Below, one piece after another: positions 1 through 64,000 of a stretch of DNA of 64,000 nucleotides. The position numbers and the translations under genes were made by a program. How positions within the stretch are numbered: position 1 is the stretch's first letter; each line of letters begins with the position of its first letter. The DNA comes from Lutibacter profundi (GTDB lineage Bacteria; Bacteroidota; Bacteroidia; Flavobacteriales; Flavobacteriaceae). The stretch spans positions 1,084,001 through 1,148,000 of the forward strand of contig NZ_CP013355.1 in assembly GCF_001543325.1 (NCBI RefSeq), read 5' to 3'. Under the pieces are notes generated by a model. The model was not told the DNA's origin, did no database searches, and was given only the letters and a program-made list of their open reading frames with translations.

Positions 1-290
1 TTAAAATTGAAACAAGAGATCACAGTTATATTGATGGTGATCGTATTAAAATTTATTTGAATGAACAGGTTATAAGTAATAATGTTGGTTTAAAAGGAAG
101 CTATTTTGTAATTTATGTTAAACTAAAAGATGGCTATAACAGAATTGATTTTCAAGCATTAAACCAAGGTTTCTCAGGACCTAATACCGCTGAATTTAGT
201 TTGTATGATGCCAATGGAAATTTACTATCTGATAGAGAATGGAATTTAACAACTGGGCAAACCGCTACATTAGGAGTTATAAAACAATAA
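1..290 (+). CDS. C-terminal part of an exported/surface protein (5' end outside window)
   Basis: The reading frame is open from base 3 to a TAA at 288-290 and has no stop back to the window edge, so this is the last 95 or so residues of a longer protein. A TTG at 57 lies inside the open frame and is unlikely to be the real start. The text is rich in Gly, Asn, Asp and aromatic residues (for example DGDRIKIYLN, NRIDFQALNQG, SLYDANGN), as in beta-sandwich modules at the ends of secreted Bacteroidota proteins. The function is not recognised. The next gene begins 10 bases downstream. Confidence 0.6.
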   Translation, partial: KIETRDHSYIDGDRIKIYLNEQVISNNVGLKGSYFVIYVKLKDGYNRIDFQALNQGFSGPNTAEFSLYDANGNLLSDREWNLTTGQTATLGVIKQ

Positions 291-299
291 ATTATTTAT

Positions 300-683
300 A
301 TGGTTTTAGCTGCCTCAGGAATTATCATTCAAAATAAAAAAATTCTTCTTTTACAGCGCTCAAATTACACTGAAAATTACCCTGAATATTGGGGTTGCCC
401 TGGTGGAAGAGCTAATAAAGGTGAAACTGCGGAACAAAATGTAATTAGAGAAGTAAAAGAAGAGTGCAATTTAAACTTCTATCCTACTTCAATTTTAAAA
501 AAAGGTATTTGGCAAGACAGAAATTATTATCGTTTTTTGGGAAACTGGTCTGGAAAAATAAAAATTCAGGAATTAGAAGTGTTAGATTATAATTGGTTTT
601 CTTATAATGAAGCCATCAAACTTCAATTATCCTTTGATTATAAAGAAGTTATAGAATTACTTTATAAAAAACAATTACTATAA
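300..683 (+). CDS. Nudix hydrolase
   Basis: A 127-residue single-domain Nudix protein, which would hydrolyse a nucleoside diphosphate linked to another group (X). The Nudix box runs from about residue 35 to 57 and reads G-x5-E-x7-REVKEEC: the metal-binding REVxEE core is intact, but the usual Gly after it is replaced by Asn (CNL). The N-terminal strand (AASGIIIQNKKILLLQR) and WGCPGGR are typical of MutT/NudG-like members. The substrate cannot be read from sequence. It lies 10 bases after the upstream partial gene, so the two may be cotranscribed. The length is normal for the family. Confidence 0.85.
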   Translation: MVLAASGIIIQNKKILLLQRSNYTENYPEYWGCPGGRANKGETAEQNVIREVKEECNLNFYPTSILKKGIWQDRNYYRFLGNWSGKIKIQELEVLDYNWFSYNEAIKLQLSFDYKEVIELLYKKQLL

Positions 684-840
684 GCTGTTATGTATGAATT
701 AATATAAAACTAGGGTTTTAAGCCAATTTTAGTTAATTGTTTTATACTTGCGTTGGTTAAAATAAAAATAGCCGTTAAATAGCAAACTTAAAACTTGACA
801 CTTAACTACTATTTTCTTGTATTAGATGTGAGTTTCTTAT

Positions 841-1104
841 TTAATCTACAGGAATCAATTCAGTTCCTCCTCCTGTTGTGCTTGGAAGTACATCAAACAA
901 TCTATATTTCCAATCGCTACAACCACATTCATTAATTGCTTTAACTCCAATGTTTAATTGCCCACTTTAATATGGTTTAACATCTTTATATGCAGAATAA
1001 CTCTAATTTCTAACTTGACTATTGGGTATTAGCCATTCAAAAGTGAAATTAAAAGCGCTAATAGACCCTGCATTTTCTATATTTGTTGCGTTAAGTTCTT
1101 GAAT
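841..1104 (-). pseudogene. Remnant of a fibronectin-III-like secreted protein
   Basis: Reading the minus strand from about 1104 down to the TAA at 841 gives a protein-like stretch with two in-frame stops. It runs from ELNATNIENAGSISAFNFTF through EWLIPNSQVRN, stop, SYSAYKDVKPY, stop, then SGQLNIGVKAINECGCSDW to the end. The pattern (FEW..P, GQLNIGVKAINECGCSDW) resembles the beta-sandwich repeats of flavobacterial surface proteins. There is no usable start and no upstream extension. It occupies about half of the 540-base gap 684-1223. The rest of that gap shows nothing coding apart from the operator before the next gene. Confidence 0.45.
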
Positions 1105-1192
1105 TCAGAATCTATTATTTTAAAATTCATGTTGGCAACAATAATGATTGACATTCTAACTAATTTAATAAAATTTGGAGATGATGTTGTTT

Positions 1193-1210
1193 TGGTGTAT
1201 ATTTACATCA
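1193..1210. promoter_or_regulatory. Imperfect palindrome, probable ParD operator
   Basis: TGGTGTA-TATT-TACATCA is an 18-base inverted repeat with one mismatch. It ends 13 bases before the antitoxin start codon. Ribbon-helix-helix antitoxins of the ParD family repress their own promoters at such short palindromes, so this is the likely autoregulatory site. The position and symmetry are seen; the function is inferred. Confidence 0.45.
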
Positions 1211-1223
1211 AAAATATAAAATT

Positions 1224-1463
1224 ATGACAAGACAAAGTATTTCATTTACTGAGCCGAATGATAATTGGTTAAAGGCTCAAATTGAAAATAAAGAATATTC
1301 GAGTAAAAGTGAATTAGTTAATGATTTGATTAGACAAGCAAGAAAACAACAAGCTCAAATTGATTGGATTAGTTCCAAATTGGAAAGAGCTGAAAAAAGT
1401 GGATTTACTACAGATTCTAAAGAACATATTTTGGCTCAATCAAAATCCTTATTGAATGACTAA
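1224..1463 (+). CDS. ParD-family antitoxin (ribbon-helix-helix)
   Basis: A 79-residue protein. Its N-terminal half (TRQSISFTEPNDNWLKAQIE, then a SSKSELVNDLIRQARKQQ helix) is the ribbon-helix-helix DNA-binding fold of CopG/ParD antitoxins. The C-terminal tail (about residues 45-79) would wrap the toxin. Antitoxins of this kind neutralise ParE and repress the operon. It overlaps the toxin gene by 8 bases, which is the classic translationally coupled arrangement, and a short palindrome lies just upstream. The family is recognised with confidence; pairing with the next gene rests on context. Confidence 0.85.
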   Translation: MTRQSISFTEPNDNWLKAQIENKEYSSKSELVNDLIRQARKQQAQIDWISSKLERAEKSGFTTDSKEHILAQSKSLLND

Positions 1464-1749
1464 TTTTAGGCTGAGTAATACGGCAAAAGAAGATTTAATA
1501 AGAATTCATCATTACGGAGTAAAAACATTTGGAGAAAAACAAGCGGATAAATACTTTGATTCGTTTTTTGAATATTTTGATAGAATATCAAAAAGTCCAT
1601 ATTCATTTGAATCCGTTGATTATATTAAAATAGGATATAGAAGATGTGTTTGTGGTTCTGATTCAATTTATTTTAGGATAAATGAAAATGATAAAGCTGT
1701 AGAAATTATGACAATAATTGGACGACAAGAGTTGAAAAATTTACTTTAA
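1456..1749 (+). CDS. ParE/RelE-superfamily toxin
   Basis: A 97-residue protein with the RelE/ParE fold. The N-terminal helices contain LSNTAKEDLIRIHHYGVKTFGEKQADKYFDSF (residues 4-35). A central strand region has GYRRCVCGSDSIYFRI, and the end reads VEIMTIIGRQ. The dyad with a ParD-type antitoxin points to ParE, whose characterised members poison DNA gyrase, rather than the ribosome-dependent RelE; this is inference. The ATG lies inside the antitoxin's last codons. The gene is intact, with no frameshift, and is followed by a terminator-like hairpin. Confidence 0.85.
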   Translation: MTNFRLSNTAKEDLIRIHHYGVKTFGEKQADKYFDSFFEYFDRISKSPYSFESVDYIKIGYRRCVCGSDSIYFRINENDKAVEIMTIIGRQELKNLL

Positions 1750-1831
1750 AAATTACAGTTGACAACAAATCATAAAATTTATGCTTAAATTTAGATTTAG
1801 TACGAACCGACAAACATTTTAACAAACCGAG

Positions 1832-1868
1832 GTTGCTATATTCGTGTAGCAACTTTATTTTTTTAAAC
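1832..1868 (+). terminator. Rho-independent terminator after the toxin-antitoxin operon
   Basis: Perfect 7-bp stem GTTGCTA/TAGCAAC with an 8-base loop, followed by a T-rich run. It lies about 80 bases after the ParE stop codon. Confidence 0.6.
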
Positions 1869-2440
1869 TGTTTATTTTCATAAGAGTTGTTTTTAAATGT
1901 TACTATTTTTTTCTAAATGGATTTAAAAACCATTTCTATAGTAAACATATCTTCTATAAAAACAGCCGTTTTTTTAGTATATGACTGAATTAGGTTTCTA
2001 CATTTACTTCTACTAAGTTCAGCAACCATACAGAAGTACTATTTAATAGTATATAAAAGGAAATTTATAGCAATTATTTAATTTTCATATAAGCAATTTA
2101 CAGGTTTGGGGTTACAATCTTTTTCTCAGGTTAAATGTAAAAAAAAAAGACTTGTCAAAATTTTACACTATTTTTTTATTGAATTTTTAAAGTTTATGGT
2201 TTTTCCTTACTTTTAATCCTACAAATATGTACACTTTAACAATTAATTAGTAAATTAAAGCCTATGTAAGTGTAACTTTTTTATTTTAGTATCGTCTTTT
2301 AAATATAATAATGCTACAAAGTCTTAGTTTTACATAAGAGAAAACTATGTCAAGTTGAGTAAAATTATGAAAGGTTTTTAAATTGAAATCCCGTAATTTT
2401 CTAATATATAATTAAGATTATAACTAGCCAAAACTACATT
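1869..2440. other. Long AT-rich intergenic region
   Basis: About 570 bases with no convincing open frame on either strand, no tRNA-like structure and no clear repeat. It contains long A and T runs. It separates the toxin-antitoxin operon from the pseudouridine synthase and must hold that gene's promoter, but no TAnnTTTG box could be assigned with confidence. Confidence 0.5.
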
Positions 2441-3334
2441 ATTAAAACTATTTATTCTCATACCGTACCTGAGGGAATTGAAAATATTCGATTACAAGAA
2501 TATGCTCCTAAAATTTTTTACAACTACATCCCTTCAAATGCTGGAGTTAAAAAAGCTATTAAACAAGGTCGGTTTTTAGTTAATAAAAGTAAAGGTTTTA
2601 CAGCAACTTGGATAAACTCTGGACAAGTAATAAAATTAATTGAAAATTCATCAACTAAACCCAAAGTTTATGAATTTAACTTAGATGTTATTTTTGAAGA
2701 TGATTTTATAGCTGCAATAATAAAACCTGCCGGAATTACGGTTAGTGGTAATGCATTCAAAACAATAGCAAATGCATTAGCTTTTAACTTGAAAAAAAGC
2801 TCTCAACAAGACGCTTTAGACATTCCAACACCTGTTCACAGATTAGACAATCAAACTTCTGGGATATTGCTAATTGCCAAAACCAAAACGGCACAAATTG
2901 AGTTAGGAAAACAATTTACCAATCAAACTATTCAAAAAAAATATTATGCTATTTCCATTGGTAAAGTAACTAAAAACCAAAATATTACCTTAAGTATTGA
3001 TGGTAAATTTGCTGAAACAAGTTTTGAGATTGTAAAGGTTGTGAAATCCTTGAAATTTAACGCATTAACTTGTCTAAAAATCTCTCCAAAAACAGGAAGA
3101 ACACATCAAATTCGCATTCATTTAGCATCTATTGGTCATCCTATTTTAGGCGATAAATTGTATGGAAATAAAGAAACCCTTCACAAGGGTAAAGGGCTTT
3201 TTTTATGTGCCTCAGAAATACAATTTTCACATCCAAAAACATCAAAAATAATTCACCTAAAAATTAATATACCTCATAAATTTAAATCGGTATTCATTCG
3301 TGAAAGACGCCGTTGGAAAACTTACAATAATTAA
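2441..3334 (+). CDS. RluA-family rRNA/tRNA pseudouridine synthase, probable ATT start
   Basis: The catalytic motif HRLDNQTSG (Asp at about residue 136 from the ATT) is that of RluA-type enzymes, which isomerise uridine in rRNA or tRNA. Later family blocks KKYYAISIG and GRTHQIRIHLASIGHPILGDKLYG are also present. The frame is open from 2405 and encodes a normal N-terminal part with an S4-like segment (VKKAIKQGRFLVNKSKG) and FEDDFIAAIIKPAG. However, it holds no ATG, GTG or TTG before 2789. A start at 2789 would delete the S4-like part and part of the catalytic domain. The ATT at 2441 sits where a Met would be expected (then KTIYSHTVPEGIENIRL). Either ATT is used, or the start codon has been lost. 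Confidence 0.75.
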   Translation: MKTIYSHTVPEGIENIRLQEYAPKIFYNYIPSNAGVKKAIKQGRFLVNKSKGFTATWINSGQVIKLIENSSTKPKVYEFNLDVIFEDDFIAAIIKPAGITVSGNAFKTIANALAFNLKKSSQQDALDIPTPVHRLDNQTSGILLIAKTKTAQIELGKQFTNQTIQKKYYAISIGKVTKNQNITLSIDGKFAETSFEIVKVVKSLKFNALTCLKISPKTGRTHQIRIHLASIGHPILGDKLYGNKETLHKGKGLFLCASEIQFSHPKTSKIIHLKINIPHKFKSVFIRERRRWKTYNN

Positions 3335-3344
3335 TAACAAATCA

Positions 3345-4133
3345 TTAAGAAAACAAATCGTCTAAAACTTTTGCCAAACGAATTCCTCCTTTTTGTAATT
3401 GAGAGCGCACTAAAGCAAAATGATTGTACATATAAGCATAACGCAAATTTTCACCAACTTTAACAGAAGCATATGTTTTTATACTTAATTTATGAGTTTC
3501 GTTCACCCAATCAATAATGGATCCTTCTTCTAAAAATTTCACTTGCTCTTTTGAAATTTTATCAGCATTATCAGCAAGTTCCGTATAAGCCATACCAAAC
3601 TGATTAATCATTTTAGTGTCCCAAACTGCATGTAAATTGGTGCCCGCGCCAAACCATTGAACTTGAATCATATTTCCTCCCTTATCTTCTTTTCTTCCAG
3701 CATGCATTGGCTGATGCAAATCTCCTATTAAATGAACCAATAGTTTTAAATAAAAAGCTTTTTCCTCTTTAGTACTGTTTTTATCCTTAATTACTTCTTT
3801 GCATTTTGCAATTCCAGTAACTAAATCTCCTTTTTTGTTTTTTATAGAATGCTGATAATCAACGTTAAAAGGCATATTTACATAATGCCAAGTATAAAAT
3901 TCATCATAATGTCTATCTGATTTAATATCATCAGCAAAAGTTGAAACAAGCGCCAAACTTTGCCCATTTAATAATTCAGCTATTTTATGTTTCGTTTTAT
4001 TTTTCAAATACTGATTGGCAATTTCTCCAATTGTTCTATGTCCTGTTTTTCCCCAATATGGATTAGCAGTACTAACCTGTGTAGTAACAATTAAAAGAAC
4101 GACTATAAAACTAATTTTTTTTACAATTTTCAT
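3345..4133 (-). CDS. S1/P1-type zinc nuclease, exported
   Basis: A 262-residue protein with an N-terminal signal peptide (about residues 1-23). It then carries the trinuclear-zinc ligands of the S1/P1 nuclease family: WGKTGHR near residue 27, FADDIKSD, WHYVNMP, HLIGDLHQPMH and NLHAVWD. Such enzymes cleave single-stranded DNA or RNA to 5' nucleotides outside the cytoplasm. Here it would act in the periplasm or medium and supply phosphate or nucleosides. It converges on the pseudouridine synthase with a 10-base gap, so the two are separate units. Length and motif set look complete. Confidence 0.88.
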   Translation of the reverse strand: MKIVKKISFIVVLLIVTTQVSTANPYWGKTGHRTIGEIANQYLKNKTKHKIAELLNGQSLALVSTFADDIKSDRHYDEFYTWHYVNMPFNVDYQHSIKNKKGDLVTGIAKCKEVIKDKNSTKEEKAFYLKLLVHLIGDLHQPMHAGRKEDKGGNMIQVQWFGAGTNLHAVWDTKMINQFGMAYTELADNADKISKEQVKFLEEGSIIDWVNETHKLSIKTYASVKVGENLRYAYMYNHFALVRSQLQKGGIRLAKVLDDLFS

Positions 4134-4176
4134 TTTTATAAATTTTTACAAAGTTACTTATAAAGTTTGTTAAAAA

Positions 4177-4229
4177 TTTGGTAAAATTTAAAAAAAATTA
4201 TATATCTTTATGATATTATTTTAATATCA
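4177..4229 (+). promoter_or_regulatory. Possible promoter and 19-bp palindrome before the SPFH operon
   Basis: TTTG at 4177-4180, 22 bases, then TATCTTTA at 4203-4210 is one base short of the Bacteroidota -33/-7 pattern. It is followed directly by the perfect inverted repeat TGATATT-ATTTT-AATATCA at 4211-4229, which would overlap the transcription start and could be an operator. Confidence 0.35.
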
Positions 4230-4244
4230 TTTAAATTCATTATT

Positions 4245-5105
4245 ATGAATAAAGAAAAAATTATAAAAGTATCTAACGGTTATTTTATGCTTTCCCTTCT
4301 GGTTCTATTAATTGCTGGAGGTATTTTTAATATAATCAACTCAATCATCTGGTTATTTTTTAGTTGTTTTATCCTATCAATTATTCTCCTTCCTGGTTTC
4401 TTTTTGGTAAACCCAAATACTTCAAAAGTAATTTTACTTTTTGGCAAATACATTGGTACCGTAAAAGAAAATGGTTTTTACTGGGCAAATCCATTATATC
4501 GCAAAAGAGGAATTTCATTAAGAGCCAGCAACTTTGATAGTGAACGTGTAAAAGTTAATGACAAACTTGGAAATCCAATTATGATTAGTACCATTTTGGT
4601 TTGGAAAGTAAAAAACACTTTTAAAGCTGCATTTGATGTAGATAATTATGAAAATTTTGTACGTGTACAATCTGATGCTGCCGTTAGAAAATTAGCAAGT
4701 TTATATCCGTATGACAATTTTGAAGATGAAGGTATGGAAGAAGAAATTACGCTTAGAGCAAGTGTAAATGAAGTTAGTGAAGCCCTAGAAAAAGAACTTT
4801 CTGAACGATTGGACATGGCTGGAATTGAAGTTTTAGAAGCACGTATTGGATACTTAGCCTATGCCCAAGAAATTGCAGGCGCTATGTTAAAACGTCAACA
4901 AGCAACAGCTATTGTAGCTGCACGCCATAAAATAGTAGAAGGTGCAGTTAGTATGGTTGAAATGGCTTTAGATGAATTAAGCAAAAAAAATATTGTTACA
5001 TTAGATGAAGAACGAAAAGCTGCAATGGTAAGCAATTTAATGGTAGTTCTTTGCTCTGACAAAGACACCATTCCAATAGTTAATACAGGAACTTTAAATC
5101 ATTAA
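4245..5105 (+). CDS. SPFH/band-7 domain membrane protein
   Basis: A 286-residue protein. Two hydrophobic segments (about residues 14-34 and 36-56) are followed by the SPFH start block NPNTSKVILLFGKYIGTV and a stomatin/prohibitin-like domain to about residue 200, then a helical tail (KRQQATAIVAARHKIVEGAV). Family members oligomerise in the inner membrane, organise microdomains and often hold proteases. In flavobacteria this type is often followed by a small Arc-like ribbon-helix-helix gene. Such a gene occurs here as well, but only after four intervening frames. It is first in a tight cluster to 6993. Confidence 0.85.
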   Translation: MNKEKIIKVSNGYFMLSLLVLLIAGGIFNIINSIIWLFFSCFILSIILLPGFFLVNPNTSKVILLFGKYIGTVKENGFYWANPLYRKRGISLRASNFDSERVKVNDKLGNPIMISTILVWKVKNTFKAAFDVDNYENFVRVQSDAAVRKLASLYPYDNFEDEGMEEEITLRASVNEVSEALEKELSERLDMAGIEVLEARIGYLAYAQEIAGAMLKRQQATAIVAARHKIVEGAVSMVEMALDELSKKNIVTLDEERKAAMVSNLMVVLCSDKDTIPIVNTGTLNH

Positions 5106-5106
5106 C

Positions 5107-5175
5107 ATGGTTGTTCAAGTTCTAACGGTGATTATTTTATTAATACTAAAATTGTCATCAATCTTTTTAATTTAA
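5107..5175 (+). CDS. Possible 22-residue hydrophobic peptide
   Basis: An ATG one base after the SPFH gene's stop opens a 22-residue frame, MVVQVLTVIILLILKLSSIF plus two residues, which would be a single membrane helix. It fills the gap between the SPFH gene and the next small gene. No homology can be claimed. Placement and hydrophobicity make it worth recording, but it could be chance in AT-rich DNA. Confidence 0.25.
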   Translation: MVVQVLTVIILLILKLSSIFLI

Positions 5176-5186
5176 ATTTACCATAA

Positions 5187-5372
5187 ATGAAAGAGTATAA
5201 AATTGTGAAGCCTGAAAGCAGGTGGACTACTAAAGATAAAACTTTCGAAGATTTATTTAACAAGTATGCTTCCCAAGGTTGGCAAATTATTAGTATTTCT
5301 TATGCGCAATCTGGAAATATTCAAAAAGCGGTTTTGAAAGAAATAAAAATAGATAAACTTACTATATTATGA
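5187..5372 (+). CDS. Small DUF4177-like protein
   Basis: A 61-residue protein with the pattern MKEYKIVKP...FEDLFNKYASQGWQIISIS, which resembles the DUF4177 family: a short beta-alpha-beta unit with an aromatic GW near the middle. The role is unknown. Its stop overlaps the next start (ATGA at 5369-5372), indicating translational coupling within the SPFH operon. No signal peptide or membrane segment is visible, so it is probably cytoplasmic. Confidence 0.6.
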   Translation: MKEYKIVKPESRWTTKDKTFEDLFNKYASQGWQIISISYAQSGNIQKAVLKEIKIDKLTIL

Positions 5373-5881
5373 AAGTTTACTTGGAAAAACAACGGTTTAA
5401 TCAACCACTAGTAATTGTAGGGTTATCAATAGCCTTTATTGTTATTGGTTTTTCTACTATGAAAGAATGGGAAACCATAGCGCAAAATAGCTTTACTGAA
5501 AAAATTGGAACATTAAGTGGCTTACTCATAATTATATTAGTTTCCTTACTTTTTCTAAACTTAAATCTTAAAACTAGAATTGATGAAAAAGGGATCTATT
5601 ATCAATATAAACCACTACATTTTTCATTTAGACTAATTACTTGGGAAAGTATTTCTAAATGTTACATAAGAAATTATAATGGTATTTCTGAATATGGTGG
5701 ATGGGGAATAAAATTTAGTTTTAGAAAAAATAGTGGACGAGCATTCACTACAAAAGGAAATATTGGGTTACAAATAGAATTGAAAGACGGACGTAAAATT
5801 TTGATTGGAACTCAAAAAAAAGAAGAATTACAAAGAGTTATTAATACATACCAACATAAAATCACAAGTAATGAAGCATAA
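5369..5881 (+). CDS. Two-helix membrane protein with PH-like cytoplasmic domain
   Basis: 170 residues. Hydrophobic segments at about 14-31 and 46-64 are followed by a beta-rich domain (TRIDEKGIYYQYKPLHFSF, ITWESISKCYIRNY, GNIGLQIELKDGRKILIGT). A membrane hairpin followed by a strand-rich domain matches bacterial PH-like proteins of unknown role. It starts inside the stop of the upstream gene (4-base overlap) and overlaps the next gene by 11 bases, so it is part of the same operon. The assignment is from pattern only. Confidence 0.6.
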   Translation: MKVYLEKQRFNQPLVIVGLSIAFIVIGFSTMKEWETIAQNSFTEKIGTLSGLLIIILVSLLFLNLNLKTRIDEKGIYYQYKPLHFSFRLITWESISKCYIRNYNGISEYGGWGIKFSFRKNSGRAFTTKGNIGLQIELKDGRKILIGTQKKEELQRVINTYQHKITSNEA

Positions 5882-6818
5882 ATTTCACATCATAATTTTT
5901 AGTTTAGTTTCTTTTTTATCATTTGCTCAGGAAAAAAATTATAAAGAAACTTCCATTAACATTCCTACAAAGTCTGTAACACTAAAAGGAACATTATTAA
6001 CAGCTATTTCAAATAAAAAAACTCCTTTAGTTATCATAATTCCAGGTTCTGGTCCAACAGACAGAGATGGCAATAATGCACAAATGAAAAATAATTCATT
6101 GAAGTTTTTAGCTGAAAGTTTAGCTAAAAATAATATTACTTCCTATAGATATGATAAAAGTGTACTTTCTTTCACCCCAAAAGATAAAACTCTTATTGAT
6201 TCATTAACTTTTGAAACTTTTATTAATGAAGCTAAATCTGTGATTAAATACTTTAAAAAAAATAAAAATTATTCAAAAATAATAGTTGCAGGTCACAGTC
6301 AAGGAAGTTTAGTTGGTATGATTGCTACACATAATATTGCTGATGCATTTATTTCGTTGGAAGGTGCAGGAAGAACAATTGATAAAATTATTACAGAGCA
6401 AATAAATAAACAAGCTCCCTTTTTAAAAGATGAAACTGCCAGCGTTTTAAGTGAATTAAAAAAAGGAAATGTTGTTGAAAAATTTAACCCAATGCTAAAT
6501 TCATTATTCAACAAACAAGTACAGCCCTTTTTAATTTCTTGGATAAAATACAATCCTCAACAAGAAATTAAAAAATTAACCATTCCAGTTTTAATAATAA
6601 ATGGAACTAATGATATTCAAGTTTCTATTTCAGATGCTGAATTATTGCATAAAGCAAACTCTACATCAGAATTAGTATTAATTAAAAACATGAATCATAT
6701 TTTTAAAGAAATAAATGGAGACATAAACGAGAACATGCTATCCTATACAAACCCTAATTTACCTATTATGAAAGAATTAGTAAATTCAATAACAACTTTT
6801 ATAAAAAATAGCAACTAA
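5871..6818 (+). CDS. Exported alpha/beta hydrolase
   Basis: 315 residues from the chosen ATG at 5871, which begins a clear signal peptide (MKHKFHIIIFSLVSFLSFAQ). An in-frame TTG at 5805 would bury that peptide and is rejected. The alpha/beta-hydrolase triad is visible: Ser143 in GHSQGS, Asp248 in NGTNDIQ and His276 in MNHIF, with an HGGG-like oxyanion strip IIPGSGPTDRDGN. Such enzymes act as esterases or acyl hydrolases; the substrate is unknown. It overlaps the upstream gene by 11 bases. A periplasmic location is predicted. Confidence 0.8.
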   Translation: MKHKFHIIIFSLVSFLSFAQEKNYKETSINIPTKSVTLKGTLLTAISNKKTPLVIIIPGSGPTDRDGNNAQMKNNSLKFLAESLAKNNITSYRYDKSVLSFTPKDKTLIDSLTFETFINEAKSVIKYFKKNKNYSKIIVAGHSQGSLVGMIATHNIADAFISLEGAGRTIDKIITEQINKQAPFLKDETASVLSELKKGNVVEKFNPMLNSLFNKQVQPFLISWIKYNPQQEIKKLTIPVLIINGTNDIQVSISDAELLHKANSTSELVLIKNMNHIFKEINGDINENMLSYTNPNLPIMKELVNSITTFIKNSN

Positions 6819-6822
6819 AGAT

Positions 6823-6993
6823 ATGGCTAAGAAAAAAGCATTTGCCTTACGTATTAATGAAGATATGCTTAAAGCTATTGAAAAATGGGCAGCCGATGAG
6901 TTTAGATCCACTAACGGTCAGTTAGAATGGATGCTAAATAAGTGCCTAAAAGAAGCCAAAAGGCATCCTAAAAAACCTCTATCTAAAGAATAA
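6823..6993 (+). CDS. Arc-like ribbon-helix-helix protein (56 residues)
   Basis: A short gene four bases after the hydrolase stop. The product begins MAKKKAFALRINEDMLKAIE and continues KWAADEFRSTNGQLEWMLNK: a beta strand FALRI, helix A, then the TNGQLEWMLNKCL helix B, the layout of Arc/MetJ-type DNA-binding proteins. Flavobacterial SPFH genes commonly carry this small partner. It may regulate the operon (the palindrome at 4211-4229 is a candidate target) or act as a structural partner. No toxin-like gene is adjacent. Confidence 0.75.
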   Translation: MAKKKAFALRINEDMLKAIEKWAADEFRSTNGQLEWMLNKCLKEAKRHPKKPLSKE

Positions 6994-7007
6994 TTTGAAT
7001 AATTATC

Positions 7008-9212
7008 TTATTTTTTTGGATGCACTAAAGTCATTTCGTCAATTAAATTTTTAGCACCTGCATATTTATCTATAATAAATAGCACATACCTAATATCTAC
7101 CATAATGTTTCTACAAATAGCAGGGTCATAATTCATATCACTCATAGTTCCTTCCCAAACCCTATCAAAATTTAAACCTATTAAATTCCCATAAGCATCA
7201 ATTGTTGGACTACCTGAATTTCCTCCTGTTGTATGATTGGTTCCTAAAAAATTCACAGCCATTTTCCCATTTTCACCATATTGTCCATAATCTTTTGATT
7301 TGTATAAATCTTGTAATTTTTGCGGCACATCAAATTCGTAATCATCTGGAACATACTTTTCTATTACACCTTCTAAATAACTAACTGGTTCATAATAAAC
7401 AGCATCTCTTGGTTTGTAACCTCTAACTTGCCCGTAAGTTACTCTAAGTGTACCATTAGCATCTGGAAAAAACCTTTTAGTTGGAAATACTTCCATCAAG
7501 GCTTTCATATACTTTTTTTGAACTGCTGAAATTTGCATATTTAGCTGTTGAAATTTAGGTTCAATTTTATTATAAAAAGTAGTGTGTAATTCTTTTCCAA
7601 ATTGATAACCTATATCTGCGTTTAATTTTTGTGAGACTTCTTTTCCTGAGCCAGATAATAATTCTTTAACACCTTCAAAAGATGTTATTTTAGAATTTGT
7701 ATAAATATTATTTGTAATTTTTGTAAAAGAAGTATCTTTCATAACTGAAGGCACAAACTCTTTTGGTGTTTTTTTAGCGTATAAGCTAACTAATTTTTCA
7801 AATACTGGTTTATCTACCTCTGCACTATAATTTTTGAAAATTCCTTTTAGTTTGGCTAAAGTAGCTTCTCTTGATTTTTCAAAACCTTGTTCCCCACCTC
7901 TTAAGTAAGCTTGTTCAACTTGAAACATCCTGAAGGAAATACCCAATAATTCAACATTTCTATAAACAACTTCTACCCAGTAATCTCGAGCTAATGAGAC
8001 GCTTTCAATTTCTTTATATAATTGTTTAAAATCAGGAAGCAATGTTTTGTAACCTTCTAAATCTTTTTCAATAACTATTTTAGAAAATTCTTTTTCCAGT
8101 TCACGCTTTTTTTCAATGGCGTTTGATTTTTTAATCCCTTGATTTTCTCCAATCCATTTTTTCCAATAGTTAGCAATTGAAGCAAATTTAGATGCGTATT
8201 TTATTTTTACAGCCTCGTTTTTACGCATATATGAATCTACTATTTTTAGAGCATTTTCTCTTATTTCAATTTTTGCAGGGTTTAAAACATTTACAATTTG
8301 GTCAATTCCTACTGCTGGTAAATACTCATTTGTACGACCAGGGAAACCAAAAACTAGTGTAAAATCGCCTTCTTCAACACCATCTAATGAAATTGGTAAA
8401 TAATGATTGGGTGTATATGGCACATTCTCTTTTGAATATACTGCGGGTCTATTATTAGCATCCGCATAAATTCTAAACATAGAAAAATCACCTGTATGCC
8501 TAGGCCACATCCAATTATCTGTATCTGCTCCAAATTTACCAATTGCTGTTGGTGGAGCGCCTACCAAGCGTATATCTTTGTACACTTCAGTTATAAACAA
8601 TAAATATTGATTGCCTTTATAAAATGACTTTACGTTTGCTTTTTGCCAAGTTTCTTTTGTTGCATTTGCAGTTACCTTATTAATATTTTGATTGATTAAC
8701 TTCATTTTTGAAACTTCATCCATAGTATCTGAAACCCCTGCAAACACTTCTGAAGTTACATCATCTATTCTTTTAATAAAAGTAACCGTCATATTAGGGT
8801 TTGCCAATTCTTCCTTAAAACTCTTTGCCCAAAAGCCATTTTTTAAATAATCATTTTCAATAGATGAGTGTGACTGGATTGCTCCATAACCACAGTGATG
8901 ATTTGTTAACAACAACCCTTTAGGTGAAATTATTTCAGAGGTACAACCTCCATTAAAATGTACAATTGCATCTTTTAAACTTGAATTGTTTACATCATAA
9001 ATATCTTTTGCCGTTAATTTACTGCCTAATTGTTGCATTTCTTGCTCATTAATTCCTTCTAATAATGAAGGAATCCACATACCACCTTGAATATTTCTTG
9101 CATCTTGAACTATTGGTTCAACAGGGCTTATAACTATTTGTGTTGTTTCTTGTACAGTTTTACAAGAAACTGCCATAATGGCTATTAATAAATAAAGTTT
9201 TAAATTTTTCAT
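7008..9212 (-). CDS. S46-family dipeptidyl-peptidase, predicted DPP11 (Asp/Glu-specific)
   Basis: 734 residues, the usual S46 length. A lipoprotein-like signal (MAVSC, Cys17) is followed by the chymotrypsin-fold triad: His106 in TNHHCGYG, Asp in DTDNWMWPRHTGDF and Ser666 in GGNSGSP. S46 enzymes remove dipeptides from peptide N-termini in the periplasm. Eighteen residues after the catalytic Ser is Arg684 (NFDRVWEG). In characterised members Arg at this place gives Asp/Glu specificity (DPP11) and Gly gives DPP7 activity. It is transcribed divergently from the DUF819 gene. A TATATTTG box lies 21 bases upstream of its start. Confidence 0.9.
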   Translation of the reverse strand: MKNLKLYLLIAIMAVSCKTVQETTQIVISPVEPIVQDARNIQGGMWIPSLLEGINEQEMQQLGSKLTAKDIYDVNNSSLKDAIVHFNGGCTSEIISPKGLLLTNHHCGYGAIQSHSSIENDYLKNGFWAKSFKEELANPNMTVTFIKRIDDVTSEVFAGVSDTMDEVSKMKLINQNINKVTANATKETWQKANVKSFYKGNQYLLFITEVYKDIRLVGAPPTAIGKFGADTDNWMWPRHTGDFSMFRIYADANNRPAVYSKENVPYTPNHYLPISLDGVEEGDFTLVFGFPGRTNEYLPAVGIDQIVNVLNPAKIEIRENALKIVDSYMRKNEAVKIKYASKFASIANYWKKWIGENQGIKKSNAIEKKRELEKEFSKIVIEKDLEGYKTLLPDFKQLYKEIESVSLARDYWVEVVYRNVELLGISFRMFQVEQAYLRGGEQGFEKSREATLAKLKGIFKNYSAEVDKPVFEKLVSLYAKKTPKEFVPSVMKDTSFTKITNNIYTNSKITSFEGVKELLSGSGKEVSQKLNADIGYQFGKELHTTFYNKIEPKFQQLNMQISAVQKKYMKALMEVFPTKRFFPDANGTLRVTYGQVRGYKPRDAVYYEPVSYLEGVIEKYVPDDYEFDVPQKLQDLYKSKDYGQYGENGKMAVNFLGTNHTTGGNSGSPTIDAYGNLIGLNFDRVWEGTMSDMNYDPAICRNIMVDIRYVLFIIDKYAGAKNLIDEMTLVHPKK

Positions 9213-9232
9213 TTCTTTATAATTTTACGTAA

Positions 9233-9240
9233 CAAATATA
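9233..9240 (-). promoter_or_regulatory. -7 box for the S46 peptidase gene
   Basis: On the minus strand this reads TATATTTG, an exact TAnnTTTG box, 20 bases before the peptidase start codon. The nearest TTG upstream is 26 bases away, slightly longer than the usual spacing. Confidence 0.45.
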
Positions 9241-9315
9241 GTTAACCATTCTCATATATTTAAGTTCAATATTCATTAAAAAAAATAGTATTTTAGCCAA
9301 AATTTTTAAACCCGT

Positions 9316-10617
9316 ATGGATACAACGCCTTTTATTACACAAGATACAATTGCTTTTGGAATTATAATGCTAACTCTTGGTTTTGTTTTTTACACTTCTT
9401 CTAGCAAAAATAGCTTTTGGTTAAAATTTTATAAGATAATTCCTGCTCTTTTAATGGCGTATATGCTCCCTGCTATTTTTACATCAATAGGAATTATAGC
9501 TCCTGAATGGGAAACGATTAATGAAGCTGGAGTTATGGTAGATCACAAATCAAAATTATACTATGTAGCTAGTCGTTTTTTATTACCTGCATCTTTGGTA
9601 TTAATGACTTTGAGTATGGATTTAAAAGCAGTTTTTAACTTAGGGCCAAAAGCTTTAATTATGTTTTTAACAGGTACCGTTGGAATTATTATTGGAGGCC
9701 CAATTGCAATTTTATTAATTTCATTAGTGTTTCCTGAAACTGTTGGAGGTGCTGGCCCTGATGCTGTATGGAGAGGATTAGCAACATTGGCAGGAAGTTG
9801 GATTGGCGGTGGGGCAAACCAAGCAGCCATGCTTGAGATTTATGAGTACAACCCTAAGAAATATGGAGGAATGGTACTGGTAGATATTATTGTTGCAAAC
9901 TTATGGATGGCTATTTTATTAATTGGAATTGGAAAATCTAAAGCCATTGATAAATGGTTAAAGGCTGATACTTCTGCTATAGAAGAATTAAAAGAAAAGG
10001 TGTCTGCATATGCCTCAAAAGTTACTAGAAACCCTACTTTATCAGATTTAATAATTATTTTATCTATCGCATTTACCGTTGTAGGTTTTTCTCATTTTGG
10101 AGCAAACTCAATCTCGTCATTTTTAAAAGATAATTTTGAAGCTGTAAGTGACAAAAGTTCTGCCTTATCTTCTTTTGGTTCTCAATTTTTTTGGATGATA
10201 AGTATTGCAACTTTCATTGGAATTTTACTTTCATTTACAAAATTTAAAAAGTATGAAGGTGCTGGAGCAAGTAAAATTGGAAGTGTGTTTATTTACATAT
10301 TAGTTGCAACCATAGGTATGAAAATGGATTTAGGAAAAATATTAGAAAACCCCGGTCTAATATTAATAGGGCTAGTTTGGATGACCATTCATGCGCTGTT
10401 ATTAATTACAGTTGCAAAAATAATTAAAGCGCCTTTCTTCTTTTTAGCTGTTGGAAGCCAAGCAAATGTTGGTGGAGCTGCCTCTGCTCCTATTGTTGCT
10501 GCAGCTTTTCACCCTGCTTTAGCTAGTGTTGGAGTGCTACTTGCTGTTTTTGGCTATGTAGTTGGTACTTATGGCGCCATGTTAACCGCCGAATTAATGC
10601 GCATTGTTGCACCTTAA
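9316..10617 (+). CDS. DUF819 family integral membrane protein
   Basis: 433 residues, almost wholly hydrophobic, with about ten to twelve membrane segments. The Gly-rich signature AGSWIGGGANQAAM (about residues 159-172) and the later repeat-like block VGSQANVGGAASAPIVAAAF identify DUF819 (YjcL-like), distant relatives of sodium-coupled carriers with an inverted repeat. A transport role is likely but the substrate is unknown. It is divergent from the S46 peptidase, so a link to uptake of peptide products is possible but unproven. Confidence 0.85.
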   Translation: MDTTPFITQDTIAFGIIMLTLGFVFYTSSSKNSFWLKFYKIIPALLMAYMLPAIFTSIGIIAPEWETINEAGVMVDHKSKLYYVASRFLLPASLVLMTLSMDLKAVFNLGPKALIMFLTGTVGIIIGGPIAILLISLVFPETVGGAGPDAVWRGLATLAGSWIGGGANQAAMLEIYEYNPKKYGGMVLVDIIVANLWMAILLIGIGKSKAIDKWLKADTSAIEELKEKVSAYASKVTRNPTLSDLIIILSIAFTVVGFSHFGANSISSFLKDNFEAVSDKSSALSSFGSQFFWMISIATFIGILLSFTKFKKYEGAGASKIGSVFIYILVATIGMKMDLGKILENPGLILIGLVWMTIHALLLITVAKIIKAPFFFLAVGSQANVGGAASAPIVAAAFHPALASVGVLLAVFGYVVGTYGAMLTAELMRIVAP

Positions 10618-10660
10618 ATTCATATAAAAAGTAGATATTTGTAAGTATAAAATAATTTTG

Positions 10661-11359
10661 ATGAAAAAAATAATTAGTTGCATTGTTATTGTTAGCCTTT
10701 TAATTTCTTGCGGAGAAAGTAAAAAAGGAAGTTTAACTGTTAAAGGAAACATTCGTGGTTTAAAAAAAGGAACTGTGTATTTACAAAAATTCAAAGATAC
10801 GTTACTGGTTTCTGTAGATTCAGTTCAATTAAATGGCGATAGTAATTTTATACTTGTTGATAATATTGAGAACCCTGAAATATATTACGTTACACTTAAT
10901 AAAAATGCCAATCAAAAAATTCCCTTTTTTGGTGAGAAAGGCGAAATTACAATCACATCAAAACTTGATAAATTCCAAACTGCAGCTAAAATTTCAGGTT
11001 CTTTAAATCAAGAATTGTTAGACGAATATAATGCAATGGCAAAAAAATTTAGTGGAAAACAATTAGACCTAATTAAAGAGAAGTTTGAAGCACAAAAAAA
11101 CAATGACACCGCCTTAATTTCAAAAATCAAGAAAGAGGAAACTAGTTTAATTAGACGAAAATATTATTACACTACAAACTTTGCCGTAAATAATGCTAAA
11201 TTTGAGGTAGCTCCATACATTGCTTTAACTGAACTTTACTATGCAAACATTAAATTACTTGATACAGTGAACAATTCACTATCAAAAAAAGTAAAAGCTT
11301 CTAAGTATGGTAAAGAATTAAACGAGTTTATTGAAGGCATTAAAAAAAATGAAAAATAA
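10661..11359 (+). CDS. DUF4369-type lipoprotein
   Basis: 232 residues. The ATG at 10661 is preferred over an in-frame TTG one codon earlier. The signal peptide ends in a good lipobox (LLISC, Cys17). The N-terminal domain (GSLTVKGNIRGLKKGTVYLQ, then DTLLVSVDSVQLNGDSNF) matches DUF4369, which in Bacteroidota often precedes a thioredoxin domain. Here the chain stops without a thioredoxin CxxC, ending in a charged helical region. It is therefore an outer-envelope lipoprotein of unknown role. It may share a transcript with the DUF819 gene 43 bases upstream. Confidence 0.75.
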   Translation: MKKIISCIVIVSLLISCGESKKGSLTVKGNIRGLKKGTVYLQKFKDTLLVSVDSVQLNGDSNFILVDNIENPEIYYVTLNKNANQKIPFFGEKGEITITSKLDKFQTAAKISGSLNQELLDEYNAMAKKFSGKQLDLIKEKFEAQKNNDTALISKIKKEETSLIRRKYYYTTNFAVNNAKFEVAPYIALTELYYANIKLLDTVNNSLSKKVKASKYGKELNEFIEGIKKNEK

Positions 11360-11382
11360 TAGTTGATACATAAAAATATAGG

Positions 11383-11511
11383 AGGCTGTCTAAAAAGTGT
11401 CATTCTGAATGTAAATGAAGAATCCCTTTGAAATTAAACACTTATATATCAAGATGTTGAGATTTTTCACTTTGTTCAAAATGACAAGTATAATTGCTTT
11501 TCAGACAGCCT
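11383..11511. repeat. 129-bp palindromic element (MITE/REP-like)
   Basis: Both ends begin, on their respective strands, with AGGCTGTCT(A/G)AAAAG. Further in, both carry GTCATT(C/T)TGAA followed by a GAA-AATC block. The two arms are therefore imperfect inverted repeats of about 30 bases around an unrelated centre. It carries no open frame. Elements with this look are dispersed in flavobacterial genomes. In RNA the pair could also fold as a terminator between the lipoprotein and the sigma factor gene. Confidence 0.65.
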
Positions 11512-11586
11512 ATTTTTTATTTATATACTCAAACTGTAACATTTTAATCATAAAACACACCTATCAATAGCATACAAATTAACCTT

Positions 11587-12081
11587 GTGACCAAAGACCT
11601 TGAACATAAATTTATTTCTGAGTTTCAACAGCATCAGAATATAATTCATAAAGTTTGTAGAATTTACACAAATAATCAAGAAGCTCACAATGATTTGTTT
11701 CAAGAGATTGCCATACAACTTTGGAAAGCATATCCAAAATTTAGAGGAGACTCAAAAATAAGCACTTGGATGTATAGAATTGGTTTAAATACCGCAATTA
11801 CATTGTATAGAAAATCTAAAAGAACTATAAAAACTCAAGATTTTGATAATGTTTTATTTCGTATCCAATCAACTAGTTATGATGATACAGAAGAAGAACA
11901 ATTGAAGTTAATGTATAAAGCCATTTATCAATTATCAGATATCGATAAAGCATTGATTTTCTTGTACTTGGAGGATAAAAACTATAAAGAAATATCTGAT
12001 ACAATTGGTATTTCAGAAGTGAACGCAAGGGTGAAGATGAATAGAATTAAAACTCGATTAAGAACAATATTAAATCCGTAA
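11587..12081 (+). CDS. ECF-type sigma-70 family RNA polymerase sigma factor
   Basis: 164 residues starting at GTG; no ATG lies upstream in frame. Region 2 is visible (NDLFQEIAIQLWKAYPKFRG, then STWMYRIGLNTAI). Region 4 is the C-terminal helix-turn-helix (YKEISDTIGISEVNARVKMN). Such factors direct RNA polymerase to a small regulon and are usually held by a membrane anti-sigma factor. The next gene, three bases downstream, encodes a four-helix membrane protein that begins with a soluble helix, so it could be the partner. Confidence 0.85.
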   Translation: MTKDLEHKFISEFQQHQNIIHKVCRIYTNNQEAHNDLFQEIAIQLWKAYPKFRGDSKISTWMYRIGLNTAITLYRKSKRTIKTQDFDNVLFRIQSTSYDDTEEEQLKLMYKAIYQLSDIDKALIFLYLEDKNYKEISDTIGISEVNARVKMNRIKTRLRTILNP

Positions 12082-12084
12082 ATT

Positions 12085-12720
12085 ATGGATGAATTAGATT
12101 TATTGAAAAAAGATTGGAAAAAGCAGGGTGAAAAATTTAATGAATTATCTTATAGTGAAATCTATAATTTAATTCATAAAAAATCATCTTCTGTTGTAAA
12201 ATGGATCTTTATTATTTGTATTGCCGAATTTGTTTTTTGGGGACTAATTAGCTTACTAATTCCAGATAGTTTTTTAGAAATTTATGAAAAGTTACATCTT
12301 AAAACAATACTAAATATATTTTATGTTATCCATTATGTAGTAAGTGGTGTATTTTTATATTTATTTTATAAAAACTACAACTTAATATCTGTTATTGACA
12401 ATACACGTTTATTAATGAAAAAGATAATAAAAACACGTAAAACTGTAAATTATTATGTGTATTATAATATTATTATGTCGGTCATCTTGTCACTTATTGT
12501 CAACTTTGTTATGTTTTCTAAACCTGACCTCTTAATGCAAGTTATGAATCCTAAAAATCTTGTAGTTAATACTGACAAATTTTTTACTATTATGCTAATT
12601 GCCCAAATTATTGGTTTAGCTGTAACCATTGGTTTGCTATGGCTCTATTATAGAATTATTTATGGTATTTTACTTCGGAAATTAAATAAAAATTTTAAAG
12701 AGTTAGAAACTTTAGAATAA
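12085..12720 (+). CDS. Membrane protein, possible sigma-factor partner
   Basis: 211 residues. A short soluble N-terminal helix (MDELDLLKKDWKKQGEKFNE) is followed by four membrane segments at about 39-60, 74-94, 123-145 and 166-189. It is not a recognised anti-sigma domain, but it is separated by three bases from an ECF sigma gene and has the N-in, multi-helix plan of anti-sigma-like proteins. The function is an inference from position. It converges on the AIM24 gene; no terminator was seen between them. Confidence 0.65.
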   Translation: MDELDLLKKDWKKQGEKFNELSYSEIYNLIHKKSSSVVKWIFIICIAEFVFWGLISLLIPDSFLEIYEKLHLKTILNIFYVIHYVVSGVFLYLFYKNYNLISVIDNTRLLMKKIIKTRKTVNYYVYYNIIMSVILSLIVNFVMFSKPDLLMQVMNPKNLVVNTDKFFTIMLIAQIIGLAVTIGLLWLYYRIIYGILLRKLNKNFKELETLE

Positions 12721-12759
12721 TATTTAACATACTAAAATATTTACTAATTTTAAAACTTA

Positions 12760-13560
12760 CTATATTCTATTATCTCCATCTAATAAACTACCTATTCCTC
12801 CTAAAATACTACCTTCTCCTCTCGTTTTATTCCCCGTTTGAGGAGCTAAAGCTAAAATTCTGCCCGCCAACCTGCTAAAAGGTAAAGATTGCACATACAC
12901 AATTCCTGGGCCTTTTAAAGTTGCGAAAAACAAGCCTTCACCTCCAAAAACTGTATTTTTAATTCCGCCAACAATCTCAATATCATAATCTATATCTTTT
13001 GTGAAACCAACTACACAACCGGTATCAACTTTTAAAACCTCTCCTGTTTTCAATATTTTTTTAGACATATTTCCTCCTGCATGAATAAAAGCCATTCCAT
13101 CTCCTTCTAATTTTTCCATAATAAAACCTTCTCCTCCAAACAATCCTCTTCCCAAACGTTTTGAAAATTCAATACCTACACTAACTCCTTTAGCTGCACA
13201 TAAAAATGCATCTTTCTGGCAAATAAACTTCCCTTCAACTTCACTTAAATCAATAGGTATAATTTTACCAGGATATGGAGCTGCAAATGAAACTCTCTTT
13301 TTGTTACTGCCAACATTTGAAAAAAGGGTCATAAACAAACCTTCCCCTGTTAATAACCTCTTACCTGCTGAAAATAGTTTACTCATAATCCCTTCTTCTT
13401 TATTAGAGCCATCTCCAAAAATAGTTTCCATCTCAATGGCATCATTCATCATCATAAAACTACCAGATTCAGCAATAACACTTTCTTTTGGGTCTAGTTC
13501 AATTTCAACAAATTGCATTTCTTCACCATAAATTTTATAATCTATTTCATGTGCATTCAT
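12760..13560 (-). CDS. AIM24 / TIGR00266 family protein
   Basis: 266 residues. The Gly-rich beta repeats (EMETIFGDGSNKEEGIMSK, GLFGGEGFIMEKLEGDGMAF, KNTVFGGEGLFFATLKGPG) identify the AIM24/TIGR00266 family, a tryptophan-attenuator-like beta barrel whose bacterial role is not known. No signal peptide or membrane segment is visible. It ends the chain with GEGSILGGIGSLLDGDNRI, as many members do. The DUF4442 gene lies 14 bases upstream, so both are probably cotranscribed on the minus strand. Confidence 0.85.
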   Translation of the reverse strand: MNAHEIDYKIYGEEMQFVEIELDPKESVIAESGSFMMMNDAIEMETIFGDGSNKEEGIMSKLFSAGKRLLTGEGLFMTLFSNVGSNKKRVSFAAPYPGKIIPIDLSEVEGKFICQKDAFLCAAKGVSVGIEFSKRLGRGLFGGEGFIMEKLEGDGMAFIHAGGNMSKKILKTGEVLKVDTGCVVGFTKDIDYDIEIVGGIKNTVFGGEGLFFATLKGPGIVYVQSLPFSRLAGRILALAPQTGNKTRGEGSILGGIGSLLDGDNRI

Positions 13561-13574
13561 AATTTTATTCTAGG

Positions 13575-14036
13575 TTATTTTTTAGATTTTAATTTTAAGC
13601 TCCACTCATATTTATAAGCTGAAACTTGATCGCCTTTTTCATCGATACCAACAGAATTCATTGAAATTGTTTGTCCTTCTCCTGTTTCAATAGTTCTTTT
13701 AAGAGCCTCATCAATCAAATTACCATCATTACAAGTAAATGTGATTAAACCAACCGCCTTCTTTGTAAAAGTTCCTGAATGATTGGTCACAAGCATAGAA
13801 ATTTTTTGACCACTTTCACTAATTTTCTTGATAACAATAGCTCCTGTTGAAAGCTCTGAAGCCATTGATTGTACAGCAAAATACATAGAATTAAATGGAT
13901 TTTGATTTATCCATTTGTATTTTACAGTTACAACTGCTTTTTCATTATCAATCTCTTTTAATTTCACTCCACACAAATACGCTGATGGTAATTTAAACAT
14001 CAAAAATCGCTTCATATTTTTTACAGTAACTTCCAT
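13575..14036 (-). CDS. DUF4442 hotdog-fold protein, possible thioesterase
   Basis: 153 residues with the DUF4442 pattern: a basic start (FLMFKLPSAYLCGVKLKEID), then VTVKYKWINQNPFNSMYFAVQSMASELSTG, where the central helix of a hotdog fold is recognisable. Hotdog proteins of this group are thought to hydrolyse acyl-CoA, but no activity can be assigned. A start at the Met seven codons in (MKRFLM) is equally possible. It is upstream of and probably cotranscribed with the AIM24 gene. Confidence 0.75.
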   Translation of the reverse strand: MEVTVKNMKRFLMFKLPSAYLCGVKLKEIDNEKAVVTVKYKWINQNPFNSMYFAVQSMASELSTGAIVIKKISESGQKISMLVTNHSGTFTKKAVGLITFTCNDGNLIDEALKRTIETGEGQTISMNSVGIDEKGDQVSAYKYEWSLKLKSKK

Positions 14037-14132
14037 ATAAGTTTGTACTAATTTTTCGACAAGTTAATTAAAATAATTGAGCGTAAATAACTATTTTTTT
14101 GTTAAAATTATGTTAAATTATAGTACTATGTA

Positions 14133-14164
14133 TTGCACATTACTATCTTTTATACATATATTTG
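14133..14164 (+). promoter_or_regulatory. Bacteroidota-type promoter of the DUF4870-PadR-PspC operon
   Basis: TTG at 14133-14135, 21 bases, then TATATTTG at 14157-14164 fits the TTG-N17-23-TAnnTTTG consensus exactly. It lies 27 bases before the DUF4870 start codon. Confidence 0.65.
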
Positions 14165-14191
14165 CATAGGAGATTACCATAATCGAAATTT

Positions 14192-14563
14192 ATGATTACA
14201 CAAAACGATAAAAATTATAGTTCATTAACTCATCTTAGTAGTTTTTCAGGGTGGTTTTTCCCATTTGGAAATATTATTGTACCACTAGTATTGTGGTCTG
14301 CAAAAAAAAATGAAAGTTCATACATTGACACTCATGGGAAATCAGCTGTTGACTTTCAGCTAAGTTTACTTTTATATGGATTTTTACTTACTTTATTATT
14401 CATACCAATTGTTATTTTTACTTTAGGATTGGGTTTAATAGCAATTATTGTAGGTGTTATACCTGCAATACTCTTAAAAATTGCCTTAATTATTATTGCA
14501 AGTATGAAAGCGAGTAATGGAGAGTTTTACAAATACCCATTTACCATAGAGTTTATTAAATAA
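14192..14563 (+). CDS. DUF4870 small membrane protein
   Basis: 123 residues. The order SSLTHLSSFSGWFFPFGNIIVPLVLW, then a polar segment ending SAVDFQLSLLLYGFLL and two further hydrophobic stretches, is the DUF4870 signature of three to four membrane helices. The role is unknown; members often travel with PspC or GIN-domain genes, as here. It lies 34 bases before the PadR regulator and is the first gene after a good promoter. Confidence 0.85.
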   Translation: MITQNDKNYSSLTHLSSFSGWFFPFGNIIVPLVLWSAKKNESSYIDTHGKSAVDFQLSLLLYGFLLTLLFIPIVIFTLGLGLIAIIVGVIPAILLKIALIIIASMKASNGEFYKYPFTIEFIK

Positions 14564-14597
14564 CTATATGCTTTTAAATTATTAAATCTCAAAACTT

Positions 14598-14939
14598 ATG
14601 AAGATAGAAAACACAAAAGCTCAAATGCGAAAAGGAGTTTTAGAGTATTGCATACTTTCAATATTACAACATGGAGATGCTTACACTTCTGAAATTATAT
14701 CGCATTTAAAAGATGCAAAATTACTGGTTGTTGAAGGAACTGTTTACCCTTTACTAACTAGATTAAAAAATGCAGGTTTACTCAGTTACCGCTGGGAAGA
14801 ATCAACATCAGGACCACCAAGAAAATACTATGCATTAACAGAAACAGGTAACTTTTTTTTAAAAGAATTAAACACTACTTGGAGTGAACTTGTAAAAGCC
14901 GTAAACTTAGTAACTACCAATAAACCAACTACAAAATGA
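14598..14939 (+). CDS. PadR-family transcriptional regulator
   Basis: 113 residues with the winged-helix core of PadR proteins: KGVLEYCILSILQHGDAYTS, LLVVEGTVYPLLTRLKNAGL and the wing SGPPRKYYALTETG. PadR repressors respond to small molecules or phenolics and usually control their own operon. Its last codons overlap the next start by four bases (ATGA), so it is made together with the PspC protein. This is the common arrangement of small PadR genes with envelope-stress proteins in Bacteroidota. Confidence 0.9.
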   Translation: MKIENTKAQMRKGVLEYCILSILQHGDAYTSEIISHLKDAKLLVVEGTVYPLLTRLKNAGLLSYRWEESTSGPPRKYYALTETGNFFLKELNTTWSELVKAVNLVTTNKPTTK

Positions 14940-16669
14940 ACAAGACAATAAATATAAACTTAGGAGGTATCTTTTTTCATATTGATGAATTAGCTTATCA
15001 AAAATTAAAACTTTATTTAGATGCCATTAGACGATCTTTAAGTGATGACCCTCAAGGAAGAGATGAAATTTTAAATGATATTGAACATAGAATTGGTGAA
15101 TTGCTTTCAGAAAGAATTAAGAATGAACGTCAAGTTGTTAATGAAAATGACATAGATGAAATCACTAAAATAATGGGGAAACCTGAAGACTATATGGTTG
15201 ATGAAGAAATTTTTGAAGAGGAACCAACATATCGTTCTAAAACTTCTTCAAAAAAATTATTTAGAGATGGTGATGATAAATTTTTGGGAGGTGTATGTTC
15301 TGGATTAGCACATTATTTTGGTATGGACGTAACCTGGATGCGCATTATTTGGCTTATTTTATTTTTTGGTTTTGGAGTTGGATTTTTAATATATCCATTA
15401 TTATGGATATTAATTCCGGTAGCTGAAACTACAGCTGAAAAATTACAAATGAAAGGAGAACCTGTAAATATTAGTAATATTGAACGTAAAATTAGAGAGG
15501 AGTTTCAAGATGTTACATCACGTGTTAAAGAGGGTGTTAGCAACGTAACCCATAAAGTTAATAGCGAAGAATTTAAAAATAAAGCAAAATCTGGTATGCA
15601 AGAAATGGTAGATACATTGGGGAAAATTATTCTTGCTATTTTAACTATTTTTGGTAAAATTATTGGTGCACTTTTAATTTTTATTGCTTCAGCAACTTTA
15701 ATTGGGTTAATATTTGGAGCTTTTTCTTGGGGTAGTGTAGAAATATTAGGCTTTGGAAAAGATTATGTAAACTACCCTCCATTTTTTTATAACTCTGTTG
15801 TTCCCTCTTGGATTTTAATCTTATTTACTTTTATTGCTATTGGAATTCCATTTATAATATTGTTTATGCTTGGATTAAAAATTATTTCAAACAACGTAAA
15901 ATCATTTAGCACAACCACAAAATTATCGTTATTAGGAGTTTGGATTATCTCTTTACTAGGCTTAGGCTTTGCAGGTATTAATTTTGCAACACAAACAGCA
16001 TATGATGGTGTTTTTATCCAAAAACAAGATTTAACAATAGCAACTGACACACTAGTTGTAAAAATGATTGGTGATGATAACCTTTCGAATAAAAGTGAGT
16101 TAAGAAGACGTTATGATTATGAAACGGTATATGATAATGACGTACAAAAACTTTATTCAACTAGAATAAATGTAGCTATTAAACCTACCGATAAAACAAT
16201 TGCCTATATTAAAATAAGAAAAGAGTCTGAAGGTAAAAATCGTTTAGCTGCAAACAATGACGCAGAAACAATTGAATACCAATTCAATTTAGAGGGTAAA
16301 AACCTATTACTGAATGGTTATTTCTTATCAGATTTCAAAAATAAGTTTAAAAGTCAATCTGTTGATGTTATTATTTACTTACCTATTAACTCAATAATTT
16401 ATTTAAATAATTCTACGAAAACTTATTTAGATGATGTAGATAATATTCAAGACATACTCAATAGAGATATGCCAAAACATTATTTTAAAATGACTGAGAA
16501 TGGATTAGAATGTTTAGACTGTAACCTGGCTATTTATGGAAATAATTTTAAAAATAAAAACAACCATTTTAAATTAGACATTGATAAAAATGGTTTAAAT
16601 ATAAAAGTAAAAGACGGTGATAAAAATGCAGAAATTAAAATTGATGAGAACGGAATTAAAATTGAATAA
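14936..16669 (+). CDS. PspC-domain membrane protein
   Basis: 577 residues. An N-terminal soluble segment (LYLDAIRRSLSDDPQGRDEI, then DIEHRIGELLSERI) resembles the membrane-adjacent helices linked to PadR partners. The PspC domain follows at about 104-160 (RDGDDKFLGGVCSGLAHYFG, then WILIPVAET). Then come further membrane helices (about 225-262, 290-315, 327-350) and a C-terminal beta-rich domain, probably outside the cytoplasm. PspC senses membrane stress in other bacteria. It overlaps the PadR gene by four bases. Confidence 0.88.
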   Translation: MNKTININLGGIFFHIDELAYQKLKLYLDAIRRSLSDDPQGRDEILNDIEHRIGELLSERIKNERQVVNENDIDEITKIMGKPEDYMVDEEIFEEEPTYRSKTSSKKLFRDGDDKFLGGVCSGLAHYFGMDVTWMRIIWLILFFGFGVGFLIYPLLWILIPVAETTAEKLQMKGEPVNISNIERKIREEFQDVTSRVKEGVSNVTHKVNSEEFKNKAKSGMQEMVDTLGKIILAILTIFGKIIGALLIFIASATLIGLIFGAFSWGSVEILGFGKDYVNYPPFFYNSVVPSWILILFTFIAIGIPFIILFMLGLKIISNNVKSFSTTTKLSLLGVWIISLLGLGFAGINFATQTAYDGVFIQKQDLTIATDTLVVKMIGDDNLSNKSELRRRYDYETVYDNDVQKLYSTRINVAIKPTDKTIAYIKIRKESEGKNRLAANNDAETIEYQFNLEGKNLLLNGYFLSDFKNKFKSQSVDVIIYLPINSIIYLNNSTKTYLDDVDNIQDILNRDMPKHYFKMTENGLECLDCNLAIYGNNFKNKNNHFKLDIDKNGLNIKVKDGDKNAEIKIDENGIKIE

Positions 16670-16766
16670 TTACAGTTCATACTCCTAATTCAACAACTCA
16701 TATAAAAAAATTATGTATCTCTTTCACTTTAAAATACTTTTGAAGTAACAAACAAAATAACTCTAT

Positions 16767-17489
16767 ATGAAAACTTTAACAAAAATAACAGCATTACTTG
16801 TAATTTTATTGACAACTTCTTCATGTTTTTTAGATGGAATAACAGGTATTCGAGGAAACGGAAAAGTAATTTCTGAAGAACGCACAATTAATTCTGATTT
16901 TGATAAGATTAAAGTACAGCAAGGAATTAATTTATACATAACACAAGGAAATTCAACAGGTTTAGAGGTTGAAGCAGATGAGAATATAATTGGCTTGTTG
17001 ATTACTGAAGTAAAAGACAATGAATTAAACATCTATTTTGAAAAAAATGTTTACAGAGCAAAAGCACGTGATGTTTATGTAACAGCTACTAATATTTCTA
17101 AAATAAAAACATCTAGTGGAGCTTCAGTAAAATCTGATGACATACTGCAAGTCAACTCATTAAATCTTAATGCCAGTAGTGGAAGTTCAATTAAAATCTA
17201 TGTAAATGCTGAAGAAATAACTAGTTCAGCCTCAAGTGGTGCAAACATAGATATTTTTGGAAAAACGACATCTTTTTCAGCAACAGCCAGCAGCGGTAGT
17301 TCAATTGATGCTGACGAATTAAAAACTGTTATCGCTTATGCAAAAGCAAGTAGTGGAGCAAATATAGATTTAAATGTTTCAAAGAAACTTACAGCAAAAG
17401 CAAGTAGTGGTGGTGATATTGATTATGAAGGCAACCCTACTGATGTTAACAAAGACACCTCTTCAGGAGGTCGTGTTTCAGGAAGCTAA
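16767..17489 (+). CDS. Head GIN domain (DUF2807) lipoprotein
   Basis: 240 residues. The signal ends at Cys20 in a lipobox-like TTSSC. The mature chain is a run of short beta repeats with recurring ASSGSSI, ASSGANID and TSSGASV motifs, the hallmark of the auto-transporting-adhesin-like GIN (DUF2807) fold, a right-handed parallel beta solenoid. A surface or periplasmic location is expected; the role is unknown. GIN proteins are repeatedly found downstream of PadR-PspC genes. It is 97 bases after the PspC gene and is followed by a terminator. Confidence 0.88.
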   Translation: MKTLTKITALLVILLTTSSCFLDGITGIRGNGKVISEERTINSDFDKIKVQQGINLYITQGNSTGLEVEADENIIGLLITEVKDNELNIYFEKNVYRAKARDVYVTATNISKIKTSSGASVKSDDILQVNSLNLNASSGSSIKIYVNAEEITSSASSGANIDIFGKTTSFSATASSGSSIDADELKTVIAYAKASSGANIDLNVSKKLTAKASSGGDIDYEGNPTDVNKDTSSGGRVSGS

Positions 17490-17513
17490 TTCCAATTTAT
17501 ATATTAAATTGTT

Positions 17514-17550
17514 AAGCCAATTTCATTATTATAATGAGTTGGCTTTTTTT
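17514..17550 (+). terminator. Rho-independent terminator after the GIN gene
   Basis: Stem AAGCCAA/TTGGCTT extended by TTCATT/AATGA with one mismatch, followed by seven T residues. Confidence 0.75.
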
Positions 17551-17590
17551 GTTTAAATTTGTAAAACTTAACCTCCATAATAAAAAAAAT

Positions 17591-17613
17591 GTTAATATTG
17601 ATAAAATATTAAC
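17591..17613. promoter_or_regulatory. 23-bp palindromic operator candidate
   Basis: GTTAATAT-N7-ATATTAAC is a perfect 8-bp inverted repeat. It lies 21 bases upstream of the TACATTTG box that serves the following gene, so a bound regulator would cover the -33 region. Confidence 0.45.
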
Positions 17614-17634
17614 AAAATTTAACTGCAAGTTGCA

Positions 17635-17642
17635 TACATTTG
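17635..17642 (+). promoter_or_regulatory. -7 box for the 597-residue protein gene
   Basis: TACATTTG is an exact TAnnTTTG match, 34 bases before the start codon at 17677. No TTG is seen at the proper -33 distance, which fits a promoter needing an activator at the adjacent palindrome. Confidence 0.45.
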
Positions 17643-17676
17643 CATTTAATTATTTTTATAAAATGTATAAAATATT

Positions 17677-19470
17677 ATGCAAAAAAGAAACACTACACAT
17701 TCATTTCATATCCCTGTTATGGGAATTGCCTTTACAATAGATAGTCCTATTAAAATAGCTAAATATGGTATTTCATCTGTTATTTCAATTGTAGACGACT
17801 TTCTAGTAGAAAAAATGAATGAATATTACTCAAATAAATTTAAGATTCCATACAAAGCTATCTCAACAAAAGATGAAGACTATAGAGCCAAAAGAATTAC
17901 TTCATATTTAAATACTGTTGACACAATAGCAAAACGCACATTTGACAATCTAAAACAAAGTTTTGAAGACAAGAGCAGTGAGTTTGAAAAATATATTGAT
18001 TTGCTCCCAGATTTTTCTGACTTAAAACAAAGTTTTATCAAAAAGTATGAAAAGAACACTTTAAAAGAAGATGTTAATCAATGGATTGAAAACAATTTGA
18101 AACTTGGTAGTATTGATGTAAATATCATGACAAAGCTTGATAAAGTAAACTATCATAAAAAAGAACAATTACCTTCAGAATTTAACGATGCGCATGCTGC
18201 TTTAAGAGGTTTTGCAAATAGTACCTTGGAATCATCTGTTGTACTTTCTGCTGGAATGAATCCAAGATTATACAGTTATTTTGAAAAATTTAACGACTTT
18301 TTCCCAAACAAAAACAATATTCTAAAAAAGAAAATTATTTTAAAGGTTAGTGATTATAGATCTGCACTAATTCAAGGTAAATTTTTAGCAAAAAAAGGAT
18401 TATGGGTGTCGGAATACAGAATAGAATCTGGTTTAAATTGTGGTGGTCATGCATTTGCTTCTGATGGCTATTTAATGGGACCTATTTTAGAAGAGTTTAA
18501 AAACCATAAAGATGATTTAATAAATGAAGTTCATACTATTCTGGTTTCAGCTTTAGAAAACAAAGAAAAACATGTTCCTAATACTCCTTTAGATTTAAAA
18601 ATTACCGCTCAAGGTGGTGTTGGCACATCGGAAGAACATGAATTTTTATTAGATAATTACAATATTGATTCTGTAGGTTGGGGAACTCCATTTTTATTGG
18701 TTCCTGAAGTAACTACTGTTGATTCTGAAACTATTAAAATATTAGAAAAAGCTACGGAGAAAGACTTGTACCTGAGTGATGTATCTCCTTTGGGTGTTCC
18801 TTTTAACAGCTTAAAAGGAAGTACAAACGAAATTATTAAACACCATAAAATTAAAAACAACAACCCTGGTAGCTCTTGCCCTAAAAAGTTTTTAGTTTCA
18901 AATACAACTTATACAAAACAGGCAATTTGTACTGCTTCAAAAAAATATCAAACAATAAAATTGAAGGAATTAAATGAAGCTTCAGATTCTAGTGATTATA
19001 AAGAACAGTTCAATAAAATTACAGCAAAAACTTGTTTATGTGAAGGTTTATCAAATGCTGCTCTAATTAAAAATAATATTGAACACAAAGGTGAAAAACA
19101 AGGTGTAGCAGTTTGCCCAGGCCCAAATATGGCTTATTTCTCTAAAGAACTCTCTTTAAAAGAAATGGTAAACCATATTTATGGGAAAGCGAACGTTATT
19201 GCTACTAATAATCGCCCACATATGTTTATTAAAGAGCTAACAATGTATATTGATTATTTTTCAAATAAAGTTGATGAGGTTAAAGACTCTGTTTCTAGAA
19301 AGCAAGAGAAATATTTAACTACTTTTCAAAATAATTTAAACGACGGTATTGAGTACTATCAAGATTTATTTTCCACATTTGAATCTAATAAAGATACTTT
19401 ATTACATGAATTAGAGACTTTGAAAAAAGAATTATTTAATATTAAAATACCCATTTTAGTTAAAGTTTAA
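17677..19470 (+). CDS. Conserved protein of unknown function, Cys-rich, possibly an FMN-type TIM barrel
   Basis: 597 residues with no signal peptide or membrane segment. The N-terminus (FHIPVMGIAFTIDSPIKIAK, then YGISSVISIVDD) and the block ITAQGGVGT (about 309-317) followed by VGWGTPFLLVPE resemble the first strand and phosphate-binding strands of FMN-dependent TIM-barrel oxidoreductases such as nitronate monooxygenase or glutamate synthase. Six Cys residues stand in Gly/Pro-rich turns: NCGG (255), SSCPK (401), ICTAS (418), CLCEG (453, 455) and VCPGP (480). These could bind a metal or iron-sulfur cluster. A long helical tail ends the chain. The gene is monocistronic, with a palindrome upstream and a terminator downstream. 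I do not recognise a named function. Confidence 0.6.
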   Translation: MQKRNTTHSFHIPVMGIAFTIDSPIKIAKYGISSVISIVDDFLVEKMNEYYSNKFKIPYKAISTKDEDYRAKRITSYLNTVDTIAKRTFDNLKQSFEDKSSEFEKYIDLLPDFSDLKQSFIKKYEKNTLKEDVNQWIENNLKLGSIDVNIMTKLDKVNYHKKEQLPSEFNDAHAALRGFANSTLESSVVLSAGMNPRLYSYFEKFNDFFPNKNNILKKKIILKVSDYRSALIQGKFLAKKGLWVSEYRIESGLNCGGHAFASDGYLMGPILEEFKNHKDDLINEVHTILVSALENKEKHVPNTPLDLKITAQGGVGTSEEHEFLLDNYNIDSVGWGTPFLLVPEVTTVDSETIKILEKATEKDLYLSDVSPLGVPFNSLKGSTNEIIKHHKIKNNNPGSSCPKKFLVSNTTYTKQAICTASKKYQTIKLKELNEASDSSDYKEQFNKITAKTCLCEGLSNAALIKNNIEHKGEKQGVAVCPGPNMAYFSKELSLKEMVNHIYGKANVIATNNRPHMFIKELTMYIDYFSNKVDEVKDSVSRKQEKYLTTFQNNLNDGIEYYQDLFSTFESNKDTLLHELETLKKELFNIKIPILVKV

Positions 19471-19507
19471 ACAAAAAAGGTCTTTCAAATGAAAGGCCTT
19501 TTTTGTT
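19471..19507. terminator. Bidirectional terminator
   Basis: Stem AAAAAAGG(T)CTTTC/GAAAGGCCTTTTTT with a short loop and A/T runs on both sides. It lies between the convergent 597-residue protein gene and the Rrf2 gene and can serve both. Confidence 0.75.
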
Positions 19508-19519
19508 TAATACAATTTG

Positions 19520-19936
19520 TTATTCTCCACAATGAAAGTTGGCAAGTGTTTTATTTTCAAGTATTTTTAAAGTACTATCTCTAACTTCTGCCATTAAAAT
19601 ACTTAAACTACAAAGTTCTTCATTAACACAATCATCACATTTTTCATAATAATTTAAACTAACGCAAGGCAACATAGCTATTGGACCTTCAAGCACCCTC
19701 ATAATGGTCGCTATTTTTATTTCTTTTGGATCTTTTAATAAGTAATAACCTCCTCCTTTTCCTTTTTTAGAGGACAGAATCCCACTCTTTTTTAAAGTTA
19801 ATAAAATACTCTCCAAGTATTTTTGAGATATGTTTTCAGCCTTTGAAATATCAGAAATTAATACAGGAACATTTTTTTCCTGCTTTGTAAGGTAGCTTAG
19901 TGCTTTAAGTCCGTATTTTGTTTTTTTAGAAAGCAT
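19520..19936 (-). CDS. Rrf2-family transcriptional regulator
   Basis: 138 residues. The winged-helix domain is clear: KTKYGLKALSYLTKQ, ISDISKAENISQKYLESIL, LSSKKGKGGGYYL. After it come Cys91, Cys100, Cys103 and Cys109, similar in spacing to the three Cys ligands of IscR-type [Fe-S] sensors, plus Cys136 near the end. It may therefore sense iron-sulfur status, redox state or NO. It lies 30 bases downstream of the ctlX gene on the same strand; whether it controls that operon is not shown. Confidence 0.85.
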   Translation of the reverse strand: MLSKKTKYGLKALSYLTKQEKNVPVLISDISKAENISQKYLESILLTLKKSGILSSKKGKGGGYYLLKDPKEIKIATIMRVLEGPIAMLPCVSLNYYEKCDDCVNEELCSLSILMAEVRDSTLKILENKTLANFHCGE

Positions 19937-19966
19937 TTATAAAAATACTAAATGTAAATTAGATTA

Positions 19967-20902
19967 TCATGTTTTTGGTAAAAATACTTCAGCCATCATA
20001 CATCTGGCACTTCCTCCTCCACACGCTTCAATAGTATCAAGAGAGCTTTGTATTATTTCTCCATGTTTTTTAAGTCTATTCATTTGTTGTTTTGTTAAAC
20101 TTTTGTAGGCAGAACTTGACATAACCATATAACGTTGATTATTGCGTCCTATAACTTGCAACATGTTACCCGTAAAATAATGTACTTGATCTTCTGTAAT
20201 TGTTATAATTTCTTTACCATCATCTTTCAAATGTTTAAGCAAGTTTTTACGTTCTTTTTTATCATTAATGCTATCAGCACAAATTACTGAAAAATTTTCA
20301 CCTAAACACATCATAACATTTGTATGGTAAATGGGCACTCTTACATTTTCAATTGTTTGATAAGATATAAAAGGCACAGGTGTATATTCAAAATCTTCAC
20401 AAAATTCTATTAATAAATCTTCAGAAGCACGGGGTGATAATGCACAATAGGCTTTTCTGTTAACGCGGTCTAGCAATAAACTACCCGTACCTTCTAGAAA
20501 TAGTTTTTCGTCTTCAGCTGAAGTGTAATCAACAATATTTTCAATGTTAAAACCTTTCTGCTCTAAAATATCTAAAATATCTTCTCTTCTTTCTAAACGC
20601 CTGTTTTCTGCAAACATTGGATATAAGCCAATGTCACCATTTTCATGAAAAGAAATCCAATTATTAGGAAAAATTGAATCTGGTGTATCAGTTTCTTTTA
20701 TATCTTCAATTAAGATTACTTGTACTCCAATTTCTCTTAATTTTTCTACAAAGTTATCAAATTCCTGTAATGCTTTAAGTTGTATGGTTTCAGGTGTTAA
20801 ATTATCCAATACTTTTTGATAGTAATTATTAACTGAGGTTTGTTCATTCATTCTAAACAAAATAGGGCGAATCATCAAAACAGTATTTGTAATTTGCTGC
20901 AT
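19967..20902 (-). CDS. ctlX: Citrulline hydrolase CtlX (amidinotransferase-fold)
   Basis: 311 residues of the guanidino-group-modifying superfamily. The substrate-carboxylate and Asp/His blocks are DSIFPNNWISFH and the NVMMCLG region. The nucleophile is Cys294 in EACGGGSARCMMAEVF, the ending characteristic of CtlX, which converts citrulline to ornithine, ammonia and CO2. The arginase gene is 12 bases upstream on the same strand, so the two routes to ornithine are cotranscribed. The start gives MQQITNTVLMIRP, normal for the family. Arginine deiminase specificity is less likely because the N-terminus lacks that family's extension. Confidence 0.85.
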   Translation of the reverse strand: MQQITNTVLMIRPILFRMNEQTSVNNYYQKVLDNLTPETIQLKALQEFDNFVEKLREIGVQVILIEDIKETDTPDSIFPNNWISFHENGDIGLYPMFAENRRLERREDILDILEQKGFNIENIVDYTSAEDEKLFLEGTGSLLLDRVNRKAYCALSPRASEDLLIEFCEDFEYTPVPFISYQTIENVRVPIYHTNVMMCLGENFSVICADSINDKKERKNLLKHLKDDGKEIITITEDQVHYFTGNMLQVIGRNNQRYMVMSSSAYKSLTKQQMNRLKKHGEIIQSSLDTIEACGGGSARCMMAEVFLPKT

Positions 20903-20914
20903 AACAAATGTTAA

Positions 20915-21871
20915 TTAAAGCGTTTTTTTAATGGCTTCCGTTGTTTCTTTTAGAACTTTAAAAGCAGTTTCAGCCATTTTATTTCCTTTATTATCTAATG
21001 TCGGATTTATTTCTACAACTTCAAAACATGAAACTTTTTTGGTTTTAACAAAGGCTTTAATAATGTCTATAATTTCAAATTCATCAAATCCCTTTGATAC
21101 TGGTGTACCTGTTCCTTTTGAAATTAAATCACTATCCATACTATCAACATCAAATGAAATATAAATATGGTCACAGTTACTTAATTTGTTAATAGCTTCA
21201 TTTAAACAATTATCAAATCCTCTATATCGCATCTCAGAAACTGTATAATTTTTAATATTATGCTTTTTAATAATCGCTTCTTCTTCTTCTTCAATATCGC
21301 GTACTCCAAAATAAATAATATCGCTATGTTTTACCTTAGAACCGTTAACACCAATGTTTTTCATTTGATTCCAATAATTTTTGGTTTGCTCAACAACATC
21401 ATTTATTTTGTAATCTAAATTATCATCATTCAAAGCTGCAGCTAATGGCATTCCGTGGATATTACCTGTGGGAGATGTATATGGAGAATGAATATCTGCG
21501 TGAGCATCTATCCAAATTACTCCCAACGTTTTTTCTGGAAATGCAATTTTAATTCCACTAATGGTTCCTAAAGCTGAGGAGTGATCTCCAGAGAGAATAA
21601 TTGGGAAATTATTACTGTTTAAGTTTTTGGCAACACTTGTACTTAAACGTGTACAAACTTGTAAAACACTTCCAATTCTTTTAGCGAATGAATTATTTTC
21701 TTTATTATAAATTGTTTCATTTTCTGTTTCAATATCTTCAAACGGATAACAATTAAAATAATTATCATTCATATTTATAGCTGCAATTTCTATTGCATCA
21801 ACTCCCATATCTGAACCACGAGTTCCTGCTCCAATATCAGATCTATTTTTAATAAGTTTAATTGTTTTCAT
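20915..21871 (-). CDS. Arginase / arginase-family hydrolase
   Basis: 318 residues of the ureohydrolase fold. The manganese ligands are visible in order: GDHSSALG, WIDAHADIHSP and SFDVDSMDSDL, followed by the TGTPVSKGF loop and ending in the CFEVVEINPTLD motif. Arginase turns arginine into ornithine and urea, whereas agmatinases of the same family use agmatine. The pairing with ctlX, which also makes ornithine, favours arginase. GAGTRGSDMG near the start is the family's N-terminal substrate loop. No urease gene is in the window. Confidence 0.85.
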   Translation of the reverse strand: MKTIKLIKNRSDIGAGTRGSDMGVDAIEIAAINMNDNYFNCYPFEDIETENETIYNKENNSFAKRIGSVLQVCTRLSTSVAKNLNSNNFPIILSGDHSSALGTISGIKIAFPEKTLGVIWIDAHADIHSPYTSPTGNIHGMPLAAALNDDNLDYKINDVVEQTKNYWNQMKNIGVNGSKVKHSDIIYFGVRDIEEEEEAIIKKHNIKNYTVSEMRYRGFDNCLNEAINKLSNCDHIYISFDVDSMDSDLISKGTGTPVSKGFDEFEIIDIIKAFVKTKKVSCFEVVEINPTLDNKGNKMAETAFKVLKETTEAIKKTL

Positions 21872-21920
21872 TCAATATTTGTTTTACGAAAGTACTTAAA
21901 ATTAAATTTATAATTAATTT

Positions 21921-21956
21921 TCAAAAAAACAGTCTTACTTTTTAGCAAGACTGTTT
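21921..21956 (-). terminator. Rho-independent terminator after the type II citrate synthase gene
   Basis: Perfect 10-bp stem AAACAGTCTT/AAGACTGTTT. On the minus strand it is followed by a run of T residues. It lies 30 bases after the gltA stop codon. Confidence 0.75.
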
Positions 21957-21986
21957 AATGGTTTATATATTATTAATATCGTAAGA

Positions 21987-23273
21987 TTAACGTTCTTCAA
22001 ATGATTTAAAAGGCCGTAAAGTTTCTCCAATATATAATTGACGTGGACGTCCAATTGGTTCTTTATTTTCACGCATTTCTTTCCATTGAGCAATCCAACC
22101 TGGTAAACGACCAATAGCAAACATTACAGTAAACATTTCAACAGGTACTCCTAAAGCTCTATATATAATTCCTGAATAAAAATCTACATTTGGATATAAT
22201 TTACGTTCAGCAAAATATGGATCTTTCAATGCTACTTCTTCTAGATGTTTTGCAATTTCTAGAATAGGATCATTTAAGTTTAAGTCTTGAAATAACTCAT
22301 CGGCTGCGTTTTTAATAATACGAGCTCTTGGATCAAAGTTTTTATAAACTCTATGTCCAAATCCCATTAAGCGAAATGGGTCATTTTTATCTTTAGCCTT
22401 ATTTATAAATTTCTCAACATCACCACCGTCTTTTCTAATTTGCTCTAGCATTTCTAAAACTGCCTGATTTGCACCTCCGTGCAATCTCCCCCACAATGCA
22501 GATACTCCTGCTGAGATTGAAGCAAACAAACCTGCTTCAGAAGATCCAACAATACGCACTGTTGAAGTTGAGCAGTTTTGCTCGTGATCTTCATGTAAAA
22601 TTAATAACTCATCCAATGCTTTAACTGCAATTGGATTAATTTTATATTCTTCAGTAGGTATTCTAAATAATAATTGCATTAAATTAGATATATAATCTAA
22701 AGAGTTGTCTGCATAATTTAATGGCAACCCATCATTTCTCCTATGTGCCCAAGATGCAAGAACAGGAAACTTTGCTAGTATTTTAACAATGGCCTGATAC
22801 ATTTCTTCTTTAGAATTTATATCAACAGTATTTGAGTTAAAAGCAGTCAATGCACTTGTTAAAGAGGATAGCATTCCCATTGGGTGAGCAACTTTAGGGA
22901 AACCATCTATAATATTTTTCATCTCTTCATTAATAAGTGAATGTGATTTTATATCATCTTCAAATTTTTTGAATTCAGATTTCGTAGGTAATTCTCCAAA
23001 AATTATTAAAAAGGCTACTTCTAAAAAACTTGCCTTTTTTGTTAATTCTTCTATTGCATATCCTCTATGGCGCAAAATTCCTTTCTCTCCATCTAAAAAT
23101 GTAATTTTACTAGTACATGAACCTGTATTTTTAAATCCTGGATCAATTGTAATTACTCCTCCTGTAACTGTTCTTAATGATTTAATATCTATGGAAACCT
23201 CATTTTCAGACCCTCTAATAATAGGAAATTCATAAATTTTACCATCAAGTTCTAATTTTGCTATATCTGACAT
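21987..23273 (-). CDS. gltA: Citrate synthase (bacterial type II)
   Basis: 428 residues, the length of E. coli-type hexameric citrate synthase, which condenses oxaloacetate and acetyl-CoA at the entry to the TCA cycle. An N-terminal strand-rich domain (LELDGKIYEFPIIRGSENE) typical of type II enzymes is present. Active-site blocks HEDHEQNCSTSTVRIVGSS, ALWGRLHGGANQ and MGFGHRVYKNFDPRA are intact. The gene has its own exact Bacteroidota promoter (23316-23346) and terminator, so it is monocistronic. It lies next to a second citrate synthase of a different type. Confidence 0.92.
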   Translation of the reverse strand: MSDIAKLELDGKIYEFPIIRGSENEVSIDIKSLRTVTGGVITIDPGFKNTGSCTSKITFLDGEKGILRHRGYAIEELTKKASFLEVAFLIIFGELPTKSEFKKFEDDIKSHSLINEEMKNIIDGFPKVAHPMGMLSSLTSALTAFNSNTVDINSKEEMYQAIVKILAKFPVLASWAHRRNDGLPLNYADNSLDYISNLMQLLFRIPTEEYKINPIAVKALDELLILHEDHEQNCSTSTVRIVGSSEAGLFASISAGVSALWGRLHGGANQAVLEMLEQIRKDGGDVEKFINKAKDKNDPFRLMGFGHRVYKNFDPRARIIKNAADELFQDLNLNDPILEIAKHLEEVALKDPYFAERKLYPNVDFYSGIIYRALGVPVEMFTVMFAIGRLPGWIAQWKEMRENKEPIGRPRQLYIGETLRPFKSFEER

Positions 23274-23315
23274 ATTTTTATTTTATACTGTTTTGAATTT
23301 AATGTTTAAACTTAC

Positions 23316-23346
23316 CAAATTTACGAAATATAATTGTGTTCAAAAA
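23316..23346 (-). promoter_or_regulatory. Promoter of gltA
   Basis: On the minus strand TTTTTG, 17 bases, then TAAATTTG: an exact match to TTG-N17-23-TAnnTTTG, 42 bases before the start codon. Confidence 0.65.
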
Positions 23347-23370
23347 GTTTTTTTAAACAGTATTTACCCT

Positions 23371-23412
23371 AAAAAAACCTTGATGTTTATGGTTAAAACA
23401 TCAAGGTTTTTT
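23371..23412 (-). terminator. Rho-independent terminator after the eukaryotic-type citrate synthase gene
   Basis: Long stem AAAAACCTTGATGTTT/AAACATCAAGGTTTTT with A/T runs on both sides. It lies 22 bases after the stop codon of the upstream gene. Confidence 0.8.
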
Positions 23413-23434
23413 CTTGTTTATAAAACTATTATTT

Positions 23435-24763
23435 CTACTCTATTTCAGCCATCTCTTTTTTAATTCCAACCATTTCTTCAAGCATATCTGTTGTAACAGA
23501 TTTAGGTCTTTCAAGTGCATAACCTAACGCCCTATCCCAAATAATATTTGATAACACACCAAATGATCTTCCTATTGAAAATAATACGGTGTAAAAATCA
23601 TATTGAGTTACGCCATAATGCCATTGAACAACACCTGATTGAGCATCTACATTTGGCCATGGATTTTTTGCCTTTCCTTGTTCTCTCAAAATATCTGGTA
23701 CAACTTTATAAAGAGCATCAACATATTTAAATAAATCATCATCTGGTAAGTTTTTTAAACAAAACTCTCGTTGAACAGTATATCTTGGATCGGTTTTACG
23801 TAAAACCGCATGTCCGTAACCAGGAATGACTTGACCTTTATTTAAAGTATCCCAAACATATTTTTTCATTTCTTCTTCTGAAGGTATTTTACCTCCCATT
23901 TGATCTTTAAGCCCTTGTAACCAACGTAATACCTCTTGGTTTGCTAAACCGTGTAATGGGCCTGCTAAACCATTAATCATAGCTGAAGTTGCATAATAAA
24001 CATCTGACAATGAACTAGCCACTAAATGACCTGTATGTGCACTAACATTTCCGCTTTCGTGATCGGCATGTATTATAAAGTACATACGTGATACATCATC
24101 ATACGGTTTATCTTTACCCATCATATAAGCAAAATTTCCACCTAAGTCTAAGTTAGGATCAGGGTATCTATGCCCATTTTCAGGATGATATAATTTGTTA
24201 TAGATATAGGCTCCAATTAATGGCATTTTTGCAATTAGGTTTGTTGCATCTTCATAAGTAGAATCCCAATAATCCATTTTACTCATCCCTTTTCTATATT
24301 TAACATTAAAATGAGATTCTCTTTCTAAACTCATTACTGCTGCTGATAATATTGCCATTGGATGACTATTGCTAGGGAAGGCATCTATAACATCCCAAAC
24401 ATAATGAGGTACTATACGTCGATTTTTAAAATCAACTTTTAATTCTTCAACTTCTATTTCTGTAGGAATTTCCCCCGTTAATAGTAAAAAATATAAACCC
24501 TCTACATATGGCATATCTGCGCCTTCTGGTTTTGGTAATTTTTCCAAAACTTCTGGTAATGTAAAACCTCTATAACGTATCCCTTCAAATGGGTCTAAAT
24601 AAGAAATATCTGTAACCAAACTTTTAATACCTCTCATACCTCCAATTGCTTGAGATACTGTCACTTGATCAATAACCTTATCTCCATATTCTTTCACTAA
24701 CTTGGTAGTTCGTAATCGGTGTTCTTGAATTTTTTCATACAACTTATCTTTCAATGTACTCAT
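23435..24763 (-). CDS. Citrate (Si)-synthase, eukaryotic-type
   Basis: 442 residues from the chosen Met (STLKDKLYEKIQEHRL). A start ten codons earlier is rejected because the promoter -7 box at 24795-24802 would place transcription inside that extension. Active-site blocks are present: HADHESGNVSAHTGHL, GLAGPLHGLANQEVLRWL and PGYGHAVLRKTDPRYTVQ. These match the dimeric mitochondrial-type enzyme rather than type II. It catalyses the same step as the neighbouring gltA product. Two types side by side suggest different regulation or conditions. It has its own promoter and terminator. Confidence 0.88.
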   Translation of the reverse strand: MSTLKDKLYEKIQEHRLRTTKLVKEYGDKVIDQVTVSQAIGGMRGIKSLVTDISYLDPFEGIRYRGFTLPEVLEKLPKPEGADMPYVEGLYFLLLTGEIPTEIEVEELKVDFKNRRIVPHYVWDVIDAFPSNSHPMAILSAAVMSLERESHFNVKYRKGMSKMDYWDSTYEDATNLIAKMPLIGAYIYNKLYHPENGHRYPDPNLDLGGNFAYMMGKDKPYDDVSRMYFIIHADHESGNVSAHTGHLVASSLSDVYYATSAMINGLAGPLHGLANQEVLRWLQGLKDQMGGKIPSEEEMKKYVWDTLNKGQVIPGYGHAVLRKTDPRYTVQREFCLKNLPDDDLFKYVDALYKVVPDILREQGKAKNPWPNVDAQSGVVQWHYGVTQYDFYTVLFSIGRSFGVLSNIIWDRALGYALERPKSVTTDMLEEMVGIKKEMAEIE

Positions 24764-24794
24764 GATATTTAATCTTTTAATAATTAATTTCACT

Positions 24795-24802
24795 CAAATT
24801 TA
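24795..24802 (-). promoter_or_regulatory. -7 box for the eukaryotic-type citrate synthase gene
   Basis: Minus strand TAAATTTG, an exact TAnnTTTG, 31 bases before the Met at 24763. It overlaps the longer alternative start at 24793, which decides in favour of the shorter protein. Confidence 0.55.
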
Positions 24803-24932
24803 CGACCCAAACACTCGAATAAAACTGATATTTATCATATTCATTTTGTAATGTAACAATAATCACTCTGAAAAACAGCAGTTTGCAACTTAACATACTG
24901 ATTTAAATTTGATATTCAGGTATCTTTTATTC

Positions 24933-24967
24933 AAAAAAAAACCAGCAAAGAAAACTTCACTGGTTTT
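24933..24967 (-). terminator. Rho-independent terminator after eno
   Basis: Stem AAAACCAG/CTGGTTTT extended by three more bases with two mismatches. On the minus strand it is followed by eight or more T residues. Confidence 0.7.
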
Positions 24968-25020
24968 AAAATTTTATGAATCTTAACTTAAATTAAGATT
25001 AAAAATATGTTTTACTAATA

Positions 25021-26319
<1,299 letters not shown>

Positions 26320-26339
26320 TTAATGGTTATTTTCTTATT

Positions 26340-26347
26340 CAAAGTTA
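26340..26347 (-). promoter_or_regulatory. -7 box for eno
   Basis: Minus strand TAACTTTG, an exact TAnnTTTG match, 32 bases before the enolase start. No well-spaced TTG upstream was found. Confidence 0.4.
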
Positions 26348-26414
26348 CAAATAAAAAGGTTAAATTATCTTAGTTACAAAACCTTTTATACGATAACGTT
26401 TTCGTTTTAAAATT

Positions 26415-26449
26415 AAAAAACCACTAAGATACTATATTAGTGGTTTTTT
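26415..26449 (-). terminator. Rho-independent terminator after carA
   Basis: Perfect 13-bp stem AAAAAACCACTAA/TTAGTGGTTTTTT. It begins two bases after the carA stop codon on the minus strand and is followed by a T/A-rich run. Confidence 0.8.
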
Positions 26450-26451
26450 AT

Positions 26452-27558
26452 TTATTTTTTTGATTTTTTAATATTCTCTATGAACTGATCAAACAGATAG
26501 GATGAATCGTGTGGGCCTGGACTGGCTTCTGGGTGGTACTGAACTGAAAAACAATTTTTATTTATCATTTTCATACCTGCCAAAGTTTCATCATTTAAAT
26601 GAATATGTGTTATCTCAAAATCTGGATGGTTTTCAACATCTTCTTTTTTCACTACAAAACCATGGTTTTGAGAGGTTATTTCTCCTTTTCCTGTTATTAA
26701 ATTTTTAACAGGATGATTAATACCCCTATGTCCGTTATGCATTTTATAGGTGGTAATATTACTGGCCAAAGCAATTACCTGATGCCCCAAGCAAATACCA
26801 AATAAAGGTAAATTTCTTTTTATAATTTCTTTTGCTAAATTTTGAGCTTCTTTTAAAGGTTCTGGGTCACCTGGTCCATTTGACAGGAAAAATCCATCAG
26901 GGTTAAAGTCATTCATCTCTTTAAAAGAAGTATTAAATGGAAATACTTTAATATAACAATCTCTTTTTGCTAAATTTTTTAAAATATTCTTTTTTATACC
27001 TAAATCAAGTGCTGATATTTTATAGCTAGAATTTTCATCTCCAAAAAAATAAGGCTCTTTTGTAGAGACTTTCGAAGCTAATTCTAACCCTTTCATTTTA
27101 GGAGTTAATTTTAACTGTTCTTTTAAATTCTCAATATCAGTCTCTGTAGATATTACAGCATTCATAGCTCCTTTATCTCTAATGTATCGAACAACTGCTC
27201 TAGTATCTACGTTAGAGATGGCCATTATATTTTGTTTTTCAAAATAATTTTTAAGTGAATCTTGGGAGCCATATCGTGAATAATTGAAACTGAAATTTTT
27301 ACAAACTAATCCTGAAATTTTAATTGTATCAGATTCATTTTCTTTTTCATTTACACCATAATTACCAATATGTGCATTTGTTGATAACATTATTTGTCCG
27401 AAATAGGATGGGTCAGTAAATACCTCTTGGTAACCCGTCATAGCAGTATTAAAACAAATTTCACCAAAAGAGGTACCATCTTTACCTATTGACATACCTT
27501 CGAACACGGTTCCATCAGCTAATAATAAAATTGCTTTTTTGTGTTTTGTATAGTTCAT
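26452..27558 (-). CDS. carA: Carbamoyl-phosphate synthase small subunit
   Basis: 368 residues. The N-terminal CPSase domain (LADGTVFEGMSIGKDGTSFG, NTAMTGYQEVFTDPSYFGQ) is followed by a class I glutamine amidotransferase domain with the nucleophile Cys in LFGICLGHQ, and HPEASPGP near the end. It supplies ammonia from glutamine to the large subunit for carbamoyl phosphate, used in pyrimidine and arginine synthesis. No carB is adjacent. In related genomes carA often stands between rplQ and eno, as here. It is 105 bases from rplQ, with a terminator between. Confidence 0.95.
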   Translation of the reverse strand: MNYTKHKKAILLLADGTVFEGMSIGKDGTSFGEICFNTAMTGYQEVFTDPSYFGQIMLSTNAHIGNYGVNEKENESDTIKISGLVCKNFSFNYSRYGSQDSLKNYFEKQNIMAISNVDTRAVVRYIRDKGAMNAVISTETDIENLKEQLKLTPKMKGLELASKVSTKEPYFFGDENSSYKISALDLGIKKNILKNLAKRDCYIKVFPFNTSFKEMNDFNPDGFFLSNGPGDPEPLKEAQNLAKEIIKRNLPLFGICLGHQVIALASNITTYKMHNGHRGINHPVKNLITGKGEITSQNHGFVVKKEDVENHPDFEITHIHLNDETLAGMKMINKNCFSVQYHPEASPGPHDSSYLFDQFIENIKKSKK

Positions 27559-27604
27559 ATATAAATTTACACTTATTAGTAATTAATAACTTCGTTTTCA
27601 AATA

Positions 27605-27639
27605 TAAAAAAAAGGATAAACTATTTAAAGTCTATCCTT
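27605..27639 (-). terminator. Terminator of the ribosomal-protein superoperon (after rplQ)
   Basis: Stem AAGGATAAACT/AGTCTATCCTT with one mismatch and a 6-base loop. On the minus strand it is followed by seven T residues. It lies 25 bases after the rplQ stop and separates the superoperon from carA. Confidence 0.75.
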
Positions 27640-27663
27640 GTTAATGTTATTAAAGAGTTTTCA

Positions 27664-28131
27664 TTAATTTGTTTCTTTATTTTCCTCAGTAGTTTCAATA
27701 GCTTTTTCAGATTTCTTAGTTTTACCTCTACGAGTGGTTTTCTTTTTCTTAGTCCCGTTAGGATTGTAAGTTGTATTATAATCAACTAATTCTACCATTG
27801 CCATAGGTGCATTATCTCCCTGACGATTTCCTAACTTAATAATACGAACATAACCTCCTGGTCTTTCAGCAACTTTAACAGAAACTTCTTTAAATAATTC
27901 AGTAACTGCATATTTATTTCTTAAGTAACTAAAAACAACTCTACGGTTATGGGTAGTATCATTTTTAGATTTTGTAATTAAAGGCTCAACAAATTGACGT
28001 AAGGCTTTTGCTTTAGCAACTGTTGTATTAATTCGTTTATGCTCAATTAAAGAACAAGCCATATTAGCAAACATAGCTTTTCTATGAGCTGTTTGTCTTC
28101 CTAAGTGATTAAATTTCTTTCCGTGTCTCAT
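27664..28131 (-). CDS. rplQ: 50S ribosomal protein L17
   Basis: 155 residues. The L17 core ([48 protein letters not shown]) fills the first 120 residues. A Lys/Glu-rich tail of about 35 residues follows, as is common in Bacteroidota. It sits on the large subunit near the exit tunnel. It is the last gene of the superoperon, 38 bases after rpoA, and is followed by a terminator. Confidence 0.97.
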
Positions 28132-28169
28132 TTTCTATATCTTATCTTAATTAAAACTTTCGTTTTAAA

Positions 28170-29162
28170 TTAATCTTTGTCTAATTTATATTTACCCAAA
28201 TCCATTCCAAAGTTTAAACCTTTATTATGAACCAATTCATCTAGTTCGGTTAAAGATTTTTTACCAAAATTACGGAACTTCATCAAATCATTTTTGTTGA
28301 AAGATACTAAGTCTCCTAAAGTATCAACTTCAGCAGCTTTTAAACAGTTTAATGCTCTAACTGATAAATCCATGTCAACCAATTTAGTTTTAAGTAATTG
28401 GCGCATATGTAATGATTCTTCATCATAGGTTTCTGTTTGAGCTATCTCATCTGCTTCTAAAGTAATACGCTCATCTGAGAATAACATAAAGTGATGAATT
28501 AATATTTTGGCTGCTTCTGTTAAAGCATCTTTAGGTGTTATTGAGCCGTCAGTAGTAATATCAAATACTAATTTTTCATAATCTGTTTTTTGTTCTACAC
28601 GAAAATTTTCAACAGCATATTTAACGTTGATTATTGGTGTAAAAATTGAGTCTGTAAAAATTGTACCCAATGCAACACCCGATTTTTTATTTTCTTCAGC
28701 AGGTACAAAACCTCTACCTTTCTCTATTGAAATTTCAAAATCTAATTTAACTGATTTTTCCATATTACAAAGAACTAAATCATGATTTAGTACTTGAAAT
28801 CCTGAAATAAATTTCTGTAAATCACCAGCAGTTAATTGTTCTTGATTAGAAATAGAAATATTCACTATTTCTTTATCAGAATCCTCTATTTGTTTTTTAA
28901 AACGTACTTGCTTTAAATTCAGTATAATTTCAGTTACATCTTCAACAACACCTTTAATTGTTGAAAATTCATGTTCAATACCTTCAATACGAAGTGATGT
29001 TATTGCAAAACCCTCTAATGAAGATAGTAACACTCTTCTTAAAGCATTACCAACAGTTAAACCAAACCCAGGTTCTAACGGTCTAAATTCAAATCTACCA
29101 CTAAAATCGGTAGAATCAATCATAATTACTTTATCGGGTTTCTGAAAATTTAAAATTGCCAT
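28170..29162 (-). CDS. rpoA: RNA polymerase alpha subunit
   Basis: 330 residues. The N-terminal assembly domain contains [20 protein letters not shown] and [11 protein letters not shown]. The C-terminal domain, which contacts activators and UP elements, is visible from about residue 245 to 320 ([31 protein letters not shown]). Both are complete. It lies 22 bases after rpsD and before rplQ, the standard alpha-operon order. Confidence 0.98.
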
Positions 29163-29184
29163 AATTGAATTGGTATCTTTAAAA

Positions 29185-29790
29185 TTATTTAGAGTATAAC
29201 TCTACTATTAATTGTTCCTTAATATTTTCTGGAATTTGCATTCTTTCTGGTACACTTACAAAATTACCTTGTTTAGTCTCAGAATTCCAAGAAAGCCATT
29301 CGTAAACATCATTTCTATTAGCTAAAGAATTTTCAATAGCAGCCAATGATTTTGATTTTTCTCTTACAGCAACAACATCTCCAGCATTTAATGAAAATGA
29401 AGGAATATTTACTAACTCACCATTTACTGTAATATGACGATGAGAAACTAATTGGCGTGCTGCACTACGACTAGGTGCTATACCCAATCTATATACTACA
29501 TTATCTAAGCGAGATTCACAAAGTTGTAATAAAATTTCACCTGTAATACCTTTACTACTAGATGCCTTTTTAAATAAATTTGAAAATTGTTTTTCTAAGA
29601 TACCGTAAGTATATTTTGCTTTTTGCTTTTCGGCTAACTGGATTGCGTATTCAGATTTTTTTCCTCTACGTCTATTGTTTCCGTGTTGTCCTGGAGGATA
29701 GTTTCTTTTTTCAAAAGATTTATCTTCTCCAAAAATTGCTTCTCCGAATTTACGGGCAATTTTAGTTTTTGGTCCTGTATATCTTGCCAT
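29185..29790 (-). CDS. rpsD: 30S ribosomal protein S4
   Basis: 201 residues, with the 16S-binding N-terminal region ([40 protein letters not shown]) and the S4 RNA-binding fold ([28 protein letters not shown]). S4 starts small-subunit assembly and in other bacteria represses its own mRNA. The 84-base gap before it is one of only three long gaps in the superoperon and contains a palindromic structure (29806-29854). The N-terminal region lacks the zinc-binding Cys set, as in the Cys-free S4 form. Confidence 0.98.
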
Positions 29791-29805
29791 TTTTTATAGT
29801 TAAGT

Positions 29806-29854
29806 GATAGGGATTATGAATTAAGGCTAATCCTTCGATAATCTAAATCCTATC
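29806..29854 (-). promoter_or_regulatory. Palindromic leader before rpsD, candidate S4 control element
   Basis: The outer arms GATAGGGATTA (29806-29816) and TAAATCCTATC (29844-29854) are near-complementary. An inner pair GGATTA/TAATCC offers an alternative hairpin. The structure occupies the 84-base rpsK-rpsD gap, whereas most gaps in this operon are below 25 bases. Autogenous control by S4 is an inference. Confidence 0.35.
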
Positions 29855-29874
29855 TGTTAAAATTTAAATAATTA

Positions 29875-30258
29875 TTATACTCTTCTTCTTTTAGGAGGTC
29901 TACATCCATTGTGCGGTGCAGGAGTTACATCAATAATTTCAGAAACTTCAATTCCAAAATTATGAATAGATCTAATTGCTGATTCTCTTCCATTACCTGG
30001 TCCTTTCACATATACCTTTACTTTTCTCATTCCTGCTTCATGTGCTACTTTTGCACAATCTTCAGCAGCTAATTGAGCGGCATAAGGAGTGTTCTTCTTA
30101 GAACCCCTAAATCCCATTTTCCCAGCTGATGACCAAGAAATTACATCTCCTTTTTTATTAGTTAAAGATATAATTATATTGTTGAATGAAGCTGTGATAT
30201 GTGCCTCACCAACTGTCTCAACAATAACTTTACGTTTTTTTGAACTTGCTTTCGCCAT
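29875..30258 (-). CDS. rpsK: 30S ribosomal protein S11
   Basis: 127 residues. The family blocks [40 protein letters not shown] and the very basic end [13 protein letters not shown] are present. S11 lies on the platform of the small subunit near the mRNA exit. It is 12 bases after rpsM and followed by the long leader of rpsD. The gene is complete and ordinary. Confidence 0.98.
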
Positions 30259-30270
30259 AATATTTAGTTA

Positions 30271-30645
30271 TTATTTAGTTGCTTTTTTCTTGTTAGCTAC
30301 AGTTTTACGCTTACCTTTTCTAGTTCTAGAATTATTTTTAGTTCTTTGACCTCTTAAAGGTAATCCAGATCTATGACGAATACCTCTATAACATCCAATA
30401 TCCATTAAACGTTTAATGTTTATTTGAATTTCAGAACGTAATTCACCTTCAATTCTGTACTCTCCTACTTGCTCTCTAATGTCGTGAATTTCCTGATCAG
30501 TCCAATCTTGAACTTTTGTACCTTCATCAACTTTTGCTGTAGCTAAAATTTCTTTAGCTCTACTTTTACCTATTCCAAATATGTATGTTAAAGCTATTAC
30601 ACCTCTCTTGTTTTTTGGAATATCAATACCTGCTATTCTTGCCAT
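30271..30645 (-). CDS. rpsM: 30S ribosomal protein S13
   Basis: 124 residues. [20 protein letters not shown] and the helix-two-turns-helix [14 protein letters not shown] are followed by the conserved [20 protein letters not shown] and a basic tail. S13 forms head-to-subunit bridges and touches P-site tRNA. It is two bases after rpmJ, as in the usual rpmJ-rpsM-rpsK-rpsD order. Confidence 0.98.
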
Positions 30646-30647
30646 AA

Positions 30648-30764
30648 CTATCCTTGTCTTTGTTTAAATCTAGGATTCTTTTTATTGATTACATATAATC
30701 TGCCTTTTCTACGCACAATTTTGCACTCGGCACTTCTCTTTTTTATTGATGTTCTAACTTTCAT
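30648..30764 (-). CDS. rpmJ: 50S ribosomal protein L36, zinc-free form
   Basis: A 38-residue gene between infA and rpsM. The product begins [20 protein letters not shown] and ends NPRFKQRQG. Only one Cys is left (Cys14), so the four-ligand zinc site of the classic L36 is absent; this is the C-minus form, which matches the C-minus S14 in the same operon. It lies 10 bases after infA and two before rpsM. Confidence 0.93.
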
Positions 30765-30774
30765 CGTTTATACT

Positions 30775-30990
30775 TTAATATCTGTAAGTAATTCTTGCTT
30801 TTGTTAAATCATATGGGCTCATTTCTAACTTCACTTTATCACCTGGTAATAATTTAATGTAATGCATACGCATTTTACCTGAGATGTGAGCTGTTACAAT
30901 ATGCCCATTTTCCAACTCTACACGAAACATTGCATTTGACAATGCTTCTGTTATTGTACCATCTTGTTGTATTGCTGGTTGTTTTGCCAT
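30775..30990 (-). CDS. infA: Translation initiation factor IF-1
   Basis: 71 residues, the normal IF-1 size, forming a single OB fold: [40 protein letters not shown] and [14 protein letters not shown] are the typical strands and end. It occupies the A site during initiation. It sits four bases after secY and before rpmJ, the expected position. Confidence 0.97.
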
Positions 30991-30994
30991 TTTA

Positions 30995-32329
30995 TTATGC
31001 TAATGATTTTCTTTTAGTTCCTTTTTTCATTAAACCATCATAATGTCGATTTAATAAATGTGAGTTAATTTGTTGAATAGTATCAATAGCTACACCAACC
31101 ATAATTAACAATGATGTTCCTCCATAAAATAAAGCCCAAGATTGTGTTAACCCAAAATTAATAACTATTGATGGTAAAATTGCCACTAAAGCTAAAAATA
31201 AAGATCCTGGAAATGTAATTAAAGATAAAATTCTATCCAATAACTCCCCTGTATCTTTCCCTGGTCTAATTCCAGGTATAAAACCTCCACTTCTTTTTAA
31301 ATCATCTGCCATTTTATTGGTAGGTATTGTAATTGCGGTATAAAAATAACTAAATATTATAATTAAAAAAGCAAACAATAAATTATACCATAGGCCAAAC
31401 ATATTGGAAAACTCAATTCCAATAGTTTTTACGGTTTGATTGTCAGATCCTGCCATCAATGCAGGTGCAAACATAATTGCTTGTGCAAATATAATTGGCA
31501 TTACACCTGATGAATTTAATTTTAGTGGAATATAATCTCTTGCCCCAGCTACATTCTTAATATTACCGGCTACAGTTTTTCTTGCATATTGAACCGGTAT
31601 TCTACGAACTGCTGTAACTAAATAAACTGAAACTAGAATTACTAAAAGCCAAACTATTATTTCAATCAAAATCATTATTAATCCACCATTGGATGCTGTA
31701 ACTTTTGAAACAGCTTCTTGTATAAAAGCACCTGGAAAACGAGCAATTATACCAATCATAATTAACAATGATATACCATTACCAATACCTTTATCTGTTA
31801 TTTTTTCACCCAACCACATAGCAAAAATAGTTCCTGCAGTTAATACCACCATAGATGTTATCCAAAACATACTTCCGCTAATATAAAATGCTGATTCAGG
31901 AATTAACCTATATATATTAGCAATATAAGTAGGCCCTTGAACCATTGTAATAGCAATAGTTAACCAACGTGTAATTTGATTTATTTTTTTTCTTCCACTT
32001 TCACCATCTTTTTGTAGTTTTTGTAAATATGGAACCGCAATTCCCATTAATTGCACTACAATTGAAGCAGAAATATAAGGCATAATACCCAATGCTACTA
32101 CTGATGCTTTTGCAAAAGCTCCACCAGTAAACATGTCTAACAATCCTAATATTCCACCACCGCTGGTTTGGTTTTTAAGAGCTGCCTGAGCAACAGAAAT
32201 ATCAATACCTGGAAGTGGTACCTGTGCGGCAAAACGATAAATTGCCATAAATCCAAGTGTTAATAGAATCTTATTTCTAAGTTCTTCTATACTCCAAATG
32301 TCTCTAATGGTTTGAATTAATTTTTTCAT
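30995..32329 (-). CDS. secY: Protein translocase subunit SecY
   Basis: 444 residues with ten predicted membrane helices. [20 protein letters not shown] is the cytoplasmic start, the plug region follows PLPGIDIS, and later motifs such as [19 protein letters not shown] are diagnostic. SecY forms the export channel with SecE and SecG, which are not in this window. It lies 12 bases after rplO, as in nearly all bacterial spc operons. Confidence 0.98.
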
Positions 32330-32341
32330 CTATAATAATTA

Positions 32342-32794
32342 TTATAACGTTTCAGCTGAACCACCTGCTTTTTCAATAGCAGCCTTTGCAGTTGCAGTAT
32401 ATTTATGAACAGTTACATTTAATTTTGCTTTTAATTCTCCATCTCCTAGAATTTTAACTAGGTCATTTTTACCAGCCAAACGGTTCTCAATTAAAACATC
32501 TAATGTTACAGTATCTTTAATTATATTTTTATCAACCAATTCTTGTAATTTATGTAAGTTTACTCCTACATATTCTTTACGATTAATATTTGTAAAACCA
32601 AATTTAGGAACACGTCTTTGTAAAGGCATTTGACCTCCTTCAAAACCAACTTTTCTAGAGTATCCCGAACGAGATTTAGCTCCTTTATGACCTCTTGTTG
32701 CCGTACCTCCCTTTCCTGAACCTTGTCCTCTACCTACACGCTTACCTTGTGTTTTAACCGATCCTTTTGCAGGTTGTAAGTTATTTAATGTCAT
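32342..32794 (-). CDS. rplO: 50S ribosomal protein L15
   Basis: 150 residues. The long basic Gly-rich N-terminus (GKRVGRGQGSGKGGTATRGH) that threads into 23S rRNA is followed by GFEGGQMPLQRRVPKFGF and the globular domain. L15 is a late assembly protein. It lies 14 bases after rpmD and directly before secY. Confidence 0.98.
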   Translation of the reverse strand: MTLNNLQPAKGSVKTQGKRVGRGQGSGKGGTATRGHKGAKSRSGYSRKVGFEGGQMPLQRRVPKFGFTNINRKEYVGVNLHKLQELVDKNIIKDTVTLDVLIENRLAGKNDLVKILGDGELKAKLNVTVHKYTATAKAAIEKAGGSAETL

Positions 32795-32808
32795 CTTTTT
32801 ATAAAATA

Positions 32809-32991
32809 TTATTTAATTTCTTCAATAGAAACTAAGTGTTTAACCGTATTTACCATTCCAATAATTGCTGGAGTAGCATCATGTTCAACAACTTGATTCA
32901 TTTTATGCAAACCAAGCGCCTCAAGAGTTCTTTTCTGATTTTGAGGTCGTCTAATTTTACTTCGTACTTGTGTTACTTTTATTTTCGCCAT
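32809..32991 (-). CDS. rpmD: 50S ribosomal protein L30
   Basis: 60 residues, the short bacterial form. KIKVTQVRSKIRRPQNQKRT and LEALGLHKMNQVVEHDATPA show the ferredoxin-like L30 fold. The gene is 12 bases after rpsE. Complete and ordinary. Confidence 0.97.
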   Translation of the reverse strand: MAKIKVTQVRSKIRRPQNQKRTLEALGLHKMNQVVEHDATPAIIGMVNTVKHLVSIEEIK

Positions 32992-33003
32992 CGTAATACT
33001 TTT

Positions 33004-33528
33004 TTAACCATTAAATACTTTTTCCAAAGAAATTCCTCTCTCTTTGGCAATCATACCTGCACTACGAAGCTGCAATAACGCATCAAATGTTGCTTTTACA
33101 ACATTATGAGGGTTTGATGAACCTTGTGATTTTGAAAGTACATCATGTACTCCTACAGACTCCAGTACGGCACGTACTGCTCCACCAGCAATAACTCCAG
33201 TACCATGTGAAGCAGGCTTTAAAAACACTCTTGCTCCACCATATTTACCTTTTTGTTCATGAGGTAATGTTTTCTTGATAATTGGAATTCTAACTAAGTT
33301 TTTCTTAGCGTCTTCAATCGCTTTTGCAATTGCAGATGCCACATCTTTAGATTTACCTAATCCTTGGCCTACAACTCCATTCCCATTTCCAACCACAACA
33401 ATAGCTGAGAAACCAAAAGCTCTACCACCCTTAGTTACTTTTGTAACTCTTTGCACACCAACTAGGTGATCTTGTAGTTCTAACCCGCTAGGTTTAACTC
33501 TTTCTACGTTTTTGTATTTATGATACAT
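33004..33528 (-). CDS. rpsE: 30S ribosomal protein S5
   Basis: 174 residues. The N-terminal double-stranded-RNA-like domain ([40 protein letters not shown]) and the C-terminal domain ([20 protein letters not shown]) are intact. S5 contributes to decoding accuracy at the mRNA entry. It is four bases after rplR. Confidence 0.98.
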
Positions 33529-33532
33529 AATA

Positions 33533-33886
33533 TTAAAATTTTAAACCTGCTTCTCTTGCAGCTTCTGCTAGAGCTTTAACTCTACCGTGATACAAAAATC
33601 CATTTCTGTCAAATGCAACTGTTTCAACACCTGCTTTAATTGCTTTTTCAGCGATATTTTTACCAACTAATTTTGCAACTTCTGACTTTGAACCTACTGA
33701 TTCAATTTCTTTATCTCTTGATGATACAGATATTAAAGTAACACCCGATTTATCATCTACTAATTGAGCATACATTTCTTTATTACTTCTAAATACAGAC
33801 AATCTAGGTCTAGAAGCTGTTCCAAAAATAATTTTTCTAATTCTATGCTTAATTCTTTGTCTTCTTTCAAGCTTTGATAATGCCAT
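33533..33886 (-). CDS. rplR: 50S ribosomal protein L18
   Basis: 117 residues. The motif [20 protein letters not shown] and the ending [26 protein letters not shown] (split here) are characteristic. L18 binds 5S rRNA together with L5. It lies 17 bases after rplF. Normal length. Confidence 0.98.
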
Positions 33887-33903
33887 AATACTTTTCTATA
33901 TTA

Positions 33904-34449
33904 TTATGCAGATTTACCTGCTTTTCTTCTTAATAATTCTCCAACAAATTTAACTCCTTTTCCTTTGTAAGGCTCTGGTTTACGTAAAGAACGAATCTTA
34001 GCCGCAACAGCTCCTACAAGTTGTTTATCAAATGAAGTTAATTTAACAATTGGGTTTTTTCCTTTTTCTGATATAGTTTCAACTTTAACTTCAGGAGCAA
34101 CATCTAAAACTATATTGTGTGAAAATCCTAGGGCTAAATCTAAAACTTGACCTTGATTACTAGCTCTATACCCTACACCAACAAGTTCTAATTCTTTAGT
34201 CCAACCTTTTGAAACACCAATAATCATATTGTTCAATAAAGCTCTATATAAACCATGCTTTGCTTTATGGCTTTTACTATCAGATGGCCGTTGTAAAGTA
34301 ATTTTACCTTCTTCAACTTCAACCTTAATATCATCTGTAATTTCTTGAGATAACTCTCCCAATTTACCCTTTATAGTAACAATGTTCTCATTAATTTTAA
34401 ATGTAACACCTTCTGGTAACGTAATTGGGTTATTTCCTATTCTTGACAT
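33904..34449 (-). CDS. rplF: 50S ribosomal protein L6
   Basis: 181 residues made of the two repeated L6 domains. MSRIGNNPITLPEGVTFKIN opens the first, and the end PEPYKGKGVKFVGELLRRKA is the C-terminal signature. L6 lies near the factor-binding site. It is 17 bases after rpsH. Confidence 0.98.
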   Translation of the reverse strand: MSRIGNNPITLPEGVTFKINENIVTIKGKLGELSQEITDDIKVEVEEGKITLQRPSDSKSHKAKHGLYRALLNNMIIGVSKGWTKELELVGVGYRASNQGQVLDLALGFSHNIVLDVAPEVKVETISEKGKNPIVKLTSFDKQLVGAVAAKIRSLRKPEPYKGKGVKFVGELLRRKAGKSA

Positions 34450-34466
34450 CTTTGTTTAGTTCTTTA

Positions 34467-34865
34467 TTAATATACGTAACATAAAACTTCTCCCCCAACA
34501 TGTTCTTGACTAGCTTTTTTACCGGTCATAACACCATGTGATGTAGATACAATTGCTATTCCTAATCCGTTTAATACGCGAGGCATCTCATCTGCACCTA
34601 CATATCTACGAACTCCTGGTGTACTTACACGTTGTAATTTTTTTATAACTGAAGCTTTTGTTGCTCTATCATATTTCAAAGCTATTTTAATTGTACCTTG
34701 TACATTATCGTCATCAAATTTATAGCTTAGTATATAACCTTGTTCAAATAAAATCTTGGTTATTTCTTTCTTAACTTTCGAAGCAGGAACTTCAACTACT
34801 CTATGCCCTGCCATTATAGAATTTCTAACTCTAGTTAGATAATCTGCAATTGGATCTGTAATCAT
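34467..34865 (-). CDS. rpsH: 30S ribosomal protein S8
   Basis: 132 residues. MITDPIADYLTRVRNSIMAG opens the protein, and the STSHGVMTGKKASQEHVGGE segment contains the conserved rRNA contact loop. S8 binds 16S helix 21 and in E. coli also represses spc-operon translation. The 62-base gap before it holds a perfect 13-bp helix with a five-base bulge (34884-34918), unlike the short gaps nearby. Confidence 0.98.
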   Translation of the reverse strand: MITDPIADYLTRVRNSIMAGHRVVEVPASKVKKEITKILFEQGYILSYKFDDDNVQGTIKIALKYDRATKASVIKKLQRVSTPGVRRYVGADEMPRVLNGLGIAIVSTSHGVMTGKKASQEHVGGEVLCYVY

Positions 34866-34883
34866 ATATATTAATTTACGGTC

Positions 34884-34918
34884 TTGGTTTTCAATAGTTA
34901 TATTGAACCTAAAACCAA
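34884..34918 (-). promoter_or_regulatory. Bulged hairpin in the rpsH leader, candidate S8 binding site
   Basis: On the minus strand TTGGTT, then a five-base bulge, TTCAATA, a four-base loop, TATTGAA and AACCAA: 13 perfect pairs interrupted only by an asymmetric bulge. It lies 19 bases before the S8 start codon. The bulged-helix form recalls known S8 sites; binding is inferred. Confidence 0.45.
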
Positions 34919-34927
34919 TTTAAAATT

Positions 34928-35197
34928 TTACCAACTAGCTTTTCTTACTCCAGGTATTAAACCTTGGTTGGCCATTTCACGAAATGTTACACGTGATATT
35001 CCAAACTGTCTAATATACCCTTTTGGTCTTCCTGTTAATTTACAACGGTTGTGTAAACGTACTGGTGATGCATTTCTCGGAAGTTTTTGTAATGCTTCAT
35101 AATCACCAGCTTCTTTTAAAGCTTTGCGTTTTTCAGCATACTTATCAACTAACTTTTGTCTTTTTACCTCACGGGCTTTCATTGATTCTTTAGCCAT
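34928..35197 (-). CDS. rpsN: 30S ribosomal protein S14, zinc-free long form
   Basis: 89 residues, the longer C-minus type without the CxxC pairs of zinc-binding S14. [20 protein letters not shown] and the ending [20 protein letters not shown] are conserved. It is two bases after rplE and is followed by the structured rpsH leader. Confidence 0.97.
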
Positions 35198-35199
35198 CC

Positions 35200-35751
35200 T
35201 TAATTCTTTTTAAACGGTAAACCTAATTCACTTAATAATGATTTTGCTTCTTTATCAGTTGAAGCAGATGTTACAAATGTAATATCCATACCACCTATTT
35301 TATTTACTTTATCAATATCAATTTCTGGGAAAATGATTTGTTCAGTAATACCTAAGTTGTAATTTCCTCTACCATCAAAACCATTTGCTTTGATTCCGTT
35401 AAAATCTCTTACACGAGGTAAAGATGCAGTTACCAATCTATCTAAAAATTCATACATTTTTACACCGCGTAAAGTTACTTTTACGCCAATTGGCATACCT
35501 TTACGTAATTTAAAAGCTGCAACATCTTTTTTAGATATGGTTGATATTGCTTTTTGACCAGATATTTTAGTCAATTCATCAACGGCATAATCAATTAATT
35601 TCTTATCAGCTACTGCAGCACCAACTCCTTTGCTAATTACAATTTTCTGTAACTTAGGAACTTGCATTACATTTTTATAACTGAATTCTTCAGTAAGAGC
35701 TTTTATAACTCTATTCTTATATTCTTCTTTAAGTCTTGGTATAATAGCCAT
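35200..35751 (-). CDS. rplE: 50S ribosomal protein L5
   Basis: 183 residues. [20 protein letters not shown] opens it, and the middle has [17 protein letters not shown] with [19 protein letters not shown]5 binds 5S rRNA and contacts the P-site tRNA. It is two bases after rplX and two before rpsN. Confidence 0.98.
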
Positions 35752-35753
35752 AA

Positions 35754-36059
35754 CTAAATTGCTTTATCAGTTTTTTTAGAAATCCTAACTTTTTTTCCGT
35801 CTTCCATTCTATAACTCACTTTTGTTACTTCTCCACCTTCTAGTAACATTAAATTTGAGATATGAATTGAAGCTTCTTTTTTCACAATTCCACCTTGTGG
35901 GTTTTGTGCGCTAGGTTTTGTATGCTTCGATATCAAATTGACACCCTCAACAATTGCTCTGTTTTTACTAAGGAAAATTTGAACTATTTTCCCTTCCTCT
36001 CCTTTATGGTCTCCCGCCATAACTCTAACTGTGTCTCCTGATTTTATCTTTAACTTCAT
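35754..36059 (-). CDS. rplX: 50S ribosomal protein L24
   Basis: 101 residues with the KOW motif near the start ([20 protein letters not shown]) and the conserved [11 protein letters not shown] segment. L24 starts large-subunit assembly. It is 15 bases after rplN. Confidence 0.98.
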
Positions 36060-36074
36060 CTTTATTATCGTTTA

Positions 36075-36446
36075 TTAAAGCACTTCAGGTGCTAGTGATA
36101 CAATTTTCATAAACTGTTTTTCCCGAAGTTCTCTAGCAACAGGTCCAAAAACACGTGTTCCTTTCATTTCACCAGAAGTTGCATCTAACAATACACAGGC
36201 ATTGTCGTCAAATCTAATATAAGATCCATCTTTTCTTCTAATTTCTTTCTTCGTTCTAACAACTACTGCTTTAGAAACTTGACCTTTCTTAACAGTTCCG
36301 TTTGGTGTAGCATCTTTAATGGTTACAACAATTTTATCACCAATAGACGCATATCGTCTTTTAGTTCCTCCTAAAACGCGGATAACTAAAACTTCTTTTG
36401 CTCCAGTATTATCAGCTACTCTTAATCTTGATTCTGTTTGTAACAT
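36075..36446 (-). CDS. rplN: 50S ribosomal protein L14
   Basis: 123 residues. [20 protein letters not shown] is the strictly conserved start, and [20 protein letters not shown] the conserved end. L14 is at the subunit interface and forms intersubunit bridges. It is two bases after rpsQ. Confidence 0.98.
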
Positions 36447-36448
36447 AA

Positions 36449-36706
36449 TTATTTAGCTCTTTCTAGGATTTCTACTAATCTCCAACGTTTAGATTTACTC
36501 ATTGGACGAGTTTCCATTATTCTAACAGTATCTCCAATATTGCAATCATTTGTTTCATCGTGCGCCACATATTTTTTTGTGCTTAACACGAATTTTCCGT
36601 ACATAGGGTGTTTTACCTTCTTAACTTCAGAAACAACAATAGATTTCTCCATTTTGTTACTAGAAACTACACCTATTCTCTCTTTTCTAAGATTTCTTTT
36701 TTCCAT
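36449..36706 (-). CDS. rpsQ: 30S ribosomal protein S17
   Basis: 85 residues with an OB fold: [39 protein letters not shown], then [21 protein letters not shown]17 is a primary 16S binder. It is 20 bases after rpmC. Confidence 0.98.
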
Positions 36707-36726
36707 CTTTATACTTCTGAATACAA

Positions 36727-36918
36727 TTATTGTAATTCTCTTTTAGTTAATTCTGTAGCTACTCGTGCAACAGTTCTTCTAAGTGTTCTCAACTGCATTG
36801 GCGTTTCCAATGGTGAAATTGAATGAGCCATTTTTAGATCTGTATAACTTTTCTTTAAACTTCCAAGTTTTTCTTGTAACTCTTCAGTTGATAATTCTAT
36901 AATTTCAGATTGTTTCAT
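36727..36918 (-). CDS. rpmC: 50S ribosomal protein L29
   Basis: 63 residues forming the two-helix L29 hairpin: [20 protein letters not shown], then [20 protein letters not shown]. It lies by the tunnel exit and helps bind signal recognition particle. It is 14 bases after rplP. The length is typical. Confidence 0.97.
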
Positions 36919-36932
36919 TATTAAATCAATTA

Positions 36933-37361
36933 TTAAACGTTATCAAAATCTCTAGCTACTACAAGTTTCGTTTTAACAGGTAATTTTTGTGCTGCTAAAC
37001 GTAAGGCTTCCTTTGCTATATGAGCGGGAACTCCTCCTACTTCAAATATTATTCTTCCTGGTTTAACTACGGCTACAAAATATTCTGGAGCTCCTTTACC
37101 TTTACCCATACGTACTTCTAAAGGCTTTTTGGTAATTGGTTTATCTGGAAATATTTTAATCCATAATTGACCTTCCCTTTTCATATGACGAGTTGCAGCA
37201 ATACGAGCTGCTTCTATTTGTCGAGATGTAAGTAAGTTTTGATCTAAAGATTTGATACCAAACATTCCGTTTGAAAGTCGGTGTCCTCTTTGAGAATTTC
37301 CAGTCATATTCCCTTTCCCCTTCTGTACTTTACGATATTTAACTCTCTTTGGCTGTAACAT
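36933..37361 (-). CDS. rplP: 50S ribosomal protein L16
   Basis: 142 residues. [20 protein letters not shown] and the conserved [20 protein letters not shown] with [20 protein letters not shown] identify L16, which helps position A-site tRNA. It is 23 bases after rpsC. Confidence 0.98.
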
Positions 37362-37384
37362 TTTAACTTCTAAATATTAAAAAT

Positions 37385-38107
37385 TTATTTTCTTCTACGA
37401 TTTTGAGGTCTTTTTGAATTTCCTCTATCGCCGCCTTTTCCTTGTTTTTTAGAAAGGCCAACAAGTGGTGATAATTCTCTTTTACCATAAACTTCACCTT
37501 TCATAATCCATACTTTAACACCCAATCGGCCGTAGGTAGTATGAGCTTCTACAAGCGCATAATCAATGTCAGCTCTAAAAGTTGATAAAGGAATCCGTCC
37601 ATCTTTATAATGTTCTGATCGTGCCATTTCTGCACCATTTAAACGACCTGAAATTTGTACCTTAATACCTTCTGCATTCATACGCATTGTAGCTGCAATT
37701 GCCATTTTTATAGCTCTTCTATATGAGATTCTATTCTCAATTTGTCGAGCAATACTAGCTGCTACTAAACGTGCATCTAGTTCTGGACGTTTAATTTCAA
37801 AAATATTAATTTGAACTTCTTTACCTGTAATTTTTTTAAGCTCTTCTTTTAACTTGTCTACCTCTTGCCCGCCTTTCCCAATAATAATACCGGGTCTAGC
37901 AGTAGTGATAGTAACGGTTACAAGTTTAAGTGTACGCTCAATAATTACATTTGAAACACTTGCTTTAGATAATCGGGCATGTATATACCTTCTTATTTTA
38001 TCGTCTTCAGCAATTTTATCACCGTAGTTTCTTCCTCCATACCAGTTAGAATCCCATCCTCTGATAATTCCTAAACGATTTCCTATTGGATTTGTTTTTT
38101 GTCCCAT
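37385..38107 (-). CDS. rpsC: 30S ribosomal protein S3
   Basis: 240 residues. The KH domain ([20 protein letters not shown]) and the C-terminal domain ([20 protein letters not shown]) are intact, with a basic Asn/Arg tail common in Bacteroidota. S3 lines the mRNA entry channel. It is 13 bases after rplV. Confidence 0.98.
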
Positions 38108-38120
38108 TTTCTACTTATGA

Positions 38121-38525
38121 TTAATTGCTAACATTTTTACTTCCTAAGATTAAAGTTACATGATTAGAACGTTTTCTAATACGATGTGCACGCCCTTGAG
38201 GTGCTGGTCTTAATCTTTTTAACATTCCTGCGCTATCTACATAGATTGATTTAACAAACAAACCTGCATCTTCAATATTTGCATCTTCATTTTTAGCTTG
38301 CCAATTTGCTATGGCACTCAATAATAATTTTTCTAAATTTATTGATGCTTCTTTTGAGTTAAATTTTAAAATTTGAAGTGCTTTTTCAACTTCAACTCCT
38401 CTAACCAAATCAGCAACTAAACGCATTTTTCTTGGTGATGTAGGACAACCTGTAAGCTTAGCAAAGGCTATTTGCTTCTTCTCCTCTTTTATCTGCTGTG
38501 CTCTTATTTTTTTACGAACTCCCAT
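38121..38525 (-). CDS. rplV: 50S ribosomal protein L22
   Basis: 134 residues. [20 protein letters not shown] and the tunnel-reaching hairpin [20 protein letters not shown] are present. Mutations in that hairpin give macrolide resistance in other bacteria; no deletion is seen here. It is nine bases after rpsS. Confidence 0.98.
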
Positions 38526-38534
38526 GATTACCTA

Positions 38535-38813
38535 CTATTTTTTACCTTTATTTTTTGCACCTGCATGTCCTCTATAAGAACGTGTTGGTGAAAATTCTCC
38601 TAATTTATGCCCTACCATATTTTCAGTTACATATACTGGTACAAATTGACGACCATTGTGTACTGCTATAGTTTGACCTACAAAATCTGGTGTAATCATA
38701 GTGGCTCTAGACCAAGTTTTGATTACTGATTTCTTTCCTGACTCTAAATTTGTTAGAACTTTCTTTTCAAGTTTATGAAAAACATAAGGTCCTTTTTTTA
38801 ATGAACGTGCCAT
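38535..38813 (-). CDS. rpsS: 30S ribosomal protein S19
   Basis: 92 residues from the Met of [20 protein letters not shown]. An upstream in-frame Met three codons earlier (MIYMARS) abuts the rplB stop and is less likely because family members begin at MARSLKKGP. The middle ([20 protein letters not shown]) and the end ([19 protein letters not shown]) are conserved. S19 contacts S13 in the head. Confidence 0.96.
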
Positions 38814-38822
38814 ATATATCAA

Positions 38823-39647
38823 TTATTTTTTTCTACGTTCTATAATATATTTATTACTCGCCTTGGTCTTAGATCTTGTTTTGAATCCTTTAGCAGGTAT
38901 TCCGTTTCTAGATCTTGGATGACCTCCTGAAGATTTACCTTCTCCACCTCCCATTGGGTGATCAACAGGGTTCATCACTACAGGTCTCGTTCTTGGTCTT
39001 CTTCCTAACCAACGAGTTCTACCAGCTTTACCTGAAACTAACAATTGATGATCTGAATTAGACACTACTCCTATTGTTGCACTACAAGTAACAAGAATTA
39101 ATCTTGTCTCTCCTGAAGGTAATTTAATAGTTGCATATTTCCCATCTCTTGCCATTAACTGAGCAAAAGAACCTGCACTACGCGCTAAAACTGCTCCTTG
39201 TCCAGGGTGTAATTCTATACAAGAAATTGTTGTTCCTAATGGAATTTCACTCAACAACATCGTATTTCCAACATCAGGAGTAGCTCCTTCACCAGAAATA
39301 ACTTTTTGTCCAACTTTTAATCCATTTTGTGCTATAATATATCTCTTATCTCCATCAGCATAATACAATAATGCTATAAACGCTGTACGATTTGGATCAT
39401 ACTCTATAGATTTTACTGTTGCTGGAACACCACTTTTATCTCTTTTAAAATCGATAATACGGTATTTTTGTTTGTGACCACCTCCCATATAGCGCATGGT
39501 CATTTTCCCACTATTATTTCGACCTCCAGATCTTTTTTTCGGAGCTAATAAACTTTTCTCCGGCTTATCAGTAGTAATGGTGTCGAACCCATTTACTACT
39601 CTAAAACGCTGACCTGGTGTTACTGGTTTTAATTTTCTAACTGACAT
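38823..39647 (-). CDS. rplB: 50S ribosomal protein L2
   Basis: 274 residues. [20 protein letters not shown], the peptidyl-transferase-near loop [20 protein letters not shown] and the basic end are intact. L2 is needed for subunit association and peptide-bond formation. It is 12 bases after rplW. Confidence 0.98.
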
Positions 39648-39659
39648 TTTTACCTTATC

Positions 39660-39950
39660 TTATATATTGCTATAAAAATCAATATTATCTCCTTCTGCTA
39701 ACTGAACTATCGCTTTTTTATAAGCACCTTTCATCGCATGTACCATTCCACTTTTAGTGAATTTAGTATTCCGTTGAACTGGATAGTTCATAGTTCTTAC
39801 ACTTTCAATCTCAACACCATATGCTTTTTCAACAGCGTTTTTAATTTCAAGTTTATTCGCTTTTTTATTCACAACAAAAGCATAACGATTGAATAACTCA
39901 CTATCGTTTGTTGCTTTTTCCGTTATAATAGGTTTAATTAAAATATTCAT
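39660..39950 (-). CDS. rplW: 50S ribosomal protein L23
   Basis: 96 residues. ILIKPIITEKATNDSELFNR and the strand NRYAFVVNKKANKLEIKNAV are typical. L23 is the docking point for trigger factor and SRP at the tunnel exit. It is 10 bases after rplD. Confidence 0.97.
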   Translation of the reverse strand: MNILIKPIITEKATNDSELFNRYAFVVNKKANKLEIKNAVEKAYGVEIESVRTMNYPVQRNTKFTKSGMVHAMKGAYKKAIVQLAEGDNIDFYSNI

Positions 39951-39960
39951 ACTCTGTTAC

Positions 39961-40590
39961 CTATTTGCTTAAATTAGATTCAATACCTTCTAAAGAACTT
40001 TCTAAAAGGATTATTTTATTTGCATTTAATAATTCATAAGTGCTTAAACCTGTGTTTGTTACAGTTTTAGAACCTTTTAAATTACGCGATGACAAATATA
40101 CATTTTTATTTGGTTCAGCAAACACAAATAAAGATTTTTTGTTTTCAATTTCAAAAGCTTTCAAAACTGCCGTAAAATATTTTGTTTTAGGAGCTTCAAA
40201 ATTAAAATCTTCAACAACTACAATATTCTTATCATTTGCTTGAATACTTAGGGCCGACTTACGTGCCAATCTTTTTAAATTTTTATTCAATTTAAAAGAA
40301 TAGTCTTTTGGTCTAGGCCCAAAAATTCTACCTCCACCTCTAAAAACAGGAGATTTTATACTACCTGCACGAGCTGTACCAGTACCTTTTTGCTTCTTAA
40401 TCTTTCTGGTACTTCCAGAAATTTCTGCTCTCTCTTTAGCCTTGTGAGTTCCTTGTCTTTTATTAGCTAAATATTGCTTTACATCTAAATATACCGCATG
40501 TTTATTTGGCTCTATTCCATATACAGCATCAGAAAGTTCAACTTTTCTGCCTGTATCTTTTCCTTGTATGTCTAAAACTGCTACTTTCAT
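39961..40590 (-). CDS. rplD: 50S ribosomal protein L4
   Basis: 209 residues. The tunnel-lining loop ([40 protein letters not shown]) is conserved. In E. coli L4 is also the autogenous repressor of the S10 operon. Its start overlaps the rplC stop by one base. A terminator-like hairpin lies upstream of rplC, so an L4- or L3-controlled attenuator is possible here. Confidence 0.98.
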
Positions 40591-41207
40591 TATTTCTGAA
40601 CGATTACATAAGTGTTTTTATGACCCGGAATTGCTCCCTTAACCACAAGTAAATTCTTCTCAGGAACTACTTTTAAAACTCTTAAATTTTGAACTGTAAC
40701 TTTATTTCCACCCATTCTTCCTGCCATACGCATTCCTTTAAATACTCGAGCAGGGTATGATGCAGCACCTATTGATCCTGGAGCTCTTAAACGGTTGTGT
40801 TGACCGTGAGTTGCTTGACCGACACCAGCAAAGCCGTGACGTTTTACAACACCTTGAAAACCTTTTCCTTTTGAAGTTGCTGATACATCAACAAATTCTC
40901 CTTCAGTAAAAAGATTAACTGTTATTTGATCTCCTAAATTGTACTCCTCATCAAAACCTTGAAATTCGATAACTTTTCTTTTGGCAGTAGTTCCAGCTTT
41001 TTTAAAGTGGCCATCTAAGGCTTTGTTGGAACTTTTTGCCTTTTTGTCATCGAAACCAAGTTGAAGGGCTGTATATCCATCAACTTCTTCGGTTCTGACT
41101 TGGGTAACTACGCATGGACCTGCTTCGATTACTGTACAAGGAATATTTTTCCCGTTTTCATCAAATAAGCTGGTCATTCCGATTTTTCTTCCTATTAACC
41201 CAGACAT
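40590..41207 (-). CDS. rplC: 50S ribosomal protein L3
   Basis: 205 residues. [40 protein letters not shown] and the end are characteristic. L3 nucleates large-subunit assembly. It follows rpsJ after a 146-base gap, the longest in the superoperon, with a terminator-like hairpin in it. Confidence 0.98.
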
Positions 41208-41244
41208 GTTTATTGTTTATTAATTAATTATTCTATTTTATTTC

Positions 41245-41340
41245 AAAAAAACAGGGTTAAAATACTTCAACCCTGAATGTATTTTTCCGTTTTTCCTTCG
41301 TCAATCGCTCCGGACATGTTATCAGAAGTTTTCTTCTGAC
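41245..41340 (-). promoter_or_regulatory. Two-hairpin leader with terminator-like attenuator between rpsJ and rplC
   Basis: Read on the minus strand after rpsJ, a perfect hairpin TCAGAAG-AAAA-CTTCTGA (41322-41339) comes first. About 46 bases later comes CAGGGTT-N10-AACCCTG followed at once by seven T residues (41245-41275), the form of an intrinsic terminator. It stands inside a polycistronic ribosomal unit, 38 bases before the rplC start, so it is likely a regulated or partial terminator. Control by L3 or L4 is inferred. Confidence 0.5.
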
Positions 41341-41353
41341 ATTGTTAAAGTTG

Positions 41354-41659
41354 TTAAACTTTAATTTCCACCTCAACTCCGCTTGGCAGTTCTAACTTCA
41401 TTAAAGCATCAATAGTTTTTGATGATGAACTATAAATGTCTAATAATCTTTTATAAGAACACAATTGGAATTGTTCTCTAGATTTTTTGTTTACGTGTGG
41501 TGAACGCAACACCGTAAAAATCTTTTTATGAGTAGGTAATGGAATTGGCCCGTTTACTGATGCTCCTGTATTTTTTACAGTTTTTACGATTTTTTCAGCA
41601 GATTTATCTACTAAATTGTAATCGTACGATTTTAATTTTATTCTAATTTTTTGACTCAT
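41354..41659 (-). CDS. rpsJ: 30S ribosomal protein S10
   Basis: 101 residues. [20 protein letters not shown] and the conserved [20 protein letters not shown], then [20 protein letters not shown] are all present. S10 also binds NusB in antitermination in other bacteria. It lies 17 bases after fusA with no tuf gene between, the Bacteroidota order. Confidence 0.98.
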
Positions 41660-41676
41660 CGTTTATAATTTAGAGA

Positions 41677-43767
41677 TTAACCCTTTGCTTTTTCAATTAC
41701 TTCTTCAGAAATATTAGATGGAGTTTGAGCATAATGTGAAAACTCCATTGATGATGTTGCCCTACCTGATGATAATGTTCTTAGCGTTGTAACATACCCA
41801 AACATTTCTGATAGTGGTACAGTTGCTTTCACAACTTTAGCTCCAGATCTATCATCCATAGAGTTCACTTGTCCTCTACGACGATTTAAATCTCCAACAA
41901 TATCACCCATATTTTCTTCAGGAGTTACAACTTCCAATTTCATAATTGGTTCAAGTATAACAGGTTTTGCCGCTTTTGCTGCTGCTTTATACCCCATCTT
42001 AGCTGCTAATTCAAAAGATAATTGATCTGAATCTACTGCGTGAAATGAACCATCAAATAATTCTATTTTTAAGCTATCCATTTCATAACCTGCTAATGGA
42101 CCATTCTTCATTGCTGCTTTAAATCCTTTTTCAACAGAAGGAATAAATTCCTTAGGAACGTTACCTCCTTTTATAGAATTAACAAATACCAATCCTGGCT
42201 TATCATCGTCTGCAGGTCCAATTTTAAATTGAATATCAGCAAATTTACCTCTACCACCAGATTGTTTTTTATAAACTTCACGATGTTTTGTTTCAGTGGT
42301 AATAGCTTCTTTATATTCAACTTGAGGTTGCCCCTCATTAACTTCTACCTTAAATTCACGTTTTAAACGATCTACTAAAATTTCAAGGTGTAATTCACCC
42401 ATACCTGAAATAATGGTTTGACCTGAAGCTTCATCAGTTTTCACTTGAAAAGTAGGATCTTCTTCAGCTAATTTTGCTAAAGCCATTCCTAATTTATCAA
42501 CATCTGCTTTAGTCTTAGGTTCTACTGCTATACCAATTACTGGTTCAGGAAATGTCATAGATTCTAACACAATTGGGTGTTTTAAATCTGACATTGTATC
42601 TCCTGTTTTAATATCTTTAAAACCTACTGCTGCGCCTATATCACCTGCTTCAATTTTTGAAATTGGCTCTTGCTTATTAGAGTGCATCTGATATATTCGT
42701 GAGATACGTTCCTTTTTACCTGACCGCACATTTAACACATATGAACCTGCATCCAACACACCAGAATATACTCTAAAAAATGCCAATCTTCCAACAAATG
42801 GATCTGTTGCAATTTTAAAAGCTAATGCAGAGAAAGGTTCATTTACATTTGGCTTTCTAAAAGCAGGCTCTCCAGTATCTGGATCAGTCCCCTCAATAGC
42901 CTCTATATCTAAAGGTGATGGCAAGTATCTCATTACGGCGTCTAACATTGTTTGAACACCTTTATTCTTAAATGCAGAACCACACATCATAGGGATAATA
43001 GACATATCAATAGTTGCAGCACGTAATGCAGCAATTATTTCATCTTCGGTAATTGAATCTTCATCTTCAAAGAATTTCTCTAATAATTCTTCATCATATT
43101 CAGCTACAGCTTCAACTAGTTCACCACGACGTTTGTTAACCTCTTCAACTAACTCTGAAGGAATTTCAATTTCTTCATAGGTCATCCCCATATCTTCCTC
43201 ATTCCAAATAATTGCTTTCTTTGAAATTAAATCTACAACACCCTTAAACTCATCTTCATCTCCAATAGGGACTTGTAAAGGAACAGGATTCCCACCTAAC
43301 ATTTCTTTAACTTGTTTACAAACGTTAAAGAAATCTGAACCTTGACGATCCATTTTATTCACAAACCCAAGTCTTGGAACTTTATACTTATCAGCTTGCC
43401 TCCAAACAGTTTCAGATTGTGGTTCAACACCATCAACAGCGCTAAACAAAGCAACCATCCCGTCTAAAACACGTAAAGAACGCTCTACCTCAACAGTAAA
43501 ATCAACGTGACCTGGAGTATCAATAATATTTACTACATATTTTTCACCTCTATACGGCCACTCACAATGTGTAGCTGCAGAAGTAATTGTAATACCTCTT
43601 TCTTGTTCTTGCTCCATCCAATCCATAGTTGCAGCACCATCATGCACTTCTCCTATTTTATGTGAAACACCTGTATAATAAAGGATGCGCTCTGTACATG
43701 TTGTTTTACCAGCATCAATATGAGCCGCAATCCCTATATTTCTCGTATAATTTAAATCTCTTGCCAT
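41677..43767 (-). CDS. fusA: Elongation factor G
   Basis: 696 residues, all domains present. The G domain has [37 protein letters not shown] and FVNKMDRQG. Domain IV ([18 protein letters not shown]) and the C-terminal [19 protein letters not shown] are intact. EF-G moves tRNA and mRNA after peptide transfer and splits ribosomes with RRF. It is seven bases after rpsG and 17 before rpsJ. Confidence 0.98.
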
Positions 43768-43774
43768 TATCTAA

Positions 43775-44251
43775 TTAAAATCTAAGGTGAGAGAATGCTT
43801 TATTAGCATCAGCCATTTTATGAACATCAACCCTTTTCTTAACTGCAGCACCTTCTTCTTTTGCGGCAGCTAAAACTTCAGCTGCTAATCGTTGAGCCAT
43901 TGATTTTTCATTACGTTTTCTTGAAAATTGAATCAACCATTTAATTGCAATAGACACTTTACGATCTGGTCTAATTTGCGATGGAATTTGAAAAGTTGCC
44001 CCACCAACTCTACGGCTACGAACCTCAACTTGTGGCATTACATTACTTAATGCATCTTTCCAAATTTCTAATGATGTTTTTTCCTCGTCTTGTTTTTTTT
44101 GCTCTACAATGTCCAATGCATCATAAAACACTTTAAAAGCTACAGACTTTTTACCATCCCACATTAAGTTATTTACAAAACGTGTTACCAATTGATCGTT
44201 AAATTTTGGATCTGGTAAAAGCACTCTTTTTTTCGCTGCTCTTTTTCTCAT
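43775..44251 (-). CDS. rpsG: 30S ribosomal protein S7
   Basis: 158 residues. [40 protein letters not shown] and [20 protein letters not shown] are diagnostic. S7 organises the 30S head; in E. coli it represses the str operon. It is 24 bases after rpsL and seven before fusA. Confidence 0.98.
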
Positions 44252-44275
44252 TTCTTTACATTAAAGTTCTTAAAA

Positions 44276-44650
44276 TTACTTTTTAGGTGCTTTTGTACCA
44301 TATTTAGAGCGACGCTGTGTTCTTCCATCAACACCTGCAGTATCTAATGCTCCACGAACAATATGATACCTAACTCCTGGTAAATCTTTAACCCTTCCAC
44401 CTCTAACTAATACTATCGAGTGTTCTTGTAAATTATGTCCTTCTCCTGGAATATACGCATTCACTTCATTACCATTTGTTAACCTTACCCTTGCTACTTT
44501 ACGCATTGCTGAGTTAGGTTTTTTTGGTGTAGTTGTGTATACACGTGTACATACTCCTCGTCTTTGAGGACAAGAATTTAAAGCAGCCGATTTACTCTTC
44601 TTAGTTATTTTGGTTCTTCCTTTTCGTACTAATTGCGAAATTGTTGGCAT
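44276..44650 (-). CDS. rpsL: 30S ribosomal protein S12
   Basis: 124 residues. [20 protein letters not shown] starts it, with [20 protein letters not shown] and [20 protein letters not shown]. The decoding-centre lysines (43, 44 and 88) whose change gives streptomycin resistance are wild type. It is the first gene of the superoperon, 56 bases after a canonical promoter. Confidence 0.98.
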
Positions 44651-44706
44651 ACTAAAATTTTGTTATTTATTACTTTTAAATTTATTAGCTCTTTTCAAAG
44701 AGTTTG

Positions 44707-44737
44707 CAAATGTACAAATATTTTTTTCTTAATCAAA
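44707..44737 (-). promoter_or_regulatory. Promoter of the ribosomal-protein superoperon
   Basis: On the minus strand TTTG, 19 bases (counted from its G), then TACATTTG: an exact Bacteroidota TTG-N17-23-TAnnTTTG promoter, 56 bases upstream of rpsL. It is the best promoter in the window. Confidence 0.75.
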
Positions 44738-44783
44738 TATGATTTTATTTTATTTTTTTAAATGATTTTACACCGTTTATATC

Positions 44784-46502
44784 ATGTATATTCACACCCT
44801 AAATTTTAATGATTTGAAAGCTATTTTTAAACTCTTAAACTTTACACTAATTTTTATCACTTCTTTCACTTCTGTTTATACTCAAAATTTTGAGCTAATA
44901 ATTCAACCGAAAGACAGTACAAACACTTCTGTATTCAAATCTATGCCGTACGTCAAAACTCATAACACTTATAAAAATATGTTAGAGGAGATTAACAATA
45001 TATCGGAAAAGTTAGCTGCTAAAGGTTATATAAACAATAGTTATAACTTAAATAGAAAAAAATCTACTTTTATATGTACATACACATTAAATAGTAAAAT
45101 TAATACTATTAAAATTTATTACTCAAATAAATTTATTGATGAAACTATTTTAAAAAATTTAACTACCAACTACACTAATTTCTATTTTGAAATACCTATA
45201 AATACTGTTGAAAATTCTTTGAATTTTATCGTTGATTATTTTGAAAATAAAGGAGCTTCTTTCACTACAGCTTCATTAAGTAATTTTTCTCAACATGAAG
45301 ATAAACTTATAGCAAGTCTTCAATTAAACATTTCACAAGAACGAAAAATTAATGCGACAGTAATAAAAGGGTATGAAAATTTTCCAAAAAAATACTTAAA
45401 TCACTATTTAGATTTAAAACAAAATTATCCTTTTAGCTTAAATACTTTAAATAAAATAAGTGAGTTATTAAATACCATACCCTTTGTAACACAACTAAAA
45501 AACCCTGAAGTTCTTTTTACGAAAGATTCAACTACGCTATTTATTTATTTAAAAAAGAAAGCAACCAGTAAATTTGACGGCGTTATTGGTTTCTCTAATA
45601 AAAAAAATAGCAACAAAATAAATTTTAATGGTTACCTAGATTTTTATTTTGGAAATATCTTTAACAAAGGTGAATACATTGCTTTAAAATGGAGAAATAA
45701 CGGAGATGACACACAAGCTCTAGATCTCAAATTTGAGTTACCTTATATATTCAACACTCCATTTACTATTGGTAGTAATTTTTCTATTTTCAAACAAGAT
45801 TCTACATTTGTAAATACAAATTTAGATCTTAATATTAACTTTAGTATTAACAGGAATAATTTTGTAAATGCTGTACTGAGTAATCAAAGTTCAAATTTAA
45901 CGTTACCTTTCAATACGTCAGATGAAATCAAAGCGTTTAAAAAAAAATTTGTTGGACTATCATACACCTACAAATTATCTAATCAATTACAACAATTTAC
46001 CGCTAACAAACTTTTAATAAACTTGGGGTATTCTTTCGGAAAAAAAACAATTAAAAACGCTAAGGAAAATCAAAGAGTATTTCAACTTCACATTGAATAT
46101 ATTTTTAACATTGATAATAAAAATTCAGTTCTTGTAAGAAACAATAGTGAAATATTAAATGCAACAAATTTATTAGAAAACGAATTATATAGAATTGGAG
46201 GAACAAATTCTATAAGAGGCTTTGATGAGCAAAGTATTTTCACCTCTAAATACAATATTTCAAATATTGAATATCATTACAAACTTAACCAAGAATCATA
46301 TATATATACTATTTCTGATATCGCTTTTGCAAAAGATGATATTCTAAATTCAAACTTAAAATTATATAGCTTTGGCTTAGGCTATTATTTTACTACCAAT
46401 AACAGCATTTTAAATTTAAGTTATGCAGTTGGCAAAAGCAATTCAACACCCTTTAATTTTAATAATTCCAGAGTACATATTAAAATTACATACCCTTTTT
46501 AA
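44784..46502 (+). CDS. Omp85/BamA-like outer-membrane beta-barrel protein
   Basis: 572 residues. A hydrophobic N-terminal stretch near residues 17-34 is probably a signal. A periplasmic region (to about residue 250) with POTRA-like pattern follows: ISEKLAAKGYIN, IDETILKNLTTNYTN, LNKISELLNTIPFV. Then comes a strand-rich barrel. GGTNSIRGFDEQ (about residue 472) is the conserved (V/I)RG(F/Y) loop of Omp85 barrels, and the chain ends in aromatic Phe. It is shorter than BamA or TamA. It may be an assembly or secretion pore. It is divergent from rpsL and monocistronic. Confidence 0.75.
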   Translation: MYIHTLNFNDLKAIFKLLNFTLIFITSFTSVYTQNFELIIQPKDSTNTSVFKSMPYVKTHNTYKNMLEEINNISEKLAAKGYINNSYNLNRKKSTFICTYTLNSKINTIKIYYSNKFIDETILKNLTTNYTNFYFEIPINTVENSLNFIVDYFENKGASFTTASLSNFSQHEDKLIASLQLNISQERKINATVIKGYENFPKKYLNHYLDLKQNYPFSLNTLNKISELLNTIPFVTQLKNPEVLFTKDSTTLFIYLKKKATSKFDGVIGFSNKKNSNKINFNGYLDFYFGNIFNKGEYIALKWRNNGDDTQALDLKFELPYIFNTPFTIGSNFSIFKQDSTFVNTNLDLNINFSINRNNFVNAVLSNQSSNLTLPFNTSDEIKAFKKKFVGLSYTYKLSNQLQQFTANKLLINLGYSFGKKTIKNAKENQRVFQLHIEYIFNIDNKNSVLVRNNSEILNATNLLENELYRIGGTNSIRGFDEQSIFTSKYNISNIEYHYKLNQESYIYTISDIAFAKDDILNSNLKLYSFGLGYYFTTNNSILNLSYAVGKSNSTPFNFNNSRVHIKITYPF

Positions 46503-46953
46503 CTTTTGTCTAATCTTAAAAATGTGTATTTAACTAAAAAATAAACTAGTATTCTCTGATTTGTTTTTTTTAAACAATCAAATAGTACATCTCTACAATT
46601 TATTTTCTACAATTCAAAAGCCTCTATTTACAATTTTTAAATATATAATTTTACGCATTTATCTCTTCTTTTTATACTGATATTCCATGTCCCTTTTTTA
46701 ATAAACTCACTACCTCATTAAAAGATAAAATATGTTTCCTAAGGTAACTCATGCTTTTTCTTTAGTTTCTTTTAGTAAATTGATTGATTTTCAATTAATA
46801 AACCACAAAAGTAAAACATCAGAATATTAAAGTATTACTTTATTTATATGGTAGTAATACTATCTTTTCTAGCTTGATACTTTAACATCAAAAGTTTGGA
46901 ATATTAAGGTATTATTAAGAATTTTACGCCAATTAATTCAAATCACATTTATA
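46503..46953. other. Intergenic region upstream of the first susC-like gene
   Basis: 450 AT-rich bases without a convincing gene. Near its right end it holds repeats described separately (46822-46917) and the short leader CCAATTAATTCAAA just before the start codon; the core AATTAATTCAAA recurs before the other two susC-like genes. No RNA gene was seen. Confidence 0.5.
46822..46917. promoter_or_regulatory. Direct repeats and palindrome upstream of susC-like gene 1
   Basis: GAATATTAA(A/G)GTATTA occurs at 46822-46837 and again at 46899-46914, 77 bases apart. The left copy runs into the inverted repeat AGTATTAC-N15-GTAATACT (46831-46861). AACATCA precedes both copies. Such repeats are candidates for binding by a regulator of the first SusC/SusD pair. 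Confidence 0.4.
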
Positions 46954-49900
46954 ATGAAAACAAAGTTAAATGGCTTTTTAACGCTATTATTAGCGTTATT
47001 GGTGCAAATTGCTTTTGCACAAGAGAAAACAGTTAGCGGTGTAGTTTCCGACGCGAGCGGACCACTACCAGGTGTAACTGTTTTAGTAAAAGGTACCACA
47101 ATTGGTACACAAACTGATTTTGATGGAAATTATTCAATCCAAACAACCGTAGGAGCTACGCTACAATTTAGTTTTGTAGGTATGACTACCGTTGAAAAAG
47201 TGGTTGGCTCATCAAACTCTATCAACGTTACTATGGTTGAAAACGCTGAAATGCTTGACGAAGTTGTAGTAACTGCTTTAGGCATCAAACGTGACGAAAA
47301 ATCATTGGGTTATTCAACTCAAAAAGTTGGTGGTGACGATATTAACACTGCTAAAAAAAACAACTTCGTAGATGGTTTATCTGGTAAAGTTGCAGGTATC
47401 CAAATTAAAAGATCTACAAATATGGGTGGTTCTACCAACGTAATTATACGTGGTATCACTTCATTAACAGGAAATAACCAAGCTTTATTTGTAATTGATG
47501 GTGTTCCTATTGATAACTCTAACACCAATGGAGGTGGGCAACAAACTGCAAGAGGTGGTTATGATTTTGGTAATGCTGCTTCTGATATCAATCCAGATGA
47601 TATTGAATCTGTAAACGTATTAAAAGGTGCAGCAGCATCAGCTTTATACGGTTCTAGAGCTGCAAATGGTGTAATTATGATTACTACTAAAAAAGGAGCT
47701 AAAAAAGGAGAAAAGTTCAATATTACAATCAATAGTAATATTACTACTGGTACTATTGATAAATCTACTTTTCCTGAATATCAAGATCAATACGGTGCTG
47801 GTTACGGTCCTTTTTATGGCTCAACTGGTTACTTTGAAGATTATGATGTAAATGGTGACGGGGTTCTAGATTTAGTTACTCCATTAACAGAAGATGCTTC
47901 TTTTGGTGCTGCATTTGACCCTAATTTAATGGTATATCAATGGAATTCTTTAGATCCTGAATTACCTACTTATAAATTTGCATCTCCTTGGGTAGCGGCT
48001 AAAAACGGCCCAAGCACTTTCTTTAATACTGCTGTAACTGCTGTTAATACGCTAAGTATTAATGGTAATACTGAAAATGGAACTTACCGCTTCTCATATA
48101 CTAATTTTGATCAAACTGGTATTATGCCAAATAGTACTATTGGTAAAGATAACTTTAGCTTTTCTGGATCATTTGATTTAAACGACAAATTAACTGTTAC
48201 AGGTTCTGCAAACTACATTAAAACAAGAGCTATAGGTAGAAACCTAACAGGATATAGTGATAATATTAATACAAGTTTTAGACAATGGTGGCAAGTAAAT
48301 GTTGATGTACAAGAACAACGTGATGCTTACTTCCAAACAAGAAGAAACGTTACTTGGAATTATAACAGTCCAACTAACTTAACTCCTATTTACTGGGATA
48401 ACTTCTACTGGCAACGATATGAAAACTATGAAAATGATAATAGAAATCGTTTTATAGGTAACCTGTCTTTAAACTACAAATTAAATGATTGGATTAGCGT
48501 TTACGGTAGACTATCTGTTGATACTTACAATGAAATGCAAGAAACAAGAATTGCAATTGGAAGTTTAAATGTTCCTGAATACACAAGGTTTAACAGAGAC
48601 TTTACAGAATACAACTATGACTTAATGTTAAATATTGATAAAGATTTAACAGATGACTTAAATTTAAAAGGTATTTTAGGTGCTAATATTAGACGTAATA
48701 TCATAAATTCAATTTATGCTGCAACCAATGGTGGTTTGGTAGTTCCTAAATTATACTCTTTATCTAATTCTGTAAATTCAATTTCTGCACCAAGTGAATA
48801 TGCAGGACGAATTGGTGTTGACGGTTATTATGGAAGTTTATCTCTTGGCTATAAAAATTTCTTATACCTAGATATAACCGGAAGAAATGATACTTCTTCA
48901 ACATTACCTGCTGATAACAATAGTTATTTCTATTCTTCTGTTTCTTCAAGTTTTGTATTCTCTAAATTTATTGAGGCTGATTGGTTATCTTTTGGTAAAT
49001 TTAGAATTAACTATGCAGAAGTTGGTAACGATGCCCCTTTTAATAGTTTAACAGATGCTTATGTTAAACCAGATCCATTTGGAACTGCAACATTATTCTC
49101 TGTATCTAGCACTAAAAGAAATGCCAATTTAAAACCTGAACAAACTACAAGTATTGAAGCTGGTTTACAAATGAAATTCTTAAGAAACAGATTAGGGTTC
49201 GATTTCTCTTACTATAAAACAAACACAAAAAATCAAATTGTACCAGTTGCAACAACAGGTGCTTCAGGATATACAAATAAATATGTAAATGCTGGAGAAA
49301 TTGAAAATAAAGGTATTGAGTTTAGTTTAAATGCTACTCCCGTTAAAAATGATAATTTCTCATGGGGTATGAATATTAACTTCTCAAGAAACCGCAATAA
49401 AGTATTATCTTTATTTGAAGGTGTAGATAACTTACAACTAGGTAGTTTCCAAGGTGGTGTTACTTTAAATGCAACCGTTGGTGAACCTTATGGTATTCTT
49501 AAAGGTAGAGATTTTGTTTACTTAAATGGACAAAGAGTTATTGATGCTACTACTGGTAGATATGAAAGATCTGCAACATCAGACCAAAACATAGGTGATG
49601 TTAATCCTGACTACAATGCAGGTATTAGCAATATGCTTAAATATAAAAACTTAACTTTTAGCTTCTTAATTGACATTCAAAAAGGTGGAAGCTTATTCTC
49701 ACTTGACCACTGGTACGGTGAAGGAACTGGTATTTACGCAAGCTCTGTAGGTACAAATGATTTAGGTAATCCTATCCGTGCCGATTTAGCAGATGGTGGT
49801 GGAATTATTTTAGATGGTGTAAATCCTGACGGATCTGTTAACACAACTAGAACTTATATGGGATGGTATGCAAATGCCTTTGGTTGGGCAAGAGCTCCAC

Positions 49901-50163
49901 AAGCATTGCATGTTTATGATGCCTCTTATGTAAAGTTAAGAGAAATTGCTTTAACTTATGATTTACCTAGCGATATTCTAGCAAACTCTTTCTTTAAATC
50001 TGTGCAGTTCTCTATAACTGGATCAAACTTATGGATTATAAGTAAAAATTTACCTTATGCTGATCCAGAAACTGGTTTAAGTTCTGGTAATTTACAAGGA
50101 TACCAAAGTGGTGTGATGCCAACTACTAAAGATGTAGGATTTAACGTTAAATTACAATTTTAA
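46954..50163 (+). CDS. SusC/RagA-type TonB-dependent outer-membrane transporter 1
   Basis: 1069 residues. Signal peptide (residues 1-22), then a carboxypeptidase-regulatory-like domain (residues 25-105: SGVVSDASGPLPGVTVLVKG, TDFDGNYSI). A TonB-box-like DEVVVTALG and plug domain follow (GLSGKVAGIQIKRSTN, GVPIDNS, NVLKGAAASALYGSRAANGV), then a long beta barrel ending FNVKLQF. SusC proteins import oligosaccharides or peptides with a SusD lid. The paired SusD gene lies 11 bases downstream. The first 100 codons are nearly the same as in the other two susC-like genes. The substrate is unknown. Confidence 0.92.
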   Translation: MKTKLNGFLTLLLALLVQIAFAQEKTVSGVVSDASGPLPGVTVLVKGTTIGTQTDFDGNYSIQTTVGATLQFSFVGMTTVEKVVGSSNSINVTMVENAEMLDEVVVTALGIKRDEKSLGYSTQKVGGDDINTAKKNNFVDGLSGKVAGIQIKRSTNMGGSTNVIIRGITSLTGNNQALFVIDGVPIDNSNTNGGGQQTARGGYDFGNAASDINPDDIESVNVLKGAAASALYGSRAANGVIMITTKKGAKKGEKFNITINSNITTGTIDKSTFPEYQDQYGAGYGPFYGSTGYFEDYDVNGDGVLDLVTPLTEDASFGAAFDPNLMVYQWNSLDPELPTYKFASPWVAAKNGPSTFFNTAVTAVNTLSINGNTENGTYRFSYTNFDQTGIMPNSTIGKDNFSFSGSFDLNDKLTVTGSANYIKTRAIGRNLTGYSDNINTSFRQWWQVNVDVQEQRDAYFQTRRNVTWNYNSPTNLTPIYWDNFYWQRYENYENDNRNRFIGNLSLNYKLNDWISVYGRLSVDTYNEMQETRIAIGSLNVPEYTRFNRDFTEYNYDLMLNIDKDLTDDLNLKGILGANIRRNIINSIYAATNGGLVVPKLYSLSNSVNSISAPSEYAGRIGVDGYYGSLSLGYKNFLYLDITGRNDTSSTLPADNNSYFYSSVSSSFVFSKFIEADWLSFGKFRINYAEVGNDAPFNSLTDAYVKPDPFGTATLFSVSSTKRNANLKPEQTTSIEAGLQMKFLRNRLGFDFSYYKTNTKNQIVPVATTGASGYTNKYVNAGEIENKGIEFSLNATPVKNDNFSWGMNINFSRNRNKVLSLFEGVDNLQLGSFQGGVTLNATVGEPYGILKGRDFVYLNGQRVIDATTGRYERSATSDQNIGDVNPDYNAGISNMLKYKNLTFSFLIDIQKGGSLFSLDHWYGEGTGIYASSVGTNDLGNPIRADLADGGGIILDGVNPDGSVNTTRTYMGWYANAFGWARAPQALHVYDASYVKLREIALTYDLPSDILANSFFKSVQFSITGSNLWIISKNLPYADPETGLSSGNLQGYQSGVMPTTKDVGFNVKLQF

Positions 50164-50174
50164 TTAATAAAAAA

Positions 50175-51569
50175 ATGAAAAAACTAATTTTTATATTAAC
50201 ACTAGTTGTCACATTTTCTTGTTCTTCAGACTTGACTGACATGAATATTGACACTAAAAATGCTACTACAGTGCCAGGGGAAACATTATTCTCTAACGCA
50301 CAAAAGAACCTAGTAGATTATATGGTTAGCACAAACGTAAATGTAAATATTTATAAAATGTTTGCTCAGTATTGGACAGAAACAACTTATACTGATGAAG
50401 CTAACTATGATGTTCAAAACAGAGCTATTCCTAGAAATACTTGGAATAGATTATACAGAGATGTATTAAAAGATTTAGATGAATCATCTAAAATAATTAC
50501 TGAAGAAGGAGACGGCGGGTTACCTACCGTAAAAGCTAATAAATTAGCCATTATTGAAATTATGAAAGTGTATACTTTTAAAGTATTGGTTGATACTTTT
50601 GGCAATATCCCTTATTCTGAAGCTTTAGATGCAGACAACGTAAATCCTGTTTATGATGATGCAGCTGGTATTTATTCAGATTTATTAGCAAGGTTAAATG
50701 CTGCAATTAGCGGTTTAAGTGCTAGTGCAGGTAGTTTTGATGGTGCCGATTTAATATACAATGGAAATGTTTCTAACTGGATTAAATTTGGAAACGCCAT
50801 TAAATTAGAATTTGGTATTATGATGAATGATGCTTCTACTACAGCTTCAGGAGCTGCTGGTACATTCACATCAATTGCAGACAATGCTAATTTCCAATAT
50901 TTAGATGCTACTCCTAACACAAACCCTATTTGGGTTGATTTGGTTCAAAGTGGCCGTTCAGATTTTGTTATTGCAAATACACTAGTTGATAAGATGATTG
51001 CCTTAAACGACCCTAGAATAACAGCTTATATGGCAGAAAATTTAGGTGCTGGAGTTTTTGTAGGTGGTCCTTATGCTGATAACAATAGCTTTTCAGCGTA
51101 TACACATGTTAGTGATAAAGTACAGGCTCCTGATTTCCCAGGAACAATTTTTAGTTATTCACAAACCGAGTTATTAAAAGCAGAAGCTGTAAAAAAAGGA
51201 TTATTGAGCGGTAGTGCCCAAACTTTTTACAATAACGGCGTAACTGCTTCTATTGAAACTTGGACAGGTGATTCTAGCTTAGCCGCTAGTTACTTAGCTA
51301 ATGATGCTCCTTATGATGATGCCAACTGGCAAAATTCTATAGGAACACAAGCTTGGTTGGCTTTATACAATAGAGGTTTTGAAGCTTGGACAACTTGGAG
51401 AAGATTAAATTACCCAACCTTAAACACAGCGGTAATTTCAGGTCTTCCTGTACCAACAAGATTAACATACCCTGTGTCTGAACAAACACTAAATGGTGCA
51501 AATTATACCGCTGCTGCTGCTGCAATTGGAGGAGATAATTTAAGTACACCGTTATTTTGGGACAACTAG
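50175..51569 (+). CDS. SusD/RagB-family nutrient-binding lipoprotein 1
   Basis: 464 residues. Lipoprotein signal with Cys16 (VTFSC). The mature protein shows the helical SusD-like fold: NVNIYKMFAQYWTETTYTDE, LAIIEIMKVYTFKVLVDTFG with NIPYSEAL. The ending has the FEAWTTWRRLNYPTL block typical of the SusD-like group. It caps the SusC channel encoded 11 bases upstream and determines substrate capture. A strong terminator follows, so the pair is one transcript. Confidence 0.9.
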   Translation: MKKLIFILTLVVTFSCSSDLTDMNIDTKNATTVPGETLFSNAQKNLVDYMVSTNVNVNIYKMFAQYWTETTYTDEANYDVQNRAIPRNTWNRLYRDVLKDLDESSKIITEEGDGGLPTVKANKLAIIEIMKVYTFKVLVDTFGNIPYSEALDADNVNPVYDDAAGIYSDLLARLNAAISGLSASAGSFDGADLIYNGNVSNWIKFGNAIKLEFGIMMNDASTTASGAAGTFTSIADNANFQYLDATPNTNPIWVDLVQSGRSDFVIANTLVDKMIALNDPRITAYMAENLGAGVFVGGPYADNNSFSAYTHVSDKVQAPDFPGTIFSYSQTELLKAEAVKKGLLSGSAQTFYNNGVTASIETWTGDSSLAASYLANDAPYDDANWQNSIGTQAWLALYNRGFEAWTTWRRLNYPTLNTAVISGLPVPTRLTYPVSEQTLNGANYTAAAAAIGGDNLSTPLFWDN

Positions 51570-51594
51570 AGATTTAATCTATAACAACACTTAA

Positions 51595-51627
51595 AAGAGA
51601 GTATTTTTCAATACTCTCTTTTTTTTT
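51595..51627 (+). terminator. Rho-independent terminator after SusC/D pair 1
   Basis: Perfect 11-bp stem AAGAGAGTATT/AATACTCTCTT with a four-base loop and nine T residues. Confidence 0.85.
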
Positions 51628-51738
51628 ACGCAACTATTTAAAATTAATCGCATCTTTAATAAGATGGTCAAACACTATCTTAATGTAAAAACTTGTAAAA
51701 TAAGATTTTTACATCAATTAATTCAAACAATTTATATA

Positions 51739-54700
51739 ATGAAAACAAAGTTTAATGGTTTTTTAACGCTTATTCTAGCGTTACTAGTGCAAATCACATT
51801 TGCACAAGAAAAAACTGTTACTGGTACAATTTCCGATGCAAGCGGGCCTTTACCTGGAGTAACAGTTATTGTAAAAGGTACCAATGTGGGTACACAATCA
51901 GATTTCGATGGGAATTACTCAATTCAAGTAAATTCTGGAGCTGTATTAAAATTCAGTTTTATGGGTATGCAAACTATTGAAAAAGCGGTAGGCTCTTCAA
52001 ACGTTATTAATATAACCATGAAAGAAGATGCTGAAGCCTTAGATGAAGTTGTTGTTACTGGTGTGGCTGGGGCTACTTCAAAAAAGAAATTATCTGTAAC
52101 CGTAGCAACTGTTACTGCAGAAGAGTTACAAAAAGTACCTGCAGGTTCTGCTGCAAGTGCATTACAAGGAAAGGTAGCTGGTATCACAGTAACAAATTTA
52201 GGGCGTCCTGGCCAAGGAGCTACAATACTATTACGTGGAGCAGCTAATTTTTACGGTTCTCAAGCACCATTAGTAATTTTGGATGGTATTTTTGTCGAAG
52301 GAGGTTTAGCTGATATCAACGTTGATGACATAGCATCCTTTGAAATTGTAAAAGGAGCATCTGCATCTTCTTTATATGGTTCTCGTGCAGGAAATGGTGT
52401 TATTGTAATTACTTCTAAGAGAGGTAAAATTGGAAAAACTCAAGTTACGTTTAGATCAGAAATTGGATATTCTGAAATAACTAATTTTGTTAAAACCAAT
52501 CAGTCACACGGTTATGAATTAGCTTCAGACTGGGAGCAATTTAAAGGTCAGTACACAAAATATGAAGGCGTAACTTATGGTCCAAACTACCAAGGTGTTT
52601 ATGCTGCTTCTGGTGATAACGCTGTTTTAGGCTCTAGAATAGAATCTGCAGACGGGTATGCTGACAATCCTTTTGGGGTTTACAATAATTTCCAAGATTT
52701 ATTTTTTAAAAAAGGAACTAATTTAACCAATTATGCTTCTGTATCAAATGGTAATGACAAAGCTAGAGTTTTCTTCTCTTCTGAAAATACTGAAGTTGAC
52801 GGTGTATTAGCTGAAACTGGAGGTTACACAAGAAATAGTGTTCGTTTAAATGCTGATTATTATATTAATGATTGGTTAAAGTTTAGTACAAGTAACTCAT
52901 TTATTAAATTAAATGACAACAGTCCTGGTGGTGGTAATGATATTTACAGAATAGCTTCTCGTATATCTCCAGACGCCAATGTTACTCTTCCAAATCCTGA
53001 TGGACAACCTTATTATTTTAAACCAGACCCTTGGGAAAGTGAAATTGACAACCCTTTATATGACTTATATTCCAGAGATGCTGCATCAAAACAGCAACGT
53101 TTCTTAGGTGGGTATAAATTAAATATTAATCTAACAAATAACTTAAGTGCTGAATTAGAATATTCTTTTGAAAATAACAATTACAGATATACTCGTAATA
53201 ATAAATATGAAACATATACTACAACTGGGGATCCAATAGGTTTTGGATATAGTAAAGGTTCTTTATATAAAACAAGTTCTTTAGAGTTTTCTCAAAAAGC
53301 TCAAGCAACATTAAATTTTGTTGAACAATTTGGAGAACTAGACGTAAAAGCTAAATTGAGTTTCTTAGGTGAAGATAGAAACTATGAACAATTCAATGCT
53401 GCGGGTAATAATTATCTATACTCAGGACTTCCTACATTAGATAACTTTAACAATACTGATGTAACTGCTGGCTCTCACCAAGAAGATGAAAGAGCTCAAA
53501 ACGTATTTGCTATTGCTGGTTTTGTTTATAAAGATCGTTATATTTTTGATGGTTTATTTAGACGCGATGGTTCTTCATTATTTGGTGAAAATCAAAGATG
53601 GAATAACTATTACAGAGTCTCTGCTGCTTATAGAATTACAAAGGACATAGAAATTCCTGGTGTTCAAGAATTAAAAATAAATATTGCTAGAGGTACATCT
53701 GGTCAACGCCCAGGTTTTTCATGGCAATATGAACAAACTGGAATTTCAGGAGGTGTTCTATCTACCAACAGAATTAAAGGAAATCCAGATTTAAAACCTT
53801 CTCTTACAACTGAAACTGAAATTGGATTAAATGCTTCTTTCTTAGATATATTTAATTTAGAATTTGCCTACTCTAATCAAGTGTCTTCAGATCAGTTTAT
53901 GATTGTAAACCTTTTTGCTCCTGCTAACGCCGGTAAGAACAGACAATGGCAAAATGTTGGAGATTTAGAGTCTGACACTTATGAATTTACCTTAAGATCT
54001 AAGATTATTAATCAATCTGATATCACATGGAATGTAGGGGTTAACTTCACAAAATCAGATTCTAAAATAACCAAATTAAACGCTCCCGAACAACTTGTTG
54101 GTCCTAGTGGCTTATTCTTGCTTAGAGAAAACACTGAGTTTGGATCTATGTTTGGTAGAAAATTTGTTACTGATTTAGCAACAATGGAAAATCAATTACC
54201 TAGTGGTAGTAGCATTTCTGATTATAGTGTAAATAGCGATGGAGTTGTTGTTAAAACTTCAACAATTGGAACTGTTGATGAAGCTGCAATTATTGAAGTA
54301 GATGAAGATGGTGTTGCCGTATTTGAAAAAATTGGAAATCAAAATGCTGATTTTAGAATTGGTATTACTTCAAACTTCTCATATAAAGACTTCGACTTTT
54401 ATATGCTTTGGGATTGGAAAGGTGGTGGAGATATCTATAACAGAAATGGACAATGGACAACTATTAGTGAACGTAACGCTATTGTTGACCAAGCAGGAAA
54501 ACCAGATTCTGAAAAGAAAACAAGAGTTTACTATGGTTCTTTATATGATGTTAACCAAAATAATGCATTTTGGGTAGAAGATGGAACTTTTGTTAAATTA
54601 AGAGAAACTTCACTTGCTTACACATTAAATTCAACTAAATTAAAAAGTTTAGCAAATGGTTTCTTTAATGAAATTAAAATTAGCCTAATTGGTAGAAACT

Positions 54701-54840
54701 TATTAACTTTTACTGATTACAAAGGCTGGGATCCTGAAATTGCAAATTACGATAGTGCTACACAACAATATTTTAGTGTTGATTATGGTGTTTATCCAAA
54801 CCAAACCTCATATTCATTATCCTTTCAATTTAAATTCTAA
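51739..54840 (+). CDS. SusC/RagA-type TonB-dependent transporter 2
   Basis: 1033 residues from the ATG at 51739, which begins the signal peptide MKTKFNGFLTLILALLVQIT. An in-frame start 75 bases upstream (51664) would hide that peptide and is rejected. A regulatory-like domain (TGTISDASGPLPGVTVIVKG), the DEVVVTGVAG box, a plug (ALQGKVAGITVTNLGRPGQG, DGIFVEGG, ASASSLYGSRAGNGVI) and a barrel ending SLSFQFKF follow. The paired SusD is 17 bases downstream. The 5' part is almost identical to susC-like gene 3. Confidence 0.92.
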   Translation: MKTKFNGFLTLILALLVQITFAQEKTVTGTISDASGPLPGVTVIVKGTNVGTQSDFDGNYSIQVNSGAVLKFSFMGMQTIEKAVGSSNVINITMKEDAEALDEVVVTGVAGATSKKKLSVTVATVTAEELQKVPAGSAASALQGKVAGITVTNLGRPGQGATILLRGAANFYGSQAPLVILDGIFVEGGLADINVDDIASFEIVKGASASSLYGSRAGNGVIVITSKRGKIGKTQVTFRSEIGYSEITNFVKTNQSHGYELASDWEQFKGQYTKYEGVTYGPNYQGVYAASGDNAVLGSRIESADGYADNPFGVYNNFQDLFFKKGTNLTNYASVSNGNDKARVFFSSENTEVDGVLAETGGYTRNSVRLNADYYINDWLKFSTSNSFIKLNDNSPGGGNDIYRIASRISPDANVTLPNPDGQPYYFKPDPWESEIDNPLYDLYSRDAASKQQRFLGGYKLNINLTNNLSAELEYSFENNNYRYTRNNKYETYTTTGDPIGFGYSKGSLYKTSSLEFSQKAQATLNFVEQFGELDVKAKLSFLGEDRNYEQFNAAGNNYLYSGLPTLDNFNNTDVTAGSHQEDERAQNVFAIAGFVYKDRYIFDGLFRRDGSSLFGENQRWNNYYRVSAAYRITKDIEIPGVQELKINIARGTSGQRPGFSWQYEQTGISGGVLSTNRIKGNPDLKPSLTTETEIGLNASFLDIFNLEFAYSNQVSSDQFMIVNLFAPANAGKNRQWQNVGDLESDTYEFTLRSKIINQSDITWNVGVNFTKSDSKITKLNAPEQLVGPSGLFLLRENTEFGSMFGRKFVTDLATMENQLPSGSSISDYSVNSDGVVVKTSTIGTVDEAAIIEVDEDGVAVFEKIGNQNADFRIGITSNFSYKDFDFYMLWDWKGGGDIYNRNGQWTTISERNAIVDQAGKPDSEKKTRVYYGSLYDVNQNNAFWVEDGTFVKLRETSLAYTLNSTKLKSLANGFFNEIKISLIGRNLLTFTDYKGWDPEIANYDSATQQYFSVDYGVYPNQTSYSLSFQFKF

Positions 54841-54857
54841 TTAAAAACAATTAAAAA

Positions 54858-56327
54858 ATGAAATATCTAAGAAAAATATTTTCTATCATGACATTGCTAC
54901 TTATAATAGTATCTTGTCAAGATTTTTCTACGGACTTAAATGTAGAAAATTTAGAAAACCCGAATGATTTTATTCTTACTTCAGACCCTGTTGCTCTTTC
55001 TGCCACAGCCGGAAGTATTATCCAAAATTGGTTTTTGAGTGTACATAACTATGCCGGTCCAGGTGCAGCGTTAGCAACTATGGCAGATGTTTCTACTTGT
55101 TCTTGGGGTAACTTTGGAATGAGAGATACATCAAGCGAGCCTAGAGTTGCTTTTAATAACACTAGTTCATACAGTTACGCATACATAACTAATTCATATT
55201 TTAACGCTTTGTACTCTGTCCTTTCAGATTCAAATACAATCGCCTTAGCAATACAAAACGGAACGCAGTTCGAAAATCCTGAACAAATTGAAATGGTAGC
55301 TAAATTAGGACAAGCTTTATCTATTGGATATCTAGCATTAGTCTTTGATAAAGTATGGTTATCTGATGAAAATGGTTCTATTGAAGGTAGTGCTGGTGAC
55401 GGAGCTTCTACGTATAGTGAAGCTATGACATTTGCTTTAGCAAAATTAGACCAAGCTATTGCTGTTGCACAAGCAAATAATGTCTCTATTCCTGAAACTT
55501 GGTTACCTGGTGGGGGTGGTAATAGTAGTTCTTTATTAGCTTTCATGAATAGCATGGGTGCTCGTATGTTAGTTGGTAATGTACGTAATAGCTCCCAAAA
55601 AAGTGCTATTGACTGGAATAGAGTACTTAACTATACAAACAATGGGCTAACAAGTGATTTCGAAATTTATATGGATGATGTTACTTGGTATGATTTAATC
55701 CCAAAAACTTATTTAGTTTACCCAGGTTGGGCTAGAGTTGATATGAGAGTTATCAATATGATGGATCCTAATACTCCTGATTACTGGGAGGATGATGTTA
55801 CTTTTCAACCTGAATCAACTTCTAATGATGCAAGACTATTAACAGACTTCGGCTACTTAGGTTCAAATAACTTTAGACCTGAAAGAGGTATTTACCATTA
55901 CAGCAGCTACAGGTATAGTAGATACGATAACTATATTACCGTGTGGACTACCAATGTTGTTGAATATTCAACTGCTGAAAATGATATGTATAAGGCTGAA
56001 GCCTTAGTTAATACAGGTAATGTTGCTGGTGCTGCGGCTATTATAAATGCAGGTACCAGAACCACTAGAGGTGGCTTACCTAATGTTGCCGCTGATATTG
56101 ATGCTGTTAAAGATGCTATCCATTATGAAAGAATGATCGAATTTTCTTTCACAGGAATGGGACTTGGTTTCTTTGAAATGAGAAAAGAAGACCTTTTACA
56201 AAAAGGAACTCTTCTCCATTTCCCTGTGCCTGGTAAAGCTTTAGAATCTATCCCTGCTGAGAACTATACTTTTGGCGGTACTACAGGTACCCCTGGAGAA
56301 GACTATTCTACTGGAGGATGGAGATAA
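54858..56327 (+). CDS. RagB/SusD-family lipoprotein 2
   Basis: 489 residues. Signal with Cys20 (LLIIVSC). The mature chain begins QDFSTDLNVENLENPN, a SusD-type start, with TPR-like helices (NPEQIEMVAKLGQALSIGYL, LVFDKVWLSDE) and a C-terminal HYERMIEFSFTGMGLGFFEM block. It is the likely lid of the channel encoded 17 bases upstream. A hairpin terminator ends the unit. No enzyme gene follows. Confidence 0.88.
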   Translation: MKYLRKIFSIMTLLLIIVSCQDFSTDLNVENLENPNDFILTSDPVALSATAGSIIQNWFLSVHNYAGPGAALATMADVSTCSWGNFGMRDTSSEPRVAFNNTSSYSYAYITNSYFNALYSVLSDSNTIALAIQNGTQFENPEQIEMVAKLGQALSIGYLALVFDKVWLSDENGSIEGSAGDGASTYSEAMTFALAKLDQAIAVAQANNVSIPETWLPGGGGNSSSLLAFMNSMGARMLVGNVRNSSQKSAIDWNRVLNYTNNGLTSDFEIYMDDVTWYDLIPKTYLVYPGWARVDMRVINMMDPNTPDYWEDDVTFQPESTSNDARLLTDFGYLGSNNFRPERGIYHYSSYRYSRYDNYITVWTTNVVEYSTAENDMYKAEALVNTGNVAGAAAIINAGTRTTRGGLPNVAADIDAVKDAIHYERMIEFSFTGMGLGFFEMRKEDLLQKGTLLHFPVPGKALESIPAENYTFGGTTGTPGEDYSTGGWR

Positions 56328-56350
56328 TTAAATTAATATAAATTATACAT

Positions 56351-56379
56351 AAAAACCACTTCAATTGAGGTGGTTTTTT
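56351..56379 (+). terminator. Rho-independent terminator after SusC/D pair 2
   Basis: Near-perfect stem AAAAACCACTTCA/TGAGGTGGTTTTT, a short loop and a T run, 23 bases after the stop codon. Confidence 0.8.
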
Positions 56380-56403
56380 ATTTTTAAATTTTATTGTTAG
56401 TTT

Positions 56404-56423
56404 TTTGTAAGTATTTGTAAGTA
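56404..56423 (+). repeat. Two tandem copies of a 10-base repeat
   Basis: TTTGTAAGTA occurs twice in direct succession, between terminator 2 and susC-like gene 3. The remaining 298-base gap shows nothing else apart from the leader CAATTAATTCAAA. The repeat could be a regulatory site or chance. Confidence 0.4.
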
Positions 56424-56625
56424 ATGGTATACTATAACAACTAATTCTTGTGGGGCATCCTACAACTAATTAGAGATGAACAAACTCCTTTTTTATAACT
56501 TTAAATTAACACTCATATAACTAAACACCTTATATTTTAACTAAATTCTTATTTTTTTATCTTTAAATTAGGATATATACTATAATTTTATGATTTTTGG
56601 AACAATTAATTCAAATAATTATACA

Positions 56626-59600
56626 ATGAAAACAAAATTTAATGGTTTTTTAACGCTTATACTAGCGTTACTAGTGCAAATTACGTTTGCACAAGAAAAA
56701 ACTGTTACCGGTACAATTTCCGATGCAAGCGGACCTTTACCTGGAGTAACAGTTATTGTAAAAGGTACCAATATGGGTACACAATCAGATTTCGATGGAA
56801 ATTATTCAATTAAAGTTAACTCTGGGGCTGTACTACAATTCAGCTTTATGGGTATGCAAACTGTTGAAAAAACCGTTGGAACTTCTAATGTGATGAACAT
56901 TACTATGCAAGAAGATGCACAAGCCTTAGAAGAAGTTGTTATTACTGGATTGGGTATCAAAAGGGGTAAACAAGCTTTAGGATACGCTGTATCAAAAGTT
57001 GACGCTAAAGACATTGAAGAAAAAGCCGAAGGAGACATTGCACGTGTTTTAACTGGAAAAGCTTCTGGTGTACAAATAACACAACAAAGTGGTATGTCAG
57101 GTTCTGGTACAAACATTATTATTAGAGGTATGAACTCTTTTAGTGGTAGTAACCAACCTTTATTTATTGTAGATGGAATTCCTTTTAGTAGTGATACTAA
57201 TGCACAAGGAGATTTTATTGATGGTAATAATGGATCAAGTCGTTTCTTAGATCTTGACCCAAACAATATTGAAAGTGTAAACGTTTTAAAAGGTTTAGCC
57301 GCTGCAACACTTTACGGTACGCAAGGACGTAATGGTGTAATTCTTATTACTACCAAATCGGGAAGTAGTAAAGGGGCTGGCGCTAAAAAAACAGAAATTA
57401 CAGTTTCAAGCTCATTATTTGCGAACGAAATTGCTTCAATGCCAAATTATCAAAATGAATATGGTGGTGGTTTCGATCAATCTTTTGGTTGGTTCTTTAG
57501 TAACTGGGGTCCTTCATTTTCTGAAGATGGTCCTGCTGGTTGGGGTAACCAAGCCGCAATTGATGAAAATGGAACATTAGCACATCCATACTCTACTGCA
57601 AGTGCAGCAACAGGAATTCCACAGGCTTTCCCTGAATTTGCAAATGCTCGTTATGAATGGAAACCTTATGATGGTGTTAAAGATTTCTTTAGACAAGGTA
57701 TTATTAAAAGTAACAATGTAAATGTACGTGGTGCATCTTCAGATGGAAATGTTAGCTATAATGTAAATTACGGTAACTTAGACGATCAAGGTTTTACACC
57801 TGGTAACAGATTAAGACGTAATACATTTAGTATTGGTGGATCTGCTAAATTGTCAAATAAATTTACAGTAAATGGGACAATGAATTATACTAAAACCAAC
57901 TTTAAAACTCCACCTGTTGCGGCAAGTTATGGTAGTAATGTTGGTGGTGAAAACGCTTCTATTTTTGGTAACTTATTTTATACACCAAGAAGTATTGACT
58001 TAATGGGGTTGCCATACCAAAACCCAATAACAGGAGAGTCTGTGTACTATAGACAAAACAATAGTATTCAACACCCTCTTTGGACGGTAAATAATGCTGG
58101 AAACACTCAAAATACAAATAGGGTTTTTGGAGGAATTTCTTTACTCTATGAATTAAATGACAATGTTCGTGTTAACTATAGATATGGATTTGATGTTTAT
58201 AGTGAAAACAACTCAAATTATTCAAATAAAGGCGGTAAAACAGGTAGTGTTGCAAATCAATCTGGTATTTATCAAACTTGGAATAATACAAATACTATTG
58301 ATGATCATAACTTAAGTGTTAGTGGTAATTATGATATCAATGATGATTTAGATATCTCTTTTTCAGTTGGTATAACATCAAGACGTGATGTGTATAATAG
58401 AAACGGAGTAAAAAGTGTAGGTCAACAAGTTTTTGGCGTGTTAAGACACTTTAACTTTGCCTCTCAAGATGAAATTCAATACTTTGAAGAGAGAAATATC
58501 TTAGGTGCTTATGCACAAGCTGAAATAGGTTACCAAGATTATTTATACTTAACATTAGCAGGTAGAAACGACTGGGTTTCTAATTTAACCGAAGCAAATA
58601 GATCTATTGGTTATCCTTCTGCAAGTATTTCATTTTTACCTTCTAAAATAATAGAATCATTAAGAGAAAGTACTGTGGTTAACTACTTAAAACTTAGAGC
58701 TGGGTACGGTACTTCTGCAAACTTCCCAACAGGATACCCTGTATCATCTACATTAAGTTTAGATACACAAGATTTTCAAGATGGTAGCGGTGTAGATGTA
58801 GTTACAAATTCAACAGGAGCTGTTTTAGGGAATACCAATTTAAAACCTGAGAGAATTGATGAAATAGAATTTGGTGTTGAAACTAGAATGTTTAATAATA
58901 GATTATCATTAGATTTTTCTTTATATTCTAAAAAAACAAAAGACCTTATAGTTTCAAGACCTTTAGATCCTTCTACAGGTTACACTTCAACAAGAACAAA
59001 TGTTGGTGAAGTTAAAAATGACGGTGTTGAGGTTGATTTAGGGTATGATTGGTTTAAAAGTGATGATAGAGCTGGATTTAATTGGAATACCACTTTAAAC
59101 TTTTCCGCAAATAAAGCAGTAGTAACTGATTTAGGATTGGATACTGACATTGTTGTATACGCAGGTTTTTCAACTCGTGGAAATGCTGCAATTAAAGGTG
59201 AACAGTTAGGAACAATGATTGGTTCAGCAATTGCTCGTGATGAAAATGGTAATTTAATGGTAAATTCAGCAGGTAGTTATGTTATCCAAAATGGAAATAA
59301 CATTATTGGTAATGCAAATCCTGATTTTACTATGAACGTAGCTAACTCTATTGGTTATAAAAACTTTTCATTAGGTTTCTTATTTACGTGGATTCAAGGT
59401 GGAGATATGTATTCACAAACAATACAAACTTTAATAGGTAGGGGTGTTGTTAATGCTGATAACGTTGATCGTGCAAATTCTTTTATTTTACCAGGTGTTA
59501 ATCCTGCTGGAGAACCTAATACTACTCAAATTAATAATTCAACTTATTTCTTTAGTAATGTGTTATACGGTCCAGATGAATTAGGGGTTTATGATGCAAC

Positions 59601-59850
59601 AGTTTTTAGATTGCAAGAACTTACTTTAAGTTATAAATTACCAACAAAATACTTAGAAAAAACACCTTTTGGTGCTTTAAGTATTGCATTTACAGGGAAT
59701 AACTTATGGTTTTATACGCCAAATATGCCGAAAAATACAAATTTCGATCCTAACGTAGCTGGACTTGGTGTAGGTAACGGTGCTGGTTTCGAATATTTAA
59801 ACGGTCCTAGTGCAAGAAGATATGGTATGAGTATTAAAGCTTCTTTCTAA
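56626..59850 (+). CDS. SusC/RagA-type TonB-dependent transporter 3
   Basis: 1074 residues from the ATG at 56626 (MKTKFNGFLTLILALLVQIT). The in-frame ATG at 56590 would place 12 residues before the signal peptide and is rejected. Regulatory-like domain TGTISDASGPLPGVTVIVKG, then EEVVITGLGIKRGKQALGYA, plug (VLTGKASGVQITQQSGMSGS, DGIPFSSD, NVLKGLAAATLYGTQGRNGV) and barrel ending RRYGMSIKASF. The plug and barrel differ from those of copies 1 and 2. The SusD partner lies 25 bases downstream. The substrate is unknown. Confidence 0.92.
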   Translation: MKTKFNGFLTLILALLVQITFAQEKTVTGTISDASGPLPGVTVIVKGTNMGTQSDFDGNYSIKVNSGAVLQFSFMGMQTVEKTVGTSNVMNITMQEDAQALEEVVITGLGIKRGKQALGYAVSKVDAKDIEEKAEGDIARVLTGKASGVQITQQSGMSGSGTNIIIRGMNSFSGSNQPLFIVDGIPFSSDTNAQGDFIDGNNGSSRFLDLDPNNIESVNVLKGLAAATLYGTQGRNGVILITTKSGSSKGAGAKKTEITVSSSLFANEIASMPNYQNEYGGGFDQSFGWFFSNWGPSFSEDGPAGWGNQAAIDENGTLAHPYSTASAATGIPQAFPEFANARYEWKPYDGVKDFFRQGIIKSNNVNVRGASSDGNVSYNVNYGNLDDQGFTPGNRLRRNTFSIGGSAKLSNKFTVNGTMNYTKTNFKTPPVAASYGSNVGGENASIFGNLFYTPRSIDLMGLPYQNPITGESVYYRQNNSIQHPLWTVNNAGNTQNTNRVFGGISLLYELNDNVRVNYRYGFDVYSENNSNYSNKGGKTGSVANQSGIYQTWNNTNTIDDHNLSVSGNYDINDDLDISFSVGITSRRDVYNRNGVKSVGQQVFGVLRHFNFASQDEIQYFEERNILGAYAQAEIGYQDYLYLTLAGRNDWVSNLTEANRSIGYPSASISFLPSKIIESLRESTVVNYLKLRAGYGTSANFPTGYPVSSTLSLDTQDFQDGSGVDVVTNSTGAVLGNTNLKPERIDEIEFGVETRMFNNRLSLDFSLYSKKTKDLIVSRPLDPSTGYTSTRTNVGEVKNDGVEVDLGYDWFKSDDRAGFNWNTTLNFSANKAVVTDLGLDTDIVVYAGFSTRGNAAIKGEQLGTMIGSAIARDENGNLMVNSAGSYVIQNGNNIIGNANPDFTMNVANSIGYKNFSLGFLFTWIQGGDMYSQTIQTLIGRGVVNADNVDRANSFILPGVNPAGEPNTTQINNSTYFFSNVLYGPDELGVYDATVFRLQELTLSYKLPTKYLEKTPFGALSIAFTGNNLWFYTPNMPKNTNFDPNVAGLGVGNGAGFEYLNGPSARRYGMSIKASF

Positions 59851-59875
59851 TCAACAAAAAAAAAGATTTTATATT

Positions 59876-61585
59876 ATGAAACAAATAAATTATTTAATTA
59901 AACTTATGTTTTTTTGCGGAGCGTTATTCTTAACCTCTTGTGAAACAACTGAACTGGATTTGACTGAAAATCCAAACGCGCTTACGCCAACGCAGGCAAA
60001 TCCTGATTTCTTTATGAATGCTATTCAAGAAGATTTTGCAAGATTTGTTGAAACTTTTGGACGTAGAGGTGCTGAACTAACTCGTATAGATTACATGAAC
60101 GGACGAGATTATACAAATGCTTATTCTCCTGCAAATTTTGATGGAGTTTGGAGATCAGCTTACACTGGAATGATGCAAGACATTAAAGTAATGAATGAAA
60201 TAGCAACAGAGTCAAACTTAACACACCATATTGGTATGGGGCAAGTTTTTCAGGCTTACATTATGCTAACATTGGTTGATTTCTTTGGAGATGTTCCTTA
60301 TACTGAAGCTCTTCTTGGTTCAGAAAATCTAAACCCTATCGCAGATTCAGGTGAAAGTGTTTATACTGCTGCATTAGGATTATTAGATGCTGCAATTGCT
60401 AATTTTGGTAGTGAAGCTGCTGCAGATCCACAATATGACTTTTTCTATGATGGTAATTGGTCACAATGGATAAAAGCGGCTAATACTATTAAAATGAAAG
60501 CATATATGGCTACAAGATTGGTAGATGGTAGTGCTTTAAGTAACTTTAATGCTATTGTAAGCTCAGGAAACTACATTTCAAATAAAGCAGATGATTTTCA
60601 ATTTACTTGGGGAACCAATGAAATTCAACCAGACACTCGTCACCCTCGTTATTCAGGAAGTTATACTCCAACAGGTGGTGGAGACTATATGTCTAACTCT
60701 TTAATGGATTATATGACTGGAAAAGACGATGCTGCTTATAGTAACCCAATAAATTTTGATATCCGTACCTTATTTTATTTCTACAGACAAGTTAGTCAAA
60801 CTCCTGGAATAGGTGGAGCACCTGCTGATGAAGAAACACTTGAGTGTGGTTTATATACAGCTCCTGCACATTATGATGGATACACTTATTGTGGTGTTCC
60901 TAAAGGATGGTGGGGTAGAGACCACGGAAATGATAACGGTATTCCGCCAGATGGATTCTTAAGAGCTTTAGTTGGTGTATACCCTGCTGGAGGTGCTTTA
61001 GATGATTTATCTTATGACTCTAAGAAAAACGGAGATGGAAATGGTGGTAATGGTATTACACCTGTAATGTTATCAAGCTGGACAGACTTTATGATTGCTG
61101 AAACTAAAATGTTTAATGGTGATGCGGCTGGAGCAAAAACAAGTATGTTTAATGGTATTGATAAATCTATTGATAAAGTAATTAATTTTGCACCTACTTC
61201 TGCTAGATTCAACTGGATTTTTGGTACTGCTGATGGTGGACCTGCTCTTGCACTTGCAAGTGATTATATTAGCTGGTTTAAATCTGATCTTGAAGCTGAT
61301 TGGAATGCTGCTGATGCAAGTGGAAAATGGGACATTCTTGCCATGCAATACTTTGTTGCTTCGTATGGGAATGGTATTGATTCTTACAATTTTTATAGAA
61401 GAACAGGTTATCCAACAACATTACAACCTAATATAGAGCCTAACCCAGGAGGATTCATAAGATCATTCTTTTATCCTGCAAACTATGCAAATACAAATGC
61501 AAACGCATCTCAAAAAGATGGCGTAGGAGTACAAGTTTTCTGGGATACAAATGCCCCTTCACCTGGATTCCCAATTGCTAACTAA
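59876..61585 (+). CDS. SusD-family lipoprotein 3
   Basis: 569 residues, longer than copies 1 and 2. Signal with Cys22 (LFLTSC). The mature chain has ENPNALTPTQANPDFFMNAI, GMGQVFQAYIMLTLVDFFGD with VPYTEALL, and a large insert in the second half (PADEETLECGLYTAPAHYDG, GWWGRDHGNDNGIPPDGF) that may shape the binding site. It would cap the third SusC channel. It is 15 bases before the following lipoprotein gene, so this transcript has three genes. Confidence 0.88.
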   Translation: MKQINYLIKLMFFCGALFLTSCETTELDLTENPNALTPTQANPDFFMNAIQEDFARFVETFGRRGAELTRIDYMNGRDYTNAYSPANFDGVWRSAYTGMMQDIKVMNEIATESNLTHHIGMGQVFQAYIMLTLVDFFGDVPYTEALLGSENLNPIADSGESVYTAALGLLDAAIANFGSEAAADPQYDFFYDGNWSQWIKAANTIKMKAYMATRLVDGSALSNFNAIVSSGNYISNKADDFQFTWGTNEIQPDTRHPRYSGSYTPTGGGDYMSNSLMDYMTGKDDAAYSNPINFDIRTLFYFYRQVSQTPGIGGAPADEETLECGLYTAPAHYDGYTYCGVPKGWWGRDHGNDNGIPPDGFLRALVGVYPAGGALDDLSYDSKKNGDGNGGNGITPVMLSSWTDFMIAETKMFNGDAAGAKTSMFNGIDKSIDKVINFAPTSARFNWIFGTADGGPALALASDYISWFKSDLEADWNAADASGKWDILAMQYFVASYGNGIDSYNFYRRTGYPTTLQPNIEPNPGGFIRSFFYPANYANTNANASQKDGVGVQVFWDTNAPSPGFPIAN

Positions 61586-61600
61586 TAAAAACTATTTAAA

Positions 61601-62500
61601 ATGAAAAAAATAATAAATAAACTATTAATTATTGCGTTGGTTTTCTCAACAGTAATGAGTTGTAAAGATCCAGACAATGCAATATATGATGTTTTTGATG
61701 GCGTTTCTTACGGAGCTGTAATTAGAACACTTGATCGAGTTAGTACTAACTATAATATCTTTGATTTAAACTCACGTTTTGAAATTGTTGTTGAAGAACA
61801 AGATGAAGAATATGGAGGCCTTTTAGATAAGGTTAATGTATATGTAAGTTATACCGATAAAACTGATGACGGTGTAAATAACAGCAAAGCTGAAATATTA
61901 CTTAAATCTATAGCTGCATCTGAATTTACTACAAGTGCAAATGGACTACCTTCTACCACTATTGCTGCAACATTTTCTGAAGCTTTAGCTGCATTAGGAT
62001 TTACTATTGGTGATGGAAATTACAACGGTGGAGATGAATTTGATTTTAGATTGGAAGTTGTATTAACTGATGGTAGAAGTTTTAGTGCTGATGATGCAAG
62101 TGGAAGTTTGCAAGGCTCGTACTTTAAATCTCCATATGCGTATAATGTAGGAATCTTATGTATTCCAGATTCTCCAATTACAGGAGATTATGTAATAAAC
62201 ATGCAAGATTCTTACGGTGATGGATGGCAAGGTTCAAAAATAGTTTGCACTATTGATGGTGTTGAAAATTATGCTTTCCTTCCTGATTACTGGTCAACAG
62301 GTCTTGGACCATTCACAGATGGAACTGCAACAATTACAGTACCTGCTGGAGCATCTACAGTTGTATGGTCTTTTGTTGCTGGAGATTGGCCTAGTGAAGT
62401 CTCTTTTCAAATTATAGGCCCTAATAGTGGTAATGTAATTGGAGACTTTGGACCAAGTCCAGTTGAAGGTGAATTAGCTTTAAATTTATGTAACGAATAA
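61601..62500 (+). CDS. Lipoprotein with DSYGDGW domain, SusC/D accessory
   Basis: 299 residues. Signal with Cys21 (VMSC). The first part (about 30-190) is a beta-rich domain of unknown kind. The C-terminal third contains GDYVINMQDSYGDGWQGSKI followed by DGTATITVPAGAS, the YGDGWxG calcium-site-like motif seen in extracellular beta-sandwich domains. It is cotranscribed with SusC/D pair 3 (15 bases after SusD). Lipoproteins in this position usually bind the imported substrate on the cell surface (inference). A terminator follows. Confidence 0.7.
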   Translation: MKKIINKLLIIALVFSTVMSCKDPDNAIYDVFDGVSYGAVIRTLDRVSTNYNIFDLNSRFEIVVEEQDEEYGGLLDKVNVYVSYTDKTDDGVNNSKAEILLKSIAASEFTTSANGLPSTTIAATFSEALAALGFTIGDGNYNGGDEFDFRLEVVLTDGRSFSADDASGSLQGSYFKSPYAYNVGILCIPDSPITGDYVINMQDSYGDGWQGSKIVCTIDGVENYAFLPDYWSTGLGPFTDGTATITVPAGASTVVWSFVAGDWPSEVSFQIIGPNSGNVIGDFGPSPVEGELALNLCNE

Positions 62501-62521
62501 AACATAAATTATATAAAATTT

Positions 62522-62557
62522 AAAAGACCACTTGCTAAAATACAAGTGGTCTTTTTT
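62522..62557 (+). terminator. Rho-independent terminator after the third SusC/D unit
   Basis: Perfect 13-bp stem AAAAGACCACTTG/CAAGTGGTCTTTT with an eight-base loop and a T run. Confidence 0.85.
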
Positions 62558-62645
62558 ATTGTATAATAAACTTATTTACAGAACAATATCTTATTTTAAC
62601 AATTTTATCATATATTTACCTTATAACCTTTTATTACCGTTAATA

Positions 62646-63341
62646 ATGAAATCAAAATATTTATATTTGCTTCTTTTTATCTTTCCATTTATTTTAAATG
62701 CTCAAATAGCTTTTACATCAGCTTCTAGTTCGCAAGTTTATGATGGTAGGGCTAATGCCTCTGAATGGGATTATAGATTTAGAGATGCGCTTACAGATAT
62801 GAGGTATAACACCAATAGAACATTCTCAGATTCTGAAAAGAAGTATATTATAGGTAATTCATACTATAATAAAATATTTATTTCGGGAAATATTTTATAC
62901 GAAAATAAAGTCGCCTCAAAAGTTTATGCACTAAGGTATAATGCTTTTAGAGATGAAATTGAGGTAAGTAACGGTGACAAAATAGAATATGTAACTAGAG
63001 ATCCTAAAATAAGTTGCATTATTGGTATACAGAAATACACCTTTCAGCCCTTTTTAAAAAACAAAAAGACTAAGGTTGGGTATTTAGTGACTATTTACCA
63101 AGGGAAAGATTTTACACTATTTGAACGTAAGGTTAAAAAATATAAAGCAGAAAAAAAAGCCAAAAATTCACTTACCACATCTATACCAGCTAAAATAGTT
63201 GACGTAGCAGAATTATACTTTTCAAATTCTAAAAGAATTGCTACTTATGTAAAACCTAAGAAGAAAGTATTACTTGAAAAAATTGCTGTTGAACAACGCT
63301 CTAAAATGAATACTTTTATAAAAAAAATAAATTTAATCTAA
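62646..63341 (+). CDS. Secreted protein of unknown function
   Basis: 231 residues from the ATG at 62646, which opens a signal peptide (MKSKYLYLLLFIFPFILNAQ). A longer open frame starting at 62532 would overlap the terminator and hide this signal. The mature part contains SQVYDGRANASEWDYRFRDA and KVYALRYNAFRDEIEVSN with a C-terminal Lys-rich helix region. There is no Cys-based lipobox or recognisable domain. It is a single gene between the SusC/D unit and rlmB. Confidence 0.65.
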   Translation: MKSKYLYLLLFIFPFILNAQIAFTSASSSQVYDGRANASEWDYRFRDALTDMRYNTNRTFSDSEKKYIIGNSYYNKIFISGNILYENKVASKVYALRYNAFRDEIEVSNGDKIEYVTRDPKISCIIGIQKYTFQPFLKNKKTKVGYLVTIYQGKDFTLFERKVKKYKAEKKAKNSLTTSIPAKIVDVAELYFSNSKRIATYVKPKKKVLLEKIAVEQRSKMNTFIKKINLI

Positions 63342-63493
63342 AATCTAAAAAGGATTTAATTTCTTTTTTCAAATACTATAATTCACTAATTTCAACCAAT
63401 ACCGCAACTATTGAATTATAACTACAGTTAACTTTTTAACTTATTTTCCTAGTTAGCTTAAAACTAATTTAGATGAATGTTGAAAAAATTATG

Positions 63494-63501
63494 TAGGTTT
63501 G
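63494..63501 (+). promoter_or_regulatory. TAnnTTTG box directly before rlmB
   Basis: TAGGTTTG, an exact -7 box, ends four bases before the ATG at 63506. If used, the mRNA would begin at or near the start codon. The TTG at 63480-63482 is too close (11 bases) to be its -33 partner. Confidence 0.3.
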
Positions 63502-63505
63502 TAAC

Positions 63506-64000
63506 ATGGAAAATGAAGTTTCAAAAATTTTTGGTTTAAGAGCAGTTATAGAGGCCATAAATTCAGGAAAAACAATAAGTAAAGTTTATTTACAAAAAGA
63601 CTTAAGTGGTCATTTATTCTCTGAATTAAACACCCTTATTAAGCGACATAATATCGCCGTAAGTCATGTCCCTATCGAAAAATTAAACAGGCTTTCAAAA
63701 AATAGTAATCACCAAGGTGTTGCTGCTCAAATATCACCTATTGAGTTTGCTGATTTAGACACGCTAATAACAACAACTTTAGAAAAAACAGAAACTCCTT
63801 TATTCTTATTATTAGACCAAATTTCAGATGTTAGAAATTTTGGTGCAATTATACGAACTGCTGAATGTGCTGGTGTACACGGAATAATAATTCAAAAACA
63901 AGGAAATGCACCAATAAGTGCAGATACTGTTAAAACTTCAGCAGGTGCTGCATTTAAAATTCCAATTTGTAAAGTAGATCATATTAAAGATGCTATTTTT
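63506..64000 (+). CDS. rlmB: 23S rRNA 2'-O-methyltransferase RlmB (3' end outside window)
   Basis: 165 codons to the window edge. The N-terminal substrate-binding domain (FGLRAVIEAINSGKTISKVY, then NSNHQGVAAQIS) and the start of the SpoU/TrmH fold (LLLDQISDVRNFGAIIRTAE, then CAGVHGIII and the KTSAGAAFKIP block) identify RlmB, which methylates the ribose of guanosine 2251 (E. coli numbering) in the 23S P loop. The frame is intact as far as seen. Confidence 0.9.
   Translation, partial: MENEVSKIFGLRAVIEAINSGKTISKVYLQKDLSGHLFSELNTLIKRHNIAVSHVPIEKLNRLSKNSNHQGVAAQISPIEFADLDTLITTTLEKTETPLFLLLDQISDVRNFGAIIRTAECAGVHGIIIQKQGNAPISADTVKTSAGAAFKIPICKVDHIKDAIF

Follow-up and report, generated by a model that had tools for sequence, protein, structure and literature searches.

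The window analysed here, a stretch of 64,000 nucleotides from the Lutibacter profundi genome, carries a gene for a 597-residue protein that is built, and probably works, like the acyl-ACP dehydrogenase/isomerase FabX of Helicobacter pylori. The fold of the protein, its conserved residues, including a catalytic-histidine motif and cysteines, its association with low-oxygen genes and a Crp/Fnr-type site were established here by computation. Tentatively, we view the product as an FMN/Fe-S enzyme belonging to the gene set for low-oxygen N-oxide respiration, most likely an O2-independent acyl-thioester dehydrogenase/isomerase. The fold and the genomic association of the protein are well supported. 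FMN and an Fe-S cluster are its likely cofactors, an occupancy that we infer, as we do the substrate and the electron acceptor.

The open reading frame starts with ATG and encodes exactly six cysteines, at residues 255, 401, 418, 453, 455 and 480; a GWGTPFL block (residues 334-340) follows the GGVGT loop. The gene is monocistronic in the window, its upstream neighbour ending at position 17489 and its downstream neighbour being a convergent Rrf2 gene. A Cys-rich reading frame with these two blocks, together with a palindrome and a terminator of its own, had been described in an earlier note on this DNA, and all were recovered (Table 1). Homologues were present in 28 of 40 related genomes at 56-84% identity and, since they were mostly full-length and uninterrupted, the gene is not a chance open reading frame and is under selection. 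The window neighbours of the gene (PspC, Rrf2 and arginine genes) are kept only within Lutibacter and mostly not beyond, so that the operon inference drawn from them was dropped. In the window's own genome, the gene lies near neither nos, nir nor RIC genes.

Table 1. Features of the FabX-like gene and its flanks (window coordinates).
Feature	Position	Strand	Remarks
FabX/NMO-superfamily flavoprotein-like gene	17677..19470	+	predicted FMN barrel, Cys-rich C-terminal subdomain, helical tail
Palindrome TGTTAATATTGATAAAATATTAACA	17590..17614	.	5' of FabX-like gene
TTGATAAAATATTAA inside palindrome	17598-17612		degenerate match to Crp/Fnr-type TGAYN4RTCA, similarly placed in relatives
NCGGH motif, residues 254-258	18436..18450	+	His258 aligned to FabX His182; Cys255 invariant
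GGVGT, residues 313-317	18613..18627	+	matches FMN-phosphate loop GGI.T of NMO/FabX proteins
SPLGVP, residues 370-375	18784..18801	+	SPxGxP at barrel end, common to FabX and CLC-type relatives
Predicted cluster subdomain C401-X16-C418-X34-C453-X-C455-X24-C480	18877..19116	+	all Cys invariant
C-terminal three-helix tail, residues 516-587	19222..19437	+	AlphaFold2 model
Hairpin terminator	19471..19508 (about)	.	between FabX-like gene and convergent Rrf2 gene; sequence read directly
Rrf2-family regulator, convergent neighbour	19520..19936	-	Rrf2 genes recur near FabX-like family in other genomes

An AlphaFold2 model computed with the homologue alignment as input (mean pLDDT 88.8, pTM 0.90) showed a beta/alpha barrel with a helical insertion after strand 2, a Cys-rich stretch and a three-helix tail; confidence was lower around residues 401-430, within the Cys-rich stretch. 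When solved structures were searched with Foldseek, ranks 1 to 5 were all occupied by H. pylori FabX (E 2.6e-11 to 7.7e-10, probability 1.00, TM by target 0.62-0.67), with DfnA-ER, PfaD and PA1024 ranked below. The protein is thus predicted to have the barrel fold of NMO-type FMN enzymes. The earlier note had read an FMN-like TIM barrel and a long helical tail from the sequence and had proposed structure prediction and a fold search as a check; both elements were found. Its view that the combination fits no nameable enzyme did not hold, however. FabX (HP0773; PDB 7E1Q, 9LT5, 9LT8) combines just these two features, a cluster and an FMN barrel: it is an FMN and [4Fe-4S] acyl-ACP dehydrogenase/isomerase, with His182 as catalytic residue, that dehydrogenates decanoyl-ACP with FMN and keeps one electron on its cluster. 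The barrel and helical insertion are also shared with PfaD and the trans-AT enoyl reductases DfnA-ER and MlnA-ER (Foldseek E 4e-9 to 3e-7), but polyketide or PUFA synthase genes are not recurrent near the FabX-like gene. We know of no Cys cluster subdomain in PfaD.

Sequence searches of Pfam, NCBIfam and PDB, with the single sequence and with the family, returned chance matches only. The window protein did not match Pfam PF03060 (NMO) even at E 10, and NMO is absent from the 25 Pfam families listed for the 51 homologues; an NCBIfam PRK00420 match at residues 254-307 was discarded (18 bits against a cut-off of 162). Among NMO proteins collected from Bacteroidota, we found a group of about 420 residues with a CLC motif (CLC-type, L108-L114), whose members match Pfam NMO, and FabX at 100 bits. 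Profile comparison with the CLC-type proteins (L108-L114, L147, L148) was collinear over residues 110-464, where SAGMN, VSDYRSA, GGH, GGVGT and SPLGVP are aligned within the shared patterns SAG(M/L)N, VSDYRSA/SSxRA, GGH, GGxxT and SPxGxP. In the CLC-type-only comparison, C401, C418, C453 and C455 fell on the four cysteines C319, C332, C358 and C360, respectively. Against CLC-type and FabX-type rows together, the comparison reached a probability of 86%, E 5e-6 and z = 10 relative to 60 column shuffles; this strong score required the mixed alignment, in which FabX-type rows were added to the CLC-type ones, and the FabX-only and FabK/NMO-only comparisons were weak alone (z 3.5 and 4.6). The ordered motifs GGH, GGI.T and GTrF of the NMO superfamily are present in the 597-residue protein together with the fold, the invariant His258 of GGH being aligned with the catalytic histidine of FabX (numbering read from the alignment). 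The CLC-type proteins differ from the window protein in matching Pfam NMO, in ending in a CWTC pair instead of the single C480 (C..C...CLC...CWTC) and in being about 180 residues shorter; they occur almost only in families f29 and f31. This group, present in 61 of 292 genomes and never alongside the FabX-like family in the sample, is itself an uncharacterised candidate Fe-S flavoprotein, with no specific NCBIfam model and no name beyond Pfam NMO.

Like FabX, the window protein has an FMN-type barrel, the catalytic-His position in GGH, SPxGxP after the barrel and a Cys-containing C-terminal subdomain where FabX has its [4Fe-4S] domain. The two are, however, only 12-14% identical over the structural alignment. 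The window protein is longer (597 vs 363 residues), adding the helical insertion after strand 2 and the three-helix C-terminal tail, and its family has an additional cysteine beside the catalytic histidine. Moreover, the spacing of the FabX cluster ligands C300, C304, C308 and C320 (CX3CX3CX11C) is not found in the family, which carries CX16CX34-37CXCX23-25C. Because of this difference, the family was not filed as FabX; its cysteine spacing is nearer to that of the CLC-type proteins, and Bacteroidota FabX-type proteins show the pattern CPFHCIKTC...C. FabX has a basic ACP-docking helix with Arg164 placed 18 residues before the catalytic histidine. In the family, Lys239 and Lys240 are >90% conserved; on the assumption of a gap-free stretch, Lys240 would precede His258 by 18 residues.

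Conservation of the six cysteines, which the earlier note had proposed to check, was complete in an alignment of 51 homologues (42-83% identity). Also invariant were N254, G256, G257, H258, G313, G314, G316, G334, W335, F339, S370, P371 and G373, and the C-terminal cysteines followed the spacing C-X16(17)-C-X34..37-C-X-C-X23..25-C. The suggestion that all six could bind a cluster may be kept for the C-terminal cysteines, given their FabX-like position, but Cys255 is an unlikely ligand since it lies within the active-site NCGGH, beside the catalytic-His equivalent. Fe-S binding gains support from FabX, the closest fold, whose [4Fe-4S] cluster occupies the corresponding C-terminal site.

The family was found in 112 of 296 Bacteroidota genomes and 67 of 140 genera, in a phylum sample of one genome per species in which phylogeny is only partly controlled. 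Named loci are mostly from Lutibacter, with others from Winogradskyella, Crocinitomix and Flavobacterium. One homologue (L033) lies on a MAG contig labelled Omnitrophota, a label taken as given and possibly due to misbinning; outside Bacteroidota, the search reached close relatives only. No relative was found in plasmid and phage collections. One genome (G133) carries, in addition to an intact copy at 15225, a second, broken copy in pieces with stops (contig 1, 4371173-4372865).

Presence of the FabX-like gene goes with that of low-oxygen genes. The iron-centre repair protein RIC (PF04405) was detected in 76 of 112 carriers as compared to 35 of 180 non-carriers (OR 8.7, p 1e-16), and the association persisted without the large family f31 (OR 5.1, p 5e-9). 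With f31 removed, the O2-independent coproporphyrinogen oxidase HemN (TIGR00538) was found in 93 of the 112 carriers, as compared to 49 of the 121 other genomes (OR 7.2, p 2e-11), and nosZ (TIGR04246) in the full sample in 56 of 112 carriers and 42 of 180 others. In a joint model, the RIC association was independent of hemN and hemN was an equally strong independent correlate; that of nosZ was not significant once both were included. After stratification by family (101 genomes), RIC (OR 17.6, p 0.001), hemN (p 0.009) and nosZ (OR 5.0, p 0.018) were associated with the gene, and no association with an O2-dependent fatty-acid desaturase was seen (p 0.87). The idea that the protein stands in for a missing desaturase therefore failed, although a role confined to anoxia is compatible with this result. 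Neither RIC nor nosZ was present in 28 of the 112 carriers. All 50 carriers in a 128-genome subset have a haem-copper oxidase; they therefore seem to respire O2 and to have an anoxic alternative. The anaerobic ribonucleotide reductase NrdD was too rare in the sample to inform.

Physical linkage was also observed. Among the 56 genomes that have nosZ as well as the FabX-like gene, 16 show the two no more than 15 kb apart (families f1, f17, f35 and f37), as compared to about 0.45 of 56 expected under random placement, an estimate based on a 30 kb span and a genome of roughly 3.7 Mb. The FabX-like gene of L179 and L182 directly follows nosY on the same strand, in the order nosZ..nosL-nosD-nosF-nosY. 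The order in L176 is nosL-D-F-Y, Rrf2, RIC and the FabX-like gene, L149 has nos genes and hemN 5' of RIC and the FabX-like gene, and L169 has NorC/NorB, RIC and an anaerobic ribonucleotide reductase nearby. Within 8.5 kb of the gene, the 93 carriers surveyed showed RIC 13 times, Rrf2 13 times, nosZ 10 times and hemN 7 times, as compared to none at 20 control loci surrounding a desaturase. At some distant loci, the gene adjoins RIC (ScdA), a regulator of the Rrf2 family or a haem protein. Neighbour names come from sequence reading, those of RIC, Rrf2 and NosZ being backed by models; none of the recurrent neighbours is a fatty-acid gene. Overall, co-occurrence and linkage with nos, RIC and hemN are beyond chance, as expected of a member of a low-oxygen/N-oxide gene set. 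Separately, f1 genomes G106, G141, G145, G236 and G240 have NadA/NadB quinolinate-synthesis genes within 8.5 kb of the FabX-like gene; NadA carries an oxidant-sensitive Fe-S cluster.

The motif TGAYN4RTCA, which we take to be the core of Crp/Fnr-type sites (FNR boxes), was found 5' of the gene in 13 of the 21 Lutibacter sequences and, elsewhere in Bacteroidota, in 28 of 93, as compared to shuffled means of 0.1 and 1.1, respectively, and to 3 of 262 control ORFs. Some 30 nt after it there is commonly a TTTG similar to the Bacteroidota -7 element. In the genome of the window, Crp/Fnr-type sites precede the nos operon by 81 bp and, by 95 bp, a nirS/nor operon that comprises RIC, NorQ/NorD-like genes and a gene for a nirS-like cytochrome d1 protein; with both operons present, the host looks like a denitrifier. 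The window copy keeps one half-site only, so that the site shared with the nos and nir/nor operons is seen in many relatives and by half in the window. The FabX-like gene would be under a Crp/Fnr-type activator, the regulator being deduced from its site.

We propose that the product works in the cytoplasm as a flavoenzyme of the nitronate monooxygenase/FabX superfamily, with FMN in the barrel, His258 as putative catalytic base and a [4Fe-4S]-type cluster probably on some of C401, C418, C453, C455 and C480. Bacteroidota would switch the gene on for low-oxygen N-oxide respiration via a Crp/Fnr-type activator. The enzyme would most likely dehydrogenate and/or isomerise an acyl-ACP or acyl-CoA, as FabX does, with FMN and the cluster relaying the electrons to an acceptor. 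It would thereby supply an O2-independent double bond when O2-dependent desaturases cannot work, in parallel to HemN, which replaces the O2-dependent step of haem synthesis. An acyl dehydrogenase/isomerase is our first choice, at modest confidence, because of the FabX-like build and the hemN-like distribution. A comparable case is Neisseria gonorrhoeae NGO1024 (Npd), a FabX homologue that is induced anaerobically and whose physiological role was shown by genetics. Both are FMN-barrel superfamily proteins tied to anaerobic, nitrite-respiring growth, but NGO1024 belongs to the FabX branch, with about 36% identity to a Bacteroidales FabX. Counting against our reading are the cysteine spacing, the lack of fatty-acid genes among recurrent neighbours, the carriers with neither RIC nor nosZ, the distance of the window gene from nos, nir and RIC, its half-conserved Crp/Fnr-type site, the loss of the nosZ signal in the joint model and the empty Pfam, NCBIfam and PDB sequence searches. 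In addition, H. pylori FabX itself has O2 as acceptor, which leaves the anoxic acceptor unexplained, and adjacency to RIC and Rrf2 suits a role in NO stress equally well.

The latter point leads to the main rival, a nitrosative-stress enzyme that would work with RIC, under an NsrR-like Rrf2 regulator, to detoxify NO or nitrite formed in denitrification or to repair the damage they cause. RIC is directly adjacent in about a dozen f37 genomes and its association is independent of hemN, Rrf2 genes are neighbours, and NorC/NorB and NnrS-like genes lie near in some loci. However, hemN correlates as strongly and independently but plays no part in NO detoxification, RIC is missing from 36 of the 112 carriers, the scores of the Rrf2 neighbours fall far short of the NsrR cut-off and the top structural matches are FMN barrels that process acyl groups. 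We regard this explanation as rather unlikely, though serious. An FMN-dependent NAD(P)H:quinone or other small-molecule reductase of anaerobic metabolism, using the cluster as an electron relay, would fit the PA1024 structures among the Foldseek matches and the catalytic diversity of the superfamily; it seems distinctly unlikely, as FabX matches rank clearly higher, PA1024-type proteins are without the Cys subdomain and no partner gene is conserved across all families.

The lower model confidence around residues 401-430 and the predicted status of the cluster leave some room for cysteines binding zinc or forming structural disulfides in a cluster-free flavoprotein or scaffold. Such a case is improbable in view of the invariant catalytic His, GGH and GGVGT, of the Cys subdomain lying where FabX holds its [4Fe-4S] cluster and of the four cysteines collinear with those of the CLC-type proteins. 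True NMO activity, as a nitronate or nitro-compound oxidase, is suggested by superfamily resemblance and an N-oxide-rich habitat, but we give it the least credence: the chemistry requires O2 whereas the gene set is one for low oxygen, PF03060 does not match the window protein and the FabK/NMO-only profile match is poor.

An enzyme of about 600 residues with invariant catalytic residues thus occurs in nearly half of the sampled Bacteroidota genera, yet is nameless in Pfam and NCBIfam; probably, a redox enzyme that serves growth without oxygen has been overlooked here. Its genomic context is new here, the tie to nos, RIC and hemN being a first handle on function; no open-licence paper was found that names a FabX-like gene in Bacteroidota nos clusters. 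Returning to the acyl-chain reading, we consider it possible, with considerable doubt, that an unnamed flavin/Fe-S family with its own cluster ligation provides an O2-independent route to unsaturated or dehydrogenated acyl chains in N-oxide respiration and marks anoxic growth in Bacteroidota. The organisms concerned are important as a sink for the greenhouse gas N2O. If double bonds are made without O2, this would explain how desaturase-reliant bacteria keep membrane fluidity when switching to N-oxide respiration, and the protein would hold an Fe-S cluster on the FabX/NMO barrel in a second way.

Three other loci of the window deserve mention. A PspC/toast-rack membrane-stress protein follows a PadR-like regulator at 14598-16669 (+), in a block kept in Lutibacter. 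Beside the Rrf2 regulator, at 19967-21871 (-), a dimethylarginine dimethylaminohydrolase-type protein (PF19420) adjoins an arginase-family protein (PF00491), the pair forming a small arginine-derivative module. Finally, 21987-24793 (-) holds two consecutive citrate-synthase genes (428 and 452 residues, both PF00285) of clearly different sequence.
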